Assembly (NCBI GenBank): GCA_023131225.1
Contig: JAGLZW010000001.1
Span: 1 to 64,000, forward strand
Length of the DNA: 64,000 nt
Direction: 5' to 3'
Origin: Candidatus Bathyarchaeota archaeon
GTDB taxonomy: Archaea > Thermoproteota > Bathyarchaeia > Bathyarchaeales > SOJC01
The notes under the pieces are model-generated. The model did no database searches. It was not told where the DNA came from and saw nothing but the letters and a program-made list of their open reading frames with translations. Numbering within the stretch: position 1 is the first letter of the stretch; the number at the start of each line of letters is the position of its first letter. Of this stretch, positions 1-64,000 are shown piece by piece. The translations under genes were made by a program, and so were the position numbers.

Positions 1-357
1 AGCTAGTGCAACATCTTCTTTCGACATCATATGTATTGCATTCCAAGTGTACACAAAGCTGAATGCCTCGTCTTTGAATGGAATCTTACGCATGTCTCCT
101 TTCAGTAAGTCCAGCTTCAGGTTGTTCTCTTTGCAAAAATTCTGAGCTTGCTTCAATGCTTCCCCCGAGATCTCAATCCCATATGTCTCAAATCCATAAT
201 CAGAGAAAATTTGAAGTGGCGGATTATTACCACCTGCACCACAATCCAGAACGGTTCTCTCTAATGGACTGTCATTACAATATCGTAGGAATTTATAGAG
301 AGGAGTTGCCCGAATCACTTTTCTCATTTGCCATCCTAGATTCTCGATAGGCTTCAT
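1..357 (-). CDS. SAM-dependent methyltransferase, class I (C-terminus cut by window edge)
   Basis: The reading frame starts at an ATG at 357, with an in-frame TAA a few codons upstream, and runs off the window start, leaving 119 codons. A glycine-rich SAM-binding motif I is visible around residues 38-47 (DCGAGGNNPP), followed by a motif II-like acidic end in YGIEISGEAL and a motif III-like DMRKIPFKDEAFSFVY. This order is typical of class I Rossmann methyltransferases of the ubiE/SmtA type. The substrate cannot be told from the fragment. No partner gene lies in the same operon inside the window; the next gene to the right is divergent. Confidence 0.8.
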   Translation of the reverse strand, partial: MKPIENLGWQMRKVIRATPLYKFLRYCNDSPLERTVLDCGAGGNNPPLQIFSDYGFETYGIEISGEALKQAQNFCKENNLKLDLLKGDMRKIPFKDEAFSFVYTWNAIHMMSKEDVALA

Positions 358-545
358 GTAGTTTTATGGCTTGTGGAAGAAAGCCAGAAGTGGGTCGGGA
401 AAAACAATGAAGCATATGGAGATTCGCTCTTTGAAAGAAATAAACGAGAACGAAGTTGTAAAAATGTTAAAATCGGTGTGGGAAAAATGATTAGCGCGCG
501 CAATTAACACTCCAGAATAAACCTTTACGTTTGTAAATAACTGGG

Positions 546-591
546 TCTGGAGATATCTCCCGAAATTACCCCGCAAACTCCCCATTTTTTT
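546..591 (+). repeat. Palindromic element copy A
   Basis: A perfect 12-bp palindrome GGAGATATCTCC (549-560) is followed by CCG, a short C-rich spacer and a T-run. The same arrangement recurs at 1790, 3056, 7199 and 9354. This copy lies between the divergent methyltransferase and the gene at 739. Its function is unknown. Confidence 0.6.
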
Positions 592-626
592 CTCCTTTGG
601 ATACATTCTAGTTGTTACACGCGTGC

Positions 627-635
627 ATTTAAATA
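627..635 (+). promoter_or_regulatory. TATA box for the gene at 656/739
   Basis: ATTTAAATA is centred 25 bp upstream of an ATG at 656, the spacing expected for a leaderless archaeal transcript. That ATG is out of frame with the long ORF beginning at 739 (see the finding on the G-run at 658-662). Confidence 0.5.
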
Positions 636-738
636 GAGATTAAGCAATCTTGATCATGGGGGAACTACAATTCCCAGACTGGGACTTTTTGGTGAAGGTA
701 AGTTCACAGAAATTAGGGAATTAAAGAATGCGGAATAC

Positions 739-1599
739 GTGATATACAAAAAAGCTGCCAATCGCCTTTTACGTTTTTCAGAGGAGCATCAACTCTTCAT
801 GATTGTGCGGTTGAACTATGAAGACTACGATAATCTAATGAAACATTACTATACAGAATACGTAAAACAACCTTCTTTAGGCTGGCCCCAGGCTGAAAGA
901 ATGGTTTTGAATATAAATAGGCATTTACTTAACCTTCTCACAACAGTTAGAACGTTTCTAGATCATTCCAGAACTAATCTAATACGACGCTATGGGAGGG
1001 CTTCCAAAAGACTGGAACGGTTTAAGGACGCCTGCTCACAGGCTTATAACAACAATTTCTCATATAGGTTCCTTTACAGTCTAAGAAATTACGCCCAACA
1101 CTGTGGAATGCCAATAGGGCAATTGACGGTTCATTCGAAAGCGATGGGTCCAGATGCAAAAGATGTGAGTCATTTTTTGGCGGTAAAATTTAACCGGGAT
1201 AAACTTCTTCGGGATTTCTCATGGGGAAGTCGACTGAAGAAAGAAATCAAACAACTTCCTTCCATGTTTGGAATTAACCCACACATTACTGAAATGATGG
1301 ATTGTCTGGAAAGAATCAATATTAGCCTAGTTGTGGATGATCTACCTGAATTGATAGAAAGCGCGGAACTTATACAGCAGTTTGTGGCAGAAACGAAAGA
1401 ACTTCTCGGTGTTCCCTGTCTTTTTGGAATAAGGGATATCATGCGCACCCAGGAAGGCAAAGTTGGAGAGATTGGGTTAGATATTGAATGGATACCTTTC
1501 CACATAGTTGATACTATAATGAATGCTAAGAAAATTATGGAAGCTTCACGACCAAAGAATCAAAAGACTCTTTTGCCTGATATGCATGGCCCCAAATAG
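739..1599 (+). CDS. Hypothetical protein with HEPN-like Rx4H motif
   Basis: A 286-residue, mostly helical, soluble protein as predicted from a GTG start. Residues 116-121 read RNYAQH, which fits the R-x4-6-H motif of HEPN-fold RNases and toxin-like proteins. I know no specific family for the rest, so the HEPN link is a motif-level inference. The start is doubtful: a good TATA box at 627-635 points to an ATG at 656, which is one base out of frame. Between 637 and 738 this frame is open but has no ATG, GTG or TTG. One more G in the G-run at 658-662 would join them and add 28 residues (starting MGGTTIPRLG). No nuclease partner or antitoxin-like gene is adjacent. Confidence 0.6.
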   Translation: MIYKKAANRLLRFSEEHQLFMIVRLNYEDYDNLMKHYYTEYVKQPSLGWPQAERMVLNINRHLLNLLTTVRTFLDHSRTNLIRRYGRASKRLERFKDACSQAYNNNFSYRFLYSLRNYAQHCGMPIGQLTVHSKAMGPDAKDVSHFLAVKFNRDKLLRDFSWGSRLKKEIKQLPSMFGINPHITEMMDCLERINISLVVDDLPELIESAELIQQFVAETKELLGVPCLFGIRDIMRTQEGKVGEIGLDIEWIPFHIVDTIMNAKKIMEASRPKNQKTLLPDMHGPK

Positions 1600-1676
1600 G
1601 GATTCAAACCTTCTACCATTAAAAACGGAACACCTATAACTGTGACTAACAAAGGAAAAATGACTACTTCAATCCT

Positions 1677-1719
1677 TTGAATATATTGTATATTCAACGA
1701 TTAATGCATGCATGCATTA
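1677..1719. repeat. Two adjacent perfect palindromes
   Basis: TTGAATATA-ttg-TATATTCAA (1677-1697) is followed after four bases by the 18-bp perfect palindrome TAATGCATGCATGCATTA (1702-1719). They lie between two convergent genes. They could be a bidirectional terminator or a protein-binding site; nothing decides between these. Confidence 0.5.
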
Positions 1720-1785
1720 TAGCTTGATTCCCGCCACGTGGTTTATGAAACATATTTAAGGGCAACGTTCCGCACGGGCCTCGCT

Positions 1786-1830
1786 AAATGGAGATCTCCC
1801 GAATTTTTCCAGTAAGCCCTCTTTTTTATC
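1786..1830 (+). repeat. Palindromic element copy B
   Basis: GGAGATCTCC (1790-1799) followed by CGAA, a spacer and a T-run. This is a shortened version of copy A. A TATA-like CATATTTAAG lies about 30 bp to the left. The copy is in the convergent gap before the end of the DUF362 gene, where a terminator role would also fit. Confidence 0.5.
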
Positions 1831-1838
1831 TAACTGGA

Positions 1839-2900
1839 CTATTCTATCCAGTAAACCCATCCGTTTGAGACCTTGGATTTTTTCAAGACTCCTTTTTTCA
1901 CTCTTCGAGCAAGAGAACTAGCGATTTTGCCCTCCTTGCCTTTGGTCGAGAGCCCTTTAGCTTCTAATGCTTTGACCGCATCGTCTATTGTTCTTTTATT
2001 TGGTTGCTTGAAAAATCCCTCACGGATTAAACCTTCAAGTGCATGATACGCATGCCCACCCCAAGTTTGAGGCCCTCTGCGCTGTGCTAGTATCTTCTTT
2101 TGGGTCATTGCGGCGGATACGAATTTTTCTTTAAGGCGCTCAAAGGAAGCTCCTACGACCTTGATATTTCCAAGGTCTCCTTCTCCAAGACCCCTTTTCG
2201 CAAATTCTTGTATTACTGACATGTTCTGAGGATTAAGACCTGCAAGAGTGGCTCCAACTGTCTCTACAGCAACTGCGTCTCTCCCTACTAGCAGGGTATT
2301 CATTTGTACGGGAGCATTCCCTGCACCGCGCCAGAAGTATGTTCCGTCAAGCACGGCGAGATCTACTCCGCCTATTGCTTCATAAACATCGGCGAGGAGC
2401 GTGGGAAGAATCTTGTGATATTTTGCTTTCTTGGAAGTCGGAATGCATCCAAACAGGTTTTTAAGGATACTTCCTCTTTCAAAGGAACGCAGTATGTGTG
2501 TTCCAACCAAAATATTGGGTTTGAAAAGTATATGTGATAAATTCATTTCTTGATTCCCAAGCCTTACACTTCTAGTATCCGAGTCATCTGAGAGGTTGAA
2601 GGGAACGATTCGTTCTGTGAAGAGTTCTTTCCAGATTTGAAGCCTCTCTGTACCGGTGCCTTGATAGTTGTCAGATTCAGCTAGGAAAATCTTTGGAGCC
2701 TTATCAAAACGATTCGTAACGGCGTCAACCACGCTTACTGATGTATGGTTTCCTGCTTTGTGACTAAAAACTCCAACTTTGATAACAACAGATTTCTCAA
2801 CAGTATTTAGATCATCTATTCCCCCGATCATGTCGAGAACTTGTTTTAGCGACCCCGCTGGGTCTCCATCGAACTCGATTATAGCGACTTTTGAGGTCAA
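1839..2900 (-). CDS. DUF362 domain protein
   Basis: A 353-residue protein starting at TTG. The N-terminal two thirds match the DUF362 pattern seen in many archaeal iron-sulfur-associated proteins: VVIKVG near the start, then FLAESDNYQGTGT, KPNILVGTHI and a conserved VDLAVLDGTYFW, and finally LVGRDAVAVETVGA. There is no ferredoxin-type CxxCxxC cluster, so this is the version without a fused ferredoxin domain. The lysine-rich C-terminal 70 residues look like a small winged-helix-like tail. The biochemical role of DUF362 is not firmly established. The gene stands alone, convergent with the gene at 739. Confidence 0.75.
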   Translation of the reverse strand: MTSKVAIIEFDGDPAGSLKQVLDMIGGIDDLNTVEKSVVIKVGVFSHKAGNHTSVSVVDAVTNRFDKAPKIFLAESDNYQGTGTERLQIWKELFTERIVPFNLSDDSDTRSVRLGNQEMNLSHILFKPNILVGTHILRSFERGSILKNLFGCIPTSKKAKYHKILPTLLADVYEAIGGVDLAVLDGTYFWRGAGNAPVQMNTLLVGRDAVAVETVGATLAGLNPQNMSVIQEFAKRGLGEGDLGNIKVVGASFERLKEKFVSAAMTQKKILAQRRGPQTWGGHAYHALEGLIREGFFKQPNKRTIDDAVKALEAKGLSTKGKEGKIASSLARRVKKGVLKKSKVSNGWVYWIE

Positions 2901-3510
2901 CGCTCTGCCCTCGCTTATATGAAGAACAGTAGTTCACAAAACCCCTTGACAAAGAAAAGCGTTTCTATCTGAACCAATTATGCGCCAACAATACAAGAAT
3001 CCTCCATATGCATATGCAAAGTGGGCCGGGAGAGATTTGAACCCCCACCCATAGTGGAGACATCTACCGCAAATCCCCATTTTTTCTATGCAATAGTCTG
3101 AAACGCCAAGGTTTACACGAGAAGTCATAATTCAATTTTCAGCTTCTCTTTATAGCCAGTACACCGCCATTCTTTTTTTGGTCTTGCCCATTTGTAAAGA
3201 GCGTTGTTTTGCTTGCGGAGCTGATCGAAAAATCCTTTTTTAGGGAGTTTTCATAATGCGCACGCAGAAGGGTATTGTGAAAAACGTTGCGAGCAACATC
3301 CAGACGATAAAAAGGTTCATAGAAGAAAGTTCCAGAAATTATAAATACATCTTTGGCAGGAACATTCTCTCGGTATTGGAGAAACAATTTCCTGTAAATT
3401 ATTTTTTCATCTTCAAGCCTTGACAGAAGTCAGGGAAGCGAGAAACTGCTTAGCTCGAGATGTAGGGCTAAAAGTGGCCGCCGAGAAAGGAGAAGGCAGA
3501 GGAAGGATTA
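2901..3510. other. Gene-free stretch with repeat copy C
   Basis: This 610-bp gap between divergent genes holds the tRNA-3'-like repeat at 3021-3085. I see no convincing ORF, tRNA 5' half or promoter pair apart from a GGAAGG ribosome site (3501-3506) just before the TTG at 3511. Confidence 0.4.
3021..3085 (-). repeat. tRNA-3'-end-like sequence plus palindromic element (copy C)
   Basis: On the minus strand, 3046-3021 reads like a tRNA T-arm and acceptor end: GGGGG, loop TTCAAAT, CTCTC, then CCGGCCCA. The first 26 bases (3021-3046) are identical to 9321-9346. To the right is GGAGACATCTACCGC, a degenerate copy of the window's palindromic element, then a T-run. No D-arm or matching GGGCCGG 5' half is present within several hundred bases, so it is not an intact tRNA gene. 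Confidence 0.6.
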
Positions 3511-5793
3511 TTGGAAAGAATTGAGAAGTTAAGTCTTTTGATGCTGACGTTGATTCTAATGTTCTCGACGTTAGCAAATGCACCTACTGCTGTGGAAGCA
3601 GCATCACCAGAAAAAGGTCCGAGAACTGAAGATCTGGTTATCTACTACTATGGGAACGTGACGAGTGCATACGTAGCGTTGAAGGCTGGCGAAATCGACA
3701 TAATTGGCTATGAGCTCACACCAGATCTGTTTGAGGATGCGATTAACGACGTCAACATCGTGTTGGCACCAGTTGCTGATTCTGGGATGTACCAGTTTGA
3801 TATCAACAATAACTGCACGATTGCCACTTATCCTGGTATACGCTCGCCTACGAACTACCAGGGCTTCAGGCAAGCTTTAGCGTGGCTAACTGACAAAGAA
3901 TACGTTATAGAGGAAGCGTGTGAAGGTTTTGCTGAAAGGATTGATCAGCCTATTGCAGCTCCGTATAAAGGTTGGAGAAACGAGTCGATGTGGTATCCCA
4001 ACTATCCGTACGAGTATAACCCCGTCGCGGCGGCAGCCACTTTGGATGCAGAGGGATTCGTACAGGGCGAGACGCCAAACCCATACTACGATGCTGCTTT
4101 TCCAGGCTCAGCCGAGTACATAAGAATCTATCCTGCAGGCCACTCCAAGGCTGGACAGGACTTGGACGATTTGGAAGTTTGCGTGCGAACCGACGACACT
4201 CGTAGGCTTCAGGCTGGAAGGCTGACTTATCAAAACATGAGGAAACACGGTATCCCAGTGAACGCCCTCGAGGCTGACATGGCCGGTCTCTACGACAAAG
4301 TGATGGGCGCCTTTGACTACCACATGTACACCGGTGGCTGGAGTGTGGGAAGATTCCCACCAATAACTCTTCACGGTCTATACCACTCCGATTTCACGTA
4401 TTCCTACGGACCGAACTACGTGACGGGCAATGGCACTCATCCTTACCTCGACACGCTTCTTGATTTTTGTCGTTATCCCGCCTCATATAACGAGGCTATC
4501 AACTACACTAAAATCGCTGCAGGATACATGACAGAAATCTGTGTGAACATCCCGTTGTTCAGCGCAAAATCATTCTGGCCTTGGAACAAGAATCTAATAG
4601 GCGTCGTTAACATGGCAGGTTCTGGACCTGAAAACAGCTACACCTTCATGAACGCCTACAAAGCAGACGGATCAGCCATCAGATTTGGACTTAAAGGTGC
4701 ACCTGTAAGCATGAACATCATATACTCATACTGGTACTACGACTATCCGAACCTTGACGGGATGAACCTTTACGGCGGCATAGACGTCCCGCCATACGAC
4801 CTCTCGGCCGATCAGGCTGGCTGGCTTCTGGACTGGGAAACTGGCACGTGGATTGACCCTGACAACGGCGAAACCAAGACAAAGATCACAAAATACTTAA
4901 GAGGTGATGCCTACTTTGGAGAGCCCGTTACAGGCTACCGCAAAGCCAACGTTAACGCCAGCCACTTCTTCTTCAGCGCTTGGTACATATTTCAAGGCCC
5001 ATCACACTTCTGTAGTTCCACGTTCGACTCCCTTCATCACATTGACATTGTCGATACGCAACAGGTTGACATGTACTTCGACTTCTTAAGCTACTGGAAC
5101 ACTTACTATGCTATTGGACCCATGCTGCCAATGGACACGTGGATGCAGCAACCCACACTCGGAAGCCAGAGCACGGAAACTTTCGTTGAAGGAATCAACC
5201 TCACAACACCGGGGCCTGTCAATTTAAGCGGCAGGCCAGTGTGGATTAACTCGGTAACAGTGAACGGTACACATCTAAACATGTTCAGCGAGTACAACAT
5301 TGTTGGAGGAGTATGGATTCCGTGTGACTCAAAGGGTGAACTGGAAGTTTTCGTGAACTTGACAGCCAAGGCAATAGTTGTTGTAGACTACTGGCAATAT
5401 GGAGCTGGCTCCGGCTACACGCCCGGCAACTTGCCGTGGCAGACAATCTTCGAGGGTGCTGGAATGTACTATGCGATGGCGTTTACTCCGGGAATAGGTG
5501 GCAACTTAACGCTGAAGCGTAACCCTTACTACTGGATGGAGGCCCCGCCTTTAGGCGAGATCGACTTCGTCTGGAAGTGGGAGAGTGGGCCAAAGCCACG
5601 GAACGGCAGCCACAAGATCGACATTTACGACATTGTTATTGCAGCAGGAGCCTACGGCAGCCAAGGAACTGGTGTGCCAGATAGGAACTGGTTCCCAGGT
5701 GCTGACGTGGCTCCCAGCGGAGGCCAAGTAGACATCTACGACATCGTCACAATAGTCGGCAAATACGGTGAAGAATGGGGTCACACACCGTAG
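3511..5793 (+). CDS. Extracellular solute-binding protein family 5 with C-terminal dockerin-like repeats
   Basis: A 760-residue exported protein. The TTG start has GGAAGG upstream and is followed by a signal-peptide-like segment (residues 5-30). GPRTEDLVIYYYGNV and ALKAGEIDIIGYEL are typical of archaeal peptide/DppA-type binding proteins (SBP_bac_5), whose domain fills most of the chain. From about residue 698 there are two dockerin-like repeats, KIDIYDIVIAAGAYG and QVDIYDIVTIVGKYG. Both keep the DIYDIV helix, but their preceding loops (NGSH, APSGG) have lost most acidic calcium ligands. No permease or ATPase genes are adjacent, so a transporter partner, if any, is elsewhere. The dockerin tail suggests tethering to a cohesin-bearing surface scaffold rather than a free lipoprotein. 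Confidence 0.85.
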   Translation: MERIEKLSLLMLTLILMFSTLANAPTAVEAASPEKGPRTEDLVIYYYGNVTSAYVALKAGEIDIIGYELTPDLFEDAINDVNIVLAPVADSGMYQFDINNNCTIATYPGIRSPTNYQGFRQALAWLTDKEYVIEEACEGFAERIDQPIAAPYKGWRNESMWYPNYPYEYNPVAAAATLDAEGFVQGETPNPYYDAAFPGSAEYIRIYPAGHSKAGQDLDDLEVCVRTDDTRRLQAGRLTYQNMRKHGIPVNALEADMAGLYDKVMGAFDYHMYTGGWSVGRFPPITLHGLYHSDFTYSYGPNYVTGNGTHPYLDTLLDFCRYPASYNEAINYTKIAAGYMTEICVNIPLFSAKSFWPWNKNLIGVVNMAGSGPENSYTFMNAYKADGSAIRFGLKGAPVSMNIIYSYWYYDYPNLDGMNLYGGIDVPPYDLSADQAGWLLDWETGTWIDPDNGETKTKITKYLRGDAYFGEPVTGYRKANVNASHFFFSAWYIFQGPSHFCSSTFDSLHHIDIVDTQQVDMYFDFLSYWNTYYAIGPMLPMDTWMQQPTLGSQSTETFVEGINLTTPGPVNLSGRPVWINSVTVNGTHLNMFSEYNIVGGVWIPCDSKGELEVFVNLTAKAIVVVDYWQYGAGSGYTPGNLPWQTIFEGAGMYYAMAFTPGIGGNLTLKRNPYYWMEAPPLGEIDFVWKWESGPKPRNGSHKIDIYDIVIAAGAYGSQGTGVPDRNWFPGADVAPSGGQVDIYDIVTIVGKYGEEWGHTP

Positions 5794-6036
5794 ATTCATA
5801 AAGACATAGCACGCGCAAGACAATAGGTGCCGCGCTAGACTAGTTGCTAGCCTTCTCTTCTCCCCGTTTTAAGGTCATGCGTGCGCACGGACCAGCGCAA
5901 GCGGAAATAGCGTGGGGTGGTTACGGAAACGGACAAAAACATATGAAAACATTTATTTTCAACCTTTATGCTTCAGTTGCAACTATAACTACTACTCTTC
6001 TTCGTTAATATCAGTAACCTTGACATCCCAGTTGCG

Positions 6037-6542
6037 TCACATGAACCTGTTCAAAGCCCAATTACGGCCAACCTTCTTAGAAACACTCTCAGCCATATCC
6101 TTATCAAGAACCTTATTTATCCGGCGAGTCCGCCTGCTAAAATTATGAGACTTCAGAGCAGCACGTCTCCATAAAAGTTTCTGCAGCTTTTTAGGGCCCA
6201 ACCCATGAGGATAAATTTCACGCAAAGCCTGCATAATCATTAAGTCACGACTATCAGCACAGACGAGACCGATGAGATAGTTAGCGTCAAAATCCATAAT
6301 CCTATGCAAACCCAAACTCAACCCCCGCAACATACGCTCAATCTCTTGAAGCTCCCTTTATTCCTGTAAATTAACGTCTTAATCCACACATATCTGCCGT
6401 TTTTCTCCTCCTCAGAACGCTTTCGCGTACATTCTTTTGTACCTTTAATGGTTGCCAACGTAACGAAACCTCCACGGCATACATACTGAACATGGCAAAA
6501 TGAGTGCCCAGAACCTACCCCATTTAACCCTAAATATCGCAT
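6037..6542 (-). pseudogene. Possible frameshifted ORF of unknown family
   Basis: Two minus-strand frames overlap at 6318-6333 and read as one protein if a single frameshift is placed near 6350. The first part ends WIKTLIYRNKG and the second begins ELQEIERMLRGLSL. Together they give about 170 residues with a basic C-terminus (KSHNFSRRTRRINKVLDK). I do not recognise the family. It may be a decayed gene, or coincidental open frames. Confidence 0.3.
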
Positions 6543-6830
6543 ATCTCAAGACGCGCCGAGAAAACAGCTTAGAAACACGAAACGACTGAGAAATAGCCTT
6601 CCCTGAAACAATGGAAAAAACAGGTTCGGAACACTATTTCACTTTAGCCAAATTCTCCTTATTTCCCAGTTTTTTTCACTGCGACGTATATCCTCAATGT
6701 ATCTACTCCGCTTCAATTGAAAGTGCTTCCTATTGGTTTCTTTAAATCCGAAGACTCCACATGGTGCGCGTCATTGATGAGACTTTCACATTAAGCTTGG
6801 GAGACTTCCAAAAAGACAGAAGCGCACCGA

Positions 6831-6857
6831 CCCCCCCCCCTCCCCTCCCCCCTACCC
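6831..6857 (-). repeat. C-tract (G-run on minus strand)
   Basis: A run of ten C's, then TCCCCTCCCCCCTACCC, followed by eight or more T's. On the minus strand this gives four closely spaced G-runs, a G-quadruplex-capable pattern, in an intergenic region. Confidence 0.6.
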
Positions 6858-7194
6858 TTTTTTTTAGTCAATTAAGCCTTTACACCTGTGGCTGCACTCG
6901 CCTATTTGCATAGACTATGAAATGCCAGAAACTCCTATAGTCAATACCCAGAAACTCGGGGCGTCGTTTTAACGAGTTAATGGCCATTTACCATTAATTT
7001 TACTTATTCTATAGAAGTTATTACGTGAAAACCTTTTTATGGGCATCATCCGAATCGATCAATTTAACATTACCATTTCATTTTAGGGAGAGCTTCATTC
7101 TTGCAATGTTGTAAATTGTTACGGTCACTTAAACAGACAATTGGACAATTTGTTCAGTTATGTCATGCATGCACTTTTTAAATAAAGATTGCTG

Positions 7195-7228
7195 CAGTGG
7201 AGATGTCTCCCGCATCTTCCCTTTTTTT
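7195..7228 (+). repeat. Palindromic element copy D
   Basis: CAGTGGAGATGTCTCCCGC contains a near-perfect palindrome (7199-7210), followed by a short spacer and seven T's. A TATA-like TTTTTAAATAAAG lies about 15-25 bp to the left. It is about 80 bp upstream of the propeller-dockerin gene. Confidence 0.55.
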
Positions 7229-7308
7229 CAAAATTAAAAGAGGAAAAAATTCTCGACTGTAGTAATATATTTTAAAGTTAGTGCTGCTATTTCTTATAGG
7301 GATACCGG

Positions 7309-9066
7309 TTGAAGAAAAAGCTGTTTTGGCAATGGGTTGCTTTGCTGTTTTTGACGAGTGTGTTTTCGTCTGGATTCATCGTTATGGTTGTCGGAGCAGA
7401 CGGAGGTGAAGAAACAACACTCTGGCATAGATATTCAAAGGATGTGCAGTTAACTCACTTCCGCCCTTCCGGGTATTCGTTAAGTACACCCATAGAGTGG
7501 AACCAAACATACGGGGGAAACCAGTCCGATCACATTCGTTCGATTGAGCAGACTAGTGACGGAGGATATATAGCAGTTGGATTCACAAGATCTTTTGGCG
7601 CGAGTAACTGGGATTTTTGGCTGATCAAAACTGGGGGGTACGGCAACGTCGAGTGGAACAAAACATATGGAGGAGCCTCAACCGATGCGGGTAGGTCTGT
7701 CCAGCAGACTAGTGATGGAGGATACATAGCGGTTGGATTGACAATGTCTGACGATCTCTGGCTGGTTAAGACAGATGCTTATGGAAATATGGAATGGAAC
7801 AAAACGTACGGTGGCTCAGGGTATGACGATGGATATTCTGTTGAGCAGACCAGCGATGGAGGATACATAGTGGCTGGAGCCACGAGTTCTTACGGTGCAG
7901 GTAGTACTGATTATTGGTTGTTGAAGACTGATGTCTTTGGCGAGTTGGAGTGGAACAAAACTTATGGTGGTAATCAACCTGACGGGGCGCACGACGTTCA
8001 CCAAACCAGTGATGGAGGATACATCGTGGTTGGTAGAGCAGATTCTTTTAAGACAGGAATATTCGATGGTGAGATCTGGCTGGTTAAGACGGATGAGTAT
8101 GGTAACGTGTCGTGGGGTTGGCTGTCTGGCTGGCCCGACTGGGACTTCGCTGATTCTGTTGAGCAGACTAGTGACGGAGGATACATAGTGGCGGGTACGA
8201 GATTTTCTTCCTATGATACTAGATACGATTTTTGGCTGCTGAAGTTCTACCCCAACGGCACTCTGGATTGGAATAGCGTGTATGCTAGATCTGGAACATC
8301 TGAAGATGTTGCTAACAGCGTTCAGCAGACCAGTGATGGCGGGTACGTCGTTGCTGGTGGTTGGGGAGATTTTTGGCTCGTCAAAACTGACGGGGCTGGA
8401 AACGTAGAGTGGAACAAGTCCTATGGAGGAGCTGGATCGGAAACTGCGTATTCTGTGCAGCAAACCAGCGATGGAGGATACATCGCAGCCGGAGATACGA
8501 CCTCTTTTGGTTTGGGTCGCGATGGCTACCCGGATGGTTGGCTAGTTAAGATTTTCCCAGCTCACGACGTTGCCGTCAACAGCGCTGAGACTTCCAAAAC
8601 TGTGGTTGGACAAGGCTACCCTCTATCTATCAACGTGACAGTTGAGAACCCTGGCTTCTTCACCGAAGCCTTCAATGTCACAGTCTACGCCAACGCAACA
8701 GTCATAGGAACACAAACCGTGCAATACTTGAGTTCAAAGGCTTCAGCAACCCTAGTTTTCACGTGGAACACAACAGGCTTCGACAAAGGCAACTACACCA
8801 TAAGTGCATACGTCACCCCAGTTTCTAACGAAACAATCACAACGGATAATGCCCTTCTCGCCGACAGAGAGATTTGTGTTACTATCCCCGGCGATGTTGA
8901 CGCAGACCAAGATGTTGACATCTACGACATTGTTCAGTTGGCTGGAATCTACGGCACGACTGAAGAAGACCCAAAATACAATCCTAATTGTGATATTGAC
9001 GGCGACGGAGATATAGACATCTACGACATAGTAGCCGCAGCCGGCTACTACGGAGAAAGCTGGTAG
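7309..9066 (+). CDS. Exported seven-repeat beta-propeller protein with CARDB and dockerin domains
   Basis: A 585-residue protein with a TTG start and a hydrophobic signal segment at residues 8-29. Residues about 63-418 hold seven tandem repeats of roughly 45-55 residues, built on WNKTYGG, QTSDGGYI, a GxTxS segment and DxWLVKTD. This is consistent with a seven-bladed propeller. Residues about 419-525 form a CARDB/Ig-like domain (HDVAVNSAETSK onward). Residues 528-585 are a dockerin with two calcium-loop repeats, DVDADQDVDIYD and DIDGDGDIDIYD, each followed by a YG-ending helix. The repeats are also similar at DNA level (CAGACTAGTGATGGAGG recurs). A TATA-like box lies at 7265-7274. It probably sits on the cell surface, attached through a cohesin; no cohesin gene is seen in the window. 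Its ligand or substrate is unknown. Confidence 0.8.
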   Translation: MKKKLFWQWVALLFLTSVFSSGFIVMVVGADGGEETTLWHRYSKDVQLTHFRPSGYSLSTPIEWNQTYGGNQSDHIRSIEQTSDGGYIAVGFTRSFGASNWDFWLIKTGGYGNVEWNKTYGGASTDAGRSVQQTSDGGYIAVGLTMSDDLWLVKTDAYGNMEWNKTYGGSGYDDGYSVEQTSDGGYIVAGATSSYGAGSTDYWLLKTDVFGELEWNKTYGGNQPDGAHDVHQTSDGGYIVVGRADSFKTGIFDGEIWLVKTDEYGNVSWGWLSGWPDWDFADSVEQTSDGGYIVAGTRFSSYDTRYDFWLLKFYPNGTLDWNSVYARSGTSEDVANSVQQTSDGGYVVAGGWGDFWLVKTDGAGNVEWNKSYGGAGSETAYSVQQTSDGGYIAAGDTTSFGLGRDGYPDGWLVKIFPAHDVAVNSAETSKTVVGQGYPLSINVTVENPGFFTEAFNVTVYANATVIGTQTVQYLSSKASATLVFTWNTTGFDKGNYTISAYVTPVSNETITTDNALLADREICVTIPGDVDADQDVDIYDIVQLAGIYGTTEEDPKYNPNCDIDGDGDIDIYDIVAAAGYYGESW

Positions 9067-9320
9067 CCCGATCTTTCTCTGTTTTTGTGTTGATTTCCGC
9101 GACGTACTTTATGCTTATTATCCATCTGGAACAATCGTTGCACGCGGTAAACAAGTGACGCTGAGCTATGTACACTCAGAAGCCTTGAGCCAAGTTCTCG
9201 CTGCAAGGCTAGGCTTCAAAACTCTAACGCCAAAGCGAAAGCTTAGAGGGGAGGAGGGGGTCTAGGTGTTTCCTCGCAAGGAGTATATGCGCGAACAGAA
9301 ACTGTTATACCATAGAATTG

Positions 9321-9383
9321 GTGGGCCGGGAGAGATTTGAACCCCCCCCCAGTAGAGATATCACCCGCGGCTTCCTTTTATTT
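9321..9383 (-). repeat. tRNA-3'-end-like sequence plus palindromic element (copy E)
   Basis: The first 26 bases (9321-9346) are identical to 3021-3046 and in the same orientation. On the minus strand they read as a T-arm and acceptor end (TTCAAAT loop, CCGGCCCA terminus). An unusual nine-C run (9342-9350) separates this from AGTAGAGATATCACCCGC, a degenerate palindromic element. With copy C it brackets the two dockerin genes. No tRNA 5' half is nearby. Confidence 0.6.
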
Positions 9384-9428
9384 GGCTATTCTCCGCAGAA
9401 ATTCAAATGAGATTTATCCCCAAAACAT

Positions 9429-9869
9429 TCAAGTTTGTCCTTTTTTCTTTAGCGCAACTAAGGTGACAATCGTGAAGAAGGCAGCCCAAATGGCACCAAA
9501 GAATATGTGATCCCGAGCTAAGAGACCCCACTAAGTTAAGGCTTTAGCGGAAAATATGTGGGGGAGATATCCAAACAACCAGCCGAAGAAAGTATGGGCT
9601 AAAACGCCTGAGAAGATACAGAGAATCAGGTCTAATTTTGATCTTGTCCTTCGGTCAACAATTATCAAACTCCACAGAGCTCAAGCCAAAAATCCATTTG
9701 CCAATGAGAAGCCAATTCCGCGCTTTGGCATTGCTATAATAATTGGCAAGAAATACCAAATTGCAAAACGTTTCTTATTGTCTTTTACATTTGCCCATAC
9801 TTCTAATAGCAATGATAATGGTATAAACACCGCGAGATTTCCAAATATATGTTCATCATAGCAATGCAT
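9429..9869 (-). pseudogene. Membrane-protein relic with in-frame TGA and TAG
   Basis: One continuous frame of 147 codons runs from an ATG at 9869 to a TGA at 9429-9431. It is interrupted by TGA at 9681-9683 (codon 63) and TAG at 9531-9533 (codon 113). The three segments are all hydrophobic and membrane-like, with AVFIPLSLLLEVW, ALWSLIIVD, LILCIFSGVLAHTFFGWLFGYL and IFFGAIWAAFFTIVTLVAL. Continuity of hydrophobic segments across both stops argues that this was one gene encoding a polytopic protein. Two nonsense mutations are the simplest explanation; recoding is possible but unsupported. Family not recognised. Confidence 0.6.
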
Positions 9870-9962
9870 GAAAGTGCCGAAGGGTCAGATTTTAAATGTA
9901 TTCCAAGGGAATACCACCTTTAAATAAAAGATTACTACCTTAAACACTCTTCGTGAAGCAAA

Positions 9963-10565
9963 ATGCTAACGCGCTTAAAGAAACGAGTTCAATCCCTGCT
10001 CGCAACAACGGCAAGACTACTACATAATCTAGGTGTGACGCCGAACCAAATCAGTGCAATGGGAATTTTGTTGGCTTTTCTATCCGGGTGTTCTTACTGG
10101 GCGTGGCAGCATAACCGTCTTCTTCTCATAGTCGCACCAATTCTTTTTCTACTATCTGGACTCTGCGATGCTCTGGACGGAGTTGTCGCAAGACTTCACA
10201 GTGAAACCACGGCTTTCGGCGGTTTTCTGGATTCTTTGCTCGACCGCTACGCCGATTCATTTATTCTCGTTGCAATGATAATCAGCGGTCTATGTGAAGT
10301 TTCTTGGGGTTCCATTGCGCTTGTCGGCTCTTTACTAGTAAGCTACGTACGCGCAAGGGCGGAGGCTGCTGGAGTCAAAATGGAGACCGTTGGTTTAACG
10401 GAGCGCGCTGAACGAATACTTGTATTGACACTGGCTAGTTTTGCTGCTTTCTTCTGGCTGGGCGCACTTTATTGGAGCGTAGGAATCCTTGCGGTGTTAA
10501 CAAATCTTACCGTGCTTCAACGCACAATCTACTTCTACAATAAATCCAAGCAAAAAGAAAGTTAG
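9963..10565 (+). CDS. CDP-alcohol phosphatidyltransferase, probable archaetidylinositol phosphate synthase
   Basis: A 200-residue integral membrane enzyme. The CDP-alcohol phosphotransferase signature D-x2-DG-x2-AR-x8-G-x3-D-x3-D is complete: DALDGVVAR, then GGFLDSLLDRYAD. It is followed by several hydrophobic segments. Archaeal members of this size and signature usually join CDP-archaeol to inositol phosphate in polar-lipid synthesis; the exact alcohol is inferred from family knowledge. The last codons overlap the convergent S26e gene by four bases. Confidence 0.8.
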   Translation: MLTRLKKRVQSLLATTARLLHNLGVTPNQISAMGILLAFLSGCSYWAWQHNRLLLIVAPILFLLSGLCDALDGVVARLHSETTAFGGFLDSLLDRYADSFILVAMIISGLCEVSWGSIALVGSLLVSYVRARAEAAGVKMETVGLTERAERILVLTLASFAAFFWLGALYWSVGILAVLTNLTVLQRTIYFYNKSKQKES

Positions 10566-10882
10566 TATCTCTTCCGGCGGCGTTGTCTTCGCTCGTTTTT
10601 CGAACGCACTTTCACCACGCCGTGATGCACAGCACATGAGACACAGTAATGCATCGTCTTCACAGGCGCAGCGATGTAAGTGCCTTTTTGCCGTAATTCC
10701 TTAGCTAAAGCGTAATCCACTACTGAAACTCTTCGCGAAACACGCTTAGCTTTGTCACGGGGCACAAGCTCACCGCAGCTACTGCACTGCACTAACGAGC
10801 TTTTTCCTTTACTGCCTTTTGACCTTCCACGGCTTTTCCGCTTAACTGGCAAACGTTCTACGTCCTTTTTGCGGGTAGTCAA
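10562..10882 (-). CDS. rps26e: 30S ribosomal protein S26e
   Basis: A 106-residue basic protein with a TTG start. It has a zinc-binding C-x2-C (CSSCGELVP) followed by the family hallmark PRDKAKR, and a second pair in YCVSCAVHHGVVKVR. The R/K-rich tail is typical. S26e sits at the mRNA exit region of the small subunit and is known from TACK and Asgard archaea and eukaryotes but is missing from most Euryarchaeota, which supports the lineage placement. A TATA box is close enough upstream for a leaderless transcript. Confidence 0.92.
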   Translation of the reverse strand: MTTRKKDVERLPVKRKSRGRSKGSKGKSSLVQCSSCGELVPRDKAKRVSRRVSVVDYALAKELRQKGTYIAAPVKTMHYCVSCAVHHGVVKVRSKNERRQRRRKRY

Positions 10883-10895
10883 TTGTAAAGGAGAC

Positions 10896-10903
10896 TTATA
10901 TAC
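10896..10903 (-). promoter_or_regulatory. TATA box for S26e
   Basis: TTATATAC on the plus strand (GTATATAA on the minus) lies about 18-20 bp upstream of the TTG at 10882. The close spacing fits a leaderless or near-leaderless mRNA. Confidence 0.45.
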
Positions 10904-10999
10904 TATGCTTGCTGCCTTGGCGGGTATAGAAGTCTTTTCAAATGATTAGTATCCTGTTAAGGTCTGCGAATATTAAGTTTGATGCACTGAGGGTAGTAT

Positions 11000-11926
11000 G
11001 TGTTTGACCTAGTTACAATCGGCCACTTTGTCATGGACCTAATAATCTCGCCGAAAATATCTCATCCAAGGGTAACTCTAGGTGGTGCAGCTACTTTTGT
11101 TTCTCTAGCAGCAAACAAACTGGATGCAAAGGTGGGCGTAGTATCTAAGGTAGGAAAAGACTTTCAAAAACAGCTTTTATGGCTTCGTAAAACTAATGTA
11201 GATTTGTCAATGGTGCAAATTGCAGAAGACGCTTCTACAACCCGTTTCATTCTCACCTACTACGATGGAAAGCGGAAACTTCAACTGAGAAATAAGGCGC
11301 CCCAAATAGTTCCAAAAGATATACCAGTTTCTTTGCATGCCAAAGCAATTCATGTCGCGCCAGTGGCAAACGAACTCTCACTGGAAGTAATTCGAAAGCT
11401 TAGAAACAGGACATCCTTGTTATCCATCGACCCTCAAGGATTCCTACGTGAATTCGACGAGGCAGGTTACATGAAAGTCAAGGGATTGAGTGATGTAAGC
11501 TTCCTCCAACACTGTGACGTCTTCAAATCGTCACTTAAAGAAATTGAGATAGTAACTGAATGTGCTAAACTTGGAACTGCAATGAAAAAGATTCGTAAAT
11601 GTGGTGTGAAAATCATCTTAGTTACTATGGGCAGGAAAGGAATATTGGCGCATCTTGATGATAAATTCTATCATATTCCCGCCTGCAAACCTAAAATCCT
11701 TCAAGATCCAACTGGCGCTGGCGACGTTTTCATCGGCGCCTTTTTAGCGGAGCATATTCAAGGCAGAGAGCCTCGATGGTGTTGCTGTGTCGGTTCAGCC
11801 GCTGCATCCTTTGTTATAGAAGACGTTGGCTCTCAGCGTTTCGGTGAAAAGAAAGAGGTTTATGAGAGGGCAACTAAAATATATGAGAAGGGAATTAAGC
11901 CATTGCCACAGGACTCTATTGTTTAG
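11000..11926 (+). CDS. PfkB-family carbohydrate kinase
   Basis: A 308-residue ribokinase-like enzyme from a GTG start. The N-terminal glycine-rich substrate motif LGGAATFVSLAANKLDAKV and the C-terminal signature DPTGAGDVFIGAF, which carries the anion hole and catalytic aspartate, are both present. The family phosphorylates sugars, nucleosides or sugar phosphates using ATP. The specific substrate cannot be read from the sequence. The last residues run into the start of the small zinc protein that follows, suggesting co-transcription. Confidence 0.85.
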   Translation: MFDLVTIGHFVMDLIISPKISHPRVTLGGAATFVSLAANKLDAKVGVVSKVGKDFQKQLLWLRKTNVDLSMVQIAEDASTTRFILTYYDGKRKLQLRNKAPQIVPKDIPVSLHAKAIHVAPVANELSLEVIRKLRNRTSLLSIDPQGFLREFDEAGYMKVKGLSDVSFLQHCDVFKSSLKEIEIVTECAKLGTAMKKIRKCGVKIILVTMGRKGILAHLDDKFYHIPACKPKILQDPTGAGDVFIGAFLAEHIQGREPRWCCCVGSAAASFVIEDVGSQRFGEKKEVYERATKIYEKGIKPLPQDSIV

Positions 11927-11939
11927 AAGGTGCTTGTTG

Positions 11940-12152
11940 TTGGGAAGAATCGACAAAGGCGTAAAATGCAGCGTTTCAGGCTGTGACAAAGACGCGATTC
12001 GTTCTATTGCTGCAGGCAAAGTCACCGCTGCCGGGTTAAAAATCCACACTGAAAGAAGAGCGTATCTCTGCAAGGAACACTACAAAGAGTTCAAGAAAGC
12101 CACAAAGAAAGACAGAACGCTGGAGAAATGGAGGCATCAAGACTCACGTTAG
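11940..12152 (+). CDS. Small conserved archaeal zinc-binding protein
   Basis: About 70 residues. The core reads KCSVSGCDKDAIRS, then YLCKEHYKEFKK and RTLEKWR. The Cys and His residues (C-x4-C and C-x2-H) look like one zinc-binding site. Three successive TTG codons (11934, 11937, 11940) could start it. I chose 11940 because the GAAGGTG ribosome site at 11926-11932 gives a 7-base spacing. The gene follows the kinase stop by 13 bases. It resembles short uncharacterised archaeal proteins; I know no function. Confidence 0.65.
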   Translation: MGRIDKGVKCSVSGCDKDAIRSIAAGKVTAAGLKIHTERRAYLCKEHYKEFKKATKKDRTLEKWRHQDSR

Positions 12153-12259
12153 TGGGCCGATCTGTTCCGAAGTCGGAAGCAACGGTCATTTTTCCACAAG
12201 CATTTTTAGAAAGGCTAATCTAATTCTAAGATTAAGCCAATTAAAGCGGGTTGATCAGT

Positions 12260-14125
12260 TTGCGCATACTTCAACTGCATTCAAATTACATCAAATACAA
12301 ACCCATACAAAAGGAAATTGACTTAGCTGAAGAAGTAAAAGGAGAAGAGGAAAGACAGATAGAGGAGGTTGTTGTCCTTTTTACCGCTATAGAAGAGGGC
12401 GACAACGAAACCACGGCAAAACAAGCAATCAGGGAAGTACGAGATTTCCTAGGGAAACTCAAAGTCAATAAGATTCTAATCTACCCTTACGCACACCTAA
12501 GTAGCAACTTAGCAAAACCTGCATCGGCGCTCAAAGTCGTTAAAGCAATGGAAAAGTATGCAAAAGAAAATAGCATAGAAACCTTTCGCGCGCCTTTTGG
12601 CTGGAACAAACAATTCACCATCTCAGTAAAAGGGCACCCCTTAGCAGAACAATCAAGAGTAATTCTACCAGGCGAAGTAAGGAAGGAAGAGAAAGTTTCC
12701 GAGGCTCTGAAAGCCGAAGAAAAAATGAAGTCTTCTTGGTATATTCTGCAACCAGAGGGAAACATGGTACCTGTTGAAAAATTCGATTTTACAGGACATG
12801 AAAACCTTGAAAAATTTGCTAAATACGAAATCTCAAAGATGAGAGCAAGTCAACAAATGCCGCCACACGTCAAACTGATGAGAAGGCTTGAACTTGTCGA
12901 CTATGAGCCTGGTAGCGACCCTGGAAACTTAAGATGGTATCCTAAGGGGCGACTAGTCAAATCCTTGATTGAACGGTTCGTCACTAACACCATCTTGAAG
13001 TACGGTGCCATGGAAGTTGAAACCCCGATTATGTACGACTTTAATCATCCCAGCCTAAGCGACTATCTGGACCGATTCCCAGCAAGACAGTACATCATAA
13101 AGTCGGAAGATAAAGACCTATTCCTCAGATTCGCTGCATGCTTCGGCCAGTTTCTCATGCTTCATGACGCTCAGTTTTCTTACCGCCAACTTCCATTACG
13201 AATCTACGAACTGACGAGATACAGTTTTAGGCGAGAGAAAAGTGGCGAAATAGCAGGACTACGACGACAACGCGCCTTCACGATGCCTGATTGCCACGCC
13301 CTCTGCTCCGACTTGGAGCAAGCAAAGAGAGAATTTGTTGTCCGCTTCGAGTTGTGCATGAAAGTCTTAGAAGGCCTTGAGCTGGGGAAAGAAGATTATG
13401 AATTGGCGATAAGGTTTACAAAGCATTTCCACGAAAAAAACGGGGATTTCATAGTTTCCTTGGCAAGACTATTTGCGAAACCAGTTTTGATTGAGATGTT
13501 GGAGGAAAAAGCATTATACTGGGTTCTAAAATGGGAATTTAACTTCGTTGACAACCAAGACAAAGCCTCCGCATTATCAACAGATCAACTTGATGTGGAA
13601 AATGCCTATAGATATGACATCACTTACATTGATGAAAAAGGTGAAAGGCAGCATCCGCTGATTCTACATTGTTCACCAAGTGGTGGGATTGAAAGATGCG
13701 TCTATGCGATGTTGGAAAAAGCGTATCGAGAACAGCAAAAAGGGGGAATCCCGATTTTTCCACTTTGGCTTTCGCCCACACAGGTCAGAATAGTACCCGT
13801 CTCAGACAAATTCACCAAAGATGCTGAAAAAATTGCTGAAGAAATTGGTAAATATGAAATAAGAGTAGATTTTGACGATCGTCCTTTGACCATGCAGAGG
13901 AAAGTTAGAGAAGCAGAAACTGAATGGGTAAACTACATAGTAGTTATTGGTCAAAGAGAAATCGACTCAGGAATTCTGCCGGTTCGGGATAGACTTGTTG
14001 GAAAAATCGTGAAAATGAGACTTCAAGAGCTGGTTGACAGTATTTTGAAAGACACAAAAGGCAAACCGTTCAAGCCAATACCCTTACCTAAAAAACTGTC
14101 CCAGCGCCCACAATTTTACGGCTAA
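12260..14125 (+). CDS. thrS: Threonyl-tRNA synthetase, archaeal type
   Basis: A protein of about 620 residues that charges tRNA-Thr. The N-terminus RILQLHSNYIKYKP begins the archaeal editing domain, related to D-aminoacyl-tRNA deacylase, which removes Ser-tRNA-Thr. The class II catalytic core follows: motif 2 around LTRYSFRREKSGEIAGLRRQRAF, zinc ligands in the FTMPDCHALC region, motif 3 near HCSPSGGIERCVYAMLE. The C-terminal anticodon-binding domain starts at LSPTQVRIVPV. I chose TTG 12260 because family members start at MRIL and a GGGTTGATC match lies just upstream; TTG 12251 is the alternative. It stands alone between the zinc protein and the aminotransferase. Confidence 0.93.
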   Translation: MRILQLHSNYIKYKPIQKEIDLAEEVKGEEERQIEEVVVLFTAIEEGDNETTAKQAIREVRDFLGKLKVNKILIYPYAHLSSNLAKPASALKVVKAMEKYAKENSIETFRAPFGWNKQFTISVKGHPLAEQSRVILPGEVRKEEKVSEALKAEEKMKSSWYILQPEGNMVPVEKFDFTGHENLEKFAKYEISKMRASQQMPPHVKLMRRLELVDYEPGSDPGNLRWYPKGRLVKSLIERFVTNTILKYGAMEVETPIMYDFNHPSLSDYLDRFPARQYIIKSEDKDLFLRFAACFGQFLMLHDAQFSYRQLPLRIYELTRYSFRREKSGEIAGLRRQRAFTMPDCHALCSDLEQAKREFVVRFELCMKVLEGLELGKEDYELAIRFTKHFHEKNGDFIVSLARLFAKPVLIEMLEEKALYWVLKWEFNFVDNQDKASALSTDQLDVENAYRYDITYIDEKGERQHPLILHCSPSGGIERCVYAMLEKAYREQQKGGIPIFPLWLSPTQVRIVPVSDKFTKDAEKIAEEIGKYEIRVDFDDRPLTMQRKVREAETEWVNYIVVIGQREIDSGILPVRDRLVGKIVKMRLQELVDSILKDTKGKPFKPIPLPKKLSQRPQFYG

Positions 14126-14194
14126 AATCGTCCTACAAAAAGTATATCAAGCAATCACGAATACTGTAGAGATTCCAAGAGGAGAATGTTAGAA

Positions 14195-15085
14195 ATGGAG
14201 CAGAAAGAGCTTCTTATTTACATAGATGGAAAGCACTGTCCGAAGTCAGAAGCGAAAATCTCAGTGTACGACCATGGCTTCCTTTATGGAGACGGTGTGT
14301 TTGAAGGAATACGAGCTTACAACGGCAGCGTATTCAAACTGAAAGAACACATTGACAGGCTATATTCATCCGCACACGCCATCATGTTAGAAATTTCCGT
14401 GACAAAAGAAGAAATGATCAACGCCGTGATAGAAACGCTGAAAAGAAACAAACTTACCGATGCATACATTCGTCTGGTTGTCTCCAGAGGCATAGGCGAC
14501 TTAGGACTTGACCCCAGAAAATGCTCCAAACCAACAATAATAATCATCACCGACCGAATAAAACTTCACGGAGGAGAAGCTAAAGAAAAAGGCTTGACAG
14601 CCATAATTTCATGGGTCAAACGGGATCCTGTAGATGCAACAACGCATGAGATAAAATCTCTAAACTATCTAAACAGTATACTTGCCAAAATTGAAGCTAA
14701 CAACGCAAACGTTGATGAAGCAATATATCTAAATAAAGAAGGTTTTGTATGCGAAGGTGTTGCAGAAAACATATTTACCGTATCCAATGATGTAATTATA
14801 ACTCCGCCGACATCTACAGGTGCTCTGCGGGGAATAACGAGGAATGTTGTCATTGAAATTGCGCGAAAATTTGGATACACAGTCCTTAAGAAAGAAATTA
14901 CACCTACAGATCTGTTCCTTGCAGACGAAGTGTTCTTTACAGGAACCGCGGCAGAAGTTGTTCCAGTAAAAGAGATAAACGGACGACAAATCGGGAGCGG
15001 GAAACCTGGTCCAGTCACTCGAAGGTTGATGGCAGAATATGATAAACTAGTAAGAGACCCTAAAGAAGGCGTGCCAATTCGCTGA
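14195..15085 (+). CDS. ilvE: Branched-chain amino acid aminotransferase
   Basis: About 296 residues, fold type IV PLP enzyme. Typical features are [21 protein letters not shown] near the N-terminus, the PLP lysine in [14 protein letters not shown], and EGVAENIF with GITRNVVIE for cofactor phosphate binding. It transfers amino groups between branched-chain amino acids and 2-oxoglutarate. ATG 14195 is preferred over 14186 because GAGGAG ends ten bases before it and only one base before 14186. The next gene, another aminotransferase, is convergent. Confidence 0.9.
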
Positions 15086-15106
15086 AAAACGACAACTCAA
15101 CCTTAG

Positions 15107-16321
15107 CTAACTACGACTCATAAATTTCTCTAGCATATTGAATGCATTTTCCAAGACCTCAATAGGCGGCAAAAACACACCCCTCACGTGCCCTATACCA
15201 TACGTGTCACAAAAGCCCGAACCGTGCACAAAAAGAACACCTGTTTTTTCCAAAACGTCCAAAACAAATTCTAAATCAGTCTTCCAACGTTGTCCAATCG
15301 CATGTATTCTTGGAAAAACGTAAAAAGCCCCTTTAGGCTTTGTGCAACTGATTCCTTCAATTTCATTTAAGCGCTTCCAAGCGTAGTTTCTTCTTTTACG
15401 CAATTTCTCAACCATCTCAGTGATATGCTCTTGCGGTCCATTCAAAGCCGCCACACCTGCCTTTTGAATAGGAGTATTGGTGCACAACCTAATCCGCGAT
15501 TCTTTTTTTACGCTCTCCTTCAGTGCCTCTAACTTTCTTTCAGGATCGTGGAAATAGAAGTATCCTAGCCTCCATCCAGTGGCCAAATAAGCTTTAGAAA
15601 AACCGTTCAGCCCAACGACTGGAAAATCCTTTGCAATATAGGCGGTGCTTACAAACCGGTCTTCATACACTATTCTATCATAGATTTCGTCAGACAAAAC
15701 CAACAAGTCATTTTCGGCTGCTAAATCAACAATCCCTTTCACCGTGTTCTCATCATAAACAGCACCGCATGGATTGTTAGGATTTATTATGACAATACCT
15801 CTAGTCTTCCTAGAAATTTTTGCTCGTATATCTTCAACGTCAGGTTTCCACCCTTTTTCTTCCACAGTCTTGTACGATATAGGCTTTCCCTCAAAAAACT
15901 TGGCATACGATGTATACGGTGGGTAAGTTGGACCAGGCACCAGAATTTCGTCGCCTCTGTCTATTATCGCTGCCATAATCATGAATATGCCTTCGGAAAC
16001 GCCTGTGGTGACTATGACGCTTTCAGGCGAAATGTCTATGTTGTTAACACGTTTTTCTTTTTTACAAATTGCCTCTCTTAACTCTAAGAGCCCCTCTGAT
16101 GGACCATACCAGTTTGCCCCAGCTTTCACTGCCTCAAACAAAGCCAGTTTAATGTGTCTGGGTGTGTCAAAGTCGAACTTCACGGGGTCGCCTATATTGA
16201 GGTAGGTTATTTTTTTTCCTGTTTTTTCAATTTTTTTGGCGAACTCTGTGACGTCTCTAATCGCATATTTGATTGTGCTTACTCTTTCCGTGACTTTAAA
16301 TGGTGTTGTCAAGTTGCTCAC
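15107..16321 (-). CDS. Pyridoxal-phosphate aminotransferase class I/II (aspartate/alanine type)
   Basis: 404 residues, fold type I. Visible motifs are NPNNPCGAVYDENTV (cofactor-binding Asn), LSDEIYDRIVYED (Asp-x-x-Tyr) and the PLP lysine in GFSKAYLATGWRLGY, followed by the C-terminal arginine region. It belongs to the archaeal AspC/AlaT-like group; the amino donor is not determined by sequence alone. The GTG start abuts the stop codon of the upstream FAD oxidoreductase (TAG then GTG), so the two are one operon and may act on the same amino acids. Confidence 0.88.
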   Translation of the reverse strand: MSNLTTPFKVTERVSTIKYAIRDVTEFAKKIEKTGKKITYLNIGDPVKFDFDTPRHIKLALFEAVKAGANWYGPSEGLLELREAICKKEKRVNNIDISPESVIVTTGVSEGIFMIMAAIIDRGDEILVPGPTYPPYTSYAKFFEGKPISYKTVEEKGWKPDVEDIRAKISRKTRGIVIINPNNPCGAVYDENTVKGIVDLAAENDLLVLSDEIYDRIVYEDRFVSTAYIAKDFPVVGLNGFSKAYLATGWRLGYFYFHDPERKLEALKESVKKESRIRLCTNTPIQKAGVAALNGPQEHITEMVEKLRKRRNYAWKRLNEIEGISCTKPKGAFYVFPRIHAIGQRWKTDLEFVLDVLEKTGVLFVHGSGFCDTYGIGHVRGVFLPPIEVLENAFNMLEKFMSRS

Positions 16322-17608
16322 CTAGATAATGAGTTTTTCCGGTTCTACATTACGTTTTGCAATGCCAAGGTCATCTACTTTGAATTCCTTGTTTCCAAAA
16401 AGGTTTGCGTGTTCTTCACCCATGTACAAAGCTGCAGCGATTCTGCCTAGAGCGTCACCTTTCATGTTTCCACTTCCGCTACAACTTCCGACCACCAACA
16501 AATCGTTTTCTTCGAAAATAACAGGTTGTCCATCAATGGTGTTAAGCGCATATTGACCTGCCCAAGAGCCATAAGGTTGAGCTCCCAAAAACTGAGGGAA
16601 ATATTTTGTGACTACCTGATATATCCCATAGCGGTAGAAGTTTTCTTCAGGTTGCGGGTCATCTTCTAATTTGAAAGCCCGTGGAAAGTGGTCGCCATAG
16701 CTTAGCCAGAAAGCGTTTTCCTCTAAAGCTGGTTTTATGTAGACTGCAGGTCCTGGCAAGATTGTGAAAGGCATACAGTTTTCTGCATTGAAGCCTTCCA
16801 CATTTAATAGTTGTCTTAATGCTGTTGTTGATGCTTGTACAGAAAAAAGTTGACGCTTTATAGGTTCCATCGGCGCGTAAACTCCAATTTGATGAAGCAG
16901 TGTGTTTGCCCATACGCCGGCAGCAATAATTGTTTTCTTAGCTTTAATTGTGCCTTTGTTAGTGTTGACTCCAGCGGCTCTTGATTTTTGCCAGAAAAAG
17001 GGTTCGTCCGGCATGCCTAATGGCTCTTCCGGGTCTACTAGTACCTTCTCTGCTATTGTGTTGTATTGAATTTCTCCGCCGAGTTTTTTGAACTCTGCTT
17101 CGTAAAACTGAACTAACAAGTCTATGTCGATCGATCCTGCCTTGGGAACAAATACTCCTTTTTCCACATCTGCCAATCTCATCATTTGTGCTTCCTCATC
17201 CTTTGCTACTTCTGTTCTGAGATTAAGCCGTTTCGTCAAATCTTCTTTTTCATACACTTCATATTCAAGACCGCTTTCCGCCATCGATTTGAGAACAGGC
17301 TCTATTATTCTGTAATGTTCTTTTGAAAATAGCCACAAATAGCCAGCCCATCTCAACCTCAAATCTACCCCTAGTTGGGTTTGAACGTGCTTAAAGAATT
17401 CAACTGTGGTGTCCACCAGAGTGAGGTTTGTGTGAGAATAGAAGAAACATCTAAACATGGCAGCGCTCTTGGCCGTATTTCCTTGGCCGGCTGTACTCAT
17501 CTTGTCTATGACTAGAATTCTGTCGTTGGGTCGTTGTTTTTTCACGTGATAAGCGGTTGCCAGTCCAATTATCCCTGCGCCTACAATAACAGCGTCATAT
17601 TCTGTCAT
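16322..17608 (-). CDS. FAD-dependent oxidoreductase, DAO (glycine/sarcosine/D-amino acid oxidase) family
   Basis: 428 residues. The N-terminal dinucleotide-binding fold is clear (DAVIVGAGIIGLATAYHV), followed by the DAO body. A C-terminal FAD motif occurs in NTIDGQPVIFEENDLLVVGSCSGSGNMKGDALGR. It probably oxidises an amino or imino acid or a related compound in the cytoplasm; there is no signal peptide. It is the first gene of an operon with the aminotransferase immediately downstream. The exact substrate, and whether it uses oxygen or another acceptor in a probable anaerobe, are open. Confidence 0.85.
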   Translation of the reverse strand: MTEYDAVIVGAGIIGLATAYHVKKQRPNDRILVIDKMSTAGQGNTAKSAAMFRCFFYSHTNLTLVDTTVEFFKHVQTQLGVDLRLRWAGYLWLFSKEHYRIIEPVLKSMAESGLEYEVYEKEDLTKRLNLRTEVAKDEEAQMMRLADVEKGVFVPKAGSIDIDLLVQFYEAEFKKLGGEIQYNTIAEKVLVDPEEPLGMPDEPFFWQKSRAAGVNTNKGTIKAKKTIIAAGVWANTLLHQIGVYAPMEPIKRQLFSVQASTTALRQLLNVEGFNAENCMPFTILPGPAVYIKPALEENAFWLSYGDHFPRAFKLEDDPQPEENFYRYGIYQVVTKYFPQFLGAQPYGSWAGQYALNTIDGQPVIFEENDLLVVGSCSGSGNMKGDALGRIAAALYMGEEHANLFGNKEFKVDDLGIAKRNVEPEKLII

Positions 17609-17714
17609 GCAGCTTCATCTCAATTGAGGATTTGATTAGAAGCTATCAGTAGGTAGGAGGTTAAAGATTAACGCTTCGCTAGGCTCGTGTTCAGAAATTA
17701 GGATGCTGTCAAAT

Positions 17715-18830
17715 TTAGGGTTCTTCTCCAGTTGGGAACGTTTCAAGTTTATGTATGTAGAACCCTTGCGTTGTATAAACTGTTATTTTTACTTCTTGAC
17801 CTTTGAATGCCTCCCAATTCCACAGGCATTGAAGTGTAACGTTCTCGCTGGGCATAAGTCCTTTAATTGCATCTCCCGTTATCGTCACGTTCTCGTAGAC
17901 TTGGGTTCCATTTGTAAGTGTTATTCTGCTGATATTGATAAAATGTGGCGATGACGGCAAATTATAGACTGTTACGTTAAATTCGCTGGTGTAAGATGCA
18001 TTAGAAGCTACGTCGGTGATGTTAAGTGATACGGCAGGTGGTAATGTGGCTGTTTTGTAAACAGCTGAATAATTTTGCAGGGTTTGAGCGGTAATCGTGT
18101 GAGAAGCGCCAAGGGCGCCTTTTTTCCACAGGTTCCAGTTACATATAAATGTCTTGTTTTGTCCAGGCTGAAGTTGTTGTGGAAGCGTGGCGCTTTCATC
18201 CTTTACTGTTATGTTCTGAGATGGAATGTTGACAGAATCAAACAGTATCTTTGTTACGTTTAATGGTATCTTAGAGTCTGCAGAATTCAGGATGGTAATG
18301 TTGAAACGCTCCACAGTTACAGTGGTGTCAAATTCTGCTTCAATAATTTCCAACTCTACTTTACCCGTTTTATATGGAAATGTTGCGCCCGACCCATCTT
18401 GTAGGAATACAATCACATGAACAGTTTGTCCCGCAAATTCCCCCCACGTTTCACTACACCTGAAAGATATGGTTCCACCTTTCACAAGAGGGTAGGGAAT
18501 TAGTGGGTCTATGGAAAATGCTGGAACGTTGTAAATTGTTTCCACGTTATTAGTAGTAGCAACTAGAGCGACGCTAGTTACGTTCGCATCACCTTTTGAG
18601 TAGGATGGATTTAAAACCGTCACGTCGAAATACGTGCTGTTCTCAATGGGGAACGTAACGTTTGTGATTGTTATTGTAGTGATGTCTTCAGGGGTCTTGT
18701 ATCCTTGCTGCACGTAGTACCCCACAGTCCACAGGTATGATAAAACAGCGCCTGTTATCCCAGACGATAGGAGCAAAATTAATAGAGAGAGTGTTGAAAT
18801 ACCCTTTGTGCTTCTTAACATAGCGTACAT
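17715..18830 (-). CDS. Surface protein with type IV pilin-like signal and three Ig-like repeats
   Basis: 371 residues. The N-terminus has a class III (prepilin) signal: basic residues, then STKG directly before the hydrophobic stretch ISTLSLLILLLSSGITGAV. A prepilin peptidase would cut after KG, leaving a hydrophobic helix for filament assembly or anchoring. The rest holds three repeats of about 105-110 residues built on ITxxxFxxxxxFxVTVxN and W..(F/K)GQ near each repeat end, with many N-x-S/T glycosylation sequons. This composition suits an S-layer- or pilus-associated protein. No pilus assembly genes are adjacent. Confidence 0.65.
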   Translation of the reverse strand: MYAMLRSTKGISTLSLLILLLSSGITGAVLSYLWTVGYYVQQGYKTPEDITTITITNVTFPIENSTYFDVTVLNPSYSKGDANVTSVALVATTNNVETIYNVPAFSIDPLIPYPLVKGGTISFRCSETWGEFAGQTVHVIVFLQDGSGATFPYKTGKVELEIIEAEFDTTVTVERFNITILNSADSKIPLNVTKILFDSVNIPSQNITVKDESATLPQQLQPGQNKTFICNWNLWKKGALGASHTITAQTLQNYSAVYKTATLPPAVSLNITDVASNASYTSEFNVTVYNLPSSPHFINISRITLTNGTQVYENVTITGDAIKGLMPSENVTLQCLWNWEAFKGQEVKITVYTTQGFYIHKLETFPTGEEP

Positions 18831-18949
18831 GTTTTATTCCTCGCCTTGAACGTAATGTTTACTCTGATTTGTGAAGGGAGTAAATAAGTATTCGGTTGAA
18901 GAATGAAGCATTTTTCAAGCCGTATTCGTGTTTCTTTGTTCCTCTGGAA

Positions 18950-19426
18950 TTATCTCACTATTAGTACGGGGCATGGTGCGTATGTTACTACTCCGCTGGC
19001 TACGCTTCCTAGAAGAAATTTTTTGATTCCGGTTCTGCCTTTAGTTCCCATAACAATAAGGTCGCAGCCTTCTTTGTTGGCGATTTCTGTTATTGCGTGA
19101 ACAATTGACATGTGATTTTCGATGATTTTTGTCTCAACTGTGACTCCTACTTTCTTTGCCATTTTCTCTACTTTTTTTAGATATTCTTCTACCATCTTTC
19201 TTTTTTCTCTGGAGATTGTTATCGGAATAGGAGTTACTGTGTGGGCTGGCGCAACTTCTATAGGGGTAGGCGCAAAAGCATAAGCGGGTAAGTGCATCAC
19301 ATGAACAGCGATAAGCTCCGCTTTTCTTCTTTTAGCTATATCAATCGCATATTCGGCAGCTTTCTCTGACGGCTTTGAACCGTCAACGGGAACCAAAATC
19401 TTGTTAATCGACACGTTAGCTGACAT
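18950..19426 (-). CDS. Universal stress protein, UspA family
   Basis: 158 residues with the Usp fold: ILVPVDGSKPSEKAAEYAIDIA at the N-terminus and the ATP-binding motif G-x2-G-x9-G(S/T) near the C-terminus (MGTKGRTGIKKFLLGSVASGVV). Presence of this motif places it with nucleotide-binding Usp proteins. Divergent from the GH3-family gene, with 43 bp between starts. Confidence 0.92.
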   Translation of the reverse strand: MSANVSINKILVPVDGSKPSEKAAEYAIDIAKRRKAELIAVHVMHLPAYAFAPTPIEVAPAHTVTPIPITISREKRKMVEEYLKKVEKMAKKVGVTVETKIIENHMSIVHAITEIANKEGCDLIVMGTKGRTGIKKFLLGSVASGVVTYAPCPVLIVR

Positions 19427-19469
19427 TTTTGCTTCGCTACCTCTTTTGTGAACTTTTAACTTAAACTTT

Positions 19470-20636
19470 ATGAGGAAAAGCAGACTATCTTCTTCAACAA
19501 TGTTTCCCTCAGCATCCTCAGGCGATTTCTTACGCGCTTTAGTTGATCCGTGGTATCAAGCCCTCCAAAATCCAATGGAAGCCCAAAACCAAGCTTTGCA
19601 AAATCTAATTATACACTACAAAAAAACCGAATATGGCAAGCAACACTCCATAGATGAAGTTAAAAGCATAGCTGATTTTCAGCAGAGTTTTCCTAAACTC
19701 AACTATAGAAAACTGCAACCATATTTGAAAGAGGTAAAGGAAGGCAACCATTCTGCTATACTTTCTGAGCCTCCAGTCTGCTGGGTTATGACGCGAGGTT
19801 CCACAGGCGTCTCAAAGACCCTTCCAGCTACAAAGACTCATCTTGAACAAATATTTTCATGCGGAGCAAGAGCTTTAATTAACCACGTACTGAGAAAAAA
19901 CGACTTCACTATGCTAACCGGAAAGATTCTCAATCTCAACTTTCCCTCCACCGTAACCACCATGGAGACAAAAGGGAAAACAGTAACGTACGGCTACAGC
20001 TCAGGCACCTATGCCAAACTGAACCCCATGCTCAACCAAATAAGCTTACTGCCAAAACAGGAAGAGATTGACGTGCTGGGTCCAGGTATAACTAAGTCAG
20101 ATTGGAAAAGACGATTTGAGCTTGTGTACCAGAGGGCGTTGTCCCAGAATGTCACTGCTGCAATGGGCGTTACACCAGTTATCTTGTCTTTCGCTAAATA
20201 CATTGTGAAGAAACACAAGAAAAAGCCGAATGAATTATGGCGGCTTAAGGCACTCTTTTGTACAAGCGTGAGGAAAATTCAGTTCAAATATGCACCTAGA
20301 TTGAAATCTTACTACGGCGAAGCTCCCATCGTAGAAATGTACACTGCCACCGAAGGCGTGTATGGTCAACAACTTGACGACCTTCCTTACATTAGTCCCA
20401 ATTATGACAAATACTTATTTGAGGTTGAAACTAGGAGCGGAATTAAGATGCTTCACGAACTTAAAAGAGGCGAATGGGGGAGACTGATTGTTTCGTCTTG
20501 TCTTTTTCCACGGTATGACATAGGTGACATGGTTGAAGCCATGGGAAAAAATTATTTTCGGATCTTTGGTAGAGCAACCGCTTTAACCATTCTGGAGCAC
20601 AGGTTGTATCGGCTTTTATGCGGATGGTTTCTCTAA
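19470..20636 (+). CDS. GH3-family acyl-adenylate enzyme
   Basis: 388 residues. Three adenylation motifs appear in the expected order: MTRGSTGVSKT (about 108-118, phosphate loop), YTATEGVYG (about 290) and FPRYDIGDMV (about 348). This is the GH3/firefly-luciferase superfamily pattern. Plant GH3 enzymes adenylate a carboxylic acid and conjugate it to an amino acid. Here the chain stops soon after the last motif, so the C-terminal domain is much shorter than in plants (about 600 residues). The acid substrate is unknown. The end overlaps the convergent zinc-ribbon gene by four bases. Confidence 0.75.
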   Translation: MRKSRLSSSTMFPSASSGDFLRALVDPWYQALQNPMEAQNQALQNLIIHYKKTEYGKQHSIDEVKSIADFQQSFPKLNYRKLQPYLKEVKEGNHSAILSEPPVCWVMTRGSTGVSKTLPATKTHLEQIFSCGARALINHVLRKNDFTMLTGKILNLNFPSTVTTMETKGKTVTYGYSSGTYAKLNPMLNQISLLPKQEEIDVLGPGITKSDWKRRFELVYQRALSQNVTAAMGVTPVILSFAKYIVKKHKKKPNELWRLKALFCTSVRKIQFKYAPRLKSYYGEAPIVEMYTATEGVYGQQLDDLPYISPNYDKYLFEVETRSGIKMLHELKRGEWGRLIVSSCLFPRYDIGDMVEAMGKNYFRIFGRATALTILEHRLYRLLCGWFL

Positions 20637-20995
20637 GGGCGTGGATTTCTTCCAGACGCCTTAGCCGCTCCATAGACTGCAAAAATGATGATTATTACGC
20701 CAACTATTACTAGGAAAAACGCTCCACGCCATGGATCAGGCAGGTCGAGGAAAGTTGTTATCAGAGATGTTGCTCCGATGACTAGTAAGATTAAGCCGCC
20801 GATTAGAGCCCAGAAACGGCTTGTCTCCTCCTTTTCGTGTTTTTCAGCTTTTTCTTCCTTTTCATGTTTTTCATGTTTCTCGTATTTTTCATAAGCCTCT
20901 CTGGGAGCTGCTTCAGCCTTAAGTGAAGCTCCACATTTCGGGCAATACTTCATTTCTTCGGGAACTTCATTTCCACATTTCGGACAGTATGGCAA
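20633..20995 (-). CDS. Zinc-ribbon membrane protein
   Basis: 120 residues from a TTG start. Two zinc-ribbon CxxC pairs at the N-terminus (YCPKCGNEVPEEMKYCPKCG) precede a charged K/E/H-rich linker of about 35 residues with repeated EKHEK-like units. Two transmembrane segments follow (FWALIGGLILLVIGATSLI and AFFLVIVGVIIIIFAVYGAA). Common architecture in archaea and Firmicutes; function unknown. Confidence 0.75.
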   Translation of the reverse strand: MPYCPKCGNEVPEEMKYCPKCGASLKAEAAPREAYEKYEKHEKHEKEEKAEKHEKEETSRFWALIGGLILLVIGATSLITTFLDLPDPWRGAFFLVIVGVIIIIFAVYGAAKASGRNPRP

Positions 20996-21132
20996 ACTGT
21001 TTCACCATATTTCAACTATTCTGTTAGGTTGACATTGAATATAAGCGTTAAAGCTCCGATCTGTTGGTAGCAAGCTGATAAACATTTATTTTGCTTCTTC
21101 TCGAAAAACTACGGTTGCGCGCGCTTAGCGAC

Positions 21133-22323
21133 TTATTCAAGAGAAAGTTTTTCCAACTGCTTTAATACGTATTTGCGAATTTCTTTTGGCTTAGGCAACT
21201 TTGCCACCACATTCCCGTTTTTGACTAATGGTTTCAACATTCGCACTGTTTTGCCTCGACACTTTGGACATTTTGGTCGATGTTCATTACAGGATAAAAC
21301 TACATCGACTAGGCATTTTGGGCATCGCCACACCTCCTTCATCCCTCCAAGCTTACCTCGCTTTGCACATAACTTTCCATCTATCTCAACTATATCCATA
21401 GCGAAGTTTACAGTAGGTGAATTACTCACATGTGTGCCTATACCAAACGCATCTGCACCAGCCTCGCTTAGTTGTCGGACTGATTCTTCGTTCAAACCTC
21501 CAGAAACTAAAATTTGGACATGTTTGCAACCGCGAATGTTCAGTTCCCATCGTACCTCTCGCACAATTTCTGCGAAATTACCTTTACGAGAGGATGGTGT
21601 GTCAAGTCGTACTGCCTTTAATTTTTTCAAAGCCTTTACAGCCATAATTGCTTCCATCTTTTCATCCGAGTATGTATCTACCAAGGCAACGCGAGGCACA
21701 TCTTCTTTAACTACGCTGTCAAAAGCTTTCCATGCTTTAATCTGGTCGCCCATAACTATGATGAGGGCGTGGGGCATAGTTCCCACGGGTTCGGTCTCTA
21801 CTGCCTTGGCACCCGTCAGACAGCTAACGGCGTCAAATCCACCAATGAACGCTGCACGGTCTATCATTGGTGAAAGAGACGGGTGCATGCGACGGATACC
21901 AAAAGAAATAAGACGTTTGTTTTTAGCAACTTTTCTTGTTCTTGCTGCTCGAGTAGCTATTCCAGAGGCTTGACAAATAAGGCCTAGAAGAGGAGTTTCG
22001 TAGAGACAAAAGTCTCCATAAGAACCTTCAATTCGTATAACAGGCTCGCGGAAACCTTGGTGATCAGCAGCATAGAAAACGGTTCCTTCAGACATCGAAT
22101 AGATATTAACGGGGATACCTTTGAACAAATGGGCTAATTCTTCGATGCCGCACAGAATGCCCCAAGGCCAATTTTCTGGAAGGCTACCGGAAGTAACTTC
22201 CGCTATCACACGGGTTTTTTCCCTACCTTTAGCTTCTAGAATCTGTTTTGTGCGGACAAAGTAGATGTCCGTGGTTTCTGCTCGTTTAATTTCTTCGTCG
22301 GAAGCAACATGAAAAAGACGCAT
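21133..22323 (-). CDS. Nicotinate phosphoribosyltransferase with C-terminal zinc ribbon
   Basis: About 396 residues. It forms nicotinate mononucleotide from nicotinate and PRPP in NAD salvage. LFHVASDEEIKRAETTDIYF at the N-terminus, SFGIRRMHPS (phosphate and PRPP contact), TMPHALI and LVSGGLNEESVRQLSEAGADAFGIGT are the family hallmarks. A C-terminal extension has C-x2-C (CPKCLVDVV) and C-x2-C (CPKCRGKTV), a zinc ribbon seen in some archaeal members. I chose ATG 22323 because GTGGAGA lies eight bases upstream and family proteins start here; GTG 22338 is the alternative. PRPP synthetase is elsewhere in the window (47498). Confidence 0.88.
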   Translation of the reverse strand: MRLFHVASDEEIKRAETTDIYFVRTKQILEAKGREKTRVIAEVTSGSLPENWPWGILCGIEELAHLFKGIPVNIYSMSEGTVFYAADHQGFREPVIRIEGSYGDFCLYETPLLGLICQASGIATRAARTRKVAKNKRLISFGIRRMHPSLSPMIDRAAFIGGFDAVSCLTGAKAVETEPVGTMPHALIIVMGDQIKAWKAFDSVVKEDVPRVALVDTYSDEKMEAIMAVKALKKLKAVRLDTPSSRKGNFAEIVREVRWELNIRGCKHVQILVSGGLNEESVRQLSEAGADAFGIGTHVSNSPTVNFAMDIVEIDGKLCAKRGKLGGMKEVWRCPKCLVDVVLSCNEHRPKCPKCRGKTVRMLKPLVKNGNVVAKLPKPKEIRKYVLKQLEKLSLE

Positions 22324-22380
22324 CTGAATTCTCTCCACAGCTCTTGCTTCAATGAAGTATAGCGATGTTTATTTAAAGAT

Positions 22381-22941
22381 TCAAGCATTGCTTACGAATA
22401 GAAGTAGCTGAATGAATCCAACCTCAATTACTGCAGCTACAAAAAATAAAAAATAAATTATTACAAGAGCTCTTATGGTCATGCTTCTGCTTAATGTTTT
22501 ACGTATTGTTAAATAAATTCCATACCCTTCAAGTATGCCATTGGGCAGACTCAGCAGAACAAACATAGCTAAATTACCCAGAGCTACGGTGCCAAAAACA
22601 ATCATGCTGGCTCTAAAAATGCTCAAAAGAATAATCATAAGAGTGAACATTAAAGCAAAAGGGCGGGGATGCTGAAGCACAACATAGTCATACTTTTTCG
22701 GCTTGAAAAAAGAAAGAACTAGTTCGACGTAGAAAGTCATAGCAAGCAGAATAAGAGAGACCACCAAAACATTGTGGATAAAGACCACTAACACAGCAAT
22801 TGGAGGATTAGCGAACAAGTTTCCAGAATATTCAAAGAAAGCCCTATTTTCAACATATGCCAACGCTAAAAAAATCAGCAAAGTGACGCCAAGTAACAAC
22901 GTTCTCTCTTTCGAAGCCATCGTAAGAGCCACGTGCCCCAC
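22381..22941 (-). CDS. Polytopic membrane protein, possibly SpoIIM/DUF95-like
   Basis: 186 residues with about five hydrophobic segments. The pattern VFIHNVLVVSLILLAM in the middle and LPNGILEGYGIYL followed by FVAAVIEVGFIQLLL recalls the stage II sporulation M (DUF95) family, where a conserved P-x-G-x-x-E lies in a membrane loop. The match is by eye and moderate. Start may be GTG 22941 or ATG 22920; a TATA-like TTTTATTC upstream favours a very short leader. Function in archaea unknown. Confidence 0.55.
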   Translation of the reverse strand: MGHVALTMASKERTLLLGVTLLIFLALAYVENRAFFEYSGNLFANPPIAVLVVFIHNVLVVSLILLAMTFYVELVLSFFKPKKYDYVVLQHPRPFALMFTLMIILLSIFRASMIVFGTVALGNLAMFVLLSLPNGILEGYGIYLTIRKTLSRSMTIRALVIIYFLFFVAAVIEVGFIQLLLFVSNA

Positions 22942-22990
22942 ATGTTCCCGAGTAAGTGAATAAAAGCGTTGCTTAGCTTTTCAATTCATG

Positions 22991-23278
22991 TCAAGTCTCA
23001 AACAACACTGTTCCACCAGAAGCGTATAGAGGACCTAGATCGAGACATTGAATGTAGCCCCACATTCTCTTCGTCATTCGTCAAGCCCAACTCATTGAAG
23101 CTCTTTCCTCCATTCAGCGCAACAAGCACGGATAGCATTGAACCCAACGCATGAATGCACAAAGCATCTATCTCGTCCAAGATACTTCTGGTTCATTAAA
23201 AAACTATTCTATCCCAACTTTGAATATAGGGCATTTTCCACGAATTTCCTTGACTTTGAACCAAAAAGGGTCTTTCAA
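22991..23278 (-). pseudogene. Relic of a TIGR04076-family gene
   Basis: Stitched minus-strand frames give FWFKVKEIRGKCPIFKVGIE, a TAG, FFNEPEVS, a frameshift, DEIDALCIHALGSMLSVLVA and FNELGLTNDEENVGL. After another frameshift follows LDLGPLYASGGTVLFET and TGA. This order (VxExRGxCP-x-xKVG, ALCIHAL, C/L-DPGxPY-x-x-GGTVxFE) is that of the TIGR04076 small-protein family. At least one stop and two frameshifts break it, so it is a decayed gene lying upstream of the thiolase operon. The family role is unknown. Confidence 0.55.
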
Positions 23279-23372
23279 CATGTTTCATAGATGCCTCCCC
23301 ACCTTGTTGCATCTAAACTTAACTGCTTAAGGCCAATTTTCTCTACAAGATAGTAAACACTTAAGAAAGACC

Positions 23373-23380
23373 TTTATATA
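23373..23380 (+). promoter_or_regulatory. TATA box for the thiolase operon
   Basis: TTTATATA is 41-48 bp upstream of ATG 23421. It makes the GTG at 23382 an unlikely start, because that codon would precede the expected transcription start near 23400. Confidence 0.55.
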
Positions 23381-23420
23381 AGTGGATAAAGCTCTGCAGA
23401 GAAAGGAGTTAATATTTGTC

Positions 23421-24620
23421 ATGAAAACAAAATGCCCGGCTATAATCAGCGTGGGCAGGACCGAGTTTGGAGAACATTATGAAAGAGAGCCTGAAAATCT
23501 AGTTGAAGAAGCTGGACTGGCAGCTTTAGACTCTGCGAAAATTGAGCGTGAAGATGTTGACGCGTGCCACTATGCAGATTATTTTCTTCCTATAACCAAC
23601 AAGTTCGGGCTTGAAGAAGGCTTTCTATCTGAACTTTTAGAGTTAAATGTCCCCATGGAAATCACGCGGTCCTTCAGCTCCGCCCTCGCGAATGCTTGCA
23701 ACGCCGTTTTGGCCGGGAAGTATGAGCTTATGCTTGTAGGTGGAATGGAAAAAATGACAGACCGGTGGGACAAGATTAGAGATGACCTCATGCTTCTAGA
23801 AGATCCGTGGAGCTATTATGCTGGATGTACTCCAGAGGCGAATCATGAGCTTATGCTCAGGGCATATATTAAAAAATATGGGGTTGCTGGTGAGCAACTT
23901 GACATTTTGAAGGAGGCGTTAGCTAACTTCTCAGTAAGAAATCACCATGCGGCCATGAAAAACAAGTACGCTCAGTTTCACAGGGAGATCTCCGTAGATG
24001 CAGTTATGAAAGCAAGAACCAAGGCAAGAAGACCTCTAGGCTTGTTCGATTTTGCGCCAATATCTGATGGCGCCTCAGCTCTAATACTAACAAATTCAGA
24101 ACTTGCTGAATCTTATACTAGCAAACCAGTTTACATTCTAGGTTACTCTCTAGCCACAGATTATATTACCTTCCCTTCGCGGAACGACTTGACTGGTTTT
24201 TTGTCCACTAGACTTGCAATGAAGGACATCCTTAGGACATCGGATATCGAATTGACCGACATTTCGATTTTAGAACTTTACGATCAATCTACGATGATGG
24301 GGATGGTGTCTTTAGAGGATTTAGGGTTCTGCGAGAGGGGTAAGGCGTGGATAGACATTTACAAAAGTTGTAAAGAGAATGAAGACTATTACGAGCTTAA
24401 TGGTAAGAGACTATTTGTGAACGTGAATGGTGGGCTTAAGGCCGATGGAAATCCTTTGGGCGCCACAGGTGGTGCAGAGATTTTCGAAGTATTTCAACAG
24501 TTAAGACATGAGGCTGGTGAAAGGCAGGTAAAAGCAGATGATGAACTCAGATGCGGTTGTGTTCACGAGTTGGAAGGTTTTGGAACCAAAGCATATATCT
24601 ACATTCTAGGAAAGAACTGA
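23421..24620 (+). CDS. Thiolase-family protein lacking canonical active-site residues
   Basis: About 399 residues, clearly thiolase-like (VGRTEFGEHYE, LMLVGGMEKMTDRWD, SPISDGASALIL-type segment, GLKADGNPLGATGGAEI). The usual nucleophile motif CASG is replaced: the aligned position is Thr82 (ITRSFSSALANAC), with the only nearby cysteine at 93. GHPxGATG has become GNPLGATG (Asn344), the HDCF motif is YDQS, and the last motif HNVGGSGA reads HELEGFGT. These replacements suggest it does not carry out normal acetoacetyl-CoA thiolysis or synthesis. The next gene, one base on, encodes a DUF35-HMG-CoA synthase fusion, matching the archaeal thiolase/DUF35/HMGCS complex. It may be a structural subunit or have changed chemistry. 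Start chosen downstream of an AGGAG site. Confidence 0.8.
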   Translation: MKTKCPAIISVGRTEFGEHYEREPENLVEEAGLAALDSAKIEREDVDACHYADYFLPITNKFGLEEGFLSELLELNVPMEITRSFSSALANACNAVLAGKYELMLVGGMEKMTDRWDKIRDDLMLLEDPWSYYAGCTPEANHELMLRAYIKKYGVAGEQLDILKEALANFSVRNHHAAMKNKYAQFHREISVDAVMKARTKARRPLGLFDFAPISDGASALILTNSELAESYTSKPVYILGYSLATDYITFPSRNDLTGFLSTRLAMKDILRTSDIELTDISILELYDQSTMMGMVSLEDLGFCERGKAWIDIYKSCKENEDYYELNGKRLFVNVNGGLKADGNPLGATGGAEIFEVFQQLRHEAGERQVKADDELRCGCVHELEGFGTKAYIYILGKN

Positions 24621-24621
24621 C

Positions 24622-26145
24622 ATGAGCAGCGAGCCAATTGAGAGACGAGTGGCCTATATAGGCGATAGGCTACGCGGCAGTCGTTGCAGCATCTGTGGAA
24701 AAGAATATTTCAAACTCAAAGATTACTGCGGCGCTTGCGGAAGGGAAAGCTTTCGAAAAATGGAGCGTATCGACTTCTTTTACGAAGAAGGAACGCTGGA
24801 AATTTGCACCCTTGTAAATAAACCTACAAACAAGTTCACAAAATTGGGCCCATACCTCTATGGAATATTTTCGTTCCACAACGACAAAGTACGTTTTCCA
24901 GGCAGATTAACTGATCGTATTATCAGAGATGAAGAGGAACTAAGGCTCGATGATTTGGAAGGAAGAAGGGTTGTCCCACGCTTCAGGAGAAGACACGCTG
25001 TAGATGCCAGCGGAATAATCCCAACGATATCTCTGACTTTTTCTTTTGCTGATGAATACTACCCTTACCAAGAGTATAAAATAGTTAAGCCTTCGAAGGA
25101 ATACGAGAAGCCAGGAATAGTGGGTTATGGTGTCTATTCTTCTAAGTTCAGAATTAGAGAAGGAAGAATAGAGCGCGCTGTCCCTTTTCTAGATGAAGAC
25201 GCTATAACAGCAGCCGTTGAAGCTGGAAAAATCGCACTTATTCATTCAGGTGTCGATCATAGGTTGATTGGCAAGGTGTATGTAGGATCAGAGTCTAATC
25301 CTTACGCTGTCAAGCCGATCGCTTCTAAAGTAGCTCAGGTTCTGAAGCTTGGTGAAGAGTACCAAGCAGAAGGTATCCAATGTGTAGACGCGATAGACAC
25401 GGAGTTTGCATGTAAAGCAGCGACTAGCATGTTTAAGGACGCTGCTTCTCTAGTGTATTACCCCGATTCAGAAGAATCTTATGCCATGGTAATCGGAGCA
25501 GACAATTCTCAATCTGCCCCAAGAGACGAGCCAGGAGGTGAACTAGACTTGTTTGTAGGCTATGGAGGCGCCGCTTTCATTTTTGGCATGCATGATGTAA
25601 TAGCTCAGTTTGAAGGCTGGGTTTCAACAACATCAGACACGCCAGATTTTTGGAGAAGGGACACACAACCTTACCCAAGTCACGGCGGTAGATTTACGGG
25701 TAAACCAGCTTACTTCAAACACGTAACAAAAACCGTCAAAAAGCTCATGGAACGATTGAAGCTTGAACCCCGTGACATAAACTATTTTGTAGCCCATCAG
25801 CCTAACGCTGCTTTTCCAACACGTGTTGCTAAAGATTTAGGTTTTAAAGAAGAACAATTTCTGCCCGGGCTTCAGGTTGCAAAATTTGGAAATACATACT
25901 CTGGGTGCTCGCCCATCGGTTTAGCCGCTGTCCTTGACATAGCAAAACCGAACGATAGAATATTAGTGGCGAGTTATGGTTCTGGGGCAGGGAGTGATGC
26001 TTACTCTTTTGTTACCACAAGCCAGTTAATGGATAAGAGACCTAGACAGAAATTCACTGTAAGATATCAGGCTGAAAACAAATTCATAGATTATGTAGAT
26101 TACGCCACTTATAGAAGAATTAAGCAAGGAATGCACGCAACTTGA
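24622..26145 (+). CDS. DUF35 (zinc-ribbon OB-fold) fused to HMG-CoA synthase
   Basis: 507 residues. Residues about 1-145 are a DUF35 module: zinc ribbon CSICGKEYFKLKDYCGACG, then an OB-fold. From about residue 165 (IVGYGVYSSKFRI) the chain is archaeal HMG-CoA synthase. The catalytic residues look intact: GSESNPYAVKP with the general-base Glu, Cys264 in TEFACKAATSM and His392 in VAHQPNAAFP. The enzyme condenses acetoacetyl-CoA and acetyl-CoA to HMG-CoA in the mevalonate pathway. In most archaea DUF35 and HMGCS are separate proteins held in a complex with thiolase; here two of the three are one chain. The HMG-CoA reductase is at 46227. Confidence 0.88.
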   Translation: MSSEPIERRVAYIGDRLRGSRCSICGKEYFKLKDYCGACGRESFRKMERIDFFYEEGTLEICTLVNKPTNKFTKLGPYLYGIFSFHNDKVRFPGRLTDRIIRDEEELRLDDLEGRRVVPRFRRRHAVDASGIIPTISLTFSFADEYYPYQEYKIVKPSKEYEKPGIVGYGVYSSKFRIREGRIERAVPFLDEDAITAAVEAGKIALIHSGVDHRLIGKVYVGSESNPYAVKPIASKVAQVLKLGEEYQAEGIQCVDAIDTEFACKAATSMFKDAASLVYYPDSEESYAMVIGADNSQSAPRDEPGGELDLFVGYGGAAFIFGMHDVIAQFEGWVSTTSDTPDFWRRDTQPYPSHGGRFTGKPAYFKHVTKTVKKLMERLKLEPRDINYFVAHQPNAAFPTRVAKDLGFKEEQFLPGLQVAKFGNTYSGCSPIGLAAVLDIAKPNDRILVASYGSGAGSDAYSFVTTSQLMDKRPRQKFTVRYQAENKFIDYVDYATYRRIKQGMHAT

Positions 26146-27335
26146 CAATCGATGAGCCCCACTCTTTGGAAGAAGAACAGGAAAAAAAGCAACCGTGGCA
26201 GTTTGTAAAATGGATATTCAGGGTGCTATACTCTCCAATGAAGACGTTTGAAGAGATAGTGGAGAAACCGAACATTAAAGGTCCAGTATTAATCCTATTG
26301 ATAACATTGCCCCTAATTTTAGGCGGACAATATGTAAGCGGGACCAAATTTTTCTTAGAGACCCCAACACCTGAAAACGATTTATGGACCGAATCTGTTG
26401 GGAACTCAACGTCGTTCTTATGGAACTCCAACGACAATGTGACTCTTGATAGTTACGATTGCATTGTAGGCAATTATAGTGTTTCTTCTTCTTTGACTAA
26501 TAGTTCACTAATTTGGATGCGTTTGACAAACATAGGAAGTTTCAATTGCTCTAAAGAGGAATATAGTTGCTTATCGTTTAGAATAAAATGGATTAATGAA
26601 GCAGATGATGTTCCAACTGCAATCTTGCAGTTATTTTCGTTCAATAATGAAAGCAAAAAAATCGAGTTGGATATAGGAGGCATTATAGCCAACAATACTA
26701 GTGTTTGGGCAAATATTACTGTTAATCTTGCCACCGACAACTGGGTAGGAGCGTCAGAGAAATCAGCAAGTTGGACAAACATAACTGGGATTAGTTTTCT
26801 GTTAATATGGAGTAATACAGCAAACCTTGTTTTGAAAATCGATGACTTGTTTTTTGGGAAGTATACTCCCATTTCATCTTCCAACACCTTTGATTTGCAA
26901 CTTACATATTCGTTTATACGAGGCGGCATCAATTTTTTGGTGGAATGGCTAATTCTCTTTGGAATAGTTTTGTTAGCCTTAAGGAGCTTCTCAGATTGGA
27001 ATGGCTTATGGAAAAACTTGTTATTTATCCTTGGATACGTGTATTCAGCCTCCATCGTTTATTTGGGAGCTCTTGCGCTGCTATTTATTCTTCTACCGCC
27101 TGTCTTCCTTCCCTATAACACTACCTACTTGGAATATCTTGATATCTACCAAGGCAGTTGGGGCACACCAATTACTTTTCTAAGCTTGTTTGCTTATGGA
27201 TGGACTACCATTCTTTGTGCTATTGCTTTGAAAAAGATACATGAACTCTCTTGGAACAAAGCCTTTTTGATAGGTTTAGGAGCCGTTGTAATGAGCTTAT
27301 TATTCAGCTCCTTTTTGCTCAACGTGTTCCTTTAA
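26142..27335 (+). CDS. Yip1-family membrane protein with large extracytoplasmic insert
   Basis: 397 residues, TTG start overlapping the HMGCS stop by four bases. The N-terminus WQFVKWIFRVLYSPMKTFEEIVEKPNIKGPVLILL is the typical Yip1/DUF1282 opening (cytoplasmic helix, then first membrane segment). After that membrane segment comes an insert of about 190 residues rich in N-x-S/T sequons and beta structure, ending in VLKIDDLFFG, which resembles a jelly-roll carbohydrate-binding-type fold. About four more membrane segments follow. The overlap implies translational coupling to the mevalonate genes, but no functional link is known. Confidence 0.65.
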   Translation: MTIDEPHSLEEEQEKKQPWQFVKWIFRVLYSPMKTFEEIVEKPNIKGPVLILLITLPLILGGQYVSGTKFFLETPTPENDLWTESVGNSTSFLWNSNDNVTLDSYDCIVGNYSVSSSLTNSSLIWMRLTNIGSFNCSKEEYSCLSFRIKWINEADDVPTAILQLFSFNNESKKIELDIGGIIANNTSVWANITVNLATDNWVGASEKSASWTNITGISFLLIWSNTANLVLKIDDLFFGKYTPISSSNTFDLQLTYSFIRGGINFLVEWLILFGIVLLALRSFSDWNGLWKNLLFILGYVYSASIVYLGALALLFILLPPVFLPYNTTYLEYLDIYQGSWGTPITFLSLFAYGWTTILCAIALKKIHELSWNKAFLIGLGAVVMSLLFSSFLLNVFL

Positions 27336-27354
27336 GCCAGTTGATGTTGAACAA

Positions 27355-27738
27355 TCACGTGAGGAAAAGGCATACTTTACATTGTTGAATGTCTAAAGTT
27401 GGATCCACGCGTTTGCAGAGCTCACACATAAGACCCTTTTTTCGTACAAACTTGCATGCAGTGCAGATTTGTAGTGCAAGCGCTGTTCTGTTCAAGTTGC
27501 CGTTAGCTAGTAAGGCAGCAGTTTTCGAAATTAGTATTTCAACTTTCTTTTCTTTTTCCATCAACAGAACTCTTCCTCTTACATGGTGAGCATATTTGCT
27601 TACCGCTGTCTGGGTTATGCCAAGTAGGTTGGCTGCTTCTCTTTGTTTCATTCCGTAGGTTTCAATGAGCTCTTTTGCAAGAAGGGCGCGTATTGCGGGG
27701 ACGACTGATTTTACTGCAACTTCGCATGGAAGTTTCAT
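27355..27738 (-). CDS. COG2522-like HTH regulator with C-terminal cysteine cluster
   Basis: 127 residues. PCEVAVKSVVPAIRALLAKELIE opens the family, followed by a helix-turn-helix (MKQREAANLLGITQTAVSKYAHHVRG, about 30-55). Six cysteines near the C-terminus (CTACKFVRKKGLMCELC, then CKVC) could bind zinc or an iron-sulfur cluster. Cytoplasmic DNA-binding protein. It is divergent from the winged-helix gene at 27803, and the shared promoter carries two palindromes it might bind. Confidence 0.8.
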   Translation of the reverse strand: MKLPCEVAVKSVVPAIRALLAKELIETYGMKQREAANLLGITQTAVSKYAHHVRGRVLLMEKEKKVEILISKTAALLANGNLNRTALALQICTACKFVRKKGLMCELCKRVDPTLDIQQCKVCLFLT

Positions 27739-27771
27739 TGTTTTGCTCCGTTTATAGTGTTGTGGGGAAAA

Positions 27772-27781
27772 GGTATATAAG
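27772..27781 (+). promoter_or_regulatory. TATA box in the divergent regulator promoter
   Basis: GGTATATAAG, directly left of the first palindrome. The TATATA core could serve either direction. Expected rightward transcription start is near 27802-27806, inside the second palindrome. Confidence 0.55.
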
Positions 27782-27782
27782 T

Positions 27783-27816
27783 ATGACGCACGTCATCATA
27801 TTATGACGTGTGTCAT
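27783..27816. promoter_or_regulatory. Double palindromic operator
   Basis: Two similar sites, ATGACGCACGTCAT (27783-27796) and ATGACGTGTGTCAT (27803-27816), have centres 20 bp apart, which is about two helical turns and so on the same DNA face. They abut the TATA box and cover the predicted start, so a dimeric protein bound there would block initiation. Likely operator for one or both flanking regulators. Confidence 0.65.
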
Positions 27817-28840
27817 AGGAACAATGGAGGAAACTTCTTTTGAAAAAAAACTCCTCTCCTTTCTCCCCAAAAGGAACACTCATCGCAATGACCAAGCTCC
27901 TGTGATATACGTCCCCCACGAAGGGTATATAGAGAGCCGAAAGCTTGTTGGAGATTCGTTATGGCTATCGAGGAAAATGGTTGACGACGGTTGCAGCTTA
28001 GAACAGACGTTACAGATGATGGAGGAACGATGCAAAAGCTGCAGTGTTATTTCACTAATGTCATGTGTAGAACATTGTGAAACTTGGAAAGTGAAGAAAG
28101 AGCTTCGGGAGACCAACAAATTTTTATCAGAGGACAATCATGGACTCAAGCTGCTGAATGCCATCAAAAACAAGAGAAGACTCGCAATACTTGGCATTCT
28201 TCATGAAAGATCCTTAGTCTTTGATGATCTACAGAAAAAACTTAGAAACCATGGATTCCATCACAGTCAGAAGATAATTGATGACTATTTGAAACCTTTA
28301 TTTAAGGCAGGCTTGGTGAAAGAAAGAAACAAACGCTTTGGGCTTACATTGTATGGTAGAAAAATTCACGATGCCATGATTAGACATTGTTTTTCAGGAC
28401 AACTGCCAATCCACTCTAGCGGTTATGAGGAAGAAATACTTAGAAGTCTTCTTCATTGCGCGAAGACTCGTGGCGGGTTATTCGAGGGTGCTCCTACGAA
28501 GAGTTTGTCCAGGACTTTGAAGCGTCTACAGGAGCGTGAGCTGATATTGAATAATTCTCCTTCTAATCGCGTTTTCTACTTCCGTACGAAGAGAGCGTTG
28601 TTTTTAGAACGGCTTTCGTTGACACAGAAGAGAATTTGTGACGCAATTCCGCAAGCTGGCATTCCTGCCCGCTACCTGTCTCAAACTGTTGGTATTAATT
28701 TACGTAGAACATACAAGTATTTGCGGAGTTTGAGGGGGAAGAAATTGGTGTTCAGGCGGTATGTGCCGATTAGATATGAGTTAACAAGGAAGGGAAGGGC
28801 AATAGCCGAGTTTTTGGAAGAGATAGCTTTTATCACTTAG
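27803..28840 (+). CDS. Multi-domain winged-helix transcriptional regulator
   Basis: 345 residues. After an N-terminal 100-residue part with a cysteine cluster (RCKSCSVISLMSCVEHC), there are two or three winged-helix units: NAIKNKRRLAILGILHERSLVFDDLQKKL around 120-195, LSRTLKRLQERELI around 230-260 and KYLRSLRGKKLVFRR near the end. The ArsR-like first unit suggests metal or redox sensing through the cysteines, but this is inference. Start is ATG 27803, which sits in the operator, or ATG 27824 (MEETSFEKK). Divergent from the COG2522-like regulator. Confidence 0.7.
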   Translation: MTCVIGTMEETSFEKKLLSFLPKRNTHRNDQAPVIYVPHEGYIESRKLVGDSLWLSRKMVDDGCSLEQTLQMMEERCKSCSVISLMSCVEHCETWKVKKELRETNKFLSEDNHGLKLLNAIKNKRRLAILGILHERSLVFDDLQKKLRNHGFHHSQKIIDDYLKPLFKAGLVKERNKRFGLTLYGRKIHDAMIRHCFSGQLPIHSSGYEEEILRSLLHCAKTRGGLFEGAPTKSLSRTLKRLQERELILNNSPSNRVFYFRTKRALFLERLSLTQKRICDAIPQAGIPARYLSQTVGINLRRTYKYLRSLRGKKLVFRRYVPIRYELTRKGRAIAEFLEEIAFIT

Positions 28841-28922
28841 ATGTCTTACATGCGTAGATTTTCATCGCAAAAGTTCCCTTCTGCCTGATTTAAAGCTTAC
28901 ATTAAAGAATCTAGATTAAGCG

Positions 28923-29558
28923 TCAAACAGGCTTTTCAAAAGATTCCATTACATCTTCAAGATTCACAGGACCATTGCGCAAAACCTCCAGTCTTTCACA
29001 AGTCAAATCCAAAATAGTCGAAGGAACCCCGAGTTTAACCATCCCGCCATCAAGAATCACATCCACCTTCCCATTCAATTGTTCATAAGCCTCAGCAGCA
29101 TTAGATGGAGGCTGCACCCCGGTTTTGTTAGCACTAGTGCCTATGAGAAGCCCACCTGACAATCCTATAAGCTTGAGTGCAACTTTGTGATTCGGTATCC
29201 TAACACCAATGGTCGTTAAACTAAATGTAATAATGTCGGAAGAACGTTTTTTAGGCAATATTAGAGTTAAAGGTCCAGGCCAGAATTTTTCTCCAATTCG
29301 TCTGGCTTTTTCAGAAAGTTCCGCTACTCTCTCAATGTCGTTTAAGCTATATGCAAGAATGGGCAAGGGCTTGTCTCGTGTGCCTTTTACGCGGATAAGC
29401 TTCTCAACGGCGCTAATATTGAAAGGGTCACAGCCTAGACCGTAAACGGTGTCTGTTGGATAAACAATTAATCCGCCTTTCTTGACGATTTCTGCGGCAG
29501 CTCTAACATTCTCGAGCGTTGCCTTTAATATGCGCGTTTTTTGAACCTCCTTTCTCAT
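28923..29558 (-). CDS. Threonylcarbamoyl-AMP synthase (TsaC/YrdC/Sua5 family)
   Basis: 211 residues, the YrdC domain without the C-terminal Sua5 domain. Motifs: GGLIVYPTDTVYGLGCD, KGTRDKPLPIL, FWPGPLTLIL, VGVRIPN-type segment and GTSANKTG. It makes threonylcarbamoyl-AMP from threonine, bicarbonate and ATP, the donor used by KEOPS to form t6A37 on ANN-decoding tRNAs. The KEOPS subunits Pcc1, Bud32 and Kae1 are also in this window. Confidence 0.92.
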   Translation of the reverse strand: MRKEVQKTRILKATLENVRAAAEIVKKGGLIVYPTDTVYGLGCDPFNISAVEKLIRVKGTRDKPLPILAYSLNDIERVAELSEKARRIGEKFWPGPLTLILPKKRSSDIITFSLTTIGVRIPNHKVALKLIGLSGGLLIGTSANKTGVQPPSNAAEAYEQLNGKVDVILDGGMVKLGVPSTILDLTCERLEVLRNGPVNLEDVMESFEKPV

Positions 29559-29767
29559 GTCAACTTTAGTTTCTATAAATACAAATCAGGCAATAATTTG
29601 AGGAGGTCAGTAAGCTGGGCGCGTCACTGCTAGAGAGGCTCCACGCCGTCGCCTCACATCATCCCATAGTAAAAAACACTGCCCAACTATTAGCTGTTTC
29701 CATCAACAGAGATTTTAAATCCTTTAAAAAACATTGTAGCTAATCTCAAAGCAATAGGGATTGTACT

Positions 29768-30742
29768 GTGATGAATATGCAGAGGCCGACAATAATAGTT
29801 CATGGTGGCGCCGGAGAATGGCGTCCAGAAAGACGAGGAGCAGGCATCACAGGGGTTAAAGAGGCAGCAAAGTCTGGGTTTGACTTTTTAAAACAAAACG
29901 GAAACGCTCTTGATGCCGTGGAGTCCGCAGTTATGTCAATGGAAGACAATGAAGTCTTTAACGCAGGGTTAGGGTCATCGTTATCCCTCGATAAACGTAT
30001 CGAAATGGAAGCTTCCATAATGGATGGCAAAACACTATCGGCAGGAGCGGTAGGACTAGTAAGCGATGTCAAACATCCCGTACATTTAGCTCGTATTGTC
30101 ATGGAAAACACCGATCACATTTTCATAGTGGGACAAAGCGCAGAGAAATTGGCTGAAATTTTCAGCTTGGAACGGAGAAACCCAAACACTAACCTTAGGG
30201 AAAAATACTGGCGCGAATTAAAGAACAAAATGACACAAGACGAGCTTAGCTATTTACCCAAGCTGTCCGAGTTATTGAAATCGCATCCCAACCTTTTTAA
30301 CCTTGATACTGTCGGCGCAGTTGCAGTCGACGAAGAAGGCAACGTGGCAGCGGCAACATCTACAGGTGGGATTTCTCTAAAAGTTCCAGGACGAATAGGA
30401 GATTCACCTTTGATAGGCTGCGGCAACTATGCCGATAACGAGGCAGGCGCATGTTCAGCCACGGGAATAGGAGAAATTGCCATTCGACTCGTTCTAGCGA
30501 AAAGCACGTGCGATTTAATACGCGTAGGACAAACGCCGCAGAAAGCAACCGAAATCTCAATTCAAGAAGTAAACCGTAGAATGCAAAACGTTTCCAACCA
30601 AATGGGTTTGATAGCTGTTGACTCTGAAGGCAGAATTGGCGCAGCACACAATTCACATCACCTGGTCTGGGCTTATATGACGCCTCAAATTCGAAGTCCA
30701 AAAACCTTCTTAAGGGCGGAAATTTTGAAGCCCCCTGTCTAG
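29768..30742 (+). CDS. Isoaspartyl peptidase / L-asparaginase (Ntn hydrolase, T2 family)
   Basis: 324 residues. IIVHGGAGEW opens the family, followed by AVMSMEDNEVFNAGLGS. The autocleavage site and catalytic threonine are in NLDTVGAVAVD, followed by the C-terminal SPLIGCGNYAD and CSATGIGE. The precursor would self-cleave before that threonine to give alpha and beta chains. It hydrolyses asparagine or isoaspartyl dipeptides. GTG 29768, ATG 29771 or ATG 29777 could be the start. Confidence 0.9.
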   Translation: MMNMQRPTIIVHGGAGEWRPERRGAGITGVKEAAKSGFDFLKQNGNALDAVESAVMSMEDNEVFNAGLGSSLSLDKRIEMEASIMDGKTLSAGAVGLVSDVKHPVHLARIVMENTDHIFIVGQSAEKLAEIFSLERRNPNTNLREKYWRELKNKMTQDELSYLPKLSELLKSHPNLFNLDTVGAVAVDEEGNVAAATSTGGISLKVPGRIGDSPLIGCGNYADNEAGACSATGIGEIAIRLVLAKSTCDLIRVGQTPQKATEISIQEVNRRMQNVSNQMGLIAVDSEGRIGAAHNSHHLVWAYMTPQIRSPKTFLRAEILKPPV

Positions 30743-31043
30743 ATTGCTACTCCTTTCGCTCTTTTTTGCCACCTCTCACATAGAAACGCTTGAAAAGCTG
30801 ATTTTTTGTGTATGAACGTTGAGGAAGCTGTCAGAAATTTCCAACGGCGAGGTGAAAACGATGGAGGAAGACGAGGAATAGTAGCTGCTTAGCCTTAACA
30901 TGTTCTTTCTAACTTTTTTCTTTAATCCTTTATAACTGTCAATTTGACGTAGTGAGGCTCAACTTTTATGTAGCCACCAGAAAGCTTTACTTTTCAAAAG
31001 CATTTATTCATCCTCAACAAATCTATTCATTAGGTTGACAGTA
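30743..31043. other. Intergenic stretch, nothing recognised
   Basis: About 300 bp with only a 26-codon ORF (from ATG at 30813) that I do not consider a gene, and an AT-rich promoter region before the GTPase. Confidence 0.4.
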
Positions 31044-32285
31044 ATGTCCATAGCGGGCAAAAAAACTCGACCATACTCTATTGGAATTGTCGGTAAACCT
31101 AATGTAGGCAAATCAACATTTTTTTCTGCCGCCACATTGGCACCTGCAGAGATAGCTAATTACCCGTTTACCACCATAAAGCCGAACCGGGGGATTGGAT
31201 ACATTCGCACACCCTGTGTTCACGAAGAATTCAACGTAAAAGATAACCCCGTCAATTCGCTATGTTTGGACGGTGTGCGGCTCATCCCTGTGGAGTTGAT
31301 TGACTGCGCTGGATTAGTGCCCGGAGCATGGCAAGGACGTGGACTAGGAAACCAGTTTCTAGACGAGATTCGAAAGGCTGATGCGCTAATCCACATTGTT
31401 GATGCAGCTGGAGCTACCGACATTGAGGGCAAGCAGTGCAAGCCAGGCACACATGATCCCTTGGAGGATGTACGTTTCCTTGAGGTTGAGATTACAATGT
31501 GGATAGCTAATATCCTGAAACGTGATTGGGCAAAGATGGCAAGGACCATTGAATCTAAGGGGGCAGGAGTTGATTTGCTCAGTCAGCTTGAAGAGAGATT
31601 AAGCGGCTTATCCATTAAGCGTGGACACATTTTCGAGGCAATAAGGCAAAGTAGGTTAAATGCTGACAAACCAGCTTCATGGAGCGAAGAAGAACTTCTC
31701 AAGTTTATAGATACCTTAAGAAGAGTTGCAAAGCCTATGCTAGTTGCAGCAAATAAAATTGACTTGCCCGCAGCTGAAGAAAACGTAGAGCGATTGAAAC
31801 AACAAGATTATTTTGTGGTTCCATGCAGTGCGGAGGCTGAACTGGCATTACGTAGGGCTACAGAAAAGGAGTGGATAGATTACAAACCAGGCGACTGTAA
31901 CTACAACATTCTTAAACCAGCCGCCCTAAGCGAAACACAGCAGAAAGCCCTTCAAATAATTAAGGAAAGAATCTTAGCCCCCTTCGGCACCACGGGAGTA
32001 CAAGAAGCCATAAACGCAGCATACTTCAAACTACTGAACTGCATAGTTGTTTATCCAGTAGAGGACATAGAGAAACTCAGCAATCATAACGGCGAGGTTT
32101 TGCCTGATGCTTACATTGTTCCTTACGGAACAACCGCTCGGCAGCTTGCCTACCTTATCCATACGGAACTTGGCGACAATTTCATCTATGCCGTAGAAGT
32201 ACGCGAGAAAAAACGCATAGGTGAAGGCCATGTATTGAAAGACAGGGACGTAATCACTATTGTAAGTGCCAAAAAAAGAGCCTAA
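31044..32285 (+). CDS. OBG/YchF-type GTP-binding protein with TGS domain
   Basis: About 413 residues. G1 is GIVGKPNVGKSTFF, followed by switch I region NYPFTTIKPN, G3 VELIDCAGLVPGAWQGRGLGNQF and G4-like NKIDLP. The C-terminal TGS domain starts around ILNCIVVYPVEDIEKLSN and includes YVVPYGTTARQLAYLIHTELG. The archaeal group is related to YchF/Ola1 and to DRG proteins, ribosome-associated NTPases. I chose ATG 31044 over TTG 31035 because GGTTGA precedes it at a good distance. Confidence 0.88.
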   Translation: MSIAGKKTRPYSIGIVGKPNVGKSTFFSAATLAPAEIANYPFTTIKPNRGIGYIRTPCVHEEFNVKDNPVNSLCLDGVRLIPVELIDCAGLVPGAWQGRGLGNQFLDEIRKADALIHIVDAAGATDIEGKQCKPGTHDPLEDVRFLEVEITMWIANILKRDWAKMARTIESKGAGVDLLSQLEERLSGLSIKRGHIFEAIRQSRLNADKPASWSEEELLKFIDTLRRVAKPMLVAANKIDLPAAEENVERLKQQDYFVVPCSAEAELALRRATEKEWIDYKPGDCNYNILKPAALSETQQKALQIIKERILAPFGTTGVQEAINAAYFKLLNCIVVYPVEDIEKLSNHNGEVLPDAYIVPYGTTARQLAYLIHTELGDNFIYAVEVREKKRIGEGHVLKDRDVITIVSAKKRA

Positions 32286-32370
32286 AATGGTTCGCTTAAT
32301 TAATGGGAAAACTTGTGTGGAGGTCTTGAGAGGGCAATAATCTCATCTGACAATTATTTGAGCTTCAGGA

Positions 32371-32847
32371 TTAAGTCTTGTTCGGCTTTCTTTTTATTTG
32401 TAGAAGTTTTTTTACGTCGTTAGCATCACTTGTTGTTAATATTCTAAGCCATAACCAGCGTCCATCATGCAATTGTTCAGTGTCCTCTAGAAAATTGCGG
32501 ATTTTAGAACTCAGTTCATCTCGCATTGAAAGAGCTTTTTCAGATTCTTTCTTGCCAAGAACTACCAGAACTGTGAATCCACCTTTCTCAGGGAAAAGTG
32601 AGCATAAAGTTTTGCCGCTTTTGCGGTAACGGATTGTCCATCCGTACTTTGCTCCATAAAATACCGTTTCAGGTACAAGACCATAATAGTCTTCAATAAA
32701 CTGTCTTACATCTAGCCAAGCTTTCTTTGCCGGTTCTCCAATGAAACTCATAATTTTTTGTTTGGTAGGCTTATTTATCTTATCTGTCATCCGATGAAAA
32801 TCTTGCCCCATATCGGTCAACAGTACTCCTCTCTCTCGTTTCAACAT
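32371..32847 (-). CDS. DUF3788 family protein
   Basis: 158 residues. The pattern of a short helix (KAWLDVRQFIEDYYG), then FYGAKYGWTIRYRKSGKTLCSLFPEKGGFTVLVVLG and a C-terminal DGRWLWLRILTTSDANDVKKLL matches DUF3788, a small soluble YdhG/DUF1801-like fold. Function unknown. Sits alone between the GTPase and Trm1. Confidence 0.75.
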   Translation of the reverse strand: MLKRERGVLLTDMGQDFHRMTDKINKPTKQKIMSFIGEPAKKAWLDVRQFIEDYYGLVPETVFYGAKYGWTIRYRKSGKTLCSLFPEKGGFTVLVVLGKKESEKALSMRDELSSKIRNFLEDTEQLHDGRWLWLRILTTSDANDVKKLLQIKRKPNKT

Positions 32848-33067
32848 TTTAATGTCCTTTGCCTCAGTATTTATCCTTTATGAAGGATCATTTGATTGAA
32901 TTTAGAATGATCTATAGCCCTTAAATGATTTGCAATATGGAGATTTTATGATTCTAATTGGTTCTTTTAGCTCAGCTACAGCTTTTTCAACCTACATGCC
33001 AAATAAACAGGGCAAAGGTGAAACAAGAAAAGTTTTTAGTGCTAGTTATATTAACCAAGTATTCGAT

Positions 33068-34273
33068 TCAGCACATCTCGGCAATTGTTTCTTTGACTAT
33101 TTTAGCTGGAGCGTCTGTCTTGATGCCGTGGGTTTTAAAGTGTGTAAAGCTCACTTGATACCTTGCCTTTTCCAGCTCTGCAATTACCTTCTTTATTGAC
33201 GGCACAGGCAAGCCGAGTTTATCACAAATCTTGTCCACCATATAATACGTAATAGGGGCATTTGCCTCTTCCTTCGTCAGAATTAAAAGCTTACGAATAT
33301 TCTTTTTGCGCTTGAAACTCTTAGTTTTTGCTTCCCTCTCCATAGAAGCAATGAAATCTTCGCTGACGATTTTACCTATCCAAAGAGGCCCCGCAACACT
33401 CATCCTGCTGCCGCACTCTGAGCATGCTTCTTTCTTGCAATGGAACATTCCGGCTGATATTTCTCTGTGAAAGCAGGCAAAGCAGTGGTAGATATATCCC
33501 ATGTTCTTTAGACTAGCATCTGCCTTTTTAGCTCCATAATCCACTATGGCATAAAGCCTGATGTAATGCTCCGAACTGTGGCTGAACATCACTTTGACAC
33601 CAACGTCATATTTAGCTGCGGTTCTTGCCAAAGCTCCAGCCAACAAACGCACAGCCAACTCGTGGCAATACTCAGTTCGCAACGGTTTTCCACCGTACTT
33701 TCGCACGCATGCTTTAGGATGTACGCCACACAGAGGAGCCAAATCAGTAGCAGTCAATGCCAACAGCCCACCACTTCGTAGAGCCCTCAAAGCGGAATCT
33801 GCATAAGGCATTGGCGACCCAAAAGGGTCAATGTCAACATAATCAAACCTTTTTTTAGGGGCTGCAAAACGACTTAACAAAAAATTTGCGTCTTCGTTCT
33901 CCACAGTAAACTTGTCTACCAATTCATTCTTTTCTACGTTAAACTTCGTTAAACGATAAGCTTCGCTATTAATATCGTTAACCACCACTTTCTTCACACT
34001 TCCAACCTCTCTTGCCAAGCGTATCCCCCGAATTCCGCAACCAGCTAATGGTTCACAAATCGCTAATTCCCGCCCAACAAGTCGTTGAAAAGCCTGCAAT
34101 GCCAAAACTGCCAGATCACGATTCAACTCCATTACGGGATTGTAGAACACGGGCGCCTTCGACGGCGCGTAATCGGAAGGTTTCTTCACAAAAGCCTTAA
34201 GTCTCGGCACGGCAACCTGAACCAAGCCTTCAGTAATAACTTCCATTGGAAAATGAAAGCTCAACCTCTTCAC
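33068..34273 (-). CDS. trm1: tRNA (guanine26-N2)-dimethyltransferase
   Basis: 401 residues. Trm1 converts G26 to m2,2G in the D-arm/anticodon-stem hinge of tRNAs. The Rossmann SAM site reads EPLAGCGIRGIRLAREVG, the catalytic DPFGSP-type motif reads YVDIDPFGSPMPYAD, and HYIRLYAIVDYG is followed by a zinc-type cysteine group (HCFACF, CKKEACSECG). The C-terminal wing PITYYMVDKICDKLGLP is typical. GTG start. Divergent from the THEP1 gene with a short intergenic region. Confidence 0.93.
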   Translation of the reverse strand: MKRLSFHFPMEVITEGLVQVAVPRLKAFVKKPSDYAPSKAPVFYNPVMELNRDLAVLALQAFQRLVGRELAICEPLAGCGIRGIRLAREVGSVKKVVVNDINSEAYRLTKFNVEKNELVDKFTVENEDANFLLSRFAAPKKRFDYVDIDPFGSPMPYADSALRALRSGGLLALTATDLAPLCGVHPKACVRKYGGKPLRTEYCHELAVRLLAGALARTAAKYDVGVKVMFSHSSEHYIRLYAIVDYGAKKADASLKNMGYIYHCFACFHREISAGMFHCKKEACSECGSRMSVAGPLWIGKIVSEDFIASMEREAKTKSFKRKKNIRKLLILTKEEANAPITYYMVDKICDKLGLPVPSIKKVIAELEKARYQVSFTHFKTHGIKTDAPAKIVKETIAEMC

Positions 34274-34339
34274 TCAACCGCAAGAAACGTTGGCCTCCAA
34301 CACTTAAAAACAATTCACGAAACATATGGTGGTGACAGA

Positions 34340-34897
34340 ATGAAACGTCTAACATTCATAACTGGCTCTCCAAGAACAGGGAAAACAACCGTGTTGCTTA
34401 AAGCAGCAGAGCAGCTGAGCGTAAGAGGCTACAAACTAGGTGGTATGATTAGTGGAGAAATTCGTGAAAGGGGTGTCCGAGTAGGCTTCGAAGTCCGCGA
34501 CTATGCATCGAATAAGAGAGGATGGCTTGCACATGTTCGTCAACCTGTAGGCCCTCGAATAGGCAAATATCGAGTCAACCTTGACGACCTCAACTTAATA
34601 GGCGTGACAGCCATTCTGAACGCCTTAAAGGACGCAGATATAGTGCTGATTGACGAAATCGGTCCCATGGAGTTATTCTCTGAAATCTTTAGAGACGCTG
34701 TGCAAAAGGCGGTTAATAGCTCTAAACCAGTACTTGGCACGATTCACTACCGCGCTCAACACAACCTTATCAAACAAATCAAATCTAGGAAGGATGCAGA
34801 CGTAATTGAAGTTACTCAAGAAACTAGAGCTAAACTTCTCATTTCGATTGTAAACAAGATTATTAAGTTTATGCAACAAGGATTGTATGAAGGCTGA
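34340..34897 (+). CDS. THEP1-type nucleoside-triphosphatase
   Basis: 185 residues. Walker A is ITGSPRTGKTTV, Walker B is ADIVLIDEIGPMEL, and GGMISGEIRERGVRVGFEVRD is characteristic of the THEP1 (MJ1559) family. It hydrolyses NTPs; its cellular role is unknown. An upstream extension to 34085 exists but would overlap Trm1. I chose ATG 34340 because of its GGTGGTGA ribosome site. The gene overlaps the next in a coupled pair. Confidence 0.88.
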   Translation: MKRLTFITGSPRTGKTTVLLKAAEQLSVRGYKLGGMISGEIRERGVRVGFEVRDYASNKRGWLAHVRQPVGPRIGKYRVNLDDLNLIGVTAILNALKDADIVLIDEIGPMELFSEIFRDAVQKAVNSSKPVLGTIHYRAQHNLIKQIKSRKDADVIEVTQETRAKLLISIVNKIIKFMQQGLYEG

Positions 34898-34901
34898 CTG
34901 C

Positions 34902-35582
34902 ATGCGAATATTGGGCGTAGATGAGGCAGGCCGCGGCTGTGTTATTGGTCCTTTAGTTATTGCAGGGGTGCTAATAGATGAAACGCGTCAGCTTGAACTT
35001 CTGAAACTTGGAGTGAAGGACAGCAAACTTCTGTCACGTCGCCGACGAGAACTATTAACCAAAGAAATTAAACAAATCGCAATCGACACACACATGGTCA
35101 AACTCTTCCCTGCGGAAATAGACAAGGCAGTCAACAGTCGAAGAAAGCTACATAAGCTTAACCGTTTGGAAGCACGAACGATGGCACACGTAATCGAAGC
35201 ACTCAGACCCGACATTGCAATCGTCGATGCTTCTGACGTCTTAGCAAACCGCTACAAACATCACATCAAGGAATGTCTTTCCTTTCCAGTGCAAGTGATA
35301 TCAGAACATAAAGCGGACAGAAACTATCCAGTTGTTTCTGCTGCCTCTATAATTGCCAAAGTTGAAAGAGACTGTGACATAGACAAATTGAAAGCTCAAC
35401 ATGGCGACTTTGGAAGCGGCTATATGGCGGATTCAAAAACCACAGCTTTCCTTGAAACCCTTGCAAGAAGAAGCAGCGTATACCCAGATTTTGTGCGCCG
35501 ATCTTGGAAACCCGCAAAGGCAGCTAAGGCAAACGCGAAAATGAAGCAAATCAAACTGTACGAAGACATAGCTAAAGCTTAG
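34902..35582 (+). CDS. rnhB: Ribonuclease HII
   Basis: About 226 residues. Catalytic acidic residues are seen in LGVDEAGRGCVIGPL (two), AIVDASDV and KVERDCDID. It cleaves RNA in RNA-DNA hybrids and at single ribonucleotides. ATG 34902 fits GAAGG eight bases upstream. The upstream THEP1 stop (34895-34897) is only four bases before this start. Lysine-rich tail KAAKANAKMKQIK. Convergent with the next gene, overlapping by 11 bases. Confidence 0.93.
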   Translation: MRILGVDEAGRGCVIGPLVIAGVLIDETRQLELLKLGVKDSKLLSRRRRELLTKEIKQIAIDTHMVKLFPAEIDKAVNSRRKLHKLNRLEARTMAHVIEALRPDIAIVDASDVLANRYKHHIKECLSFPVQVISEHKADRNYPVVSAASIIAKVERDCDIDKLKAQHGDFGSGYMADSKTTAFLETLARRSSVYPDFVRRSWKPAKAAKANAKMKQIKLYEDIAKA

Positions 35583-36513
35583 CCATAAAATCTTCAGAAG
35601 ACGCAATCTTTTCCAAATCTTCGCGATGGATAAGAGGAACATTGTCAATGGAAATCTTCTTGCTGTCCGTAATAAATACGGGTTGAGCCTCAATAATCTT
35701 GCTAATGCTCATGATCTCCTCAGTTCTAACTTCGAAATTCTGCTCTTTTTCGTATGCAACAGTTCCTAAAAGGCAAATCCTGCTTTCCGGAGGCTTTGCA
35801 ACAAAATCGAAAGGAGCATGCTTTAATTGGAAAACTGAAAAGTTGAACTGAAGCAGTTTCCTAATGACAAATTGGAGAAAGCGGCTTTCACTAATTATGC
35901 GTTTTGCAGCAGCAAGAATCCCTTCAGGTTTTTCTGAATATTGAAAAATGTCAATAGGCTTTATAACAGGCATGCCCAAGACCCACTCGAGCTTGTAAGC
36001 TGTTGAAACGGAAGCCTTCGCCATTCCCAGTTCATAACCATAAAGTGTTCTTCGCGAAACACCCATGATCTCCGCCATCTTGCCTATCGATAGGTCCTTC
36101 TTTAACCGCTTCTTTCTAATCGCTTTTCCATCTAATCTTACGTAATATCCTCCTGGACCCGCTTCGATCAGCGGCCCCATTTCTTTGAGAAGGCCATTTT
36201 CAAGGGTCTTAAGAGTAACGGCACCTACGTTATATCTTGAATAAATCGTATCATTTTCTAGCGGTTTCCTCCGTGTTTTTTCGCAAACGAATAGTGATGC
36301 TCCAGAAAAAAGCCTTGCCATAGTTGTGAGCCCATCAGCGTCTTTTTTATAGACATTCCCAATGTTAGGATGAACCTTAACGAAGGCAAGTTGTTTTCCT
36401 TTTCGCGCCACAAAGTCAAAACAGCTCGGTCGTATGCAACATCTCTGTGATCGGTGAAAGCCTGCTTCTTCAAAAAGGGATTCAGCGCTGTCCAGAATTT
36501 CCTTTCTGTCCAT
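35572..36513 (-). CDS. COG1395-type archaeal HTH regulator
   Basis: 313 residues. An N-terminal restriction-nuclease-like domain (CCIRPSCFDFVARKGKQLAFVKVHPNI) precedes an XRE-type helix-turn-helix (GKMAEIMGVSRRTLYGYELGMAKASVSTAYKLEWVLG, about 140-180). The nuclease-like fold repeats in the C-terminal half (APFDFVAKPPESRICLLGTV). Family proteins are described as putative archaeal transcription regulators; targets are unknown. Confidence 0.8.
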   Translation of the reverse strand: MDRKEILDSAESLFEEAGFHRSQRCCIRPSCFDFVARKGKQLAFVKVHPNIGNVYKKDADGLTTMARLFSGASLFVCEKTRRKPLENDTIYSRYNVGAVTLKTLENGLLKEMGPLIEAGPGGYYVRLDGKAIRKKRLKKDLSIGKMAEIMGVSRRTLYGYELGMAKASVSTAYKLEWVLGMPVIKPIDIFQYSEKPEGILAAAKRIISESRFLQFVIRKLLQFNFSVFQLKHAPFDFVAKPPESRICLLGTVAYEKEQNFEVRTEEIMSISKIIEAQPVFITDSKKISIDNVPLIHREDLEKIASSEDFMAKL

Positions 36514-36609
36514 CTCCTTCCCCTCAGTTGTAAACCAATATGTAAAAGTTGCATATAAACATGTTTGTAAATTAAAATGTTAGAATAAGATACGGATGCG
36601 CTTTAAAGT

Positions 36610-37302
36610 TTAAATTTTTGATACAATCATTGCGTGTGCTTTGTCGTATGGTTCAAGTTGTATAACTTCCTTTACAGCGAACCCGCGGCTCTTCAATATA
36701 TTTACTTCTTGCCTGTACACGTCTACTGGTTTTTTAGTTATGTCGATACTTTGAGACTTAACCGCCAGCAGGGCCCACCCATCCTCCTTCAAGAAAAGCT
36801 TTGCGTTGTCCGCTAAAACTTTTGCTTGTTCGGGCTGCGCTACGTCACAGTAGATGTCATCCACTTTCTCAACAAACATCGCATATTTTCTAGGCATTCT
36901 TGCGTCTTCCAATATCGGCGTCATGTTAAAACGAAAAGCGCATACGTTGTTTACTAGTTCGCGCATGACACGAGCGGCAAATTCCACACAGTAAACGTGT
37001 CCGCTTTCTCCCACCAAGTCGGAAACGTGGCTTGCTGTCGTTCCCGAGGCTGCCCCGAGATACAAAACCCTATGGCCAGGTCGTATAGGCACCATAATTA
37101 ACCCTTTCAAAATGGCTGCTGCAAGCTTGCTGCGGAAAGGATCCCAGACCCTATACTCGATACCCTTAAGAGAAATTAAACGTTCGCCATAAACGTTCTT
37201 TCTTGGAACCAAATTCTCAGTAGCCAATCTTCGTGAACCGTCTTCTAACCTGACACGGTAAATTCCAGCAAAGTTCGGATGAGGCTTAACGTCCACGACC
37301 AC
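36610..37302 (-). CDS. flpA: Fibrillarin-like rRNA/tRNA 2'-O-methyltransferase
   Basis: About 230 residues. It is the SAM-dependent subunit of box C/D RNPs, adding 2'-O-methyls to rRNA and tRNA. SAM motif I is VLYLGAASGTTASHVSDL, then YCVEFAARVMRELV and DDIYCDVAQPEQAKVL. GTG 37302 follows GGAG by seven bases and lies 17 bases inside the end of nop5. A longer frame to 37398 would cover the basic tail of Nop5 and is unlikely to be translated. The gene forms a conserved pair with nop5. Confidence 0.93.
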   Translation of the reverse strand: MVVDVKPHPNFAGIYRVRLEDGSRRLATENLVPRKNVYGERLISLKGIEYRVWDPFRSKLAAAILKGLIMVPIRPGHRVLYLGAASGTTASHVSDLVGESGHVYCVEFAARVMRELVNNVCAFRFNMTPILEDARMPRKYAMFVEKVDDIYCDVAQPEQAKVLADNAKLFLKEDGWALLAVKSQSIDITKKPVDVYRQEVNILKSRGFAVKEVIQLEPYDKAHAMIVSKI

Positions 37303-38518
37303 GTTTCTTTCTCCTTTTATGACGAGGCTGAAACTTTTTTTCTTGCTTATATTCTCTCTGTAATGGAGCTTTCGGGTATTTCTCTTTAATCTCGGCAACT
37401 CGCTTTTCCAAGTCTGCTTTCAAAGAATCACCTATGTATCTACCGCTGAAGGCATCGGTTCTAGCTGCTATAGCTAATTTTCCCGACAATGCTCTCGACA
37501 TCTTCCCTCTTAGCCATTTTTTAGCGTCATGAATTAAGGCGTCTTGGAATATTACCCCGTGTTTTGGCGGTCTCGTTCCTGTCTTCAAGGCTCTAAAAAG
37601 AGCTTTTTCAGCACCTAAAACTTGGATGGTACTTGAAGGCATTTTCGCAAGGTTAGTCAACCCTCCTGCTAACGCTATCAAACGAGCTGCCAGTAGAGAG
37701 CCTACTAAAGCCTGGATGTTGGGCGCAACCTCTCCTACAGTTGAATCTGCATAATTTTGCAGGGCATGTCTTAAATTGTAGAGTTCCAGTGTTTGCTTGC
37801 AAAGAGCTTGGATTTGTTCGATATCTGTCTCTGTTAGTTCCGCACCCATCGAGTTTTCCGCAGTTCCTACAATTTGCGCAACTTTGTTTGCAGGCAAACC
37901 TTCCCTTTCCAAGCTTTCTGTAGTAAAATCTAATCTCTTACCCAGGTTCAGAACAAGTCTTGCATAGGTTTCATGTTTTTCTATCATGCGATCGAGCTCT
38001 GGAAAATGCAATCCGTACCATTCACGTATCCGACCCATGAATAGATTAGCAGTTTTATCTAAATCGTCAATGCTCAGTATGGCTTGAGCAACCATTAAGT
38101 CTCTTTTCTCCCCTGCCTTCCTCACTCTTAATCGGGTGAGCTCAACCGAAACTTCACGAATCAACTCTCGCAATTTTTGCGGCTGCTTAACAAACCCAAC
38201 TTTTAGGGCAAATTCCTCCATGTTTTTGCGTAAAATTTCGCCTTGCTGAGAGGGCTGGGCAATGCTTGTTTCTACTTTCAGTTTTTTCTTCACAGTTTCC
38301 GCAATTGCACCATTCTCAAGAACAAAAGTAGTGTAACCCTTTTTCTTCAATTTTTTAGCCAAGGAAATTGTTTCATCTATCGTTTTTCCAGAGTCGACCG
38401 AGTCCAGTTTTTCAGCTATAATTTTGGGATCTTTTTTAAACAAAAGTTTATCAACTATTTCGTCTTCTTCGCCGAAGCCAAAAACGCCTATTAGGGAGAC
38501 TATTATAGTTGCTTTCAC
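37286..38518 (-). CDS. nop5: Nop5/Nop56-58 box C/D RNP core protein
   Basis: About 410 residues. It scaffolds box C/D sRNPs, binding L7Ae-RNA through the NOP domain and fibrillarin through its N-terminus. The conserved stretch APNIQALVGSLLAARLIALAGGLTNLAKMPSSTIQVLGAEKALFRAL and HGVIFQDALI are diagnostic. The last 30 residues are K/R-rich. GTG 38518 follows GAGGAG by seven bases; ATG 38536 is the alternative. Confidence 0.93.
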   Translation of the reverse strand: MKATIIVSLIGVFGFGEEDEIVDKLLFKKDPKIIAEKLDSVDSGKTIDETISLAKKLKKKGYTTFVLENGAIAETVKKKLKVETSIAQPSQQGEILRKNMEEFALKVGFVKQPQKLRELIREVSVELTRLRVRKAGEKRDLMVAQAILSIDDLDKTANLFMGRIREWYGLHFPELDRMIEKHETYARLVLNLGKRLDFTTESLEREGLPANKVAQIVGTAENSMGAELTETDIEQIQALCKQTLELYNLRHALQNYADSTVGEVAPNIQALVGSLLAARLIALAGGLTNLAKMPSSTIQVLGAEKALFRALKTGTRPPKHGVIFQDALIHDAKKWLRGKMSRALSGKLAIAARTDAFSGRYIGDSLKADLEKRVAEIKEKYPKAPLQREYKQEKKFQPRHKRRKKRGRGR

Positions 38519-38611
38519 GTTTTTTCTCCTCAACATGATTTATTCAATCTAACCTTTTCCTAACCTTTATCTCTGCTAATGAATAACCTTTACTGAAATG
38601 GAGCATTCCAC

Positions 38612-39526
38612 ATGACTAATCCTTTAACAGTAGAAATCGCAGGTTTGAAACTTGCTAATCCAACAATGCTTGCGGCTGGAATATTAGGCATGTCTAGTTT
38701 AACATTGAAACGCGTAGCTGAGGCGGGAGCTGGCGCAGTTGTCACGAAGTCTTTAGGCTTAAAATCTCGTAGCGGTTACACAAATCCCACAGTGGTTCAA
38801 GTTGAAGGTGGACTGATTAATGCTATGGGTCTTCCTAACCCCGGTATTGAACATTTCGCTCAAGAACTGCAACAGACAAAAAAAATCAAGGTTCCGATAA
38901 TTGTGAGCATATACGCCTTTTCGCCGCAGGATTTTGCACTAATAGCGGAAAAAGCTTTGAAAATGGCTGTGGACGCGTTGGAGCTAAATGTTTCATGTCC
39001 CCATGCTGCGGGGACTGGAGCTGAAATTGGGCAAGACCCGAAACTGGTTGAGGAAGTTGTGAAAGAGGTTAAGAGAGACGTTGACAAACCAGTATTTGTC
39101 AAGTTGACACCTAACATTGCTAACATTGCAAAAATAGCCAAAGCAGCAGAGAAGGGGGGAGCTGACGCCATAACTGCCATAAACACTGTAAAAGCTATGG
39201 TCATAGATGTGGAAACAGCTAAACCAATCCTCGGAAACAAGATCGGGGGCTTGTCTGGCCCTGCAATAAAACCCATAGCAGTGAGATGTGTATACGAAAT
39301 TTATGATGAAGTAAAAATCCCGATTATTGGATGCGGCGGGATAGCCACGTGGCAAGATGCCATAGAATTCATGGAGGCAGGCGCCTCTGCAGTTCAAATA
39401 GGGACCGCAATAGCCACGAAAGGATTAAACGTGTTCAAGCAGGTTACTAATGGAATCGAAGCCTTTTTGGAAAAGAAAGGATTTGGTAGCGTGAAAGAAA
39501 TTGTCGGTTTATCGCATCAAAACTAA
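38612..39526 (+). CDS. pyrD: Dihydroorotate dehydrogenase, type 1B catalytic subunit
   Basis: 304 residues. FMN-dependent oxidation of dihydroorotate to orotate in pyrimidine synthesis. Key segments: AAGILGMSSLTLKRVAEAGAGAVVTKSLG, LELNVSCPHA with the active-site region, FVKLTPNIANIAKI, and IPIIGCGGIATWQDAIEFMEAGASAVQIGTA for FMN phosphate binding. PyrK follows directly, defining the NAD-linked 1B type. Confidence 0.93.
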   Translation: MTNPLTVEIAGLKLANPTMLAAGILGMSSLTLKRVAEAGAGAVVTKSLGLKSRSGYTNPTVVQVEGGLINAMGLPNPGIEHFAQELQQTKKIKVPIIVSIYAFSPQDFALIAEKALKMAVDALELNVSCPHAAGTGAEIGQDPKLVEEVVKEVKRDVDKPVFVKLTPNIANIAKIAKAAEKGGADAITAINTVKAMVIDVETAKPILGNKIGGLSGPAIKPIAVRCVYEIYDEVKIPIIGCGGIATWQDAIEFMEAGASAVQIGTAIATKGLNVFKQVTNGIEAFLEKKGFGSVKEIVGLSHQN

Positions 39527-39539
39527 TTCGTTAAGAACA

Positions 39540-40328
39540 GTGAAAATCGAGAAAGTCGTTCAAGAAAGCTCAATGGTCAGAACTTTCTTCTTCAACGACA
39601 AACTCTGCGCCAAAGGCAAGCCAGGTCAGTTTATTATGGTTTGGCTTCCAGGCTTTGACGAACTTCCCATGAGCATTTCCTCAACTCACCCAAATGGATT
39701 AGCATCAGTAACAGTGGCAAATGTTGGAGAAGCTACAGAGCTTTTGCACGAAAAAGAAAAAGGCGATATTGTTGGCGTCCGAGGACCCTTCGGCAACAGT
39801 TTCAAACCAGTTAAGGGTAATGTGCTTCTCGTGGGAGGTGGGACTGGGATTGCCCCTTTAGCTTTTCTGGCAGAGGAATTGTCTGATTTGAAGGTTAAGA
39901 TGTCTTTTCTGTTGGGGGCAAGAACTAAGGAAGAACTGCTTTTCATGTCTAAGATTGAGAGCACATTTTCCAGAACTGGAAACAGAATAATCGTATCTAC
40001 CGATGATGGGAGTTATGGGCGTAAAGGAGTTGTAACCGAACTTGTAGAAGAGACCTTGGCGAAGGACGAGTTTGACACAATTTATGCTTGTGGCAAGGAA
40101 CCTATGCTTTTTAAGATTTTCATTTTAGCTGAAAAACATGAAACGTTACTACAGGCAAGTTTGGAGAGGCTTATGCGTTGTGCCATAGGCTTGTGTGGCA
40201 GCTGCACCATTGGCAAATATCGCGTATGTGTTGACGGGCCCGTCTTTACATGTAAGCAGCTTCAGGAAGTTAGAGACGAGTTTGGACATTTCAAAAGAGA
40301 CATCAATGGCAGAAAAATACCTGTTTAG
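39540..40328 (+). CDS. pyrK: Dihydroorotate dehydrogenase electron-transfer subunit
   Basis: About 262 residues. It passes electrons from PyrD to NAD+. FAD site: ELPMSISS; GVRGPFGNSF; NAD site: VGGGTGIAPLAFLAEEL. The [2Fe-2S] ligands are in CAIGLCGSC and downstream CVDGPVFTC. GTG 39540 is preferred because it lies after the PyrD stop; TTG 39501 would overlap it by 26 bases. Same operon as pyrD. Confidence 0.9.
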   Translation: MKIEKVVQESSMVRTFFFNDKLCAKGKPGQFIMVWLPGFDELPMSISSTHPNGLASVTVANVGEATELLHEKEKGDIVGVRGPFGNSFKPVKGNVLLVGGGTGIAPLAFLAEELSDLKVKMSFLLGARTKEELLFMSKIESTFSRTGNRIIVSTDDGSYGRKGVVTELVEETLAKDEFDTIYACGKEPMLFKIFILAEKHETLLQASLERLMRCAIGLCGSCTIGKYRVCVDGPVFTCKQLQEVRDEFGHFKRDINGRKIPV

Positions 40329-40384
40329 AACTCAAAGAAAAAGCTGATTGATGAACATCTTTTCTGAAAGAGTGGTTCAAAAAA

Positions 40385-40392
40385 GTTATATG
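40385..40392 (+). promoter_or_regulatory. Likely TATA box for ileS
   Basis: GTTATATG about 50 bp before the GTG at 40437. Consistent with a short-leader transcript separate from the pyr operon. Confidence 0.35.
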
Positions 40393-40436
40393 CTGGAATG
40401 GTGTTTTCTGTGGTTGGCGGGATGTGTTGATGAAAG

Positions 40437-43400
40437 GTGACCGTCAAATTCAAAGTAGATTCTAAACACTGGCTTACCCTAGGCTACCCCCCGCTTGAAC
40501 TAGAACAAAAAGTTCGAGAATTTTGGGAAAAAAACCACACGGCTGAGAAACTAGAACAACTCAGATTGAAAAATAACAAAGGCATCTTAGGCTACGTTGA
40601 AGGCCCTCCGACACTAAACGGATACCCCCACATAGGTCACGTTCGTGGACGAGTCATAAAGGACCTGCGTTACCGATGGAAGTCAATGCAAGGCTTTTAC
40701 ATTCCCTTCTGGACGGGCTGGGATTGCCAAGGGTTACCAGTTGAACTAGAAGTAGAACGCCAATTAGGCGTAAGAAACAAGAAAGATTTGCTTGAGCGAG
40801 TCGGAGAAGAACGATTCATAGATGAATGCAAGAAAGCTATAACAAAGTATTACGATGCTTGGCACAGCGCTGACATCAAAGCAGGAGTGTTCATAAACGA
40901 CAAAAAAGCCTACTGGACATACCTGGACGAGTATATAGAACGCGAATGGAAATACCTCAAACGCGCTTGGGACCAAGGGTTACTGGGCGAAGGCCACTAC
41001 GTGGTAGCCTACTGCCCCCACTGCCAAACCTCGCTAAGCAACGCCGAAGTAGGTATGGGCTACGAAGAAGTTGAAGACCCCTCGCTTTACTTCAAATTCA
41101 AAATCGCAAAAACGAAAAACGAATATTTCCTCGTCTGGACCACGATGCCCTTCACACTAGTCACTGACTTGATGTTAGCGGTGCATCCAGACGCGAAGTA
41201 CGCTAAAGTCAAAGTGAAAGACGAAACTTGGATAATGGTAAAACAACGAGTAGAACCAACGATGCAAGAGCTCGAAATCCAAGACTACACGGTCATCGAT
41301 ACTCTTTTTGGTAAAGAGCTGGAAGGGCTGAAATATGAGTATCCATTCCTAGGCAATGTTCCAAAGCAGCAAGAACTTGATAGACATCCTCTTGTGCACA
41401 CGGTTGTTTGCGAAGACTTTGTCGATGTGACAGCCGCTACAGGTGTTGTTCATCTGGCTCCTGGAAACGGTGAGGAGGACTTTGATGCTGCCCAGAAACG
41501 CGGAGTTCCCGTATACGCTCCTTTTGACGAAGAAGTTAACTTTACTAAAGAAGCAGGTATGTTTGCAGGCTTGTTTGCAAGAGACGCCGATGACGTGGTT
41601 GTCGAGGAGCTACAGAAAAAAAACTTGCTAGTATCAGTGAAACGAATACGCCACGAATATCCAACTTGCTGGCGTTCTCATCACAAACTAGTATGGTTTG
41701 CCAGAAGGGAGTACTATCTTTGGACCAACAAAATAAATGACAGAATAGTCAAGGCTGCAGAGAAAGTCGAATACTACTACGATCCCCCGAGAAACCGTTT
41801 CTTGGCGTTTCTCCGTGAAGCCAAACCTTGGTGCTTCTCAAGAGAAAGGGTCTGGGGAACACCACTCCCAATCTGGAAATGCACGGAATGCGGGCACAAA
41901 GTTCTGGTGTCAAGCAAAAAGGAGCTGTTTGAGAAAGCTTCAGAGCCTCCTAAAGGACACTTTGAACTCCACAAGCCATGGATAGATCGCATCGTATTCA
42001 AATGTGAAAAGTGCAGAGGAAAGATGCATCGCGAACCTTTCGTGTTGGACACTTGGCACAATAGCGGCGCTGCACCTTACGCAAGATTTACTGATGAAGA
42101 ATTTAAACGATATGTGCCTGTTGACTTCCTTGTGGAAGCTATAGACCAAACTCGTGGATGGGCAAACACGTTACTGCTCGAGCACGTCATAATGACTGAA
42201 AAGGCAGAATCACCCTACAAAGCATATCTATTTTACGGCCACGCCTTAGACGAGAAAGGACACAAAATGAGCAAAAGCCTCGGTAACGTTATCGACGCCA
42301 ACGAATTGCTTGACAAATATTCCGCTGACCTCTTCCGGTTTTACATACTTCGAAAATGCTCTCCAATCGACTCGATGAATTTCGACGTTAAAGAACTCGG
42401 TAAGCGCCCTTACCAAGTTCTCAGTACTCTTTATCACCTTTATCGCTTCTTCATGCAAAATGCTGAATACGATCGTTTCGACCCGCAAAGGCATGCGTTG
42501 GAATGGGCAAAGACAAATGAGACCTTAAAGCCGCCAGACCGCTGGTTGCTATCAAAACTTCAAACCACTGTGAAAAGCGTTACTGAAAAGTTTGAAAGAT
42601 GCGAATTCAACTTTGCTCTCTCAGACTTGGAAGAGTTTGTTGTCAATTTTCTAAGCCGTCAATACGTTCCCATGGTAAGACATGAACTTTGGAGTGACGA
42701 TCAAGAAACTCGAAACCGCAGACTCACAGTATATGCTACCCTGTGGGAAACGCTGAGAATCTTGAATTTGCTCTTCAACCCAATCACACCGTTTCTATGC
42801 GAAACAATGTACCAACAAGTTCACAAAGCACTAGACAAAACTCTGCTGGAATCAGTGAACTTTGAAAAGTGGCCAACTCCCGACAAAAAATTAGCAGACC
42901 TAGAGCTGGAACAGGATTTCGACACGCTTCTCAAATATGTTTCTTTAACGTACTCTGCACGACAAACATTTAAATTAAAGAGACGATGGCCACTAAAGAA
43001 AGCGGTGTTAGCTGGACCGAAAAGTGCCCAGAATGCTGTAAAAAAGCTTGAAAACTTGTTTCTCGAACTTGCAAACGTAAAAACTGTCGAGTATGTCGAC
43101 ACACTGGAAGAAATGAACTACGAATTGCGCGACAAGGGGAACGTAGCCTCAGAAAACAACCTACATGCTTTGATAGATACTCAACGAGACCAGGCGCTTC
43201 TTGGAGAAGGTTTGATGCGTGACCTTGCCCGGCGCGTTCAAGCATTGCGTAAAGAACTGGGCTTCACACCTACAAAAGTTCTAGAAGCGGTTTATTTAGC
43301 TGAATTGGATGCCGAAAACGCAAAACTGTTGAAGCCCCATCTGAAAACCATGGCGGAGTTGGTCCGCACAAAAAAGGTGCACTTACAGAAAGTTCAAAGC

Positions 43401-43466
43401 GAGCTTGAAGCAGAATGGCATGAATACAATTTAGACAAAAAGAAAGTGTTTATAGCCATACCATAA
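40437..43466 (+). CDS. ileS: Isoleucyl-tRNA synthetase
   Basis: 1009 residues, class I. HIGH-type motif in GPPTLNGYPHIGHVRGR, KMSKS in HALDEKGHKMSKSLGNV, WTGWDCQGLPVE nearby, and zinc CxxC pairs in WKCTECGHKV and FKCEKCRGKM within the catalytic region. The editing domain (CP1) lies around HTVVCEDFVDVTAATGVVHLAPGNGEEDF. The C-terminal anticodon domain is of eukaryote/archaeal type. GTG start. Length normal for archaeal IleRS. Confidence 0.94.
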   Translation: MTVKFKVDSKHWLTLGYPPLELEQKVREFWEKNHTAEKLEQLRLKNNKGILGYVEGPPTLNGYPHIGHVRGRVIKDLRYRWKSMQGFYIPFWTGWDCQGLPVELEVERQLGVRNKKDLLERVGEERFIDECKKAITKYYDAWHSADIKAGVFINDKKAYWTYLDEYIEREWKYLKRAWDQGLLGEGHYVVAYCPHCQTSLSNAEVGMGYEEVEDPSLYFKFKIAKTKNEYFLVWTTMPFTLVTDLMLAVHPDAKYAKVKVKDETWIMVKQRVEPTMQELEIQDYTVIDTLFGKELEGLKYEYPFLGNVPKQQELDRHPLVHTVVCEDFVDVTAATGVVHLAPGNGEEDFDAAQKRGVPVYAPFDEEVNFTKEAGMFAGLFARDADDVVVEELQKKNLLVSVKRIRHEYPTCWRSHHKLVWFARREYYLWTNKINDRIVKAAEKVEYYYDPPRNRFLAFLREAKPWCFSRERVWGTPLPIWKCTECGHKVLVSSKKELFEKASEPPKGHFELHKPWIDRIVFKCEKCRGKMHREPFVLDTWHNSGAAPYARFTDEEFKRYVPVDFLVEAIDQTRGWANTLLLEHVIMTEKAESPYKAYLFYGHALDEKGHKMSKSLGNVIDANELLDKYSADLFRFYILRKCSPIDSMNFDVKELGKRPYQVLSTLYHLYRFFMQNAEYDRFDPQRHALEWAKTNETLKPPDRWLLSKLQTTVKSVTEKFERCEFNFALSDLEEFVVNFLSRQYVPMVRHELWSDDQETRNRRLTVYATLWETLRILNLLFNPITPFLCETMYQQVHKALDKTLLESVNFEKWPTPDKKLADLELEQDFDTLLKYVSLTYSARQTFKLKRRWPLKKAVLAGPKSAQNAVKKLENLFLELANVKTVEYVDTLEEMNYELRDKGNVASENNLHALIDTQRDQALLGEGLMRDLARRVQALRKELGFTPTKVLEAVYLAELDAENAKLLKPHLKTMAELVRTKKVHLQKVQSELEAEWHEYNLDKKKVFIAIP

Positions 43467-43508
43467 GAAACGCCTTTACTTGGATCCTACACTAATCTTT
43501 AAGAAAAC

Positions 43509-43539
43509 AAAACCCCTGTATCTTTAACGAGAGGGTTTT
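43509..43539 (+). terminator. Hairpin-like terminator after ileS
   Basis: AAAACCCCT and AGAGGGTTTT are imperfect inverted arms about 12 bases apart, 40 bases past the stop codon. A weak candidate, as archaeal termination depends mostly on T-runs. Confidence 0.3.
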
Positions 43540-43631
43540 ATGCTATTCATAACACTTCTATCTCCAAAAAGGAAAGATGTGGACGTGGTAAGTCATCTAT
43601 GCCCGTGTAATAAACTTCCTTCCTTTTTCCA

Positions 43632-44747
43632 CTAGAAAATAAACAAGCAGAGAGCAAATATTACAATCAATAGGACAGCAGTTAATTTCCTTGAAAGGGA
43701 CAGCTTTGAAACATCATCTAAAGGTCCCGGATGCCTGTACATGGAAAGAAAGAGAACAAAAATCAACATTAGAAAATTTCGTGTGACCAGAAGCACCAAA
43801 ATTGAAGCAAAAGTGAAAATGGTGCGGACAGAATCGTTGTTAGCTATGCTTCTTAAGGTGTGACCTCCATCAAGCATTCCAGTAGGCAGCAAATTAAGCA
43901 AAGTGACGAACATTCCTATCCAACCTGCAAAAGCGACAGGGTGCAATAGAATATAATAATAGTTCATGCCAGGAATCGGCTCGATTTTCACTAAAGCTTC
44001 CATGAGAAGCATAAATAGCGGCGGTATGGGAAGCCCCCCACCTGGCAAAGGATCGACGCTGGCTCCTATAGGTGACATGGCAATGCCGATGGCGGCCACA
44101 AAAATTGTCACGATGAATCCGGCAATTGGTCCACTAGCGCCTATGTCAAACAATGAATCTCTATTTGGCGCTGTCTCTTTCTGCACAATAACCGCGCCAA
44201 AGGTCCCAATTCCTAAGAATAGCCCAGGCACTGGAGGGGGTCCTGGAATAAAATATGGCATTGTTGCCTCCATTTTATGATAGTTAGCAGCGAATTTGTG
44301 GCCCATCTCGTGAGCACCTAATATTCCCAACAGTGCTAACGCAAAACTAGCGGCACCTATCAAGGGATTCAATCCATGTTCGACAAGGTCGAGAGAAAGA
44401 ATGTATCCGGTAATGGAGACGGTGACAATAGTTAGTAAAAAGAGTATTACATTTATTATTGGTCGGCTCGGCTTCGTCTTCCGTTTCGGCGAGACTTTCA
44501 ACACGTTTCTTCCATTTTTCTCTCTTAGTACAGGTGTATATCTCACGTTGGCCAAGGTTCTAACAAGCCTTATGAAAGCTTGTTTTGAGTTTGGTTGTAA
44601 ATTCACGTAAAATGTTGGGATGCCATGCTCGATTAGAGCCTCTTCTACATCAAATTCTGCAGTAACCAAAGGTTGAATTTGGTCAAACTGAGAAGTGTCA
44701 AGGGATTCTGTTGGTGGTTCAGGAGGGGGAGTAGGTGGTTCGCTCAT
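43632..44747 (-). CDS. Site-2 protease family membrane metalloprotease (M50)
   Basis: 371 residues. Zinc motif HEMGH in LLGILGAHEMGHKFAANY, and the second ligand region in LLNLLPTGMLDGGHTLRSI. Several membrane helices. A soluble N-terminal 100 residues begins with a proline-rich stretch. It cuts substrate proteins within the membrane; substrates unknown. Family members often process regulators or membrane proteins. Confidence 0.88.
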   Translation of the reverse strand: MSEPPTPPPEPPTESLDTSQFDQIQPLVTAEFDVEEALIEHGIPTFYVNLQPNSKQAFIRLVRTLANVRYTPVLREKNGRNVLKVSPKRKTKPSRPIINVILFLLTIVTVSITGYILSLDLVEHGLNPLIGAASFALALLGILGAHEMGHKFAANYHKMEATMPYFIPGPPPVPGLFLGIGTFGAVIVQKETAPNRDSLFDIGASGPIAGFIVTIFVAAIGIAMSPIGASVDPLPGGGLPIPPLFMLLMEALVKIEPIPGMNYYYILLHPVAFAGWIGMFVTLLNLLPTGMLDGGHTLRSIANNDSVRTIFTFASILVLLVTRNFLMLIFVLFLSMYRHPGPLDDVSKLSLSRKLTAVLLIVIFALCLFIF

Positions 44748-45222
44748 AGATGTCGACTACTCAATGCAGTTTTGGAGTATTAGAAGGTTATGGGATTTAA
44801 GTATTGGTTTTCTATTAGCGGTATTCGAGTTCAGAATCTGACCTGCTGAATGTCTAACGGCGCTCTTTCAATATTATTTTGCGTGTCTCCAATATTTCCA
44901 CAGATTAAGATTCTCTAAAATTCAACAACTCCAGCTTTCTTGACCCTTTCACATCATAGAATCACTAGATATTTCTTAGAAAACTTCTAGAGATATCTCT
45001 CAATTCTCTCTAGTTTTTCGTCAATAGACTCATGGACAAACCGAGCGGTGATAACCATCTTTCTAATTATCCCATCTTTCCTCACTTGCAAAGGCTCGGA
45101 GTCGTTCAGATTAATCATTTATGAATTGTTGAAAGTCTGAATCTGATTTTGACTATGCCATCTTTTTTGCATGAAAGCTAAATTATTAAGGTTGAACTGT
45201 GTTTCCAGTTGTTGGAAGGCCT
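44748..45222. other. Intergenic stretch with one short ORF
   Basis: Contains only the small ORF at 44987-45118 and a TATA-like AAATTATTAAGG (45180-45191) before the MBL-fold gene. No RNA gene recognised. Confidence 0.35.
44987..45118 (-). CDS. Short hypothetical ORF
   Basis: 43 residues from ATG, coding-like composition: INLNDSEPLQVRKDGIIRK then VHESIDEKLERIERYL. No family recognised. It could be a small protein, a gene fragment or chance. Confidence 0.3.
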   Translation of the reverse strand: MINLNDSEPLQVRKDGIIRKMVITARFVHESIDEKLERIERYL

Positions 45223-45882
45223 ATGAATTTAAAGATGTTGACTGTGGGTTCGTTGTTCACAAATTGTTATGTTATTTGGTGTGACAAGACTAGAGAGGCG
45301 ATAGTGATAGACCCAGGGTTTGATCGTCAAAGCGAGGCTGGAAAGGTTTTCCATATTTTGAAAGAGAACGAGTTGAAGGTTAAGTTTATTGTTAATACGC
45401 ACGGGCATCCTGATCATACATGTGGTAACGGTGTTGTCAAAAGTGCAACCGACGCATCCATTTTAATTCACAAGTTAGATGCGAGTATGTTGGGCAAGAC
45501 AGGGAAAGATTTGGATTCATTGTTTGACTTTCACGTTTTATCACCTATTGCTGACGATTTCTTAGAGGACGGTGATGTGGTTAGATTTGGGAGGACTGTT
45601 TTGCGGGTTTTGCATACACCCGGACATAGTCCGGGAAGCATTTCGCTTGTCGGAGAGGATTGTGTTTTTACTGGTGATACGTTGTTTGCGGGTTCTATTG
45701 GTCGTGTGGATTTGTCTGGAGGTTCAGGCGAGGAGATTATACGGTCATTACGAGAGAAGCTGGCGGTTTTGCCGGAGAGACTCGTTGTCTATCCTGGTCA
45801 TGGACCAACATCTACTATTGAGAGAGAGAAGCGTAACAACCCTTTTTTGCAGAGGAATTTTGATGTTTCCCTTCTAGGGTAA
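45223..45882 (+). CDS. Metallo-beta-lactamase fold hydrolase, glyoxalase II-like
   Basis: About 219 residues. The metal motif HxHxDH is replaced by the variant NTHGHPDHTCGN, with further ligands in LHTPGHSPGS, FTGDTLF and VVYPGHGPTST. This is the YcbL/glyoxalase-II-like thioester hydrolase group. Start ATG 45223 is preferred because a TATA box at 45180 places transcription start after GTG 45199. Confidence 0.85.
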   Translation: MNLKMLTVGSLFTNCYVIWCDKTREAIVIDPGFDRQSEAGKVFHILKENELKVKFIVNTHGHPDHTCGNGVVKSATDASILIHKLDASMLGKTGKDLDSLFDFHVLSPIADDFLEDGDVVRFGRTVLRVLHTPGHSPGSISLVGEDCVFTGDTLFAGSIGRVDLSGGSGEEIIRSLREKLAVLPERLVVYPGHGPTSTIEREKRNNPFLQRNFDVSLLG

Positions 45883-46226
45883 GTGGTCCACGGCGTTTAA
45901 ACTGGACTCTCTACTGTGTGTTGCAAATATGAATGCGGGGATGCGCAAATGACTCCTATATTTCTCTGACTCTTGCTTGGTTTCAAATAGGAGCCTAATA
46001 GACAAAGCATGTTTGGCCTTCTGAAGGCCTATGATATTTTCTCCATGCTGCTCTGCCAAAAAATCTGCATTATGTGAAATCTTCGATTCAATAGAAAATG
46101 GTTCCCGCCCGCGATATAGGTTCCAACTGTTTAGAGTATACGTTTTTCCTTCAGCTCAAAGTTTCTTTTATTGGAGTTAAATTCTTATGTCTATGCAACC
46201 GTTAGGTAGCTTTGAAGTGCTAAACA
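45883..46226. other. Intergenic stretch, promoter region only
   Basis: No gene or repeat recognised apart from the likely promoter (TTAAATTCTTATG) for the HMG-CoA reductase gene. Confidence 0.35.
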
Positions 46227-47501
46227 ATGAGTAAGATTTCCGCATTTGCAGGTTTCTACAAGTTACCAGTAAAAGAGAGGCTTCGAATCGTTAAAGAATT
46301 CGCCAACCTAACAGATGATGAAACAAGTTTGCTCACGAACACAGGTTCTCTATCCCTCGAACTTGCTGACCGCATGATAGAAAACGTCGTCGGTGCTTTC
46401 CCAGTTCCTCTAGGCATAGCTGTCAACTTCCTCATCAACAAGCGAGACTATCTAATCCCCATGGCTATCGAAGAACCCTCCGTCGTAGCAGCGGCAAGCT
46501 ACGCCGCAAAGATGGCGCGCGAAGGCGGAGGCTTCTATACCACTAGCACATCACCCATTATGATAGGTCAAATTCAAGCAGTGGATATAAAAGATCCATA
46601 TCGTGCTCGAATGGCAGTCTACGGCTACAAAGAAGACATTCTCAAGAAAGCTAACGAACAAGATCCAGTCCTCGTTTCTCTAGGCGGCGGTGCTAAGGAT
46701 TTAGATGCAAAAATCATCCACACTCCATCCGGCCCGATGCTCATAACCGAACTTTATGTTGACTGTCGAGATGCTATGGGCGCCAACGCAGTTAACACCA
46801 TGGCAGAGGCCGTAGCTCCCATGATAGAAAGGATAACGGGCGGACGTGTCTACCTCCGCATCATCAGTAACCTTGCCACAAAGCGTTTAGCTAGAGCATA
46901 CGTGACTATTCCTAAAGAAGCGGTGGGTGGAGAAGAAGTTGTGCAAGGCATAGTACAAGCATACCACTTCGCAGCCTCAGATCCTTTCCGCGCAGCAACA
47001 CATAACAAAGGCATTCTCAACGGCGCAATCGCTGTGGTCATCGCGACATGCAACGATCACCGCGCCATAGAAGCAGGCGCCCATGCTTACGCTGCCCGTA
47101 CAGGCCACTACACAACTTTATCTTCATGGGAAAAAAACCAAAACGGAGACTTGGTGGGCTCACTTGAAATGCCTATGGCGGTCGGTACCATAGGAGGTGC
47201 CATACTCACACACCCCATCGCCAAAATCGCACTCAAAATCCTAGGCGTAAAATCAGCTAACGAACTCGCCGAAGTTATAACCACAGTAGGCTTGGCTCAA
47301 AATCTAGGTGCTCTCCGCGCTCTAGTACATGAAGGCATCCAACGTGGTCACATGCGGCTGCACGCCCGAAACATAGCAATCGCAGCCGGCGTCACCGACG
47401 AACTCATTGACGTTGTCACCGACCAAATGGTGAAGGAACGCAAAATACGCATGGACAGAGCTAAAGAAATCCTTGAGCAATACCGGAAGACTAAGCCATG
47501 A
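46227..47501 (+). CDS. Hydroxymethylglutaryl-CoA reductase, class II
   Basis: 424 residues. Catalytic Glu in EEPSVVAAASYAA, DCRDAMGANAVNTMAE for the nucleotide and Asp region, and catalytic His in GHMRLHARNIA. The sequence resembles the Pseudomonas mevalonii MvaA group rather than the class I enzyme of most archaea. It probably makes mevalonate from HMG-CoA for archaeal lipids. It overlaps the Prs gene by four bases (ATGA), a coupled operon. HMG-CoA synthase is at 24622. Confidence 0.9.
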   Translation: MSKISAFAGFYKLPVKERLRIVKEFANLTDDETSLLTNTGSLSLELADRMIENVVGAFPVPLGIAVNFLINKRDYLIPMAIEEPSVVAAASYAAKMAREGGGFYTTSTSPIMIGQIQAVDIKDPYRARMAVYGYKEDILKKANEQDPVLVSLGGGAKDLDAKIIHTPSGPMLITELYVDCRDAMGANAVNTMAEAVAPMIERITGGRVYLRIISNLATKRLARAYVTIPKEAVGGEEVVQGIVQAYHFAASDPFRAATHNKGILNGAIAVVIATCNDHRAIEAGAHAYAARTGHYTTLSSWEKNQNGDLVGSLEMPMAVGTIGGAILTHPIAKIALKILGVKSANELAEVITTVGLAQNLGALRALVHEGIQRGHMRLHARNIAIAAGVTDELIDVVTDQMVKERKIRMDRAKEILEQYRKTKP

Positions 47502-48379
47502 TAATTCTGCCTGGTCCGGCAAGCCAAGATCTAGCGAAACGTCTTGCAGCAGAGTTGAAAACTAGGTTAGTTCCTGTCTTTTTCAAGAAATTTCCAGACG
47601 GCGAAAGCTACATACGCATTGAAGGCGACGTACAAGACGAACATGTTATAGTCGTTCAAACTACAAGTCCACCTCAAGACGAAAGAATGATGCAGCTATT
47701 CTTGTTGGCGTCTGCCGCAAAAAACCAAGGTGTTCAAAGAATTACAGCGGTAGTTCCCTACTTCGCATACGACCGCCAAGATAAAATCTTCCTTCCTGGT
47801 GAAGCTTTCAGCGTCAAGACCGTTATTGATATACTTAAAGCGTGTGGAGTCACTCAGATAATCACTATAAACGCTCACAACCCCATAGCTTTAGAAGGGC
47901 TCAACATTCCCATAAAAGACCTATCAGCCATCACCTTGCTGGCGAAGTATTTCGGAGACAAGAGCTTCGAAGGTGCAGTTTCGCTGTCGATGGGCAAGAA
48001 AGGCGTGGCGACAGCAAAGGAAGCCGCAAATATACTCAAAGGCACATACGACTACATTCCAACCCGAAGAGACCGGCACACTGGAAAAGTCAGCATCGAA
48101 GAGAAGACGCTTAATATTGAAAACAAAGTCGCAATTTTCTTCGACGACATCATAAGCAGCGGCGGAACAATGATAAAAGCAGTTGCTCACGCCAAAAGCC
48201 AAGGAGCAGCAAAGGTGTACGCCGCCTGTGTTCACCCTCTCTTGATGGCTGATGCTAGGGAGAGAATAATAAAGAGTGGAGCAGACGGAGTTGTAGGCAC
48301 CGACAGTGTTCCAAGCCCTGTAAGCGTCGTCTCTGTGGCACCAATAATCGCAAAGGCTCTCATCAACCAAGGAGCCTAA
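47498..48379 (+). CDS. prs: Ribose-phosphate pyrophosphokinase
   Basis: 293 residues. Makes PRPP from ribose 5-phosphate and ATP. Motifs: FPDGESYIRIEGDV, YFAYDRQDKIFLPGEAFSVKTV, and the PRPP-binding loop FFDDIISSGGTMIKA. Downstream NaPRTase (21133) and pyrimidine synthesis both use PRPP. Translationally coupled to the HMG-CoA reductase gene. Confidence 0.93.
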   Translation: MIILPGPASQDLAKRLAAELKTRLVPVFFKKFPDGESYIRIEGDVQDEHVIVVQTTSPPQDERMMQLFLLASAAKNQGVQRITAVVPYFAYDRQDKIFLPGEAFSVKTVIDILKACGVTQIITINAHNPIALEGLNIPIKDLSAITLLAKYFGDKSFEGAVSLSMGKKGVATAKEAANILKGTYDYIPTRRDRHTGKVSIEEKTLNIENKVAIFFDDIISSGGTMIKAVAHAKSQGAAKVYAACVHPLLMADARERIIKSGADGVVGTDSVPSPVSVVSVAPIIAKALINQGA

Positions 48380-48385
48380 ACCTTA

Positions 48386-49423
48386 GTGCCTTCGCTCTTC
48401 TTTCTTCTCTCGGGTGAACATGAAACGCTTCCGTTCGCGGAACTGAAAGCAATTCTGGAGACCGAAGGCATCGTTTATGAAGAGGTGCAAACGCTACCAC
48501 AGATTCTGCGGCTGGACGCGGTTATTGATGCAGTCAAAGCGGTTGAAGGACGAGCCGCATTGACCCGAGTTTGCTGTCAGGAACTGTTCTGTTGTAAAGC
48601 TTCTTTCACCGAAATCGTGAAGGCCATGCAGTCAGTCATGTTGGAAAACCTTCTCACCTCGGGTGAGAGTTTTGTTGTGCGTGTTCGGCGGGTAGGTGAG
48701 GCAGCGCGAAATTTGGTTGGTATGAATTTAGAACGGAAGCTTGGCGAACTGATTTTGAACAAGGCTAAAGGAGCAAAAGTCAACCTTAAACAGCCACAGA
48801 AAACTTTCTTCGGAACGATAACTGATGACACCTTTCTTTTTGGATTGAAACTTGCAGAAATATCGCCCACTCCTTTCATGCAGAGGCGACCGCGAAAACG
48901 TCCCTTTTTTCATCCGTCAGCCATGCCTGCGAAGTTGGCGAGATGTATGGTTAATTTGGCCAAGCCTAATAGAGGTGATTTGGTTCTTGACCCTTTCTGC
49001 GGTACTGGCAGCTTTCTCATAGAGGCTGGTTTGCTAGGCTATCGGGTGTTGGGCTTTGATGCTAAGAAGCGCATGGTTCGAGGGAGCTTGCGGAATCTGA
49101 GGTTTTTCAACGTAGACTGTGAGGGTTTGGTGCTTGCAGATGCTAAGCATTTACCGTTAATGAAGGTGGACTGCATTGTTACAGACCCGCCATATGGTCG
49201 CTCCGCATCCACAATGGGATACACAACAGGGCAAATTATTCAGGATTTTCTAGCAATGTCCAGTAACAGAATAGCGAAACGAAAACGCATATGCATAGCC
49301 GCTCCTAAAACGGTTCACATAGGCGAGATAGCTGAAACGTTAGGTCTTAGACATGTTCAGTCCCACTTTGTTTATGTACATCGAAGTCTCACAAGAGAAA
49401 TAGCTGTGTTGGAGAATGCGTAG
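48386..49423 (+). CDS. tRNA (guanine10-N2)-methyltransferase, THUMP domain (TrmG10/Trm11-like)
   Basis: 345 residues. An N-terminal ferredoxin-like/THUMP RNA-binding part (FVVRVRRVGEAARN, LGELILNKAKGAKVNLKQPQ) is followed by a Rossmann methyltransferase with DLVLDPFCGTGSFLIEAGLLG and the catalytic DPPYG in IVTDPPYGRSAS. It methylates G10 of tRNAs. GTG start six bases after prs stop; the RNase Z gene starts directly at its stop, so the three form one operon. Confidence 0.9.
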   Translation: MPSLFFLLSGEHETLPFAELKAILETEGIVYEEVQTLPQILRLDAVIDAVKAVEGRAALTRVCCQELFCCKASFTEIVKAMQSVMLENLLTSGESFVVRVRRVGEAARNLVGMNLERKLGELILNKAKGAKVNLKQPQKTFFGTITDDTFLFGLKLAEISPTPFMQRRPRKRPFFHPSAMPAKLARCMVNLAKPNRGDLVLDPFCGTGSFLIEAGLLGYRVLGFDAKKRMVRGSLRNLRFFNVDCEGLVLADAKHLPLMKVDCIVTDPPYGRSASTMGYTTGQIIQDFLAMSSNRIAKRKRICIAAPKTVHIGEIAETLGLRHVQSHFVYVHRSLTREIAVLENA

Positions 49424-50350
49424 ATGAGCTTACAAGTCATTTTTCTTGGGACAGCAGGCAGCGTGCCTACGCCTACTAGATCGTTACCAGCCATTGCAAT
49501 ACGGAGAAAAGGCGAGCTAATTCTCTTCGATTGTGGCGAAGGCGTTCAACGTCAAATGGTGAAGGCAGGTTTAGGCTTTAACAAGAAAATGAAGGTATTT
49601 ATAACTCACATGCACGGTGACCATATGCTTGGCTTACCCGGGCTAATCCAGACAATGTCACTGCTAGACCGCACAAGGAAACTTGAAATCTACGGGCCAA
49701 CAGGCTTGGAAGATTTTATTGAAGCCATCGAAAAAACTGTGCAGTTCACTCTTACGTTTCCTCTTCAAATAACCGAAATTAAACATGGAGGGCTTGTCTG
49801 CGAAGAGAGAGAATACGAAATATATGCTGCATGGGCAGACCACGCGGCTCCTGCATTCGCTTACAGCTTTGTTGAAAAGCCACGCCCAGGCAAATTCTAT
49901 CCTGAAAAAACTAAAGCGTTAGGAGTCCCTGAAGGGGTGTTGTGGTCAAAACTTCAGCACGGGTCAGCCATAAAGCTGCCAAACGAAAGAGTTGTTGAGC
50001 CCGAAGAAGTGGTTGGTCCACCGAGACCAGGAAGGAAAATCGTCTATACTGGGGACAGCAGATCTACAAAGTCTCTAGGGAAGTTGGCTAAAAACGCTGA
50101 TCTACTGATCCACGACTGCACTTTCGATGATGAACTTGCAGAAAGAGCCACGGAGGACGGGCATTCTACACCGCGCCAAGCCGCGAAAACTGCAAAAAAA
50201 GCTAAGGTGAAGCGGTTGATTCTGACGCATATCAGTGCACGTTATAAGACGCCCAATTTGCTGTTGAATCAAGCTAGGAAAGCCTTTGTGAATGTTGATG
50301 TGGCTGAAGATTTTATGAAAATCGATCTGCCGCTGCTTGATGTTAAGTGA
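49424..50350 (+). CDS. rnz: Ribonuclease Z (tRNA 3' endonuclease)
   Basis: 308 residues. Beta-lactamase fold: IFLGTAGSVPTPTRSLPAI, the zinc motif FITHMHGDHMLGLPGL, and later YTGDSRSTKSL, HDCTF and LTHISARY for further metal ligands. Cuts the 3' trailer of pre-tRNA. Immediately after TrmG10. Convergent overlap of eight bases with the next gene. Confidence 0.94.
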   Translation: MSLQVIFLGTAGSVPTPTRSLPAIAIRRKGELILFDCGEGVQRQMVKAGLGFNKKMKVFITHMHGDHMLGLPGLIQTMSLLDRTRKLEIYGPTGLEDFIEAIEKTVQFTLTFPLQITEIKHGGLVCEEREYEIYAAWADHAAPAFAYSFVEKPRPGKFYPEKTKALGVPEGVLWSKLQHGSAIKLPNERVVEPEEVVGPPRPGRKIVYTGDSRSTKSLGKLAKNADLLIHDCTFDDELAERATEDGHSTPRQAAKTAKKAKVKRLILTHISARYKTPNLLLNQARKAFVNVDVAEDFMKIDLPLLDVK

Positions 50351-51125
50351 GCAGTTTTTGCAGCGTTGCTATGCTTTCCTTTATGTTGCAGTAGGATTCT
50401 ACCATTACAATTCCCTTGAAACCTGCTTTTTTAATGCCTTCTGCGAATTGTTGCCAATTTACAGTGCCATAGCCGACTCCTAGGTGTACGTCTTGTTTTC
50501 CTTCGTTGTCATGTGCGTGGATGTGAACAATCTTCTTGCCAAAAGCTTCTATTAAAGCGTGAGTTTGACCGTTGATGTTAGAGTGCCCCACGTCTAAGAC
50601 TAAATCTAAGTCTTCGCCGAGATCATTGAAAAAATGGGAAAACTGCTCAACATTTGCCACCAAGAAACCATATTGTGCTGGAACGTTTTCAACTACAATC
50701 TTTATCCCATGCATTCTGGACAGCTTCAGTAGATTCTGCACCGATTCAATGTTTGTTTTCCAGTCCACACCTGGATAAAAGCCACTTATCCCCGTCCGCA
50801 ACCCTGAATGAAACACCATTAGACGGCATTCGAGTTGTCGTGCAAAAACCATAGATTTCTCAAGTCGTTTAAGAATAAAATTGCGCAAATCTTCTGCTGG
50901 TGCAGCGATGTTTATACTTGCGAAGGGCGCATGCAACGTGTATGTCAAGCCTTGTGACTCACCAATTTCCTTAAGCTTTTTCACTCGCCCTTGGTCGAGT
51001 CTGTGCCAACCATCATCAATCAGCTCTACATAGTTCACTGTTACCTCTTGCAGCCTTTGACAAAGGCTAGAAAAAGGCTCACCTAAACAATGTAGCATAG
51101 ACAACCCGATTTTAATCTTGGTCAT
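50343..51125 (-). CDS. Sugar-phosphate isomerase/epimerase-like TIM barrel
   Basis: 260 residues of the AP endonuclease 2 / xylose isomerase-like fold. Metal-type ligands are in VENVPAQYGF (Glu), LDVGHSN (Asp/His), VHIHAHDNEG (His/Asp) and VMVESY (Glu). Could be a sugar isomerase, epimerase or an endonuclease IV-like enzyme; not decided by sequence. Confidence 0.75.
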   Translation of the reverse strand: MTKIKIGLSMLHCLGEPFSSLCQRLQEVTVNYVELIDDGWHRLDQGRVKKLKEIGESQGLTYTLHAPFASINIAAPAEDLRNFILKRLEKSMVFARQLECRLMVFHSGLRTGISGFYPGVDWKTNIESVQNLLKLSRMHGIKIVVENVPAQYGFLVANVEQFSHFFNDLGEDLDLVLDVGHSNINGQTHALIEAFGKKIVHIHAHDNEGKQDVHLGVGYGTVNWQQFAEGIKKAGFKGIVMVESYCNIKESIATLQKLLT

Positions 51126-51144
51126 AGCAGTTCACTATCCACCG

Positions 51145-51303
51145 CTAGATAGCATTAAGAGTTTGGCTTGTTCTCAAGATTTTTACTTCTCTTTTCGCCA
51201 TTACTTCCGATACTTCAAGGCTTGACTGAAAACCCTGAACGGTCACTATGTCCATGGCTCCGCCACCGCATGAGACAATAGTCCTCATTGTTAGTTCACT
51301 CAT
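51145..51303 (-). CDS. Short hypothetical ORF
   Basis: About 52 residues from ATG 51303 (MSELTMRTIVSCGGGAMD onward). No family recognised, no clear ribosome site. Lies just downstream of the UPF0201 gene. Weak candidate. Confidence 0.25.
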   Translation of the reverse strand: MSELTMRTIVSCGGGAMDIVTVQGFQSSLEVSEVMAKREVKILRTSQTLNAI

Positions 51304-51352
51304 TTGAAAGAGAATAGTAGAAACGCGTGATTGAAGTTTATATCTTTCCGTC

Positions 51353-51754
51353 TTACACGGTTCTGGGTGCAAGCCAATCGATAAGTTTCAATGAATGATC
51401 ACTTTTTATTTTGACTTTTATTGGCCCAAGGGGGCTTTCTGCAACTGGTTCGCAGAAGGAAACGTGGCCTGCGTAGGCGACTTGCTTGTTCAAATAAAAC
51501 GTGATAGTGTTTCCCTTTAAGCCGTGAAACAGTACACCTCGTGCCGCATCTCTGATGCGTTCTCTTCGCAGAAGATTGCCAAACTTTGACAGGATTTCTA
51601 CATCTTTAACTCGAGCTACGAGTAAGCTACCTCTGCGCAGAGGTTTCTCTTCAAGTTCCAAAGTGCCAAACATGTTTTCTGCGGCTTGCCTGACTTTATC
51701 CGCATCTTCAGTAGGGTTAACCTCGACTTCTACATGCACGTTTACTTTGTCCAT
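51353..51754 (-). CDS. UPF0201 family protein
   Basis: 133 residues: VEVNPTEDADKVRQAAENMF near the start and NKQVAYAGHVSFCEPV then SPLGPIKVKI near the end are the family's conserved points. Ferredoxin-like RNA-binding fold is likely; function unknown. Starts 38 bases inside the UPF0200 gene. The two domains occur as one fused protein in some archaea, supporting a shared role. Confidence 0.82.
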   Translation of the reverse strand: MDKVNVHVEVEVNPTEDADKVRQAAENMFGTLELEEKPLRRGSLLVARVKDVEILSKFGNLLRRERIRDAARGVLFHGLKGNTITFYLNKQVAYAGHVSFCEPVAESPLGPIKVKIKSDHSLKLIDWLAPRTV

Positions 51755-52304
51755 TTTTCGTCACTTTCTCCAAAAACTTGAGCACTTCTTTCTCGAGCGC
51801 GGCTTTTTTTCCTTCATTCACTATCATCACATCTGCAGAAGCGATAACGCTGCCAAGCCCAACGCGGAGTTCTCGCCAATCCCGCTCCAGAAATGTTTCC
51901 CAACTGGCTGGGTCATCGCTTCGTTTACGTTTAAAGAGCCTTTTGAACCGTGTTTCGGGCGAGGAGTGAATAGCTAAGAGCTTGAATTTCACAAAGTACT
52001 TTTGGAACTCGTCTGCCTCATAGAGACTGCGAATCCCGTCAACAATAACAACTTTATCCTTCACTTCCCCAATTTTTGGGACACACCGTTTCGCCACCAC
52101 TGCAGGGCCGCCTTCTTGACGCATCGTCAGCATAACTTTACCCACGTTTTCAGGCGTCGGCTCTAAACCTCGGAGTTCTGTTTCTTCTCTTACTTCATCA
52201 CCCATAACAACAACGCCGCAACCCATTTTCTTAGCAACTTCAACCACCGTTGCTTTTCCTGCACCAGGCATCCCTGCAACTCCGACAACGATCTTCCTCT
52301 TCAA
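51717..52304 (-). CDS. UPF0200 family P-loop kinase-like protein
   Basis: 195 residues from TTG. Walker A is VGVAGMPGAGKATVVEVA, followed by the lid-like DWRELRVGLGS region and ADVMIVNEG. It is related to adenylate/dephospho-CoA kinase folds. Substrate unknown. First gene of the pair with UPF0201. Confidence 0.83.
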   Translation of the reverse strand: MKRKIVVGVAGMPGAGKATVVEVAKKMGCGVVVMGDEVREETELRGLEPTPENVGKVMLTMRQEGGPAVVAKRCVPKIGEVKDKVVIVDGIRSLYEADEFQKYFVKFKLLAIHSSPETRFKRLFKRKRSDDPASWETFLERDWRELRVGLGSVIASADVMIVNEGKKAALEKEVLKFLEKVTKNGQSKRACRSRG

Positions 52305-52388
52305 TACCTATACAACCTACAATCTTAGCTTTTAGGTTAAAAGTTCTTATAAATGGTGTACACTGAAACTATGAAAGAAGGATTCAAG

Positions 52389-52958
52389 ATGCAAGAACCC
52401 ATCCGCAGCTTCATAGCTTTTGACATCGATAATGAAGAAGTTCTGAAACGGCTATCCGAGACCCAAGAGAAGCTTGTAAGAACTGGTGCCGCTTTGAAAC
52501 TTGTCAAGCTGGAAAACATTCACATCACGATGCGTTTCTTAGGAAGCATACAGCCAAACATGGTTGACAGGATTCACAAAGAAATGGAACAAGTGCCATT
52601 TACCTCCTTCGATGTGGAGATTCGAGGAGTAGGCGCCTTTCCCAAGCTCAAATATCCGCGCGTTGTCTGGGTAGGCATCCAAAAAGGCTCTGAGAACCTT
52701 AAAGACGTTTTTAACCAGTTGGAGTCACGTCTTCGAAAACTAGGATTCAAGCCGGACTCGAAAGGATTCAGCCCCCACATCACAATCGCTAGGGTAAAAA
52801 CAGGTCTTAATAAAGCAGAGCTTATTCGTTGCATAAATGAGTTAACGAATTACGAGTTCGGAGTTTTAAAAGCAGATTGCCTGAAGCTTAAGAAAAGCGT
52901 CTTGACACCTGAAGGCCCCATATACTCTATCTTGAAAGAAGTTTGCCGGGAGAGCTAA
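52389..52958 (+). CDS. thpR: RNA 2',3'-cyclic phosphodiesterase ThpR (LigT)
   Basis: About 189 residues. The two HxTx motifs of the 2H family are present: HITMRFLG and HITIARVK. Acts on cyclic-phosphate RNA ends. I chose ATG 52389 with AAGGA upstream; a TATA-like TTATAAATG at 52347-52355 places transcription start near 52376. First gene of the ThpR-CCA-GNAT run. Confidence 0.88.
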   Translation: MQEPIRSFIAFDIDNEEVLKRLSETQEKLVRTGAALKLVKLENIHITMRFLGSIQPNMVDRIHKEMEQVPFTSFDVEIRGVGAFPKLKYPRVVWVGIQKGSENLKDVFNQLESRLRKLGFKPDSKGFSPHITIARVKTGLNKAELIRCINELTNYEFGVLKADCLKLKKSVLTPEGPIYSILKEVCRES

Positions 52959-52968
52959 GGCGTTTATA

Positions 52969-54387
52969 ATGGTTTCAAAGCTTGAAAGAATACTTCAAAA
53001 AATCTTGGAAAATACCACGCCTACCTTCGAAAAGAAAAAACGCGTTCTTGCATTGGCGAAAAAGCTTACACGAAAAGTAGAAGGAGTTGCACTGAAAGCA
53101 GAGTTAGATGTGGAAGTACGTGTTGAAGGGTCGATTGCAAAAAACACATGGCTAAGAGAATCGCCAGACATCGACATTTTCATGCGTGTCCCCTCAACTG
53201 TGCCGCGAGAAGCTTTTGGCACTACATGTTTAGATATTGCACGAAAGGCGACAGCAGGCGCTGAACAAATTGAACGCTTCGCAGAACATCCATACTTAGA
53301 GGCTGTCATAGACGGAACTCGAGTGAATATTGTCCCTTGTTATCGAGTAAAAAAAGGAGAATGGAAAAGCGCAACCGACCGCACGCCTTTTCATACTGAC
53401 TACGTGAAACCTTTGCTAAATGAGAGAATTTGCAGCGAAATTCGCCTTTTGAAACGATTCATGAAAGGCATTGGTGTTTATGGTGCTGAAATTAAAGTAG
53501 GCGGCTTCAGTGGATATCTTTGTGAGCTCCTTGTGCTCTTCTACGGGTCCTTTCTTCAAGTTTTAAAGGTTGCAAGCAGTTGGAAGGCTCGAACGTTCAT
53601 CGACCTAGAGGGTTATTATGATAGGCCGGCCGATGAATTGCACTTAATCTTTGAAGAACCTTTAGTTATAGTTGATCCGGTTGATAAGGAAAGAAACGCA
53701 GCATCGGCAGTGAGACAAGAGCGATTGGATGAATTTGTTGCGGCATCAAGAGTCCTGCTAGATAAGCCAAGTACACAGTTATTTTATCCTTCAAAAACAA
53801 AGCCTCTCAGCTCCGAAGAGCTACTACAAGCAGTGAGAAAGCATGGCTCAAGCCTAATCTTTATACAGTTCGGAAAAGTGAAAGCGGTCTCTGACATTCT
53901 TTGGGGGCAGCTTTACAAATCCCAAAGATCGCTTCGAAAACTTGTTAGACAGCACGACTTCCGCATTGTCCGTGACGCTGTATGGAGTGATGAAAAAAAC
54001 CTAAACATATTTCTTCTGCAAGTAGAGCATCGTTTTCTGCCACCTTTGAAGAAGCATCTTGGGCCGCCTTTAGAGAAGAGGAATGAATGTGAGAAATTTC
54101 TTAGAAAACACACTGGTTCTCCACGGACATTGTCTGGACCTAGAATCGAAGAGGGACGATGGGTAGTGGAAATAGTTCGGAAGCATACGAGTGTTATCAA
54201 ATTGCTAGAGGCTAAGTTGAAAGGTGGAGGGAGAAACGCTGGCGTAGCGAAACTTGTTTCCCAAGCTGTTGCGAAGAACCTGAAAATTTTGGTTAATGAA
54301 GAAATCCTTACAACATATTCACATAATCAAGACTTTGCGAAATTCTTAACTGAGTATGTCAAGGGAAAACCAAAATGGTTAAATTGA
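52969..54387 (+). CDS. cca: CCA tRNA nucleotidyltransferase, archaeal class I
   Basis: 472 residues. The nucleotidyltransferase signature GSIAKNTWLRESPDIDIFM carries GS and DxD; RVNIVPCYRVKKGEW adds the third acidic region. It adds or repairs the 3' CCA of tRNAs. Separated by ten bases from ThpR, and overlaps the GNAT gene by 13 bases. Confidence 0.93.
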   Translation: MVSKLERILQKILENTTPTFEKKKRVLALAKKLTRKVEGVALKAELDVEVRVEGSIAKNTWLRESPDIDIFMRVPSTVPREAFGTTCLDIARKATAGAEQIERFAEHPYLEAVIDGTRVNIVPCYRVKKGEWKSATDRTPFHTDYVKPLLNERICSEIRLLKRFMKGIGVYGAEIKVGGFSGYLCELLVLFYGSFLQVLKVASSWKARTFIDLEGYYDRPADELHLIFEEPLVIVDPVDKERNAASAVRQERLDEFVAASRVLLDKPSTQLFYPSKTKPLSSEELLQAVRKHGSSLIFIQFGKVKAVSDILWGQLYKSQRSLRKLVRQHDFRIVRDAVWSDEKNLNIFLLQVEHRFLPPLKKHLGPPLEKRNECEKFLRKHTGSPRTLSGPRIEEGRWVVEIVRKHTSVIKLLEAKLKGGGRNAGVAKLVSQAVAKNLKILVNEEILTTYSHNQDFAKFLTEYVKGKPKWLN

Positions 54388-54872
54388 GAAAGGCGGAAGT
54401 GACCATTAGAGAGTATGCGCCCATCGACCTTTCCCAAGTTAAGAAACTGATACTAAAAGCGAAAAATTTCGGCGAACCCTTCCTTGAAACTGAACTATTG
54501 AATATCAAGAAAAACACTTCGCCAGGTTTGGGTAAAATCTTCGTTGCAACCTCGAAGGACCAAGTCATCGGCTACATTTCACTAGGTAGGAGGACTTTTG
54601 CGTTAATGGTAGATTCCATAATCATCGATCGAAACTATCAAAGAAGAGGTGTGGGCAAGAAGATGATCGAAAAGGCTAAAGAGTACGCGAAATCACAGGG
54701 TTTTCATGTGCTTCGTACAGACACTGGAACTTTCATGAACTACGCCATCAAATTCTATCTCGTCTGTGGTTTTATGCCGTGTGGCTATGTGGAACACGAC
54801 TTTAGCCTAGGTTCAAAGCAATTGCACTTCTATATGGATTTAAAGACGAAAGAAGGAAGCAATTCTGTTTGA
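54375..54872 (+). CDS. GNAT-family N-acetyltransferase
   Basis: 165 residues. The acetyl-CoA-binding motif R/Q-x2-G-x-G/A occurs in DRNYQRRGVGKKMIEKAKEYAKSQG, preceded by LMVDSIIIDRNYQ. Substrate unknown. Translationally coupled to cca. Confidence 0.85.
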   Translation: MVKLRKAEVTIREYAPIDLSQVKKLILKAKNFGEPFLETELLNIKKNTSPGLGKIFVATSKDQVIGYISLGRRTFALMVDSIIIDRNYQRRGVGKKMIEKAKEYAKSQGFHVLRTDTGTFMNYAIKFYLVCGFMPCGYVEHDFSLGSKQLHFYMDLKTKEGSNSV

Positions 54873-54956
54873 AAATCTGCATACTCCCTCTGACATGCTG
54901 TGCTGCCTGTTTCTTATATTTTCTAAGCGGGAGCGAATATCGCACGCGCCAAGTTC

Positions 54957-55589
54957 TTATGTTGGAAGAAATTTTTGTTTAGGATTTTCCTCTAGGACCC
55001 TCTGCAGTTGTTTTATGGTTGAACCTGTAACTATGTCTCCGTAAATTTCACACCTAACTTGGTAACTAATGTCTTCTGGGCTACGGACTACGATTTCTGC
55101 ATGGTTATTCGACGGAAAATCCACATAAATGTGGAAGGACTGCCCCTTTTTCCCCTTTTTTGTAACCGTTTGGATTTCGGTCCTCTTTATTGGATAGTTG
55201 TTTTTCTGAAGCGTTGAAACAATTTCTTGCGGATTTTTTGCATAAGCAGCAATATCGATGTCGCTGTTGCGGTGAGCAGTCCCTCGCCACACACTTCCAA
55301 CCAAGACTGGACCAAAATTTCTGAGAACTCGCATTATTTGGAGAGCTTCACGTCTCATTTGGACGAGTCTTTCCTGCCTTGTTTTTCCTTCTCTTTCCTC
55401 GGCGATTCGGTCAAGTTCTATTGCCACTTCAGCATTATTCGGAAGAACATGAACACCTAAAATTTTAGCAGCACGCAGCTTAGCCTGCTTATACTCCTTT
55501 TCTTGCCCCATATAAAGCATTCCCGCAGCTTCTTGAGCAACTCGTTTCCTTTGATTTGTTCGATGGTTATGGCTCACTACATTCCCCAT
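54957..55589 (-). CDS. Nucleotidyltransferase-domain protein
   Basis: About 210 residues. Minimal nucleotidyltransferase motif GSVWRGTAHRNSDIDIAAY (GS-x-DxD). The C-terminal half binds something RNA- or nucleotide-like by analogy only. ATG 55589 is 20 bases past the S3Ae stop; TTG 55622 would overlap it. Sits downstream of rps3ae. Confidence 0.7.
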   Translation of the reverse strand: MGNVVSHNHRTNQRKRVAQEAAGMLYMGQEKEYKQAKLRAAKILGVHVLPNNAEVAIELDRIAEEREGKTRQERLVQMRREALQIMRVLRNFGPVLVGSVWRGTAHRNSDIDIAAYAKNPQEIVSTLQKNNYPIKRTEIQTVTKKGKKGQSFHIYVDFPSNNHAEIVVRSPEDISYQVRCEIYGDIVTGSTIKQLQRVLEENPKQKFLPT

Positions 55590-55608
55590 ATCATGGATAA
55601 AAGCTTGA

Positions 55609-56250
55609 TTATGCTGCTGCAACAGCTATTTCAGTTGGTCGAAATGTAAGTTTGGATTTCCTTATACCTATGTGACGTATAGGTGCAACCTTTTTAGCTT
55701 CATTGTAGACATCTGAGGCTATCTTGCCCAACACCACTTCTTGTACAAACTGGTCAAATGCAAGGGTGGCAGCTTTCTCGCTTACAATCTGCCTCATAAA
55801 GCTTCTCATAGCTACTTCTTGAGATGTTTTCACACGATTCAAAGTAAATGCGCACACCGCAACTCGCAGCCTAAAACCATCCTTCGCCGTAACATTAAGA
55901 ACGACATCAATACGGGTGGTCCTACGTCGAACCAAACTGCGCAGATAGTCTCGACTGTATTCATGTCCTTTAAACATCGTTTTAGCTACTTTACCATCTA
56001 CTTCGGTGATTTGAAAAGACATCTTGAGGTATTGGTGAGCAAAGTCGTTAGTGATATCGTAAAGCGTAGCGTCGACGACTCTGCCGATAAGTTTTTTCGG
56101 GTCATCTGCTGGTATAGCGCCCAGTTCAACATTACCGAAGTAATTTGGCGCTATGATTGTATACCAAGATTTGCTGCGCCATTTGTCACGGACACGCTTT
56201 CCACGTTTAGACACATTTTTAACCTTCGTTGCGTCTGGAAAATTCAGCAT
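55609..56250 (-). CDS. rps3ae: 30S ribosomal protein S3Ae
   Basis: 213 residues. DKWRSKSWYTIIAPNYFGNVELG and MFKGHEYSRDYLRSLVRRRTTRIDV are diagnostic (eukaryotic S1/eS1). In many archaea it clusters with S15, RecJ and Pcc1, as it does loosely here. ATG start. Confidence 0.94.
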   Translation of the reverse strand: MLNFPDATKVKNVSKRGKRVRDKWRSKSWYTIIAPNYFGNVELGAIPADDPKKLIGRVVDATLYDITNDFAHQYLKMSFQITEVDGKVAKTMFKGHEYSRDYLRSLVRRRTTRIDVVLNVTAKDGFRLRVAVCAFTLNRVKTSQEVAMRSFMRQIVSEKAATLAFDQFVQEVVLGKIASDVYNEAKKVAPIRHIGIRKSKLTFRPTEIAVAAA

Positions 56251-56356
56251 CCTTCTATTAAAAGTTTTACTAAATGAACCATACTAGGTAGGTGCATGCA
56301 AAAGCTGTGTTCAAGCAAGAGAACATATCCGGACATATTGGAGATGATGAGAAACG

Positions 56357-56476
56357 ATGAAAACTGAAGGAAAGTTGCTCAATGGCCTCGGCGAACTACC
56401 CGCTTTTCCAGTTGTTCCTGTAACAGTTGGTCGAAATATGATAATGGCTACTGCGTTTTTGAAGCAGAAAAACTAG
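56357..56476 (+). pseudogene. Relic of a flavin-reductase-like gene (N-terminal fragment)
   Basis: 40 codons. LLNGLGELPAFPVVPVTVGR followed by NMIMATAF resembles the opening of the archaeal flavin reductase (FMN-binding split barrel) family. TAG then ends it, and a coding-like stretch continues in another frame (LENYELRPYNY). Probably a broken remnant rather than a working small protein. Confidence 0.35.
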
Positions 56477-56541
56477 AGAATTATGAGTTGCGACCGTATA
56501 ATTACTGATTTAGTTAACATTTTAATGCAATATTGAAAGAT

Positions 56542-57825
56542 TTAGTGTGGTTCCAGCTTTTCTAGGCCATTCATGTATTTAGTTAAGACCTTAGGAATAA
56601 GAACTGACCTGTCTTTTTGTTGGCATTGTTCTAAGACTGCTAGCATTGTTCTGCTTGTGGCTATAGCGGTATTGTTTATTGTGTGAACATAACCTTTAGG
56701 CGTTTGTCCTTCCTTCTCTCGATAGCGAATGTTTAAACGTCTTGCTTGATAGTCTGTGCAATTCGAATTGGAACCGATTTCTCTGTAAACGCCATCAGCC
56801 ATCCAAACATTAATATCATATTTTTTAGCCGCCAAAATCCCAAGGTCACCGGTGCAAGCGTTCACTACCTTGTAATGCAGCCCCAACGCCTGATACAGCT
56901 CTTCAGCGTTCTTCTGCAATTCTTCGTGGAAACTCCACGAGTTCTTTGGGAGACAGAAAATAAACTGTTCAACCTTGTTGAACTGGTGCATCCTAAACAA
57001 TCCTTTAGTATATTTACCGTGAGTGCCCACCTCCTTTCTAAAACAGGAGCTCACACCAACCAACTTAATTGGCAAGTCATCCTTAAGCAAAACTTCATCC
57101 ATAAACATGGCCGCTAGAGGATGCTCAGCCGTAGCAATCATGTACAAATCTTCGTTTTCAACCTTATACATAACATTCTGAAAATCCGCCAAGTCGGTTA
57201 CCCCTTCGTATGGTTTCCGCCTTAGCATAAAGGGAGGCTCAATAAGCTGATATCCTTCCTTAAGCATGAAATCGATGGCAAATCGTTGCAGAGCTAAGTC
57301 TAGCAAAACTAAATCGCCTTTGAGATAGAAAAAGCCATGACCAGCAACTTTGGCGCCTCTTTCGTCATCGATCAACCCTAAACCTTTTGCAATTTCTAAA
57401 TGGTTTTTTGGTTTGAAGTCAAATTTTGGAGGTCTAGCCCACACTTTAACCTCTACGTTGTCATTGTCGTTTTTTCCAATAGGTACTGATTCGTGCAAAA
57501 TGTTGGGTAGCCTCATTAGAATGTGGTCGGCATTCTGTTTGCATCTCTCCCCTTGCTGCTCTAAAGCGACAATTTCGTTGTCCAGCTTGCGACCTCGCTC
57601 GATTTGTTTCTCGACCGGTCTTCCAACCTTTTTCAAAGAAGCTATCTCATTCGTGATTTTTCGCCTTTCATGCCTCAGCTCATTAGCCTTAGTTAAGAGG
57701 TGACGCCACTCGCGGTCATGTTTGATCAAGTCCTCTAACATTTGGAGCTTCTCAGCGTCGTGCCGCTTCTTCAAATTTTGCCTTACAATTTCCGGGTGTT
57801 CACGAATTAGTTTAATATCCAGCAA
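56542..57825 (-). CDS. serS: Seryl-tRNA synthetase
   Basis: 427 residues, class II of the common type. N-terminal coiled-coil arm from about 30 to 110, motif 2 FRKEVGTHGKYTKGLFRMHQFNKVEQF and motif 3 around ATSRTMLAVLEQCQ. The first codon is TTG. Not the rare methanogen-type SerRS. Confidence 0.94.
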   Translation of the reverse strand: MLDIKLIREHPEIVRQNLKKRHDAEKLQMLEDLIKHDREWRHLLTKANELRHERRKITNEIASLKKVGRPVEKQIERGRKLDNEIVALEQQGERCKQNADHILMRLPNILHESVPIGKNDNDNVEVKVWARPPKFDFKPKNHLEIAKGLGLIDDERGAKVAGHGFFYLKGDLVLLDLALQRFAIDFMLKEGYQLIEPPFMLRRKPYEGVTDLADFQNVMYKVENEDLYMIATAEHPLAAMFMDEVLLKDDLPIKLVGVSSCFRKEVGTHGKYTKGLFRMHQFNKVEQFIFCLPKNSWSFHEELQKNAEELYQALGLHYKVVNACTGDLGILAAKKYDINVWMADGVYREIGSNSNCTDYQARRLNIRYREKEGQTPKGYVHTINNTAIATSRTMLAVLEQCQQKDRSVLIPKVLTKYMNGLEKLEPH

Positions 57826-58167
57826 GGCTATCCAACGTCCCTACAATGAATTTAGCTATTTAGCTTTATGTAGCTACTTTTCGCAACTAAATAACTTTTT
57901 TACATGCATTTCCTGGAGACAACACAGAAAATCGAAAATCTAAGGCTATGGTCTCAATATCTTACTTGCTTACATGATAAGGCTTCCTGCAAGCCTTAGA
58001 TCTGAAAGCATAATGTGAAATTGTAGGCGTAGAATTTCGTGCGTGGGATTCTTAGCTTCAGTGCGAATTGCAAAATTACACACTTGCTGAACGGCATATG
58101 CTTGATGTGTTTTCTAACTAAATGTTAATACAATCAAAGTGTTAGAGGATAAGCGAGGCCTTATAGT
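57826..58167. other. Intergenic stretch, nothing recognised
   Basis: About 340 bp between divergent genes. No gene, RNA gene or repeat was seen. Confidence 0.35.
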
Positions 58168-58572
58168 TTGATGAAATTCTCTAAGCAGCTAGGCATCTTT
58201 CTGATATTGATTGGCGTTGCTACTTCTCTGATAATTGTGGGAGAACTCAGCGGCGAGTTTGGAAAAATAAGGCAACTGTCATCTAAACCTCAAAGAGTTC
58301 TGAGTATAACTAGAGGTGAATTCATCTCCCTAAACAACAGTGTCCTTTTCGGATTCGACGTTGACGGCGAAGGAAAGGACGTTCTCAGAGTGAAGTTGGC
58401 TACGAACCAAACTTTTAGTTGGCACGAGCCAATCGAAAATGGGAAAAGAATTTTTGGAAGCGAGAGCTTCATGTTGGACACAACACTATGCTCATTTGAA
58501 ATCGATGTCACTGTAGAGTCTTACGACAAACAGACACTTAAAATCGTGGACAACACCAAGCCAGCCAGCTAG
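58168..58572 (+). CDS. Hypothetical membrane-anchored protein
   Basis: 134 residues. One N-terminal hydrophobic segment (LGIFLILIGVATSLIIVGEL, residues 9-28) then a soluble beta-rich domain, probably outside the membrane. Not recognised. Convergent with pcc1. Confidence 0.6.
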   Translation: MMKFSKQLGIFLILIGVATSLIIVGELSGEFGKIRQLSSKPQRVLSITRGEFISLNNSVLFGFDVDGEGKDVLRVKLATNQTFSWHEPIENGKRIFGSESFMLDTTLCSFEIDVTVESYDKQTLKIVDNTKPAS

Positions 58573-58586
58573 ATTTGGTGCCTAAA

Positions 58587-58844
58587 CTATAGCTTCGACG
58601 CCTTCACAACCTCAAAGGTTTTTTCTGCCACCGATATGCAAGCCAACAAATCGTCTAAAGTTGCTATGAAAGTTCCCAACGGTTTCTCGCAACACACTAC
58701 AGCCAACAAACGGCAATCATTCCTTATCATCTCGATGCTCAAGCCTAAAGGCACTTCAACATTGTCGGGCGAAACCGCTTTGACAACCGCCTTCGCCTCT
58801 TGTTCAGTCTCATAAACAAAAGAAAGCTTAGCTTCCAGCTTCAA
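58587..58844 (-). CDS. pcc1: KEOPS complex subunit Pcc1
   Basis: 85 residues. KLSFVYETEQEAKAVVKAVSPDN and a later RNDCRLLAVV then GTFIATLDDLLACISVAEKTFE match Pcc1, the dimerising subunit that binds Kae1. TTG 58844 follows GGAG by four bases and lies 17 bases inside the RecJ gene. A longer frame to 58895 would overlap more and is unlikely. Confidence 0.85.
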   Translation of the reverse strand: MKLEAKLSFVYETEQEAKAVVKAVSPDNVEVPLGLSIEMIRNDCRLLAVVCCEKPLGTFIATLDDLLACISVAEKTFEVVKASKL

Positions 58845-60276
58845 TTTGCTCCAACCATTTCTTAACCAGCTCGTCCACCAACTCAACGAAAGCATCTACA
58901 TCCTTTATTGGAACCTGAGCCCCCGCAGCAATATCGTGCCCGCCGCCGCTACCCCCAAACTTTTCTGCAGCCAGACGCATGATCTCACCCAAGTCTAACC
59001 CTTTATTCGTGAGCACATCCAAAGTTCTAGCCGAAACCTTCACCACCTCATCATCAGCAATGGCATAAGCGATAATAGGCTTCTCCATCTTTGGCAAACT
59101 AGTTGAAAGAATAGAAGAAAGAGTGCCGATTACCTTCTCGTTTATAAAGTCTCCACCACGAACCACATATATACTCTCCAACTCGTCAATGCGCCCAGGC
59201 TCTTCCATCAACCAGCTCAAATACTTAGTAATAGTCCGCCTATAGTCTCCCAAAACTGTTTCAGCTTGTTCCAAAGCAGAGCCTCGGTCTCCCATGCATA
59301 TAGCAACGCCTAAGCCAGCTTTTTCCATGCGACCCGTCCCATTCAACAAAACTGAGAATTCTCGAGCGTCTCTGAGGGGGGTCCACGGTTCTTCATGCAC
59401 AAGTGTATACACTGACCCTACTAAATTCAACACGTTGCTCGGAAAGCCTTTGGAAATCAGATGGTCTGAAAGCGCGGAGCATAGCCGCTGTTTCTCCTCT
59501 TTAGAAAGGTCTCTTAACGCTCGCCACTTGTCTCCATGTTTTGGCTTTATGCCGAGGCTGACGAGAAAGGCAAGGCTTTTATCTTCTTCTCCGCTGATGC
59601 CTGGGAGAAAAGGGTTTGTTGTGTAGGCTAGGGCCTTGTGTATGGGGCGTGTTTCTCTACCGAAAAACATGAGGTCCTTCTCAACTTTTAAACATCCAAC
59701 GGCTACAGCGTCGGCTACAATTTTCTCATTTAACCCTCCTAAAGCCCTTTGTTTATACTTGTCTTGTATGTCGCCCAACGCACCCACCACCGCTATGGCG
59801 GCCAAATCCCTATTCGCGTCATCTAGCGCACTAGCCACGAAATAAGCAACACCTGCACCGCTAATGTCTTTAGAGCCGTCAATTCCATGAAGGTGAGGGT
59901 TCACTTGAAATATTTTTGCGATGGAGTCACCAATCGGTTGATGGTGATCTAGGATAACTATTCGATGATTGGAAAGATGCTCACTTAAAACGTTCAGGTA
60001 GCCACTACCTAAATCTGTCAGGATAGTAAGCGCAGGCTTGTCAGAAGTTATGTCTGCCACAATTTTCTCGTCTACCCACTGTTGAATTCTGACACGAAAA
60101 TTGGCGCCCAGCCTCGACAACGCTTTCCCGATAACGCCTGCTGCCGCTAAACCATCAGCATCTAAATGGGAAACAACGTGAATAAACCCGTCTTCTTCGA
60201 CGCATTTAGAAATAAGTTTTGCAGCCTTAGAAGCATCGCTTGTGAAAGCCTTTATGGCGTCTTCTCCTATCGCCAT
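58828..60276 (-). CDS. RecJ-like DHH-family phosphoesterase
   Basis: About 482 residues. DHH motifs: SHLDADGLAAAGVI, TDLGSG, ILDHHQPIGDS; DHHA1 motif GGSGGGHDIAAGAQ at the end. Archaeal RecJ/GAN nucleases degrade single-stranded DNA or RNA and associate with replication proteins. Placement between S15 and Pcc1 is the conserved archaeal order. ATG 60276 is chosen over GTG 60282, which sits in the ribosome site. Confidence 0.88.
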   Translation of the reverse strand: MAIGEDAIKAFTSDASKAAKLISKCVEEDGFIHVVSHLDADGLAAAGVIGKALSRLGANFRVRIQQWVDEKIVADITSDKPALTILTDLGSGYLNVLSEHLSNHRIVILDHHQPIGDSIAKIFQVNPHLHGIDGSKDISGAGVAYFVASALDDANRDLAAIAVVGALGDIQDKYKQRALGGLNEKIVADAVAVGCLKVEKDLMFFGRETRPIHKALAYTTNPFLPGISGEEDKSLAFLVSLGIKPKHGDKWRALRDLSKEEKQRLCSALSDHLISKGFPSNVLNLVGSVYTLVHEEPWTPLRDAREFSVLLNGTGRMEKAGLGVAICMGDRGSALEQAETVLGDYRRTITKYLSWLMEEPGRIDELESIYVVRGGDFINEKVIGTLSSILSTSLPKMEKPIIAYAIADDEVVKVSARTLDVLTNKGLDLGEIMRLAAEKFGGSGGGHDIAAGAQVPIKDVDAFVELVDELVKKWLEQIEAGS

Positions 60277-60294
60277 TTTCACCCCAAAACTTAC

Positions 60295-60735
60295 TTAAAC
60301 GATAGAAGCAGCCCTAGGTGCATATTTCCAGTCAGATGGTAGAACGCCTTTACGTTTGTAGTATTTGGACAATTTGTAAATCTTAGCCTCAACAACCTGC
60401 AACGCTCGTTTATTAGCCAAATCCATTTTGTTCTTCTCAAGGTGAGTGGAGAGCCGTGAAGTCTTCTTTAATAGCATTTCAAGGTCTTCAGGGATAGACA
60501 ACGCCATGTCCGCTTCTGCTAGGATGCCTGTGATGCTTTTTCCTGTTATTGGTTTTGTCAGTGGGATACCATGTTGATCTCGCAGTATGGTACCTATTCT
60601 GCTGGGAGAATGCCCCTCTCTCGCCAATTTTATGACTATCGCTTCCACTTCTTCAGACTCGTATCTACACCATGAAGGGGGTCGTTTACTTACAGGACGT
60701 ATTGAATGTGATCTTCCTTTTTCTTGCTTCGGCAA
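60295..60735 (-). CDS. rps15: 30S ribosomal protein S15
   Basis: 146 residues, the long archaeal/eukaryotic form (uS15 with an N-terminal extension). The SRIGTILRDQHGIP stretch and the LANKRALQVVEAKIYKLSKYYKRKG end are diagnostic. TTG start. The RecJ gene follows 18 bases after its stop. Confidence 0.94.
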   Translation of the reverse strand: MPKQEKGRSHSIRPVSKRPPSWCRYESEEVEAIVIKLAREGHSPSRIGTILRDQHGIPLTKPITGKSITGILAEADMALSIPEDLEMLLKKTSRLSTHLEKNKMDLANKRALQVVEAKIYKLSKYYKRKGVLPSDWKYAPRAASIV

Positions 60736-60795
60736 CTATCTTACCTCCGAAAGCCCTTTTTAGGACACATTGCAGATATTTAAAACTTCTCAAGC

Positions 60796-61389
60796 CTAAA
60801 AACTTGCTGTATACCATTCAGCGAATTTGCGAAAGGCTTTGGCTCGATGTGAATGCTGATTTTTTTCCTCTATAGTCATTCCGGCAAAAGTTTTTGAGGA
60901 ATTCAAGGGTTTGAAAATGGGGTCAAAGCCGAACCCTTGGCTGCCACATTTTTCTTTAACGATTTTCCCTTCAACCTTACCGTGGAAGCATGATGCTTCA
61001 TCCAAGGAGGGGCTTATGAAGGCGACGACTGATTTGAAATATGCGTCTCTGTCAGTTATATTTCCCATCAGTCTGAGAATCCCATCGTTGCTGATTGTTC
61101 GGTAAACATACGAAGAGTAAGGACCTGGAAAATTTTTTAGCGCTTCAATGAATAAGCCTGCGTCTTCTACCATGATAGGTAGGTTGCATTTCTTAACTGC
61201 GTCTACAGCGCTTGCTTTCGCAACATTTTCTATGTTATCATCCTGAATTTCAACTGCACCAATTTTTTTCAGCATTGCCGTTGCTATCTTGTAGTCGCTT
61301 AGGACTCGACGAGCTTCATTAAACTTGTGAATGTTGCTTGTTACAAGGAATGCCGCTCTGCCTTTTATAAAATCAGTCATAGAACTCAC
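60796..61389 (-). CDS. rdgB: XTP/dITP diphosphatase (RdgB/HAM1)
   Basis: 197 residues. Removes noncanonical purine triphosphates. LVTSNIHKFNEARRVL, MVEDAGLFIEAL and GSQGFGFDPIFKP are family hallmarks. GTG start overlaps the VOC gene stop (GTGA); ATG 61380 is the alternative. Confidence 0.92.
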   Translation of the reverse strand: MSSMTDFIKGRAAFLVTSNIHKFNEARRVLSDYKIATAMLKKIGAVEIQDDNIENVAKASAVDAVKKCNLPIMVEDAGLFIEALKNFPGPYSSYVYRTISNDGILRLMGNITDRDAYFKSVVAFISPSLDEASCFHGKVEGKIVKEKCGSQGFGFDPIFKPLNSSKTFAGMTIEEKNQHSHRAKAFRKFAEWYTASF

Positions 61390-61781
61390 GTAGTTTTAGT
61401 GCCTTTCATGCTTACTTTAAAGTATTTCTTCCAGTTAATTTGCACAATCTCCAATAGGTTTCCGTCGGGATCAAGAAAGCTCGCCTCTCTGCCTCCCCAA
61501 GGCTCATCGTGAGGTTCTTTGACAAAATCTACACCTTTCTTCTTAAGTGCTCCATATACTGCGTCAACATCATCCACAAAGAACTCAACGGATGGCGCAT
61601 CTTCTATACGTCCTTTTTCCTTTCTGCCGGGTCTAAGCCCGATTTCCACTCCGCCACATTGAAAGCCAGCGTAAGAAGAATATTTATACTTCTTGTTAAG
61701 CCCCAAAGTTTTTTCGTAAAAAACAACAGCCTCCTTAAGATTGAATACGGAGAGAGTTATGCCCCAAATACTTTTAATCAT
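61386..61781 (-). CDS. VOC-family protein (glyoxalase/dioxygenase superfamily)
   Basis: 131 residues with two beta-alpha-beta-beta-beta modules. Possible metal ligands: ITLSVFNLKEAVVFYEKTLGL, GGVEIGL and HDEPWGGREASFLDPDGNLLEIVQ. Substrate unknown. Translationally coupled between Bud32 (upstream) and RdgB. Confidence 0.8.
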   Translation of the reverse strand: MIKSIWGITLSVFNLKEAVVFYEKTLGLNKKYKYSSYAGFQCGGVEIGLRPGRKEKGRIEDAPSVEFFVDDVDAVYGALKKKGVDFVKEPHDEPWGGREASFLDPDGNLLEIVQINWKKYFKVSMKGTKTT

Positions 61782-62424
61782 CTTCTACTTTCCTCCTTTC
61801 AGAAATATATCGCCCTCGCCTTTCAATCTCACCTATCTTCAATAATACTTTTTTCGCCACTTCAACCCCAACCACTTTAGCGTAGCCTTCTAAAACGGCG
61901 TTGAAACATTCTTCAGCATAACGAAAATGGGTACTTTGAAATGTGCGCTTCATAAGATGAAGATCAACGCCCCTTAATTCCAGCTCAATAGTTTTTTCTC
62001 CAAGCCCAAAATCAACAAAAACCACTTTTCCACAGGGAGTTAATATCATGTTAGAAGTTGTAAGGTCGCCATGAATAATACTGTTGCAGTGAAGACGACC
62101 AATAAGTTCGCCAATGTGCCTGCTTAAGCTTTGACGCTCTTTAGAAGAAAGATCGTCTAAAATCTGTTTCACCTGTTTTCCTTCAACGAACTCCATGATA
62201 ATATTCGAATCAGCTAGATCTACCATAAAAATTGTAGGAGTTAGAACTCCCGCCTTTTTCGCATAATGAAGAAGCTGAGATTCGTGAACGGTTCGGTAAG
62301 CGCGGATTTTTTCGTCTATTTCAGGAAGCCTATATTTTTTTGGAAGCCGTCGCTTCATAATCACTCTCCGCCCTTGCCAATCCTCGAGAAAAAGACTCGC
62401 CTCCGCCCCTTTCTTGACCAGCAT
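61774..62424 (-). CDS. bud32: KEOPS kinase/ATPase Bud32
   Basis: About 216 residues, small atypical protein kinase. KKGAEASLFLEDW for ATP contact, IHGDLTTSNMILTPCGKVVFVDFGLG for the catalytic and metal sites. Activates KEOPS for t6A synthesis with Kae1. Follows Kae1 with a start in or near its stop codon; AAGGA precedes ATG 62424. In some archaea fused to Kae1. Confidence 0.92.
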   Translation of the reverse strand: MLVKKGAEASLFLEDWQGRRVIMKRRLPKKYRLPEIDEKIRAYRTVHESQLLHYAKKAGVLTPTIFMVDLADSNIIMEFVEGKQVKQILDDLSSKERQSLSRHIGELIGRLHCNSIIHGDLTTSNMILTPCGKVVFVDFGLGEKTIELELRGVDLHLMKRTFQSTHFRYAEECFNAVLEGYAKVVGVEVAKKVLLKIGEIERRGRYISERRKVEDD

Positions 62425-62425
62425 A

Positions 62426-63451
62426 CTATCCTTCAACCCATGACGCTTCTACATCCTCAAGTCTCCATTTCAATCGGACAAAACTCCTTTCAATAGGCGT
62501 AGTTAAGCCGTGCTTGTACGCAAGAATACCCGTCCAAGCAATCATAGCGCCGTTATCCAAGGCTAATCGTTTTGGAACTACGCAAAAACGACTGTCATGC
62601 TCATCAGCTATGGCATTTAACATGGCCTGCAACCGCTTGTTTGCACCCACTCCCCCAGTTAAAAGAACCTCCCGTTTCTCAGTATGTGCTAAAGCACGCT
62701 CAGTAACCTCAGTAAGCATAGAGAACGCCACTTCCTGCAAACTATAACACAAGTCTTCAAGTCTCCATTCTCCACTCTTAAGAAGCCGAACCGCGGCTGT
62801 AAGAAGCCCACTGAAAGATAAATCCATGCCCTTAACACTATAAGGTAAGTCAACCAGCCTTTTTCCCCCACGTGCAAGCTTCTCTACCATAGCGCCCAAT
62901 GGCATTCCCTCATGTTGACGCAGTCCGGCCTCCCTCGCAAAAACATCCAAGCAGTTGCCTACAGCAATGTCCAAAGTCTCACCAAAAACGCGATAACGAC
63001 CAGCGTCAAACGCTGAAACTATCGTGTTTCCTCCAGAAACGTACAACGTAACAGGATCTAGAGCGTCGGTTACAAGTTTGCCGATCTCAATGTGAGCCAC
63101 GCAATGGTTAACACCCACCAACGGAACGTTAAGATAAGATGCCAAAGCTCGAGCGGCAGTTGCACCTGTGCGAAGACATGGTCCTAGACCAGGACCTTGC
63201 GAAAAAGCAACGATGGCAATGTCCTTCGGCCTTATGTTAGCTTTTTGAAAAGCTGTAGAAATGACTTCTCCAGCGACTTTTGCGTGATGCCTCGCGGCCT
63301 CCCGCGGATGGATGCCGCCCGTTTCAGGCATGAAAGCATCAATCACGTTTGCTAGAATGCTTCCCTCGAAGTTCAGTATTCCAACGCTGAAATCGTCTGC
63401 AGTTGCTTCTATACCAAGACAAAATTTCTGCGTTGAATTACGCCTTTTCAC
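62426..63451 (-). CDS. kae1: KEOPS catalytic subunit Kae1 (TsaD family)
   Basis: 341 residues. ASKHA fold with the metal-binding HH in REAARHHAKVAGEV, then NHCVAHIEIG, LYVSGGNT and LTGGVGANKRL. Transfers threonylcarbamoyl from TC-AMP to A37 of tRNA. GTG start. First gene of the Kae1-Bud32-VOC-RdgB run. Confidence 0.94.
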   Translation of the reverse strand: MKRRNSTQKFCLGIEATADDFSVGILNFEGSILANVIDAFMPETGGIHPREAARHHAKVAGEVISTAFQKANIRPKDIAIVAFSQGPGLGPCLRTGATAARALASYLNVPLVGVNHCVAHIEIGKLVTDALDPVTLYVSGGNTIVSAFDAGRYRVFGETLDIAVGNCLDVFAREAGLRQHEGMPLGAMVEKLARGGKRLVDLPYSVKGMDLSFSGLLTAAVRLLKSGEWRLEDLCYSLQEVAFSMLTEVTERALAHTEKREVLLTGGVGANKRLQAMLNAIADEHDSRFCVVPKRLALDNGAMIAWTGILAYKHGLTTPIERSFVRLKWRLEDVEASWVEG

Positions 63452-63598
63452 CTATTCCAACCTCCAAACAGCCAATATACAATCTTAGAATTAAACACTT
63501 CTCGGTTTAATTTAAAGTGGCGGAATTTGAGTTTTTATATACATCTTTTTATTCTTAGACAACGCTATTTTATGTGAAAGCTTTGAGGAAACCAAGAA

Positions 63599-63976
63599 AT
63601 GCCGAAACGCAGTGACATGGAGCATAAGGCTCTACAATTCATCGCCAACACTAGTGACGAGGGCGTACTTCAATCTGATTTGTGGCGCCAACTGGACGCC
63701 AGCAGCAGAGAAGGCTCTCGAATAGCCATCAAACTGGAAAACAAAGGGCTTATACGACGTGAGCGTGAACTTTTTCAAGGTCGATGGACTTACAGATTAT
63801 ATCCTAAAAGAAAGCCAGCGTCAATAAATTCTATAATTGATTGTCCATGCTTAAGCTGTCATGAAAGCATTCGATGCGGTGCCTACGGAGCTATCTCCCC
63901 AAATGATTGCGAGAAGCTTACTGAATGGCTTGCCAACTTAGTTCGAGAAGATGGTGGCTTGCAAGGTGACAGCTGA
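63599..63976 (+). CDS. Winged-helix factor with C-terminal iron-sulfur-type cysteines, probable TFE-beta / RPC34-like
   Basis: 125 residues. A winged helix at residues 5-65 (LQSDLWRQLDASSREGSRIAIKLENKGLI) is followed by CPCLSCHESIRCGAYGAISPNDCEKLTEWL. The C-x2-C, C and C pattern with ISPxxC and a following W resembles the C-terminal FeS domain of RPC34/RPC39 and archaeal TFE-beta, a Pol III-derived initiation factor. An Lrp-type regulator is the alternative. It is divergent from Kae1. Confidence 0.6.
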   Translation: MPKRSDMEHKALQFIANTSDEGVLQSDLWRQLDASSREGSRIAIKLENKGLIRRERELFQGRWTYRLYPKRKPASINSIIDCPCLSCHESIRCGAYGAISPNDCEKLTEWLANLVREDGGLQGDS

Positions 63977-63978
63977 GT

Positions 63979-64000
63979 TTGCCTAAAGCATGGGTGAGAG
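63979..64000 (+). CDS. Start of a further gene (truncated at window end)
   Basis: TTG at 63979 starts MPKAWVR with an AAGGTGA ribosome site at 63963-63969. Too short to identify. Confidence 0.3.

Follow-up and report, generated by a model that had tools for sequence, protein, structure and literature searches.

Shuffling of gene cassettes at a dedicated site is a well-known means of rapid gene exchange in integron-bearing bacteria. Integrons and CALINs, archaeal ones included (PMC9668308), share several properties with the Bathyarchaeia locus described here: small gene units, a single type of short, uniformly oriented site, spacing of less than 4 kb, gain and loss of units, gene-less mini-units of 80 to 108 bp and arrays without an adjacent recombinase gene. 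They differ in that the Bathyarchaeia site lacks the R''/R' boxes of attC and no integron integrase was recovered over the cut-off; here, genes face both ways, each genome contains many small arrays and some units lie in tRNA genes. Archaeal integrons use canonical attC sites, and Bathyarchaeota are unmentioned in the main text of that study (PMC9668308).

Archaeal tRNA-targeted integrative elements (PMC8371274) likewise insert at the T-loop and 3' end of a tRNA gene, produce a direct repeat and restore the tRNA (tRNA-Ile here), but the units described below are 1 to 7 kb long, carry one or two genes without an integrase, and most of their junctions are between units and not between a unit and a tRNA gene. 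Tycheposons are, in the sections of PMC10872708 drawn on here, also cargo islands linked to tRNA genes and tyrosine recombinases; those sections give a size of 4 to 200 kb with a recombinase gene and describe no dispersed dedicated site in same-strand arrays. The pdif/dif modules of Acinetobacter (PMC6449649) are shuffled at short sites by a recombinase in trans, much as is proposed below, whereas their sites are inverted around a 6-bp centre and the present ones are direct repeats with a dyad centre of 2 bp. REP/BIME sequences with RAYT (PMC2817692, to the extent of the sections consulted) are also short intergenic palindromes in many copies. Unlike them, the sites here do not alternate in orientation, no HUH enzyme was found in the window genome or its sister, and the intervening DNA moves in whole units.

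Sites and cargo of the window

The window is a stretch of 64,000 nucleotides from a Candidatus Bathyarchaeota archaeon. Below, G000 denotes the genome of the window, G001 the sister species, C a contig and L a compared stretch. An initial annotation of the window reported identical same-orientation 26-mers at 3021-3046 and 9321-9346, resembling a T-arm and acceptor end on the minus strand, and suggested that the DNA between them could be an old integrative island or a hitch-hiked cassette. The repeats are as described: they are identical and equally oriented (expected number in shuffled sequence, 0), and 30 of 31 nt agree when the pair is extended. On the minus strand each is identical over 22-25 nt to the T-loop and acceptor 3' end of tRNA-Ile(GAT). 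The intact gene, which the annotation had proposed to look for, was located at C19:6413-6488, on a separate contig of the same genome. The direct repeat is therefore a tRNA 3' end, as in tRNA-targeted elements. ARAGORN found no tRNA gene in the window, including at either end of the block bounded by the 26-mers. Split tRNA halves were rejected as an explanation, since what lies upstream does not form an anticodon arm and an intact copy of the tRNA exists elsewhere.

The palindrome noted beside each 26-mer is present (GGAGACATCTACC, AGAGATATCACCC) but imperfect; it makes up the right half of a larger conserved site, which has an A-tract and GGGG...TTGCGG further out. On the minus strand this site of 36-44 nt (AAAAAATGGGGAGTTTGCGGGAGATATCTCCACTG) precedes each 26-mer. 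Its consensus is AAAAAA-GGGG-TTTGCGGGAGAYRTCTCCACTG, in the order A-tract, GGGG, TTGCGG and then the dyad CGGGAGAYRTCTCC, whose centre is 2 bp; some copies have extra bases inserted between TTGCGG and CGGGAGA. Copies in the genomes were counted with two sequence-only models; the R1 and R2 scores given below for the window are from cmsearch.

Five sites (one decayed) lie in the window, all between 0.5 and 9.4 kb, all on the minus strand and with one or two genes between neighbours. Exactly four were reported by cmsearch in the window, all minus, and the fifth, at approximately 1791-1827, was recognised by comparison with a DUF362 cassette of the sister. Three of the five (548-590, the decayed one and 7195-7228, minus strand) had been missed previously. 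The 26-mers accordingly do not bound one element: they belong to two members of an array of five sites, all on one strand, that reaches beyond 3.0-9.4 kb. The features are listed below.

548-590, minus strand: long-form site (A-tract, GGGG, TTTGCGG, spacer, CGGGAGATATCTCC); R1 22 bits, R2 17.7 bits
739-1599, plus strand: cargo between sites 548 and 1791, 286-aa protein, relative of a virus family (phrog_30874, E 1.8e-15)
1791-1827, minus strand: decayed long-form site, aligned to L116:14183 at the end of the sister DUF362 cassette; not reported by cmsearch
1839-2900, minus strand: cargo, DUF362 protein (PF04015)
3021-3046, minus strand: 26-mer, T-loop and acceptor 3' end of tRNA-Ile(GAT), tail behind the site (shuffles and tRNA match)
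3052-3085, minus strand: site core before the tRNA-Ile tail; R1 34.3 bits, R2 67 bits over 3021-3085
3511-5793, plus strand: cargo, 760-aa family-5 solute-binding protein (PF00496, E 9e-20) with a dockerin-like C-terminus (DIYDIV repeats)
6037-6333, minus strand: cargo, 98-aa protein with a counterpart on a Bathyarchaeota tailed-virus contig (L218:8826-9116, 44% identity, E 6e-24)
7195-7228, minus strand: site core, tail without a tRNA end; R1 33.7 bits
7309-9066, plus strand: cargo, 585-aa secreted dockerin protein (PF00404, Dockerin_1, and PF07705 above cut-off)
9321-9346, minus strand: second copy of the 26-mer, tRNA-Ile 3' end (tRNA match)
9350-9383, minus strand: diverged site core; R1 25.6 bits, R2 58.6 bits over 9321-9383
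9918-10565, plus strand: CDP-alcohol phosphatidyltransferase; synteny is conserved from 9918 onwards (97% identity with the sister), and the variable region has its right border here

Secreted dockerin-type proteins and adhesion proteins make up most of the cargo, which also includes virus-related genes. Both proteins annotated as dockerins between the repeats are of dockerin type, the formal PF00404 match being confined to the 585-aa protein. The remaining ORFs there are small or decayed and include no housekeeping gene, and no integrase ORF was found in window positions 1-16 kb, all in agreement with the initial annotation. A weak match to the palindromic core at 44985-45020 (minus strand; 17 bits, ad hoc matrix) is probably due to chance.

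Distribution and arrangement of the site

A whole-genome search with 76 nt around position 3021 returned many further loci, which matched the sequence before the tRNA part and not the tRNA part itself. Approximately 50 copies were counted in G000 and 55 in the sister. Within the family all 13 genomes had the site, as did 38 of 61 in the order, and an exact-pattern scan of one genome per species (84,980 species) returned 18 stretches, from Bathyarchaeota only. The tails behind the site vary between tRNA 3' ends (Ile exact, Phe 27/28, and less close Arg-, Ser- and Ala-like ends) and about 10 other recurring tails; a T-arm is present in approximately one third of copies. Scattered copies unrelated to tRNA genes had been named in advance as evidence against an integrative origin. 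This applies in part: the site is scattered, about 50 times in the genome and with differing tRNA ends or none, which suggests a cassette system and not chance.

Site copies are intergenic, and the flanking genes show no consistent orientation. An upstream regulatory element of dockerin genes was rejected, as the flanking genes are of every kind and every orientation. A coding peptide was also rejected: KNGELREMSPLLT can be read in frame in some copies, and by eye the frame is not kept across copies. A non-exhaustive literature search returned no account of the site.

Neighbouring sites less than 4 kb apart were on the same strand in 47 of 49 cases (P 2e-12; some loci were counted more than once). 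Intervals between sites ranged from 80 bp to 4.1 kb, with a median of 1.3 kb. Arrays of the integron/CALIN kind, with two or more same-orientation sites less than 4 kb apart and gene units between them, were thus present; the genes beside the sites run in both orientations, in the window as elsewhere, and not in the single orientation of integrons. The attC boxes R'' (RYYYAAC) and R' (GTTRRRY) were found in 1 of 82 copies, a frequency equal to that in random DNA, and no integron integrase (TIGR02249) exceeded the cut-off in any of 12 genomes. Identity of the system with attC and IntI was rejected on both counts. Gene-less mini-units of approximately 80-108 bp between two sites were seen at L094:14967-15079 and L126:783-921.

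Movement of units and insertion at tRNA-Ile

Synteny between the two sister genomes was compared at loci totalling approximately 700 kb, some pairs being non-independent. Among 47 breakpoints, 20 were 50 bp or less from a site, against approximately 12% expected from an intergenic-only null (P 2e-7). At L101/L129, contig C25 reads flank, site, flank, and the sister reads flank, site, 2.9 kb, site, flank; the additional unit contains two large ORFs, one of them for a glycoside phosphorylase. At L078/L099, two sites surround a 2-kb unit in C20 and the sister has one site. Units are thus gained or lost precisely at sites at both loci, as in integrons and CALINs. Inspection by eye of these two clean junctions revealed no terminal inverted repeats or target duplication.

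Units also occupy different loci in the sister genomes. Window positions 1824-2980 are 89% identical to L116:13034-14186, which lies at another locus of the sister, beside a site. The recombinant junction L104:3457 comprises the left of L116:6689 and the right of L116:14183, with the switch at GGTTCAAATC. Other recombinant junctions switch within the dyad; taken together, the switches lie either there or in the T-loop sequence TTCAAATC. Many sites in G000 are within approximately 1.4 kb of contig ends (C16, C24, C25, C35, C36, C37 and C41), perhaps because strains in the sample differed at sites and this broke the assembly. As the assemblies are metagenomic and sites lie near contig ends, some junctions could be effects of assembly or strain mixture, and as many sites are decayed the activity may be old.

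At the window locus, G009 and G004 have the ProRS, DUF424 and CDP-alcohol transferase genes side by side, and in G006 and G010 ProRS adjoins the transferase. The window block is absent from these four other genera, where the locus is closed up, and this adjacency identifies the block as inserted DNA. The empty site predicted for an integrative island was thereby found in relatives. In G000 at least 9.9 kb is inserted, the left side being a contig break; ProRS-DUF424-site stands at the end of contig C41. The sister carries a 0.83-kb dockerin-type cassette between two sites and a proteasome-like gene. The latter, a proteasome-alpha-like gene (L163:12526-13332, G001 C4) flanked by the last site and the CDP-alcohol transferase, was seen in the sister only.

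An insert of approximately 6.7 kb with a single gene, bounded by 23 bp, was found at the tRNA-Ile gene of C19 and is absent from the sister, where the site is empty. The DNA that directly follows tRNA-Ile in the sister is found in G000 6.74 kb further downstream, after a displaced tRNA-Ile 3' end. The comparison of filled and empty tRNA-Ile identifies tRNA 3' ends as true insertion points in this genome. The proposal of an old integrative island holds in that the window block is inserted DNA and tRNA-Ile a real insertion site, and fails in that the 26-mers are not the ends of one element. The single protein encoded by the C19 insert is 2147 aa long and has TSP3 repeats and a signal-like N-terminus. 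The insert contains no integrase, and units therefore need not carry their own enzyme. An intact tRNA at one border was found for this insert and not for the window block. The displaced tRNA-Ile end is preceded by the A-tract and GGGG of the core, the rest of which is missing, and on this ground it is placed with the site family. Approximately 300 bp at window positions ~9020-9320, following the tRNA-Ile tail of site 9321, have an 84% identical copy behind a second tRNA-Ile-like tail at C19:23477.

Recombinases and interpretation

The direct orientation of the sites, the gain, loss and translocation of units, and insertion at the T-loop and 3' end of tRNA genes argue for conservative site-specific recombination. 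The 0.5-9.4 kb region is probably an array of small gene cassettes recombined in this way, integron-like in behaviour and without IntI or attC. Cassettes would be excised by a putative tyrosine recombinase acting in trans, probably as circles, and could insert beside an existing site or in the T-loop/3' end of a tRNA gene. Insertion would restore the tRNA, and some cassettes would begin with a tRNA 3' end left by it; two units derived from tRNA-Ile would start in this way, with the window 26-mers.

A tyrosine recombinase is favoured because the alternatives are lacking or almost so: resolvase-type serine recombinases (PF00239) were found in 0 of 11 genomes, which led to rejection of a serine system, and Y1/HUH transposases (PF01797) in 1 of 11, which was neither G000 nor G001, so that an HUH/REP system was likewise rejected. 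Tyrosine recombinases occur in 6 of 6 genomes searched, but none could be tied to the site and no integrase was consistently linked to it. TTCAAAT with inverted arms is compatible with a 7-bp tyrosine-recombinase overlap, judged by general overlap features (PMC8371274). Sites lie near some integrase fragments (C37, C44 and G004:302528). That they are the att of intact integrases of the largest group was rejected, since several such integrases overlap their own tRNA sequence. The tyrosine integrases L265:7881-8894 (G000 C8) and L269 (G001 C27) overlap antisense tRNA-like sequence, resembling tRNA-Pro split by an intron, at their 5' ends, and are similar in this to suicidal integrases targeting tRNA 5' halves. 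The intact integrase L114:3537-4910 (G001 C31) begins 50 bp behind tRNA-Ser(GCT) and likely belongs to an ordinary integrated element.

Intergenic palindromic repeats in about 50 copies could also be a passive REP/MITE-like interspersed repeat spread by transposition, with host homologous recombination between direct copies moving or deleting DNA and cassettes as a by-product. Homologous deletion would likewise leave the difference between one site and two. This reading is considered unlikely: a same-strand arrangement of 47 out of 49 neighbours is not what random insertion would produce, neither G000 nor G001 has a REP-type Y1/HUH transposase, the orientation of REPs within BIMEs alternates (abstract of PMC2817692), and junctions share only ~13-36 bp of identity, the tRNA-Ile unit being bounded by 23 bp. 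Breakpoints at sites are also unlikely simply to mark gene boundaries, as they would for an RNA or transcription element such as a terminator or structured 3' UTR with its T-run on the other strand. The intergenic position, the stable dyad, the opposite-strand T-run and the T-arm in about one third of copies suit such an element. It is nevertheless the least probable reading, given flanking genes without consistent orientation, no Rfam match in the window, breakpoint enrichment that persists against the intergenic null and the occurrence of identical flanks with different partners on the other side of the site.

One integrative element or provirus, now degraded, that had arrived by recombination at a tRNA-Ile 3' end, with the 26-mers as its two att sites, would account for the exact tRNA-Ile 3' ends on both sides, for virus-related ORFs within and beside the block and for the empty locus in other genera. 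It is very improbable in view of three further sites inside and outside the pair, a DUF362 unit just outside it that moves independently, and the lack of an integrase and of a tRNA gene at either end.

Beyond the cassette array itself, Bathyarchaeia may possess a cassette system of their own that is independent of integrons, with a lineage-specific site, many small arrays per genome, dockerin-type secreted cargo, new arrays started in tRNA genes and an archaeal tyrosine recombinase in trans. This is advanced tentatively, at slightly less than even chance; that no description of the site was found and that the integron tests failed give a separate system a real chance. A second, unrelated-looking system in widespread sediment archaea would, if true, explain the swapping of secreted polymer-binding and adhesion proteins. 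It would also link integron-like arrays with ordinary tRNA integration, a connection drawn because similar units were found at a tRNA gene and in arrays.

Scans of virus contigs for the site gave one convincing Bathyarchaeota virus, L218 (IMGVR_UViG_3300031862_000447), a 12.3-kb contig with a major head protein and a terminase-like match. Its site is at the extreme contig end (12258-12277), and it also encodes the relative of window ORF 6037-6333. Bathyarchaeota viruses may carry, or end at, such sites.
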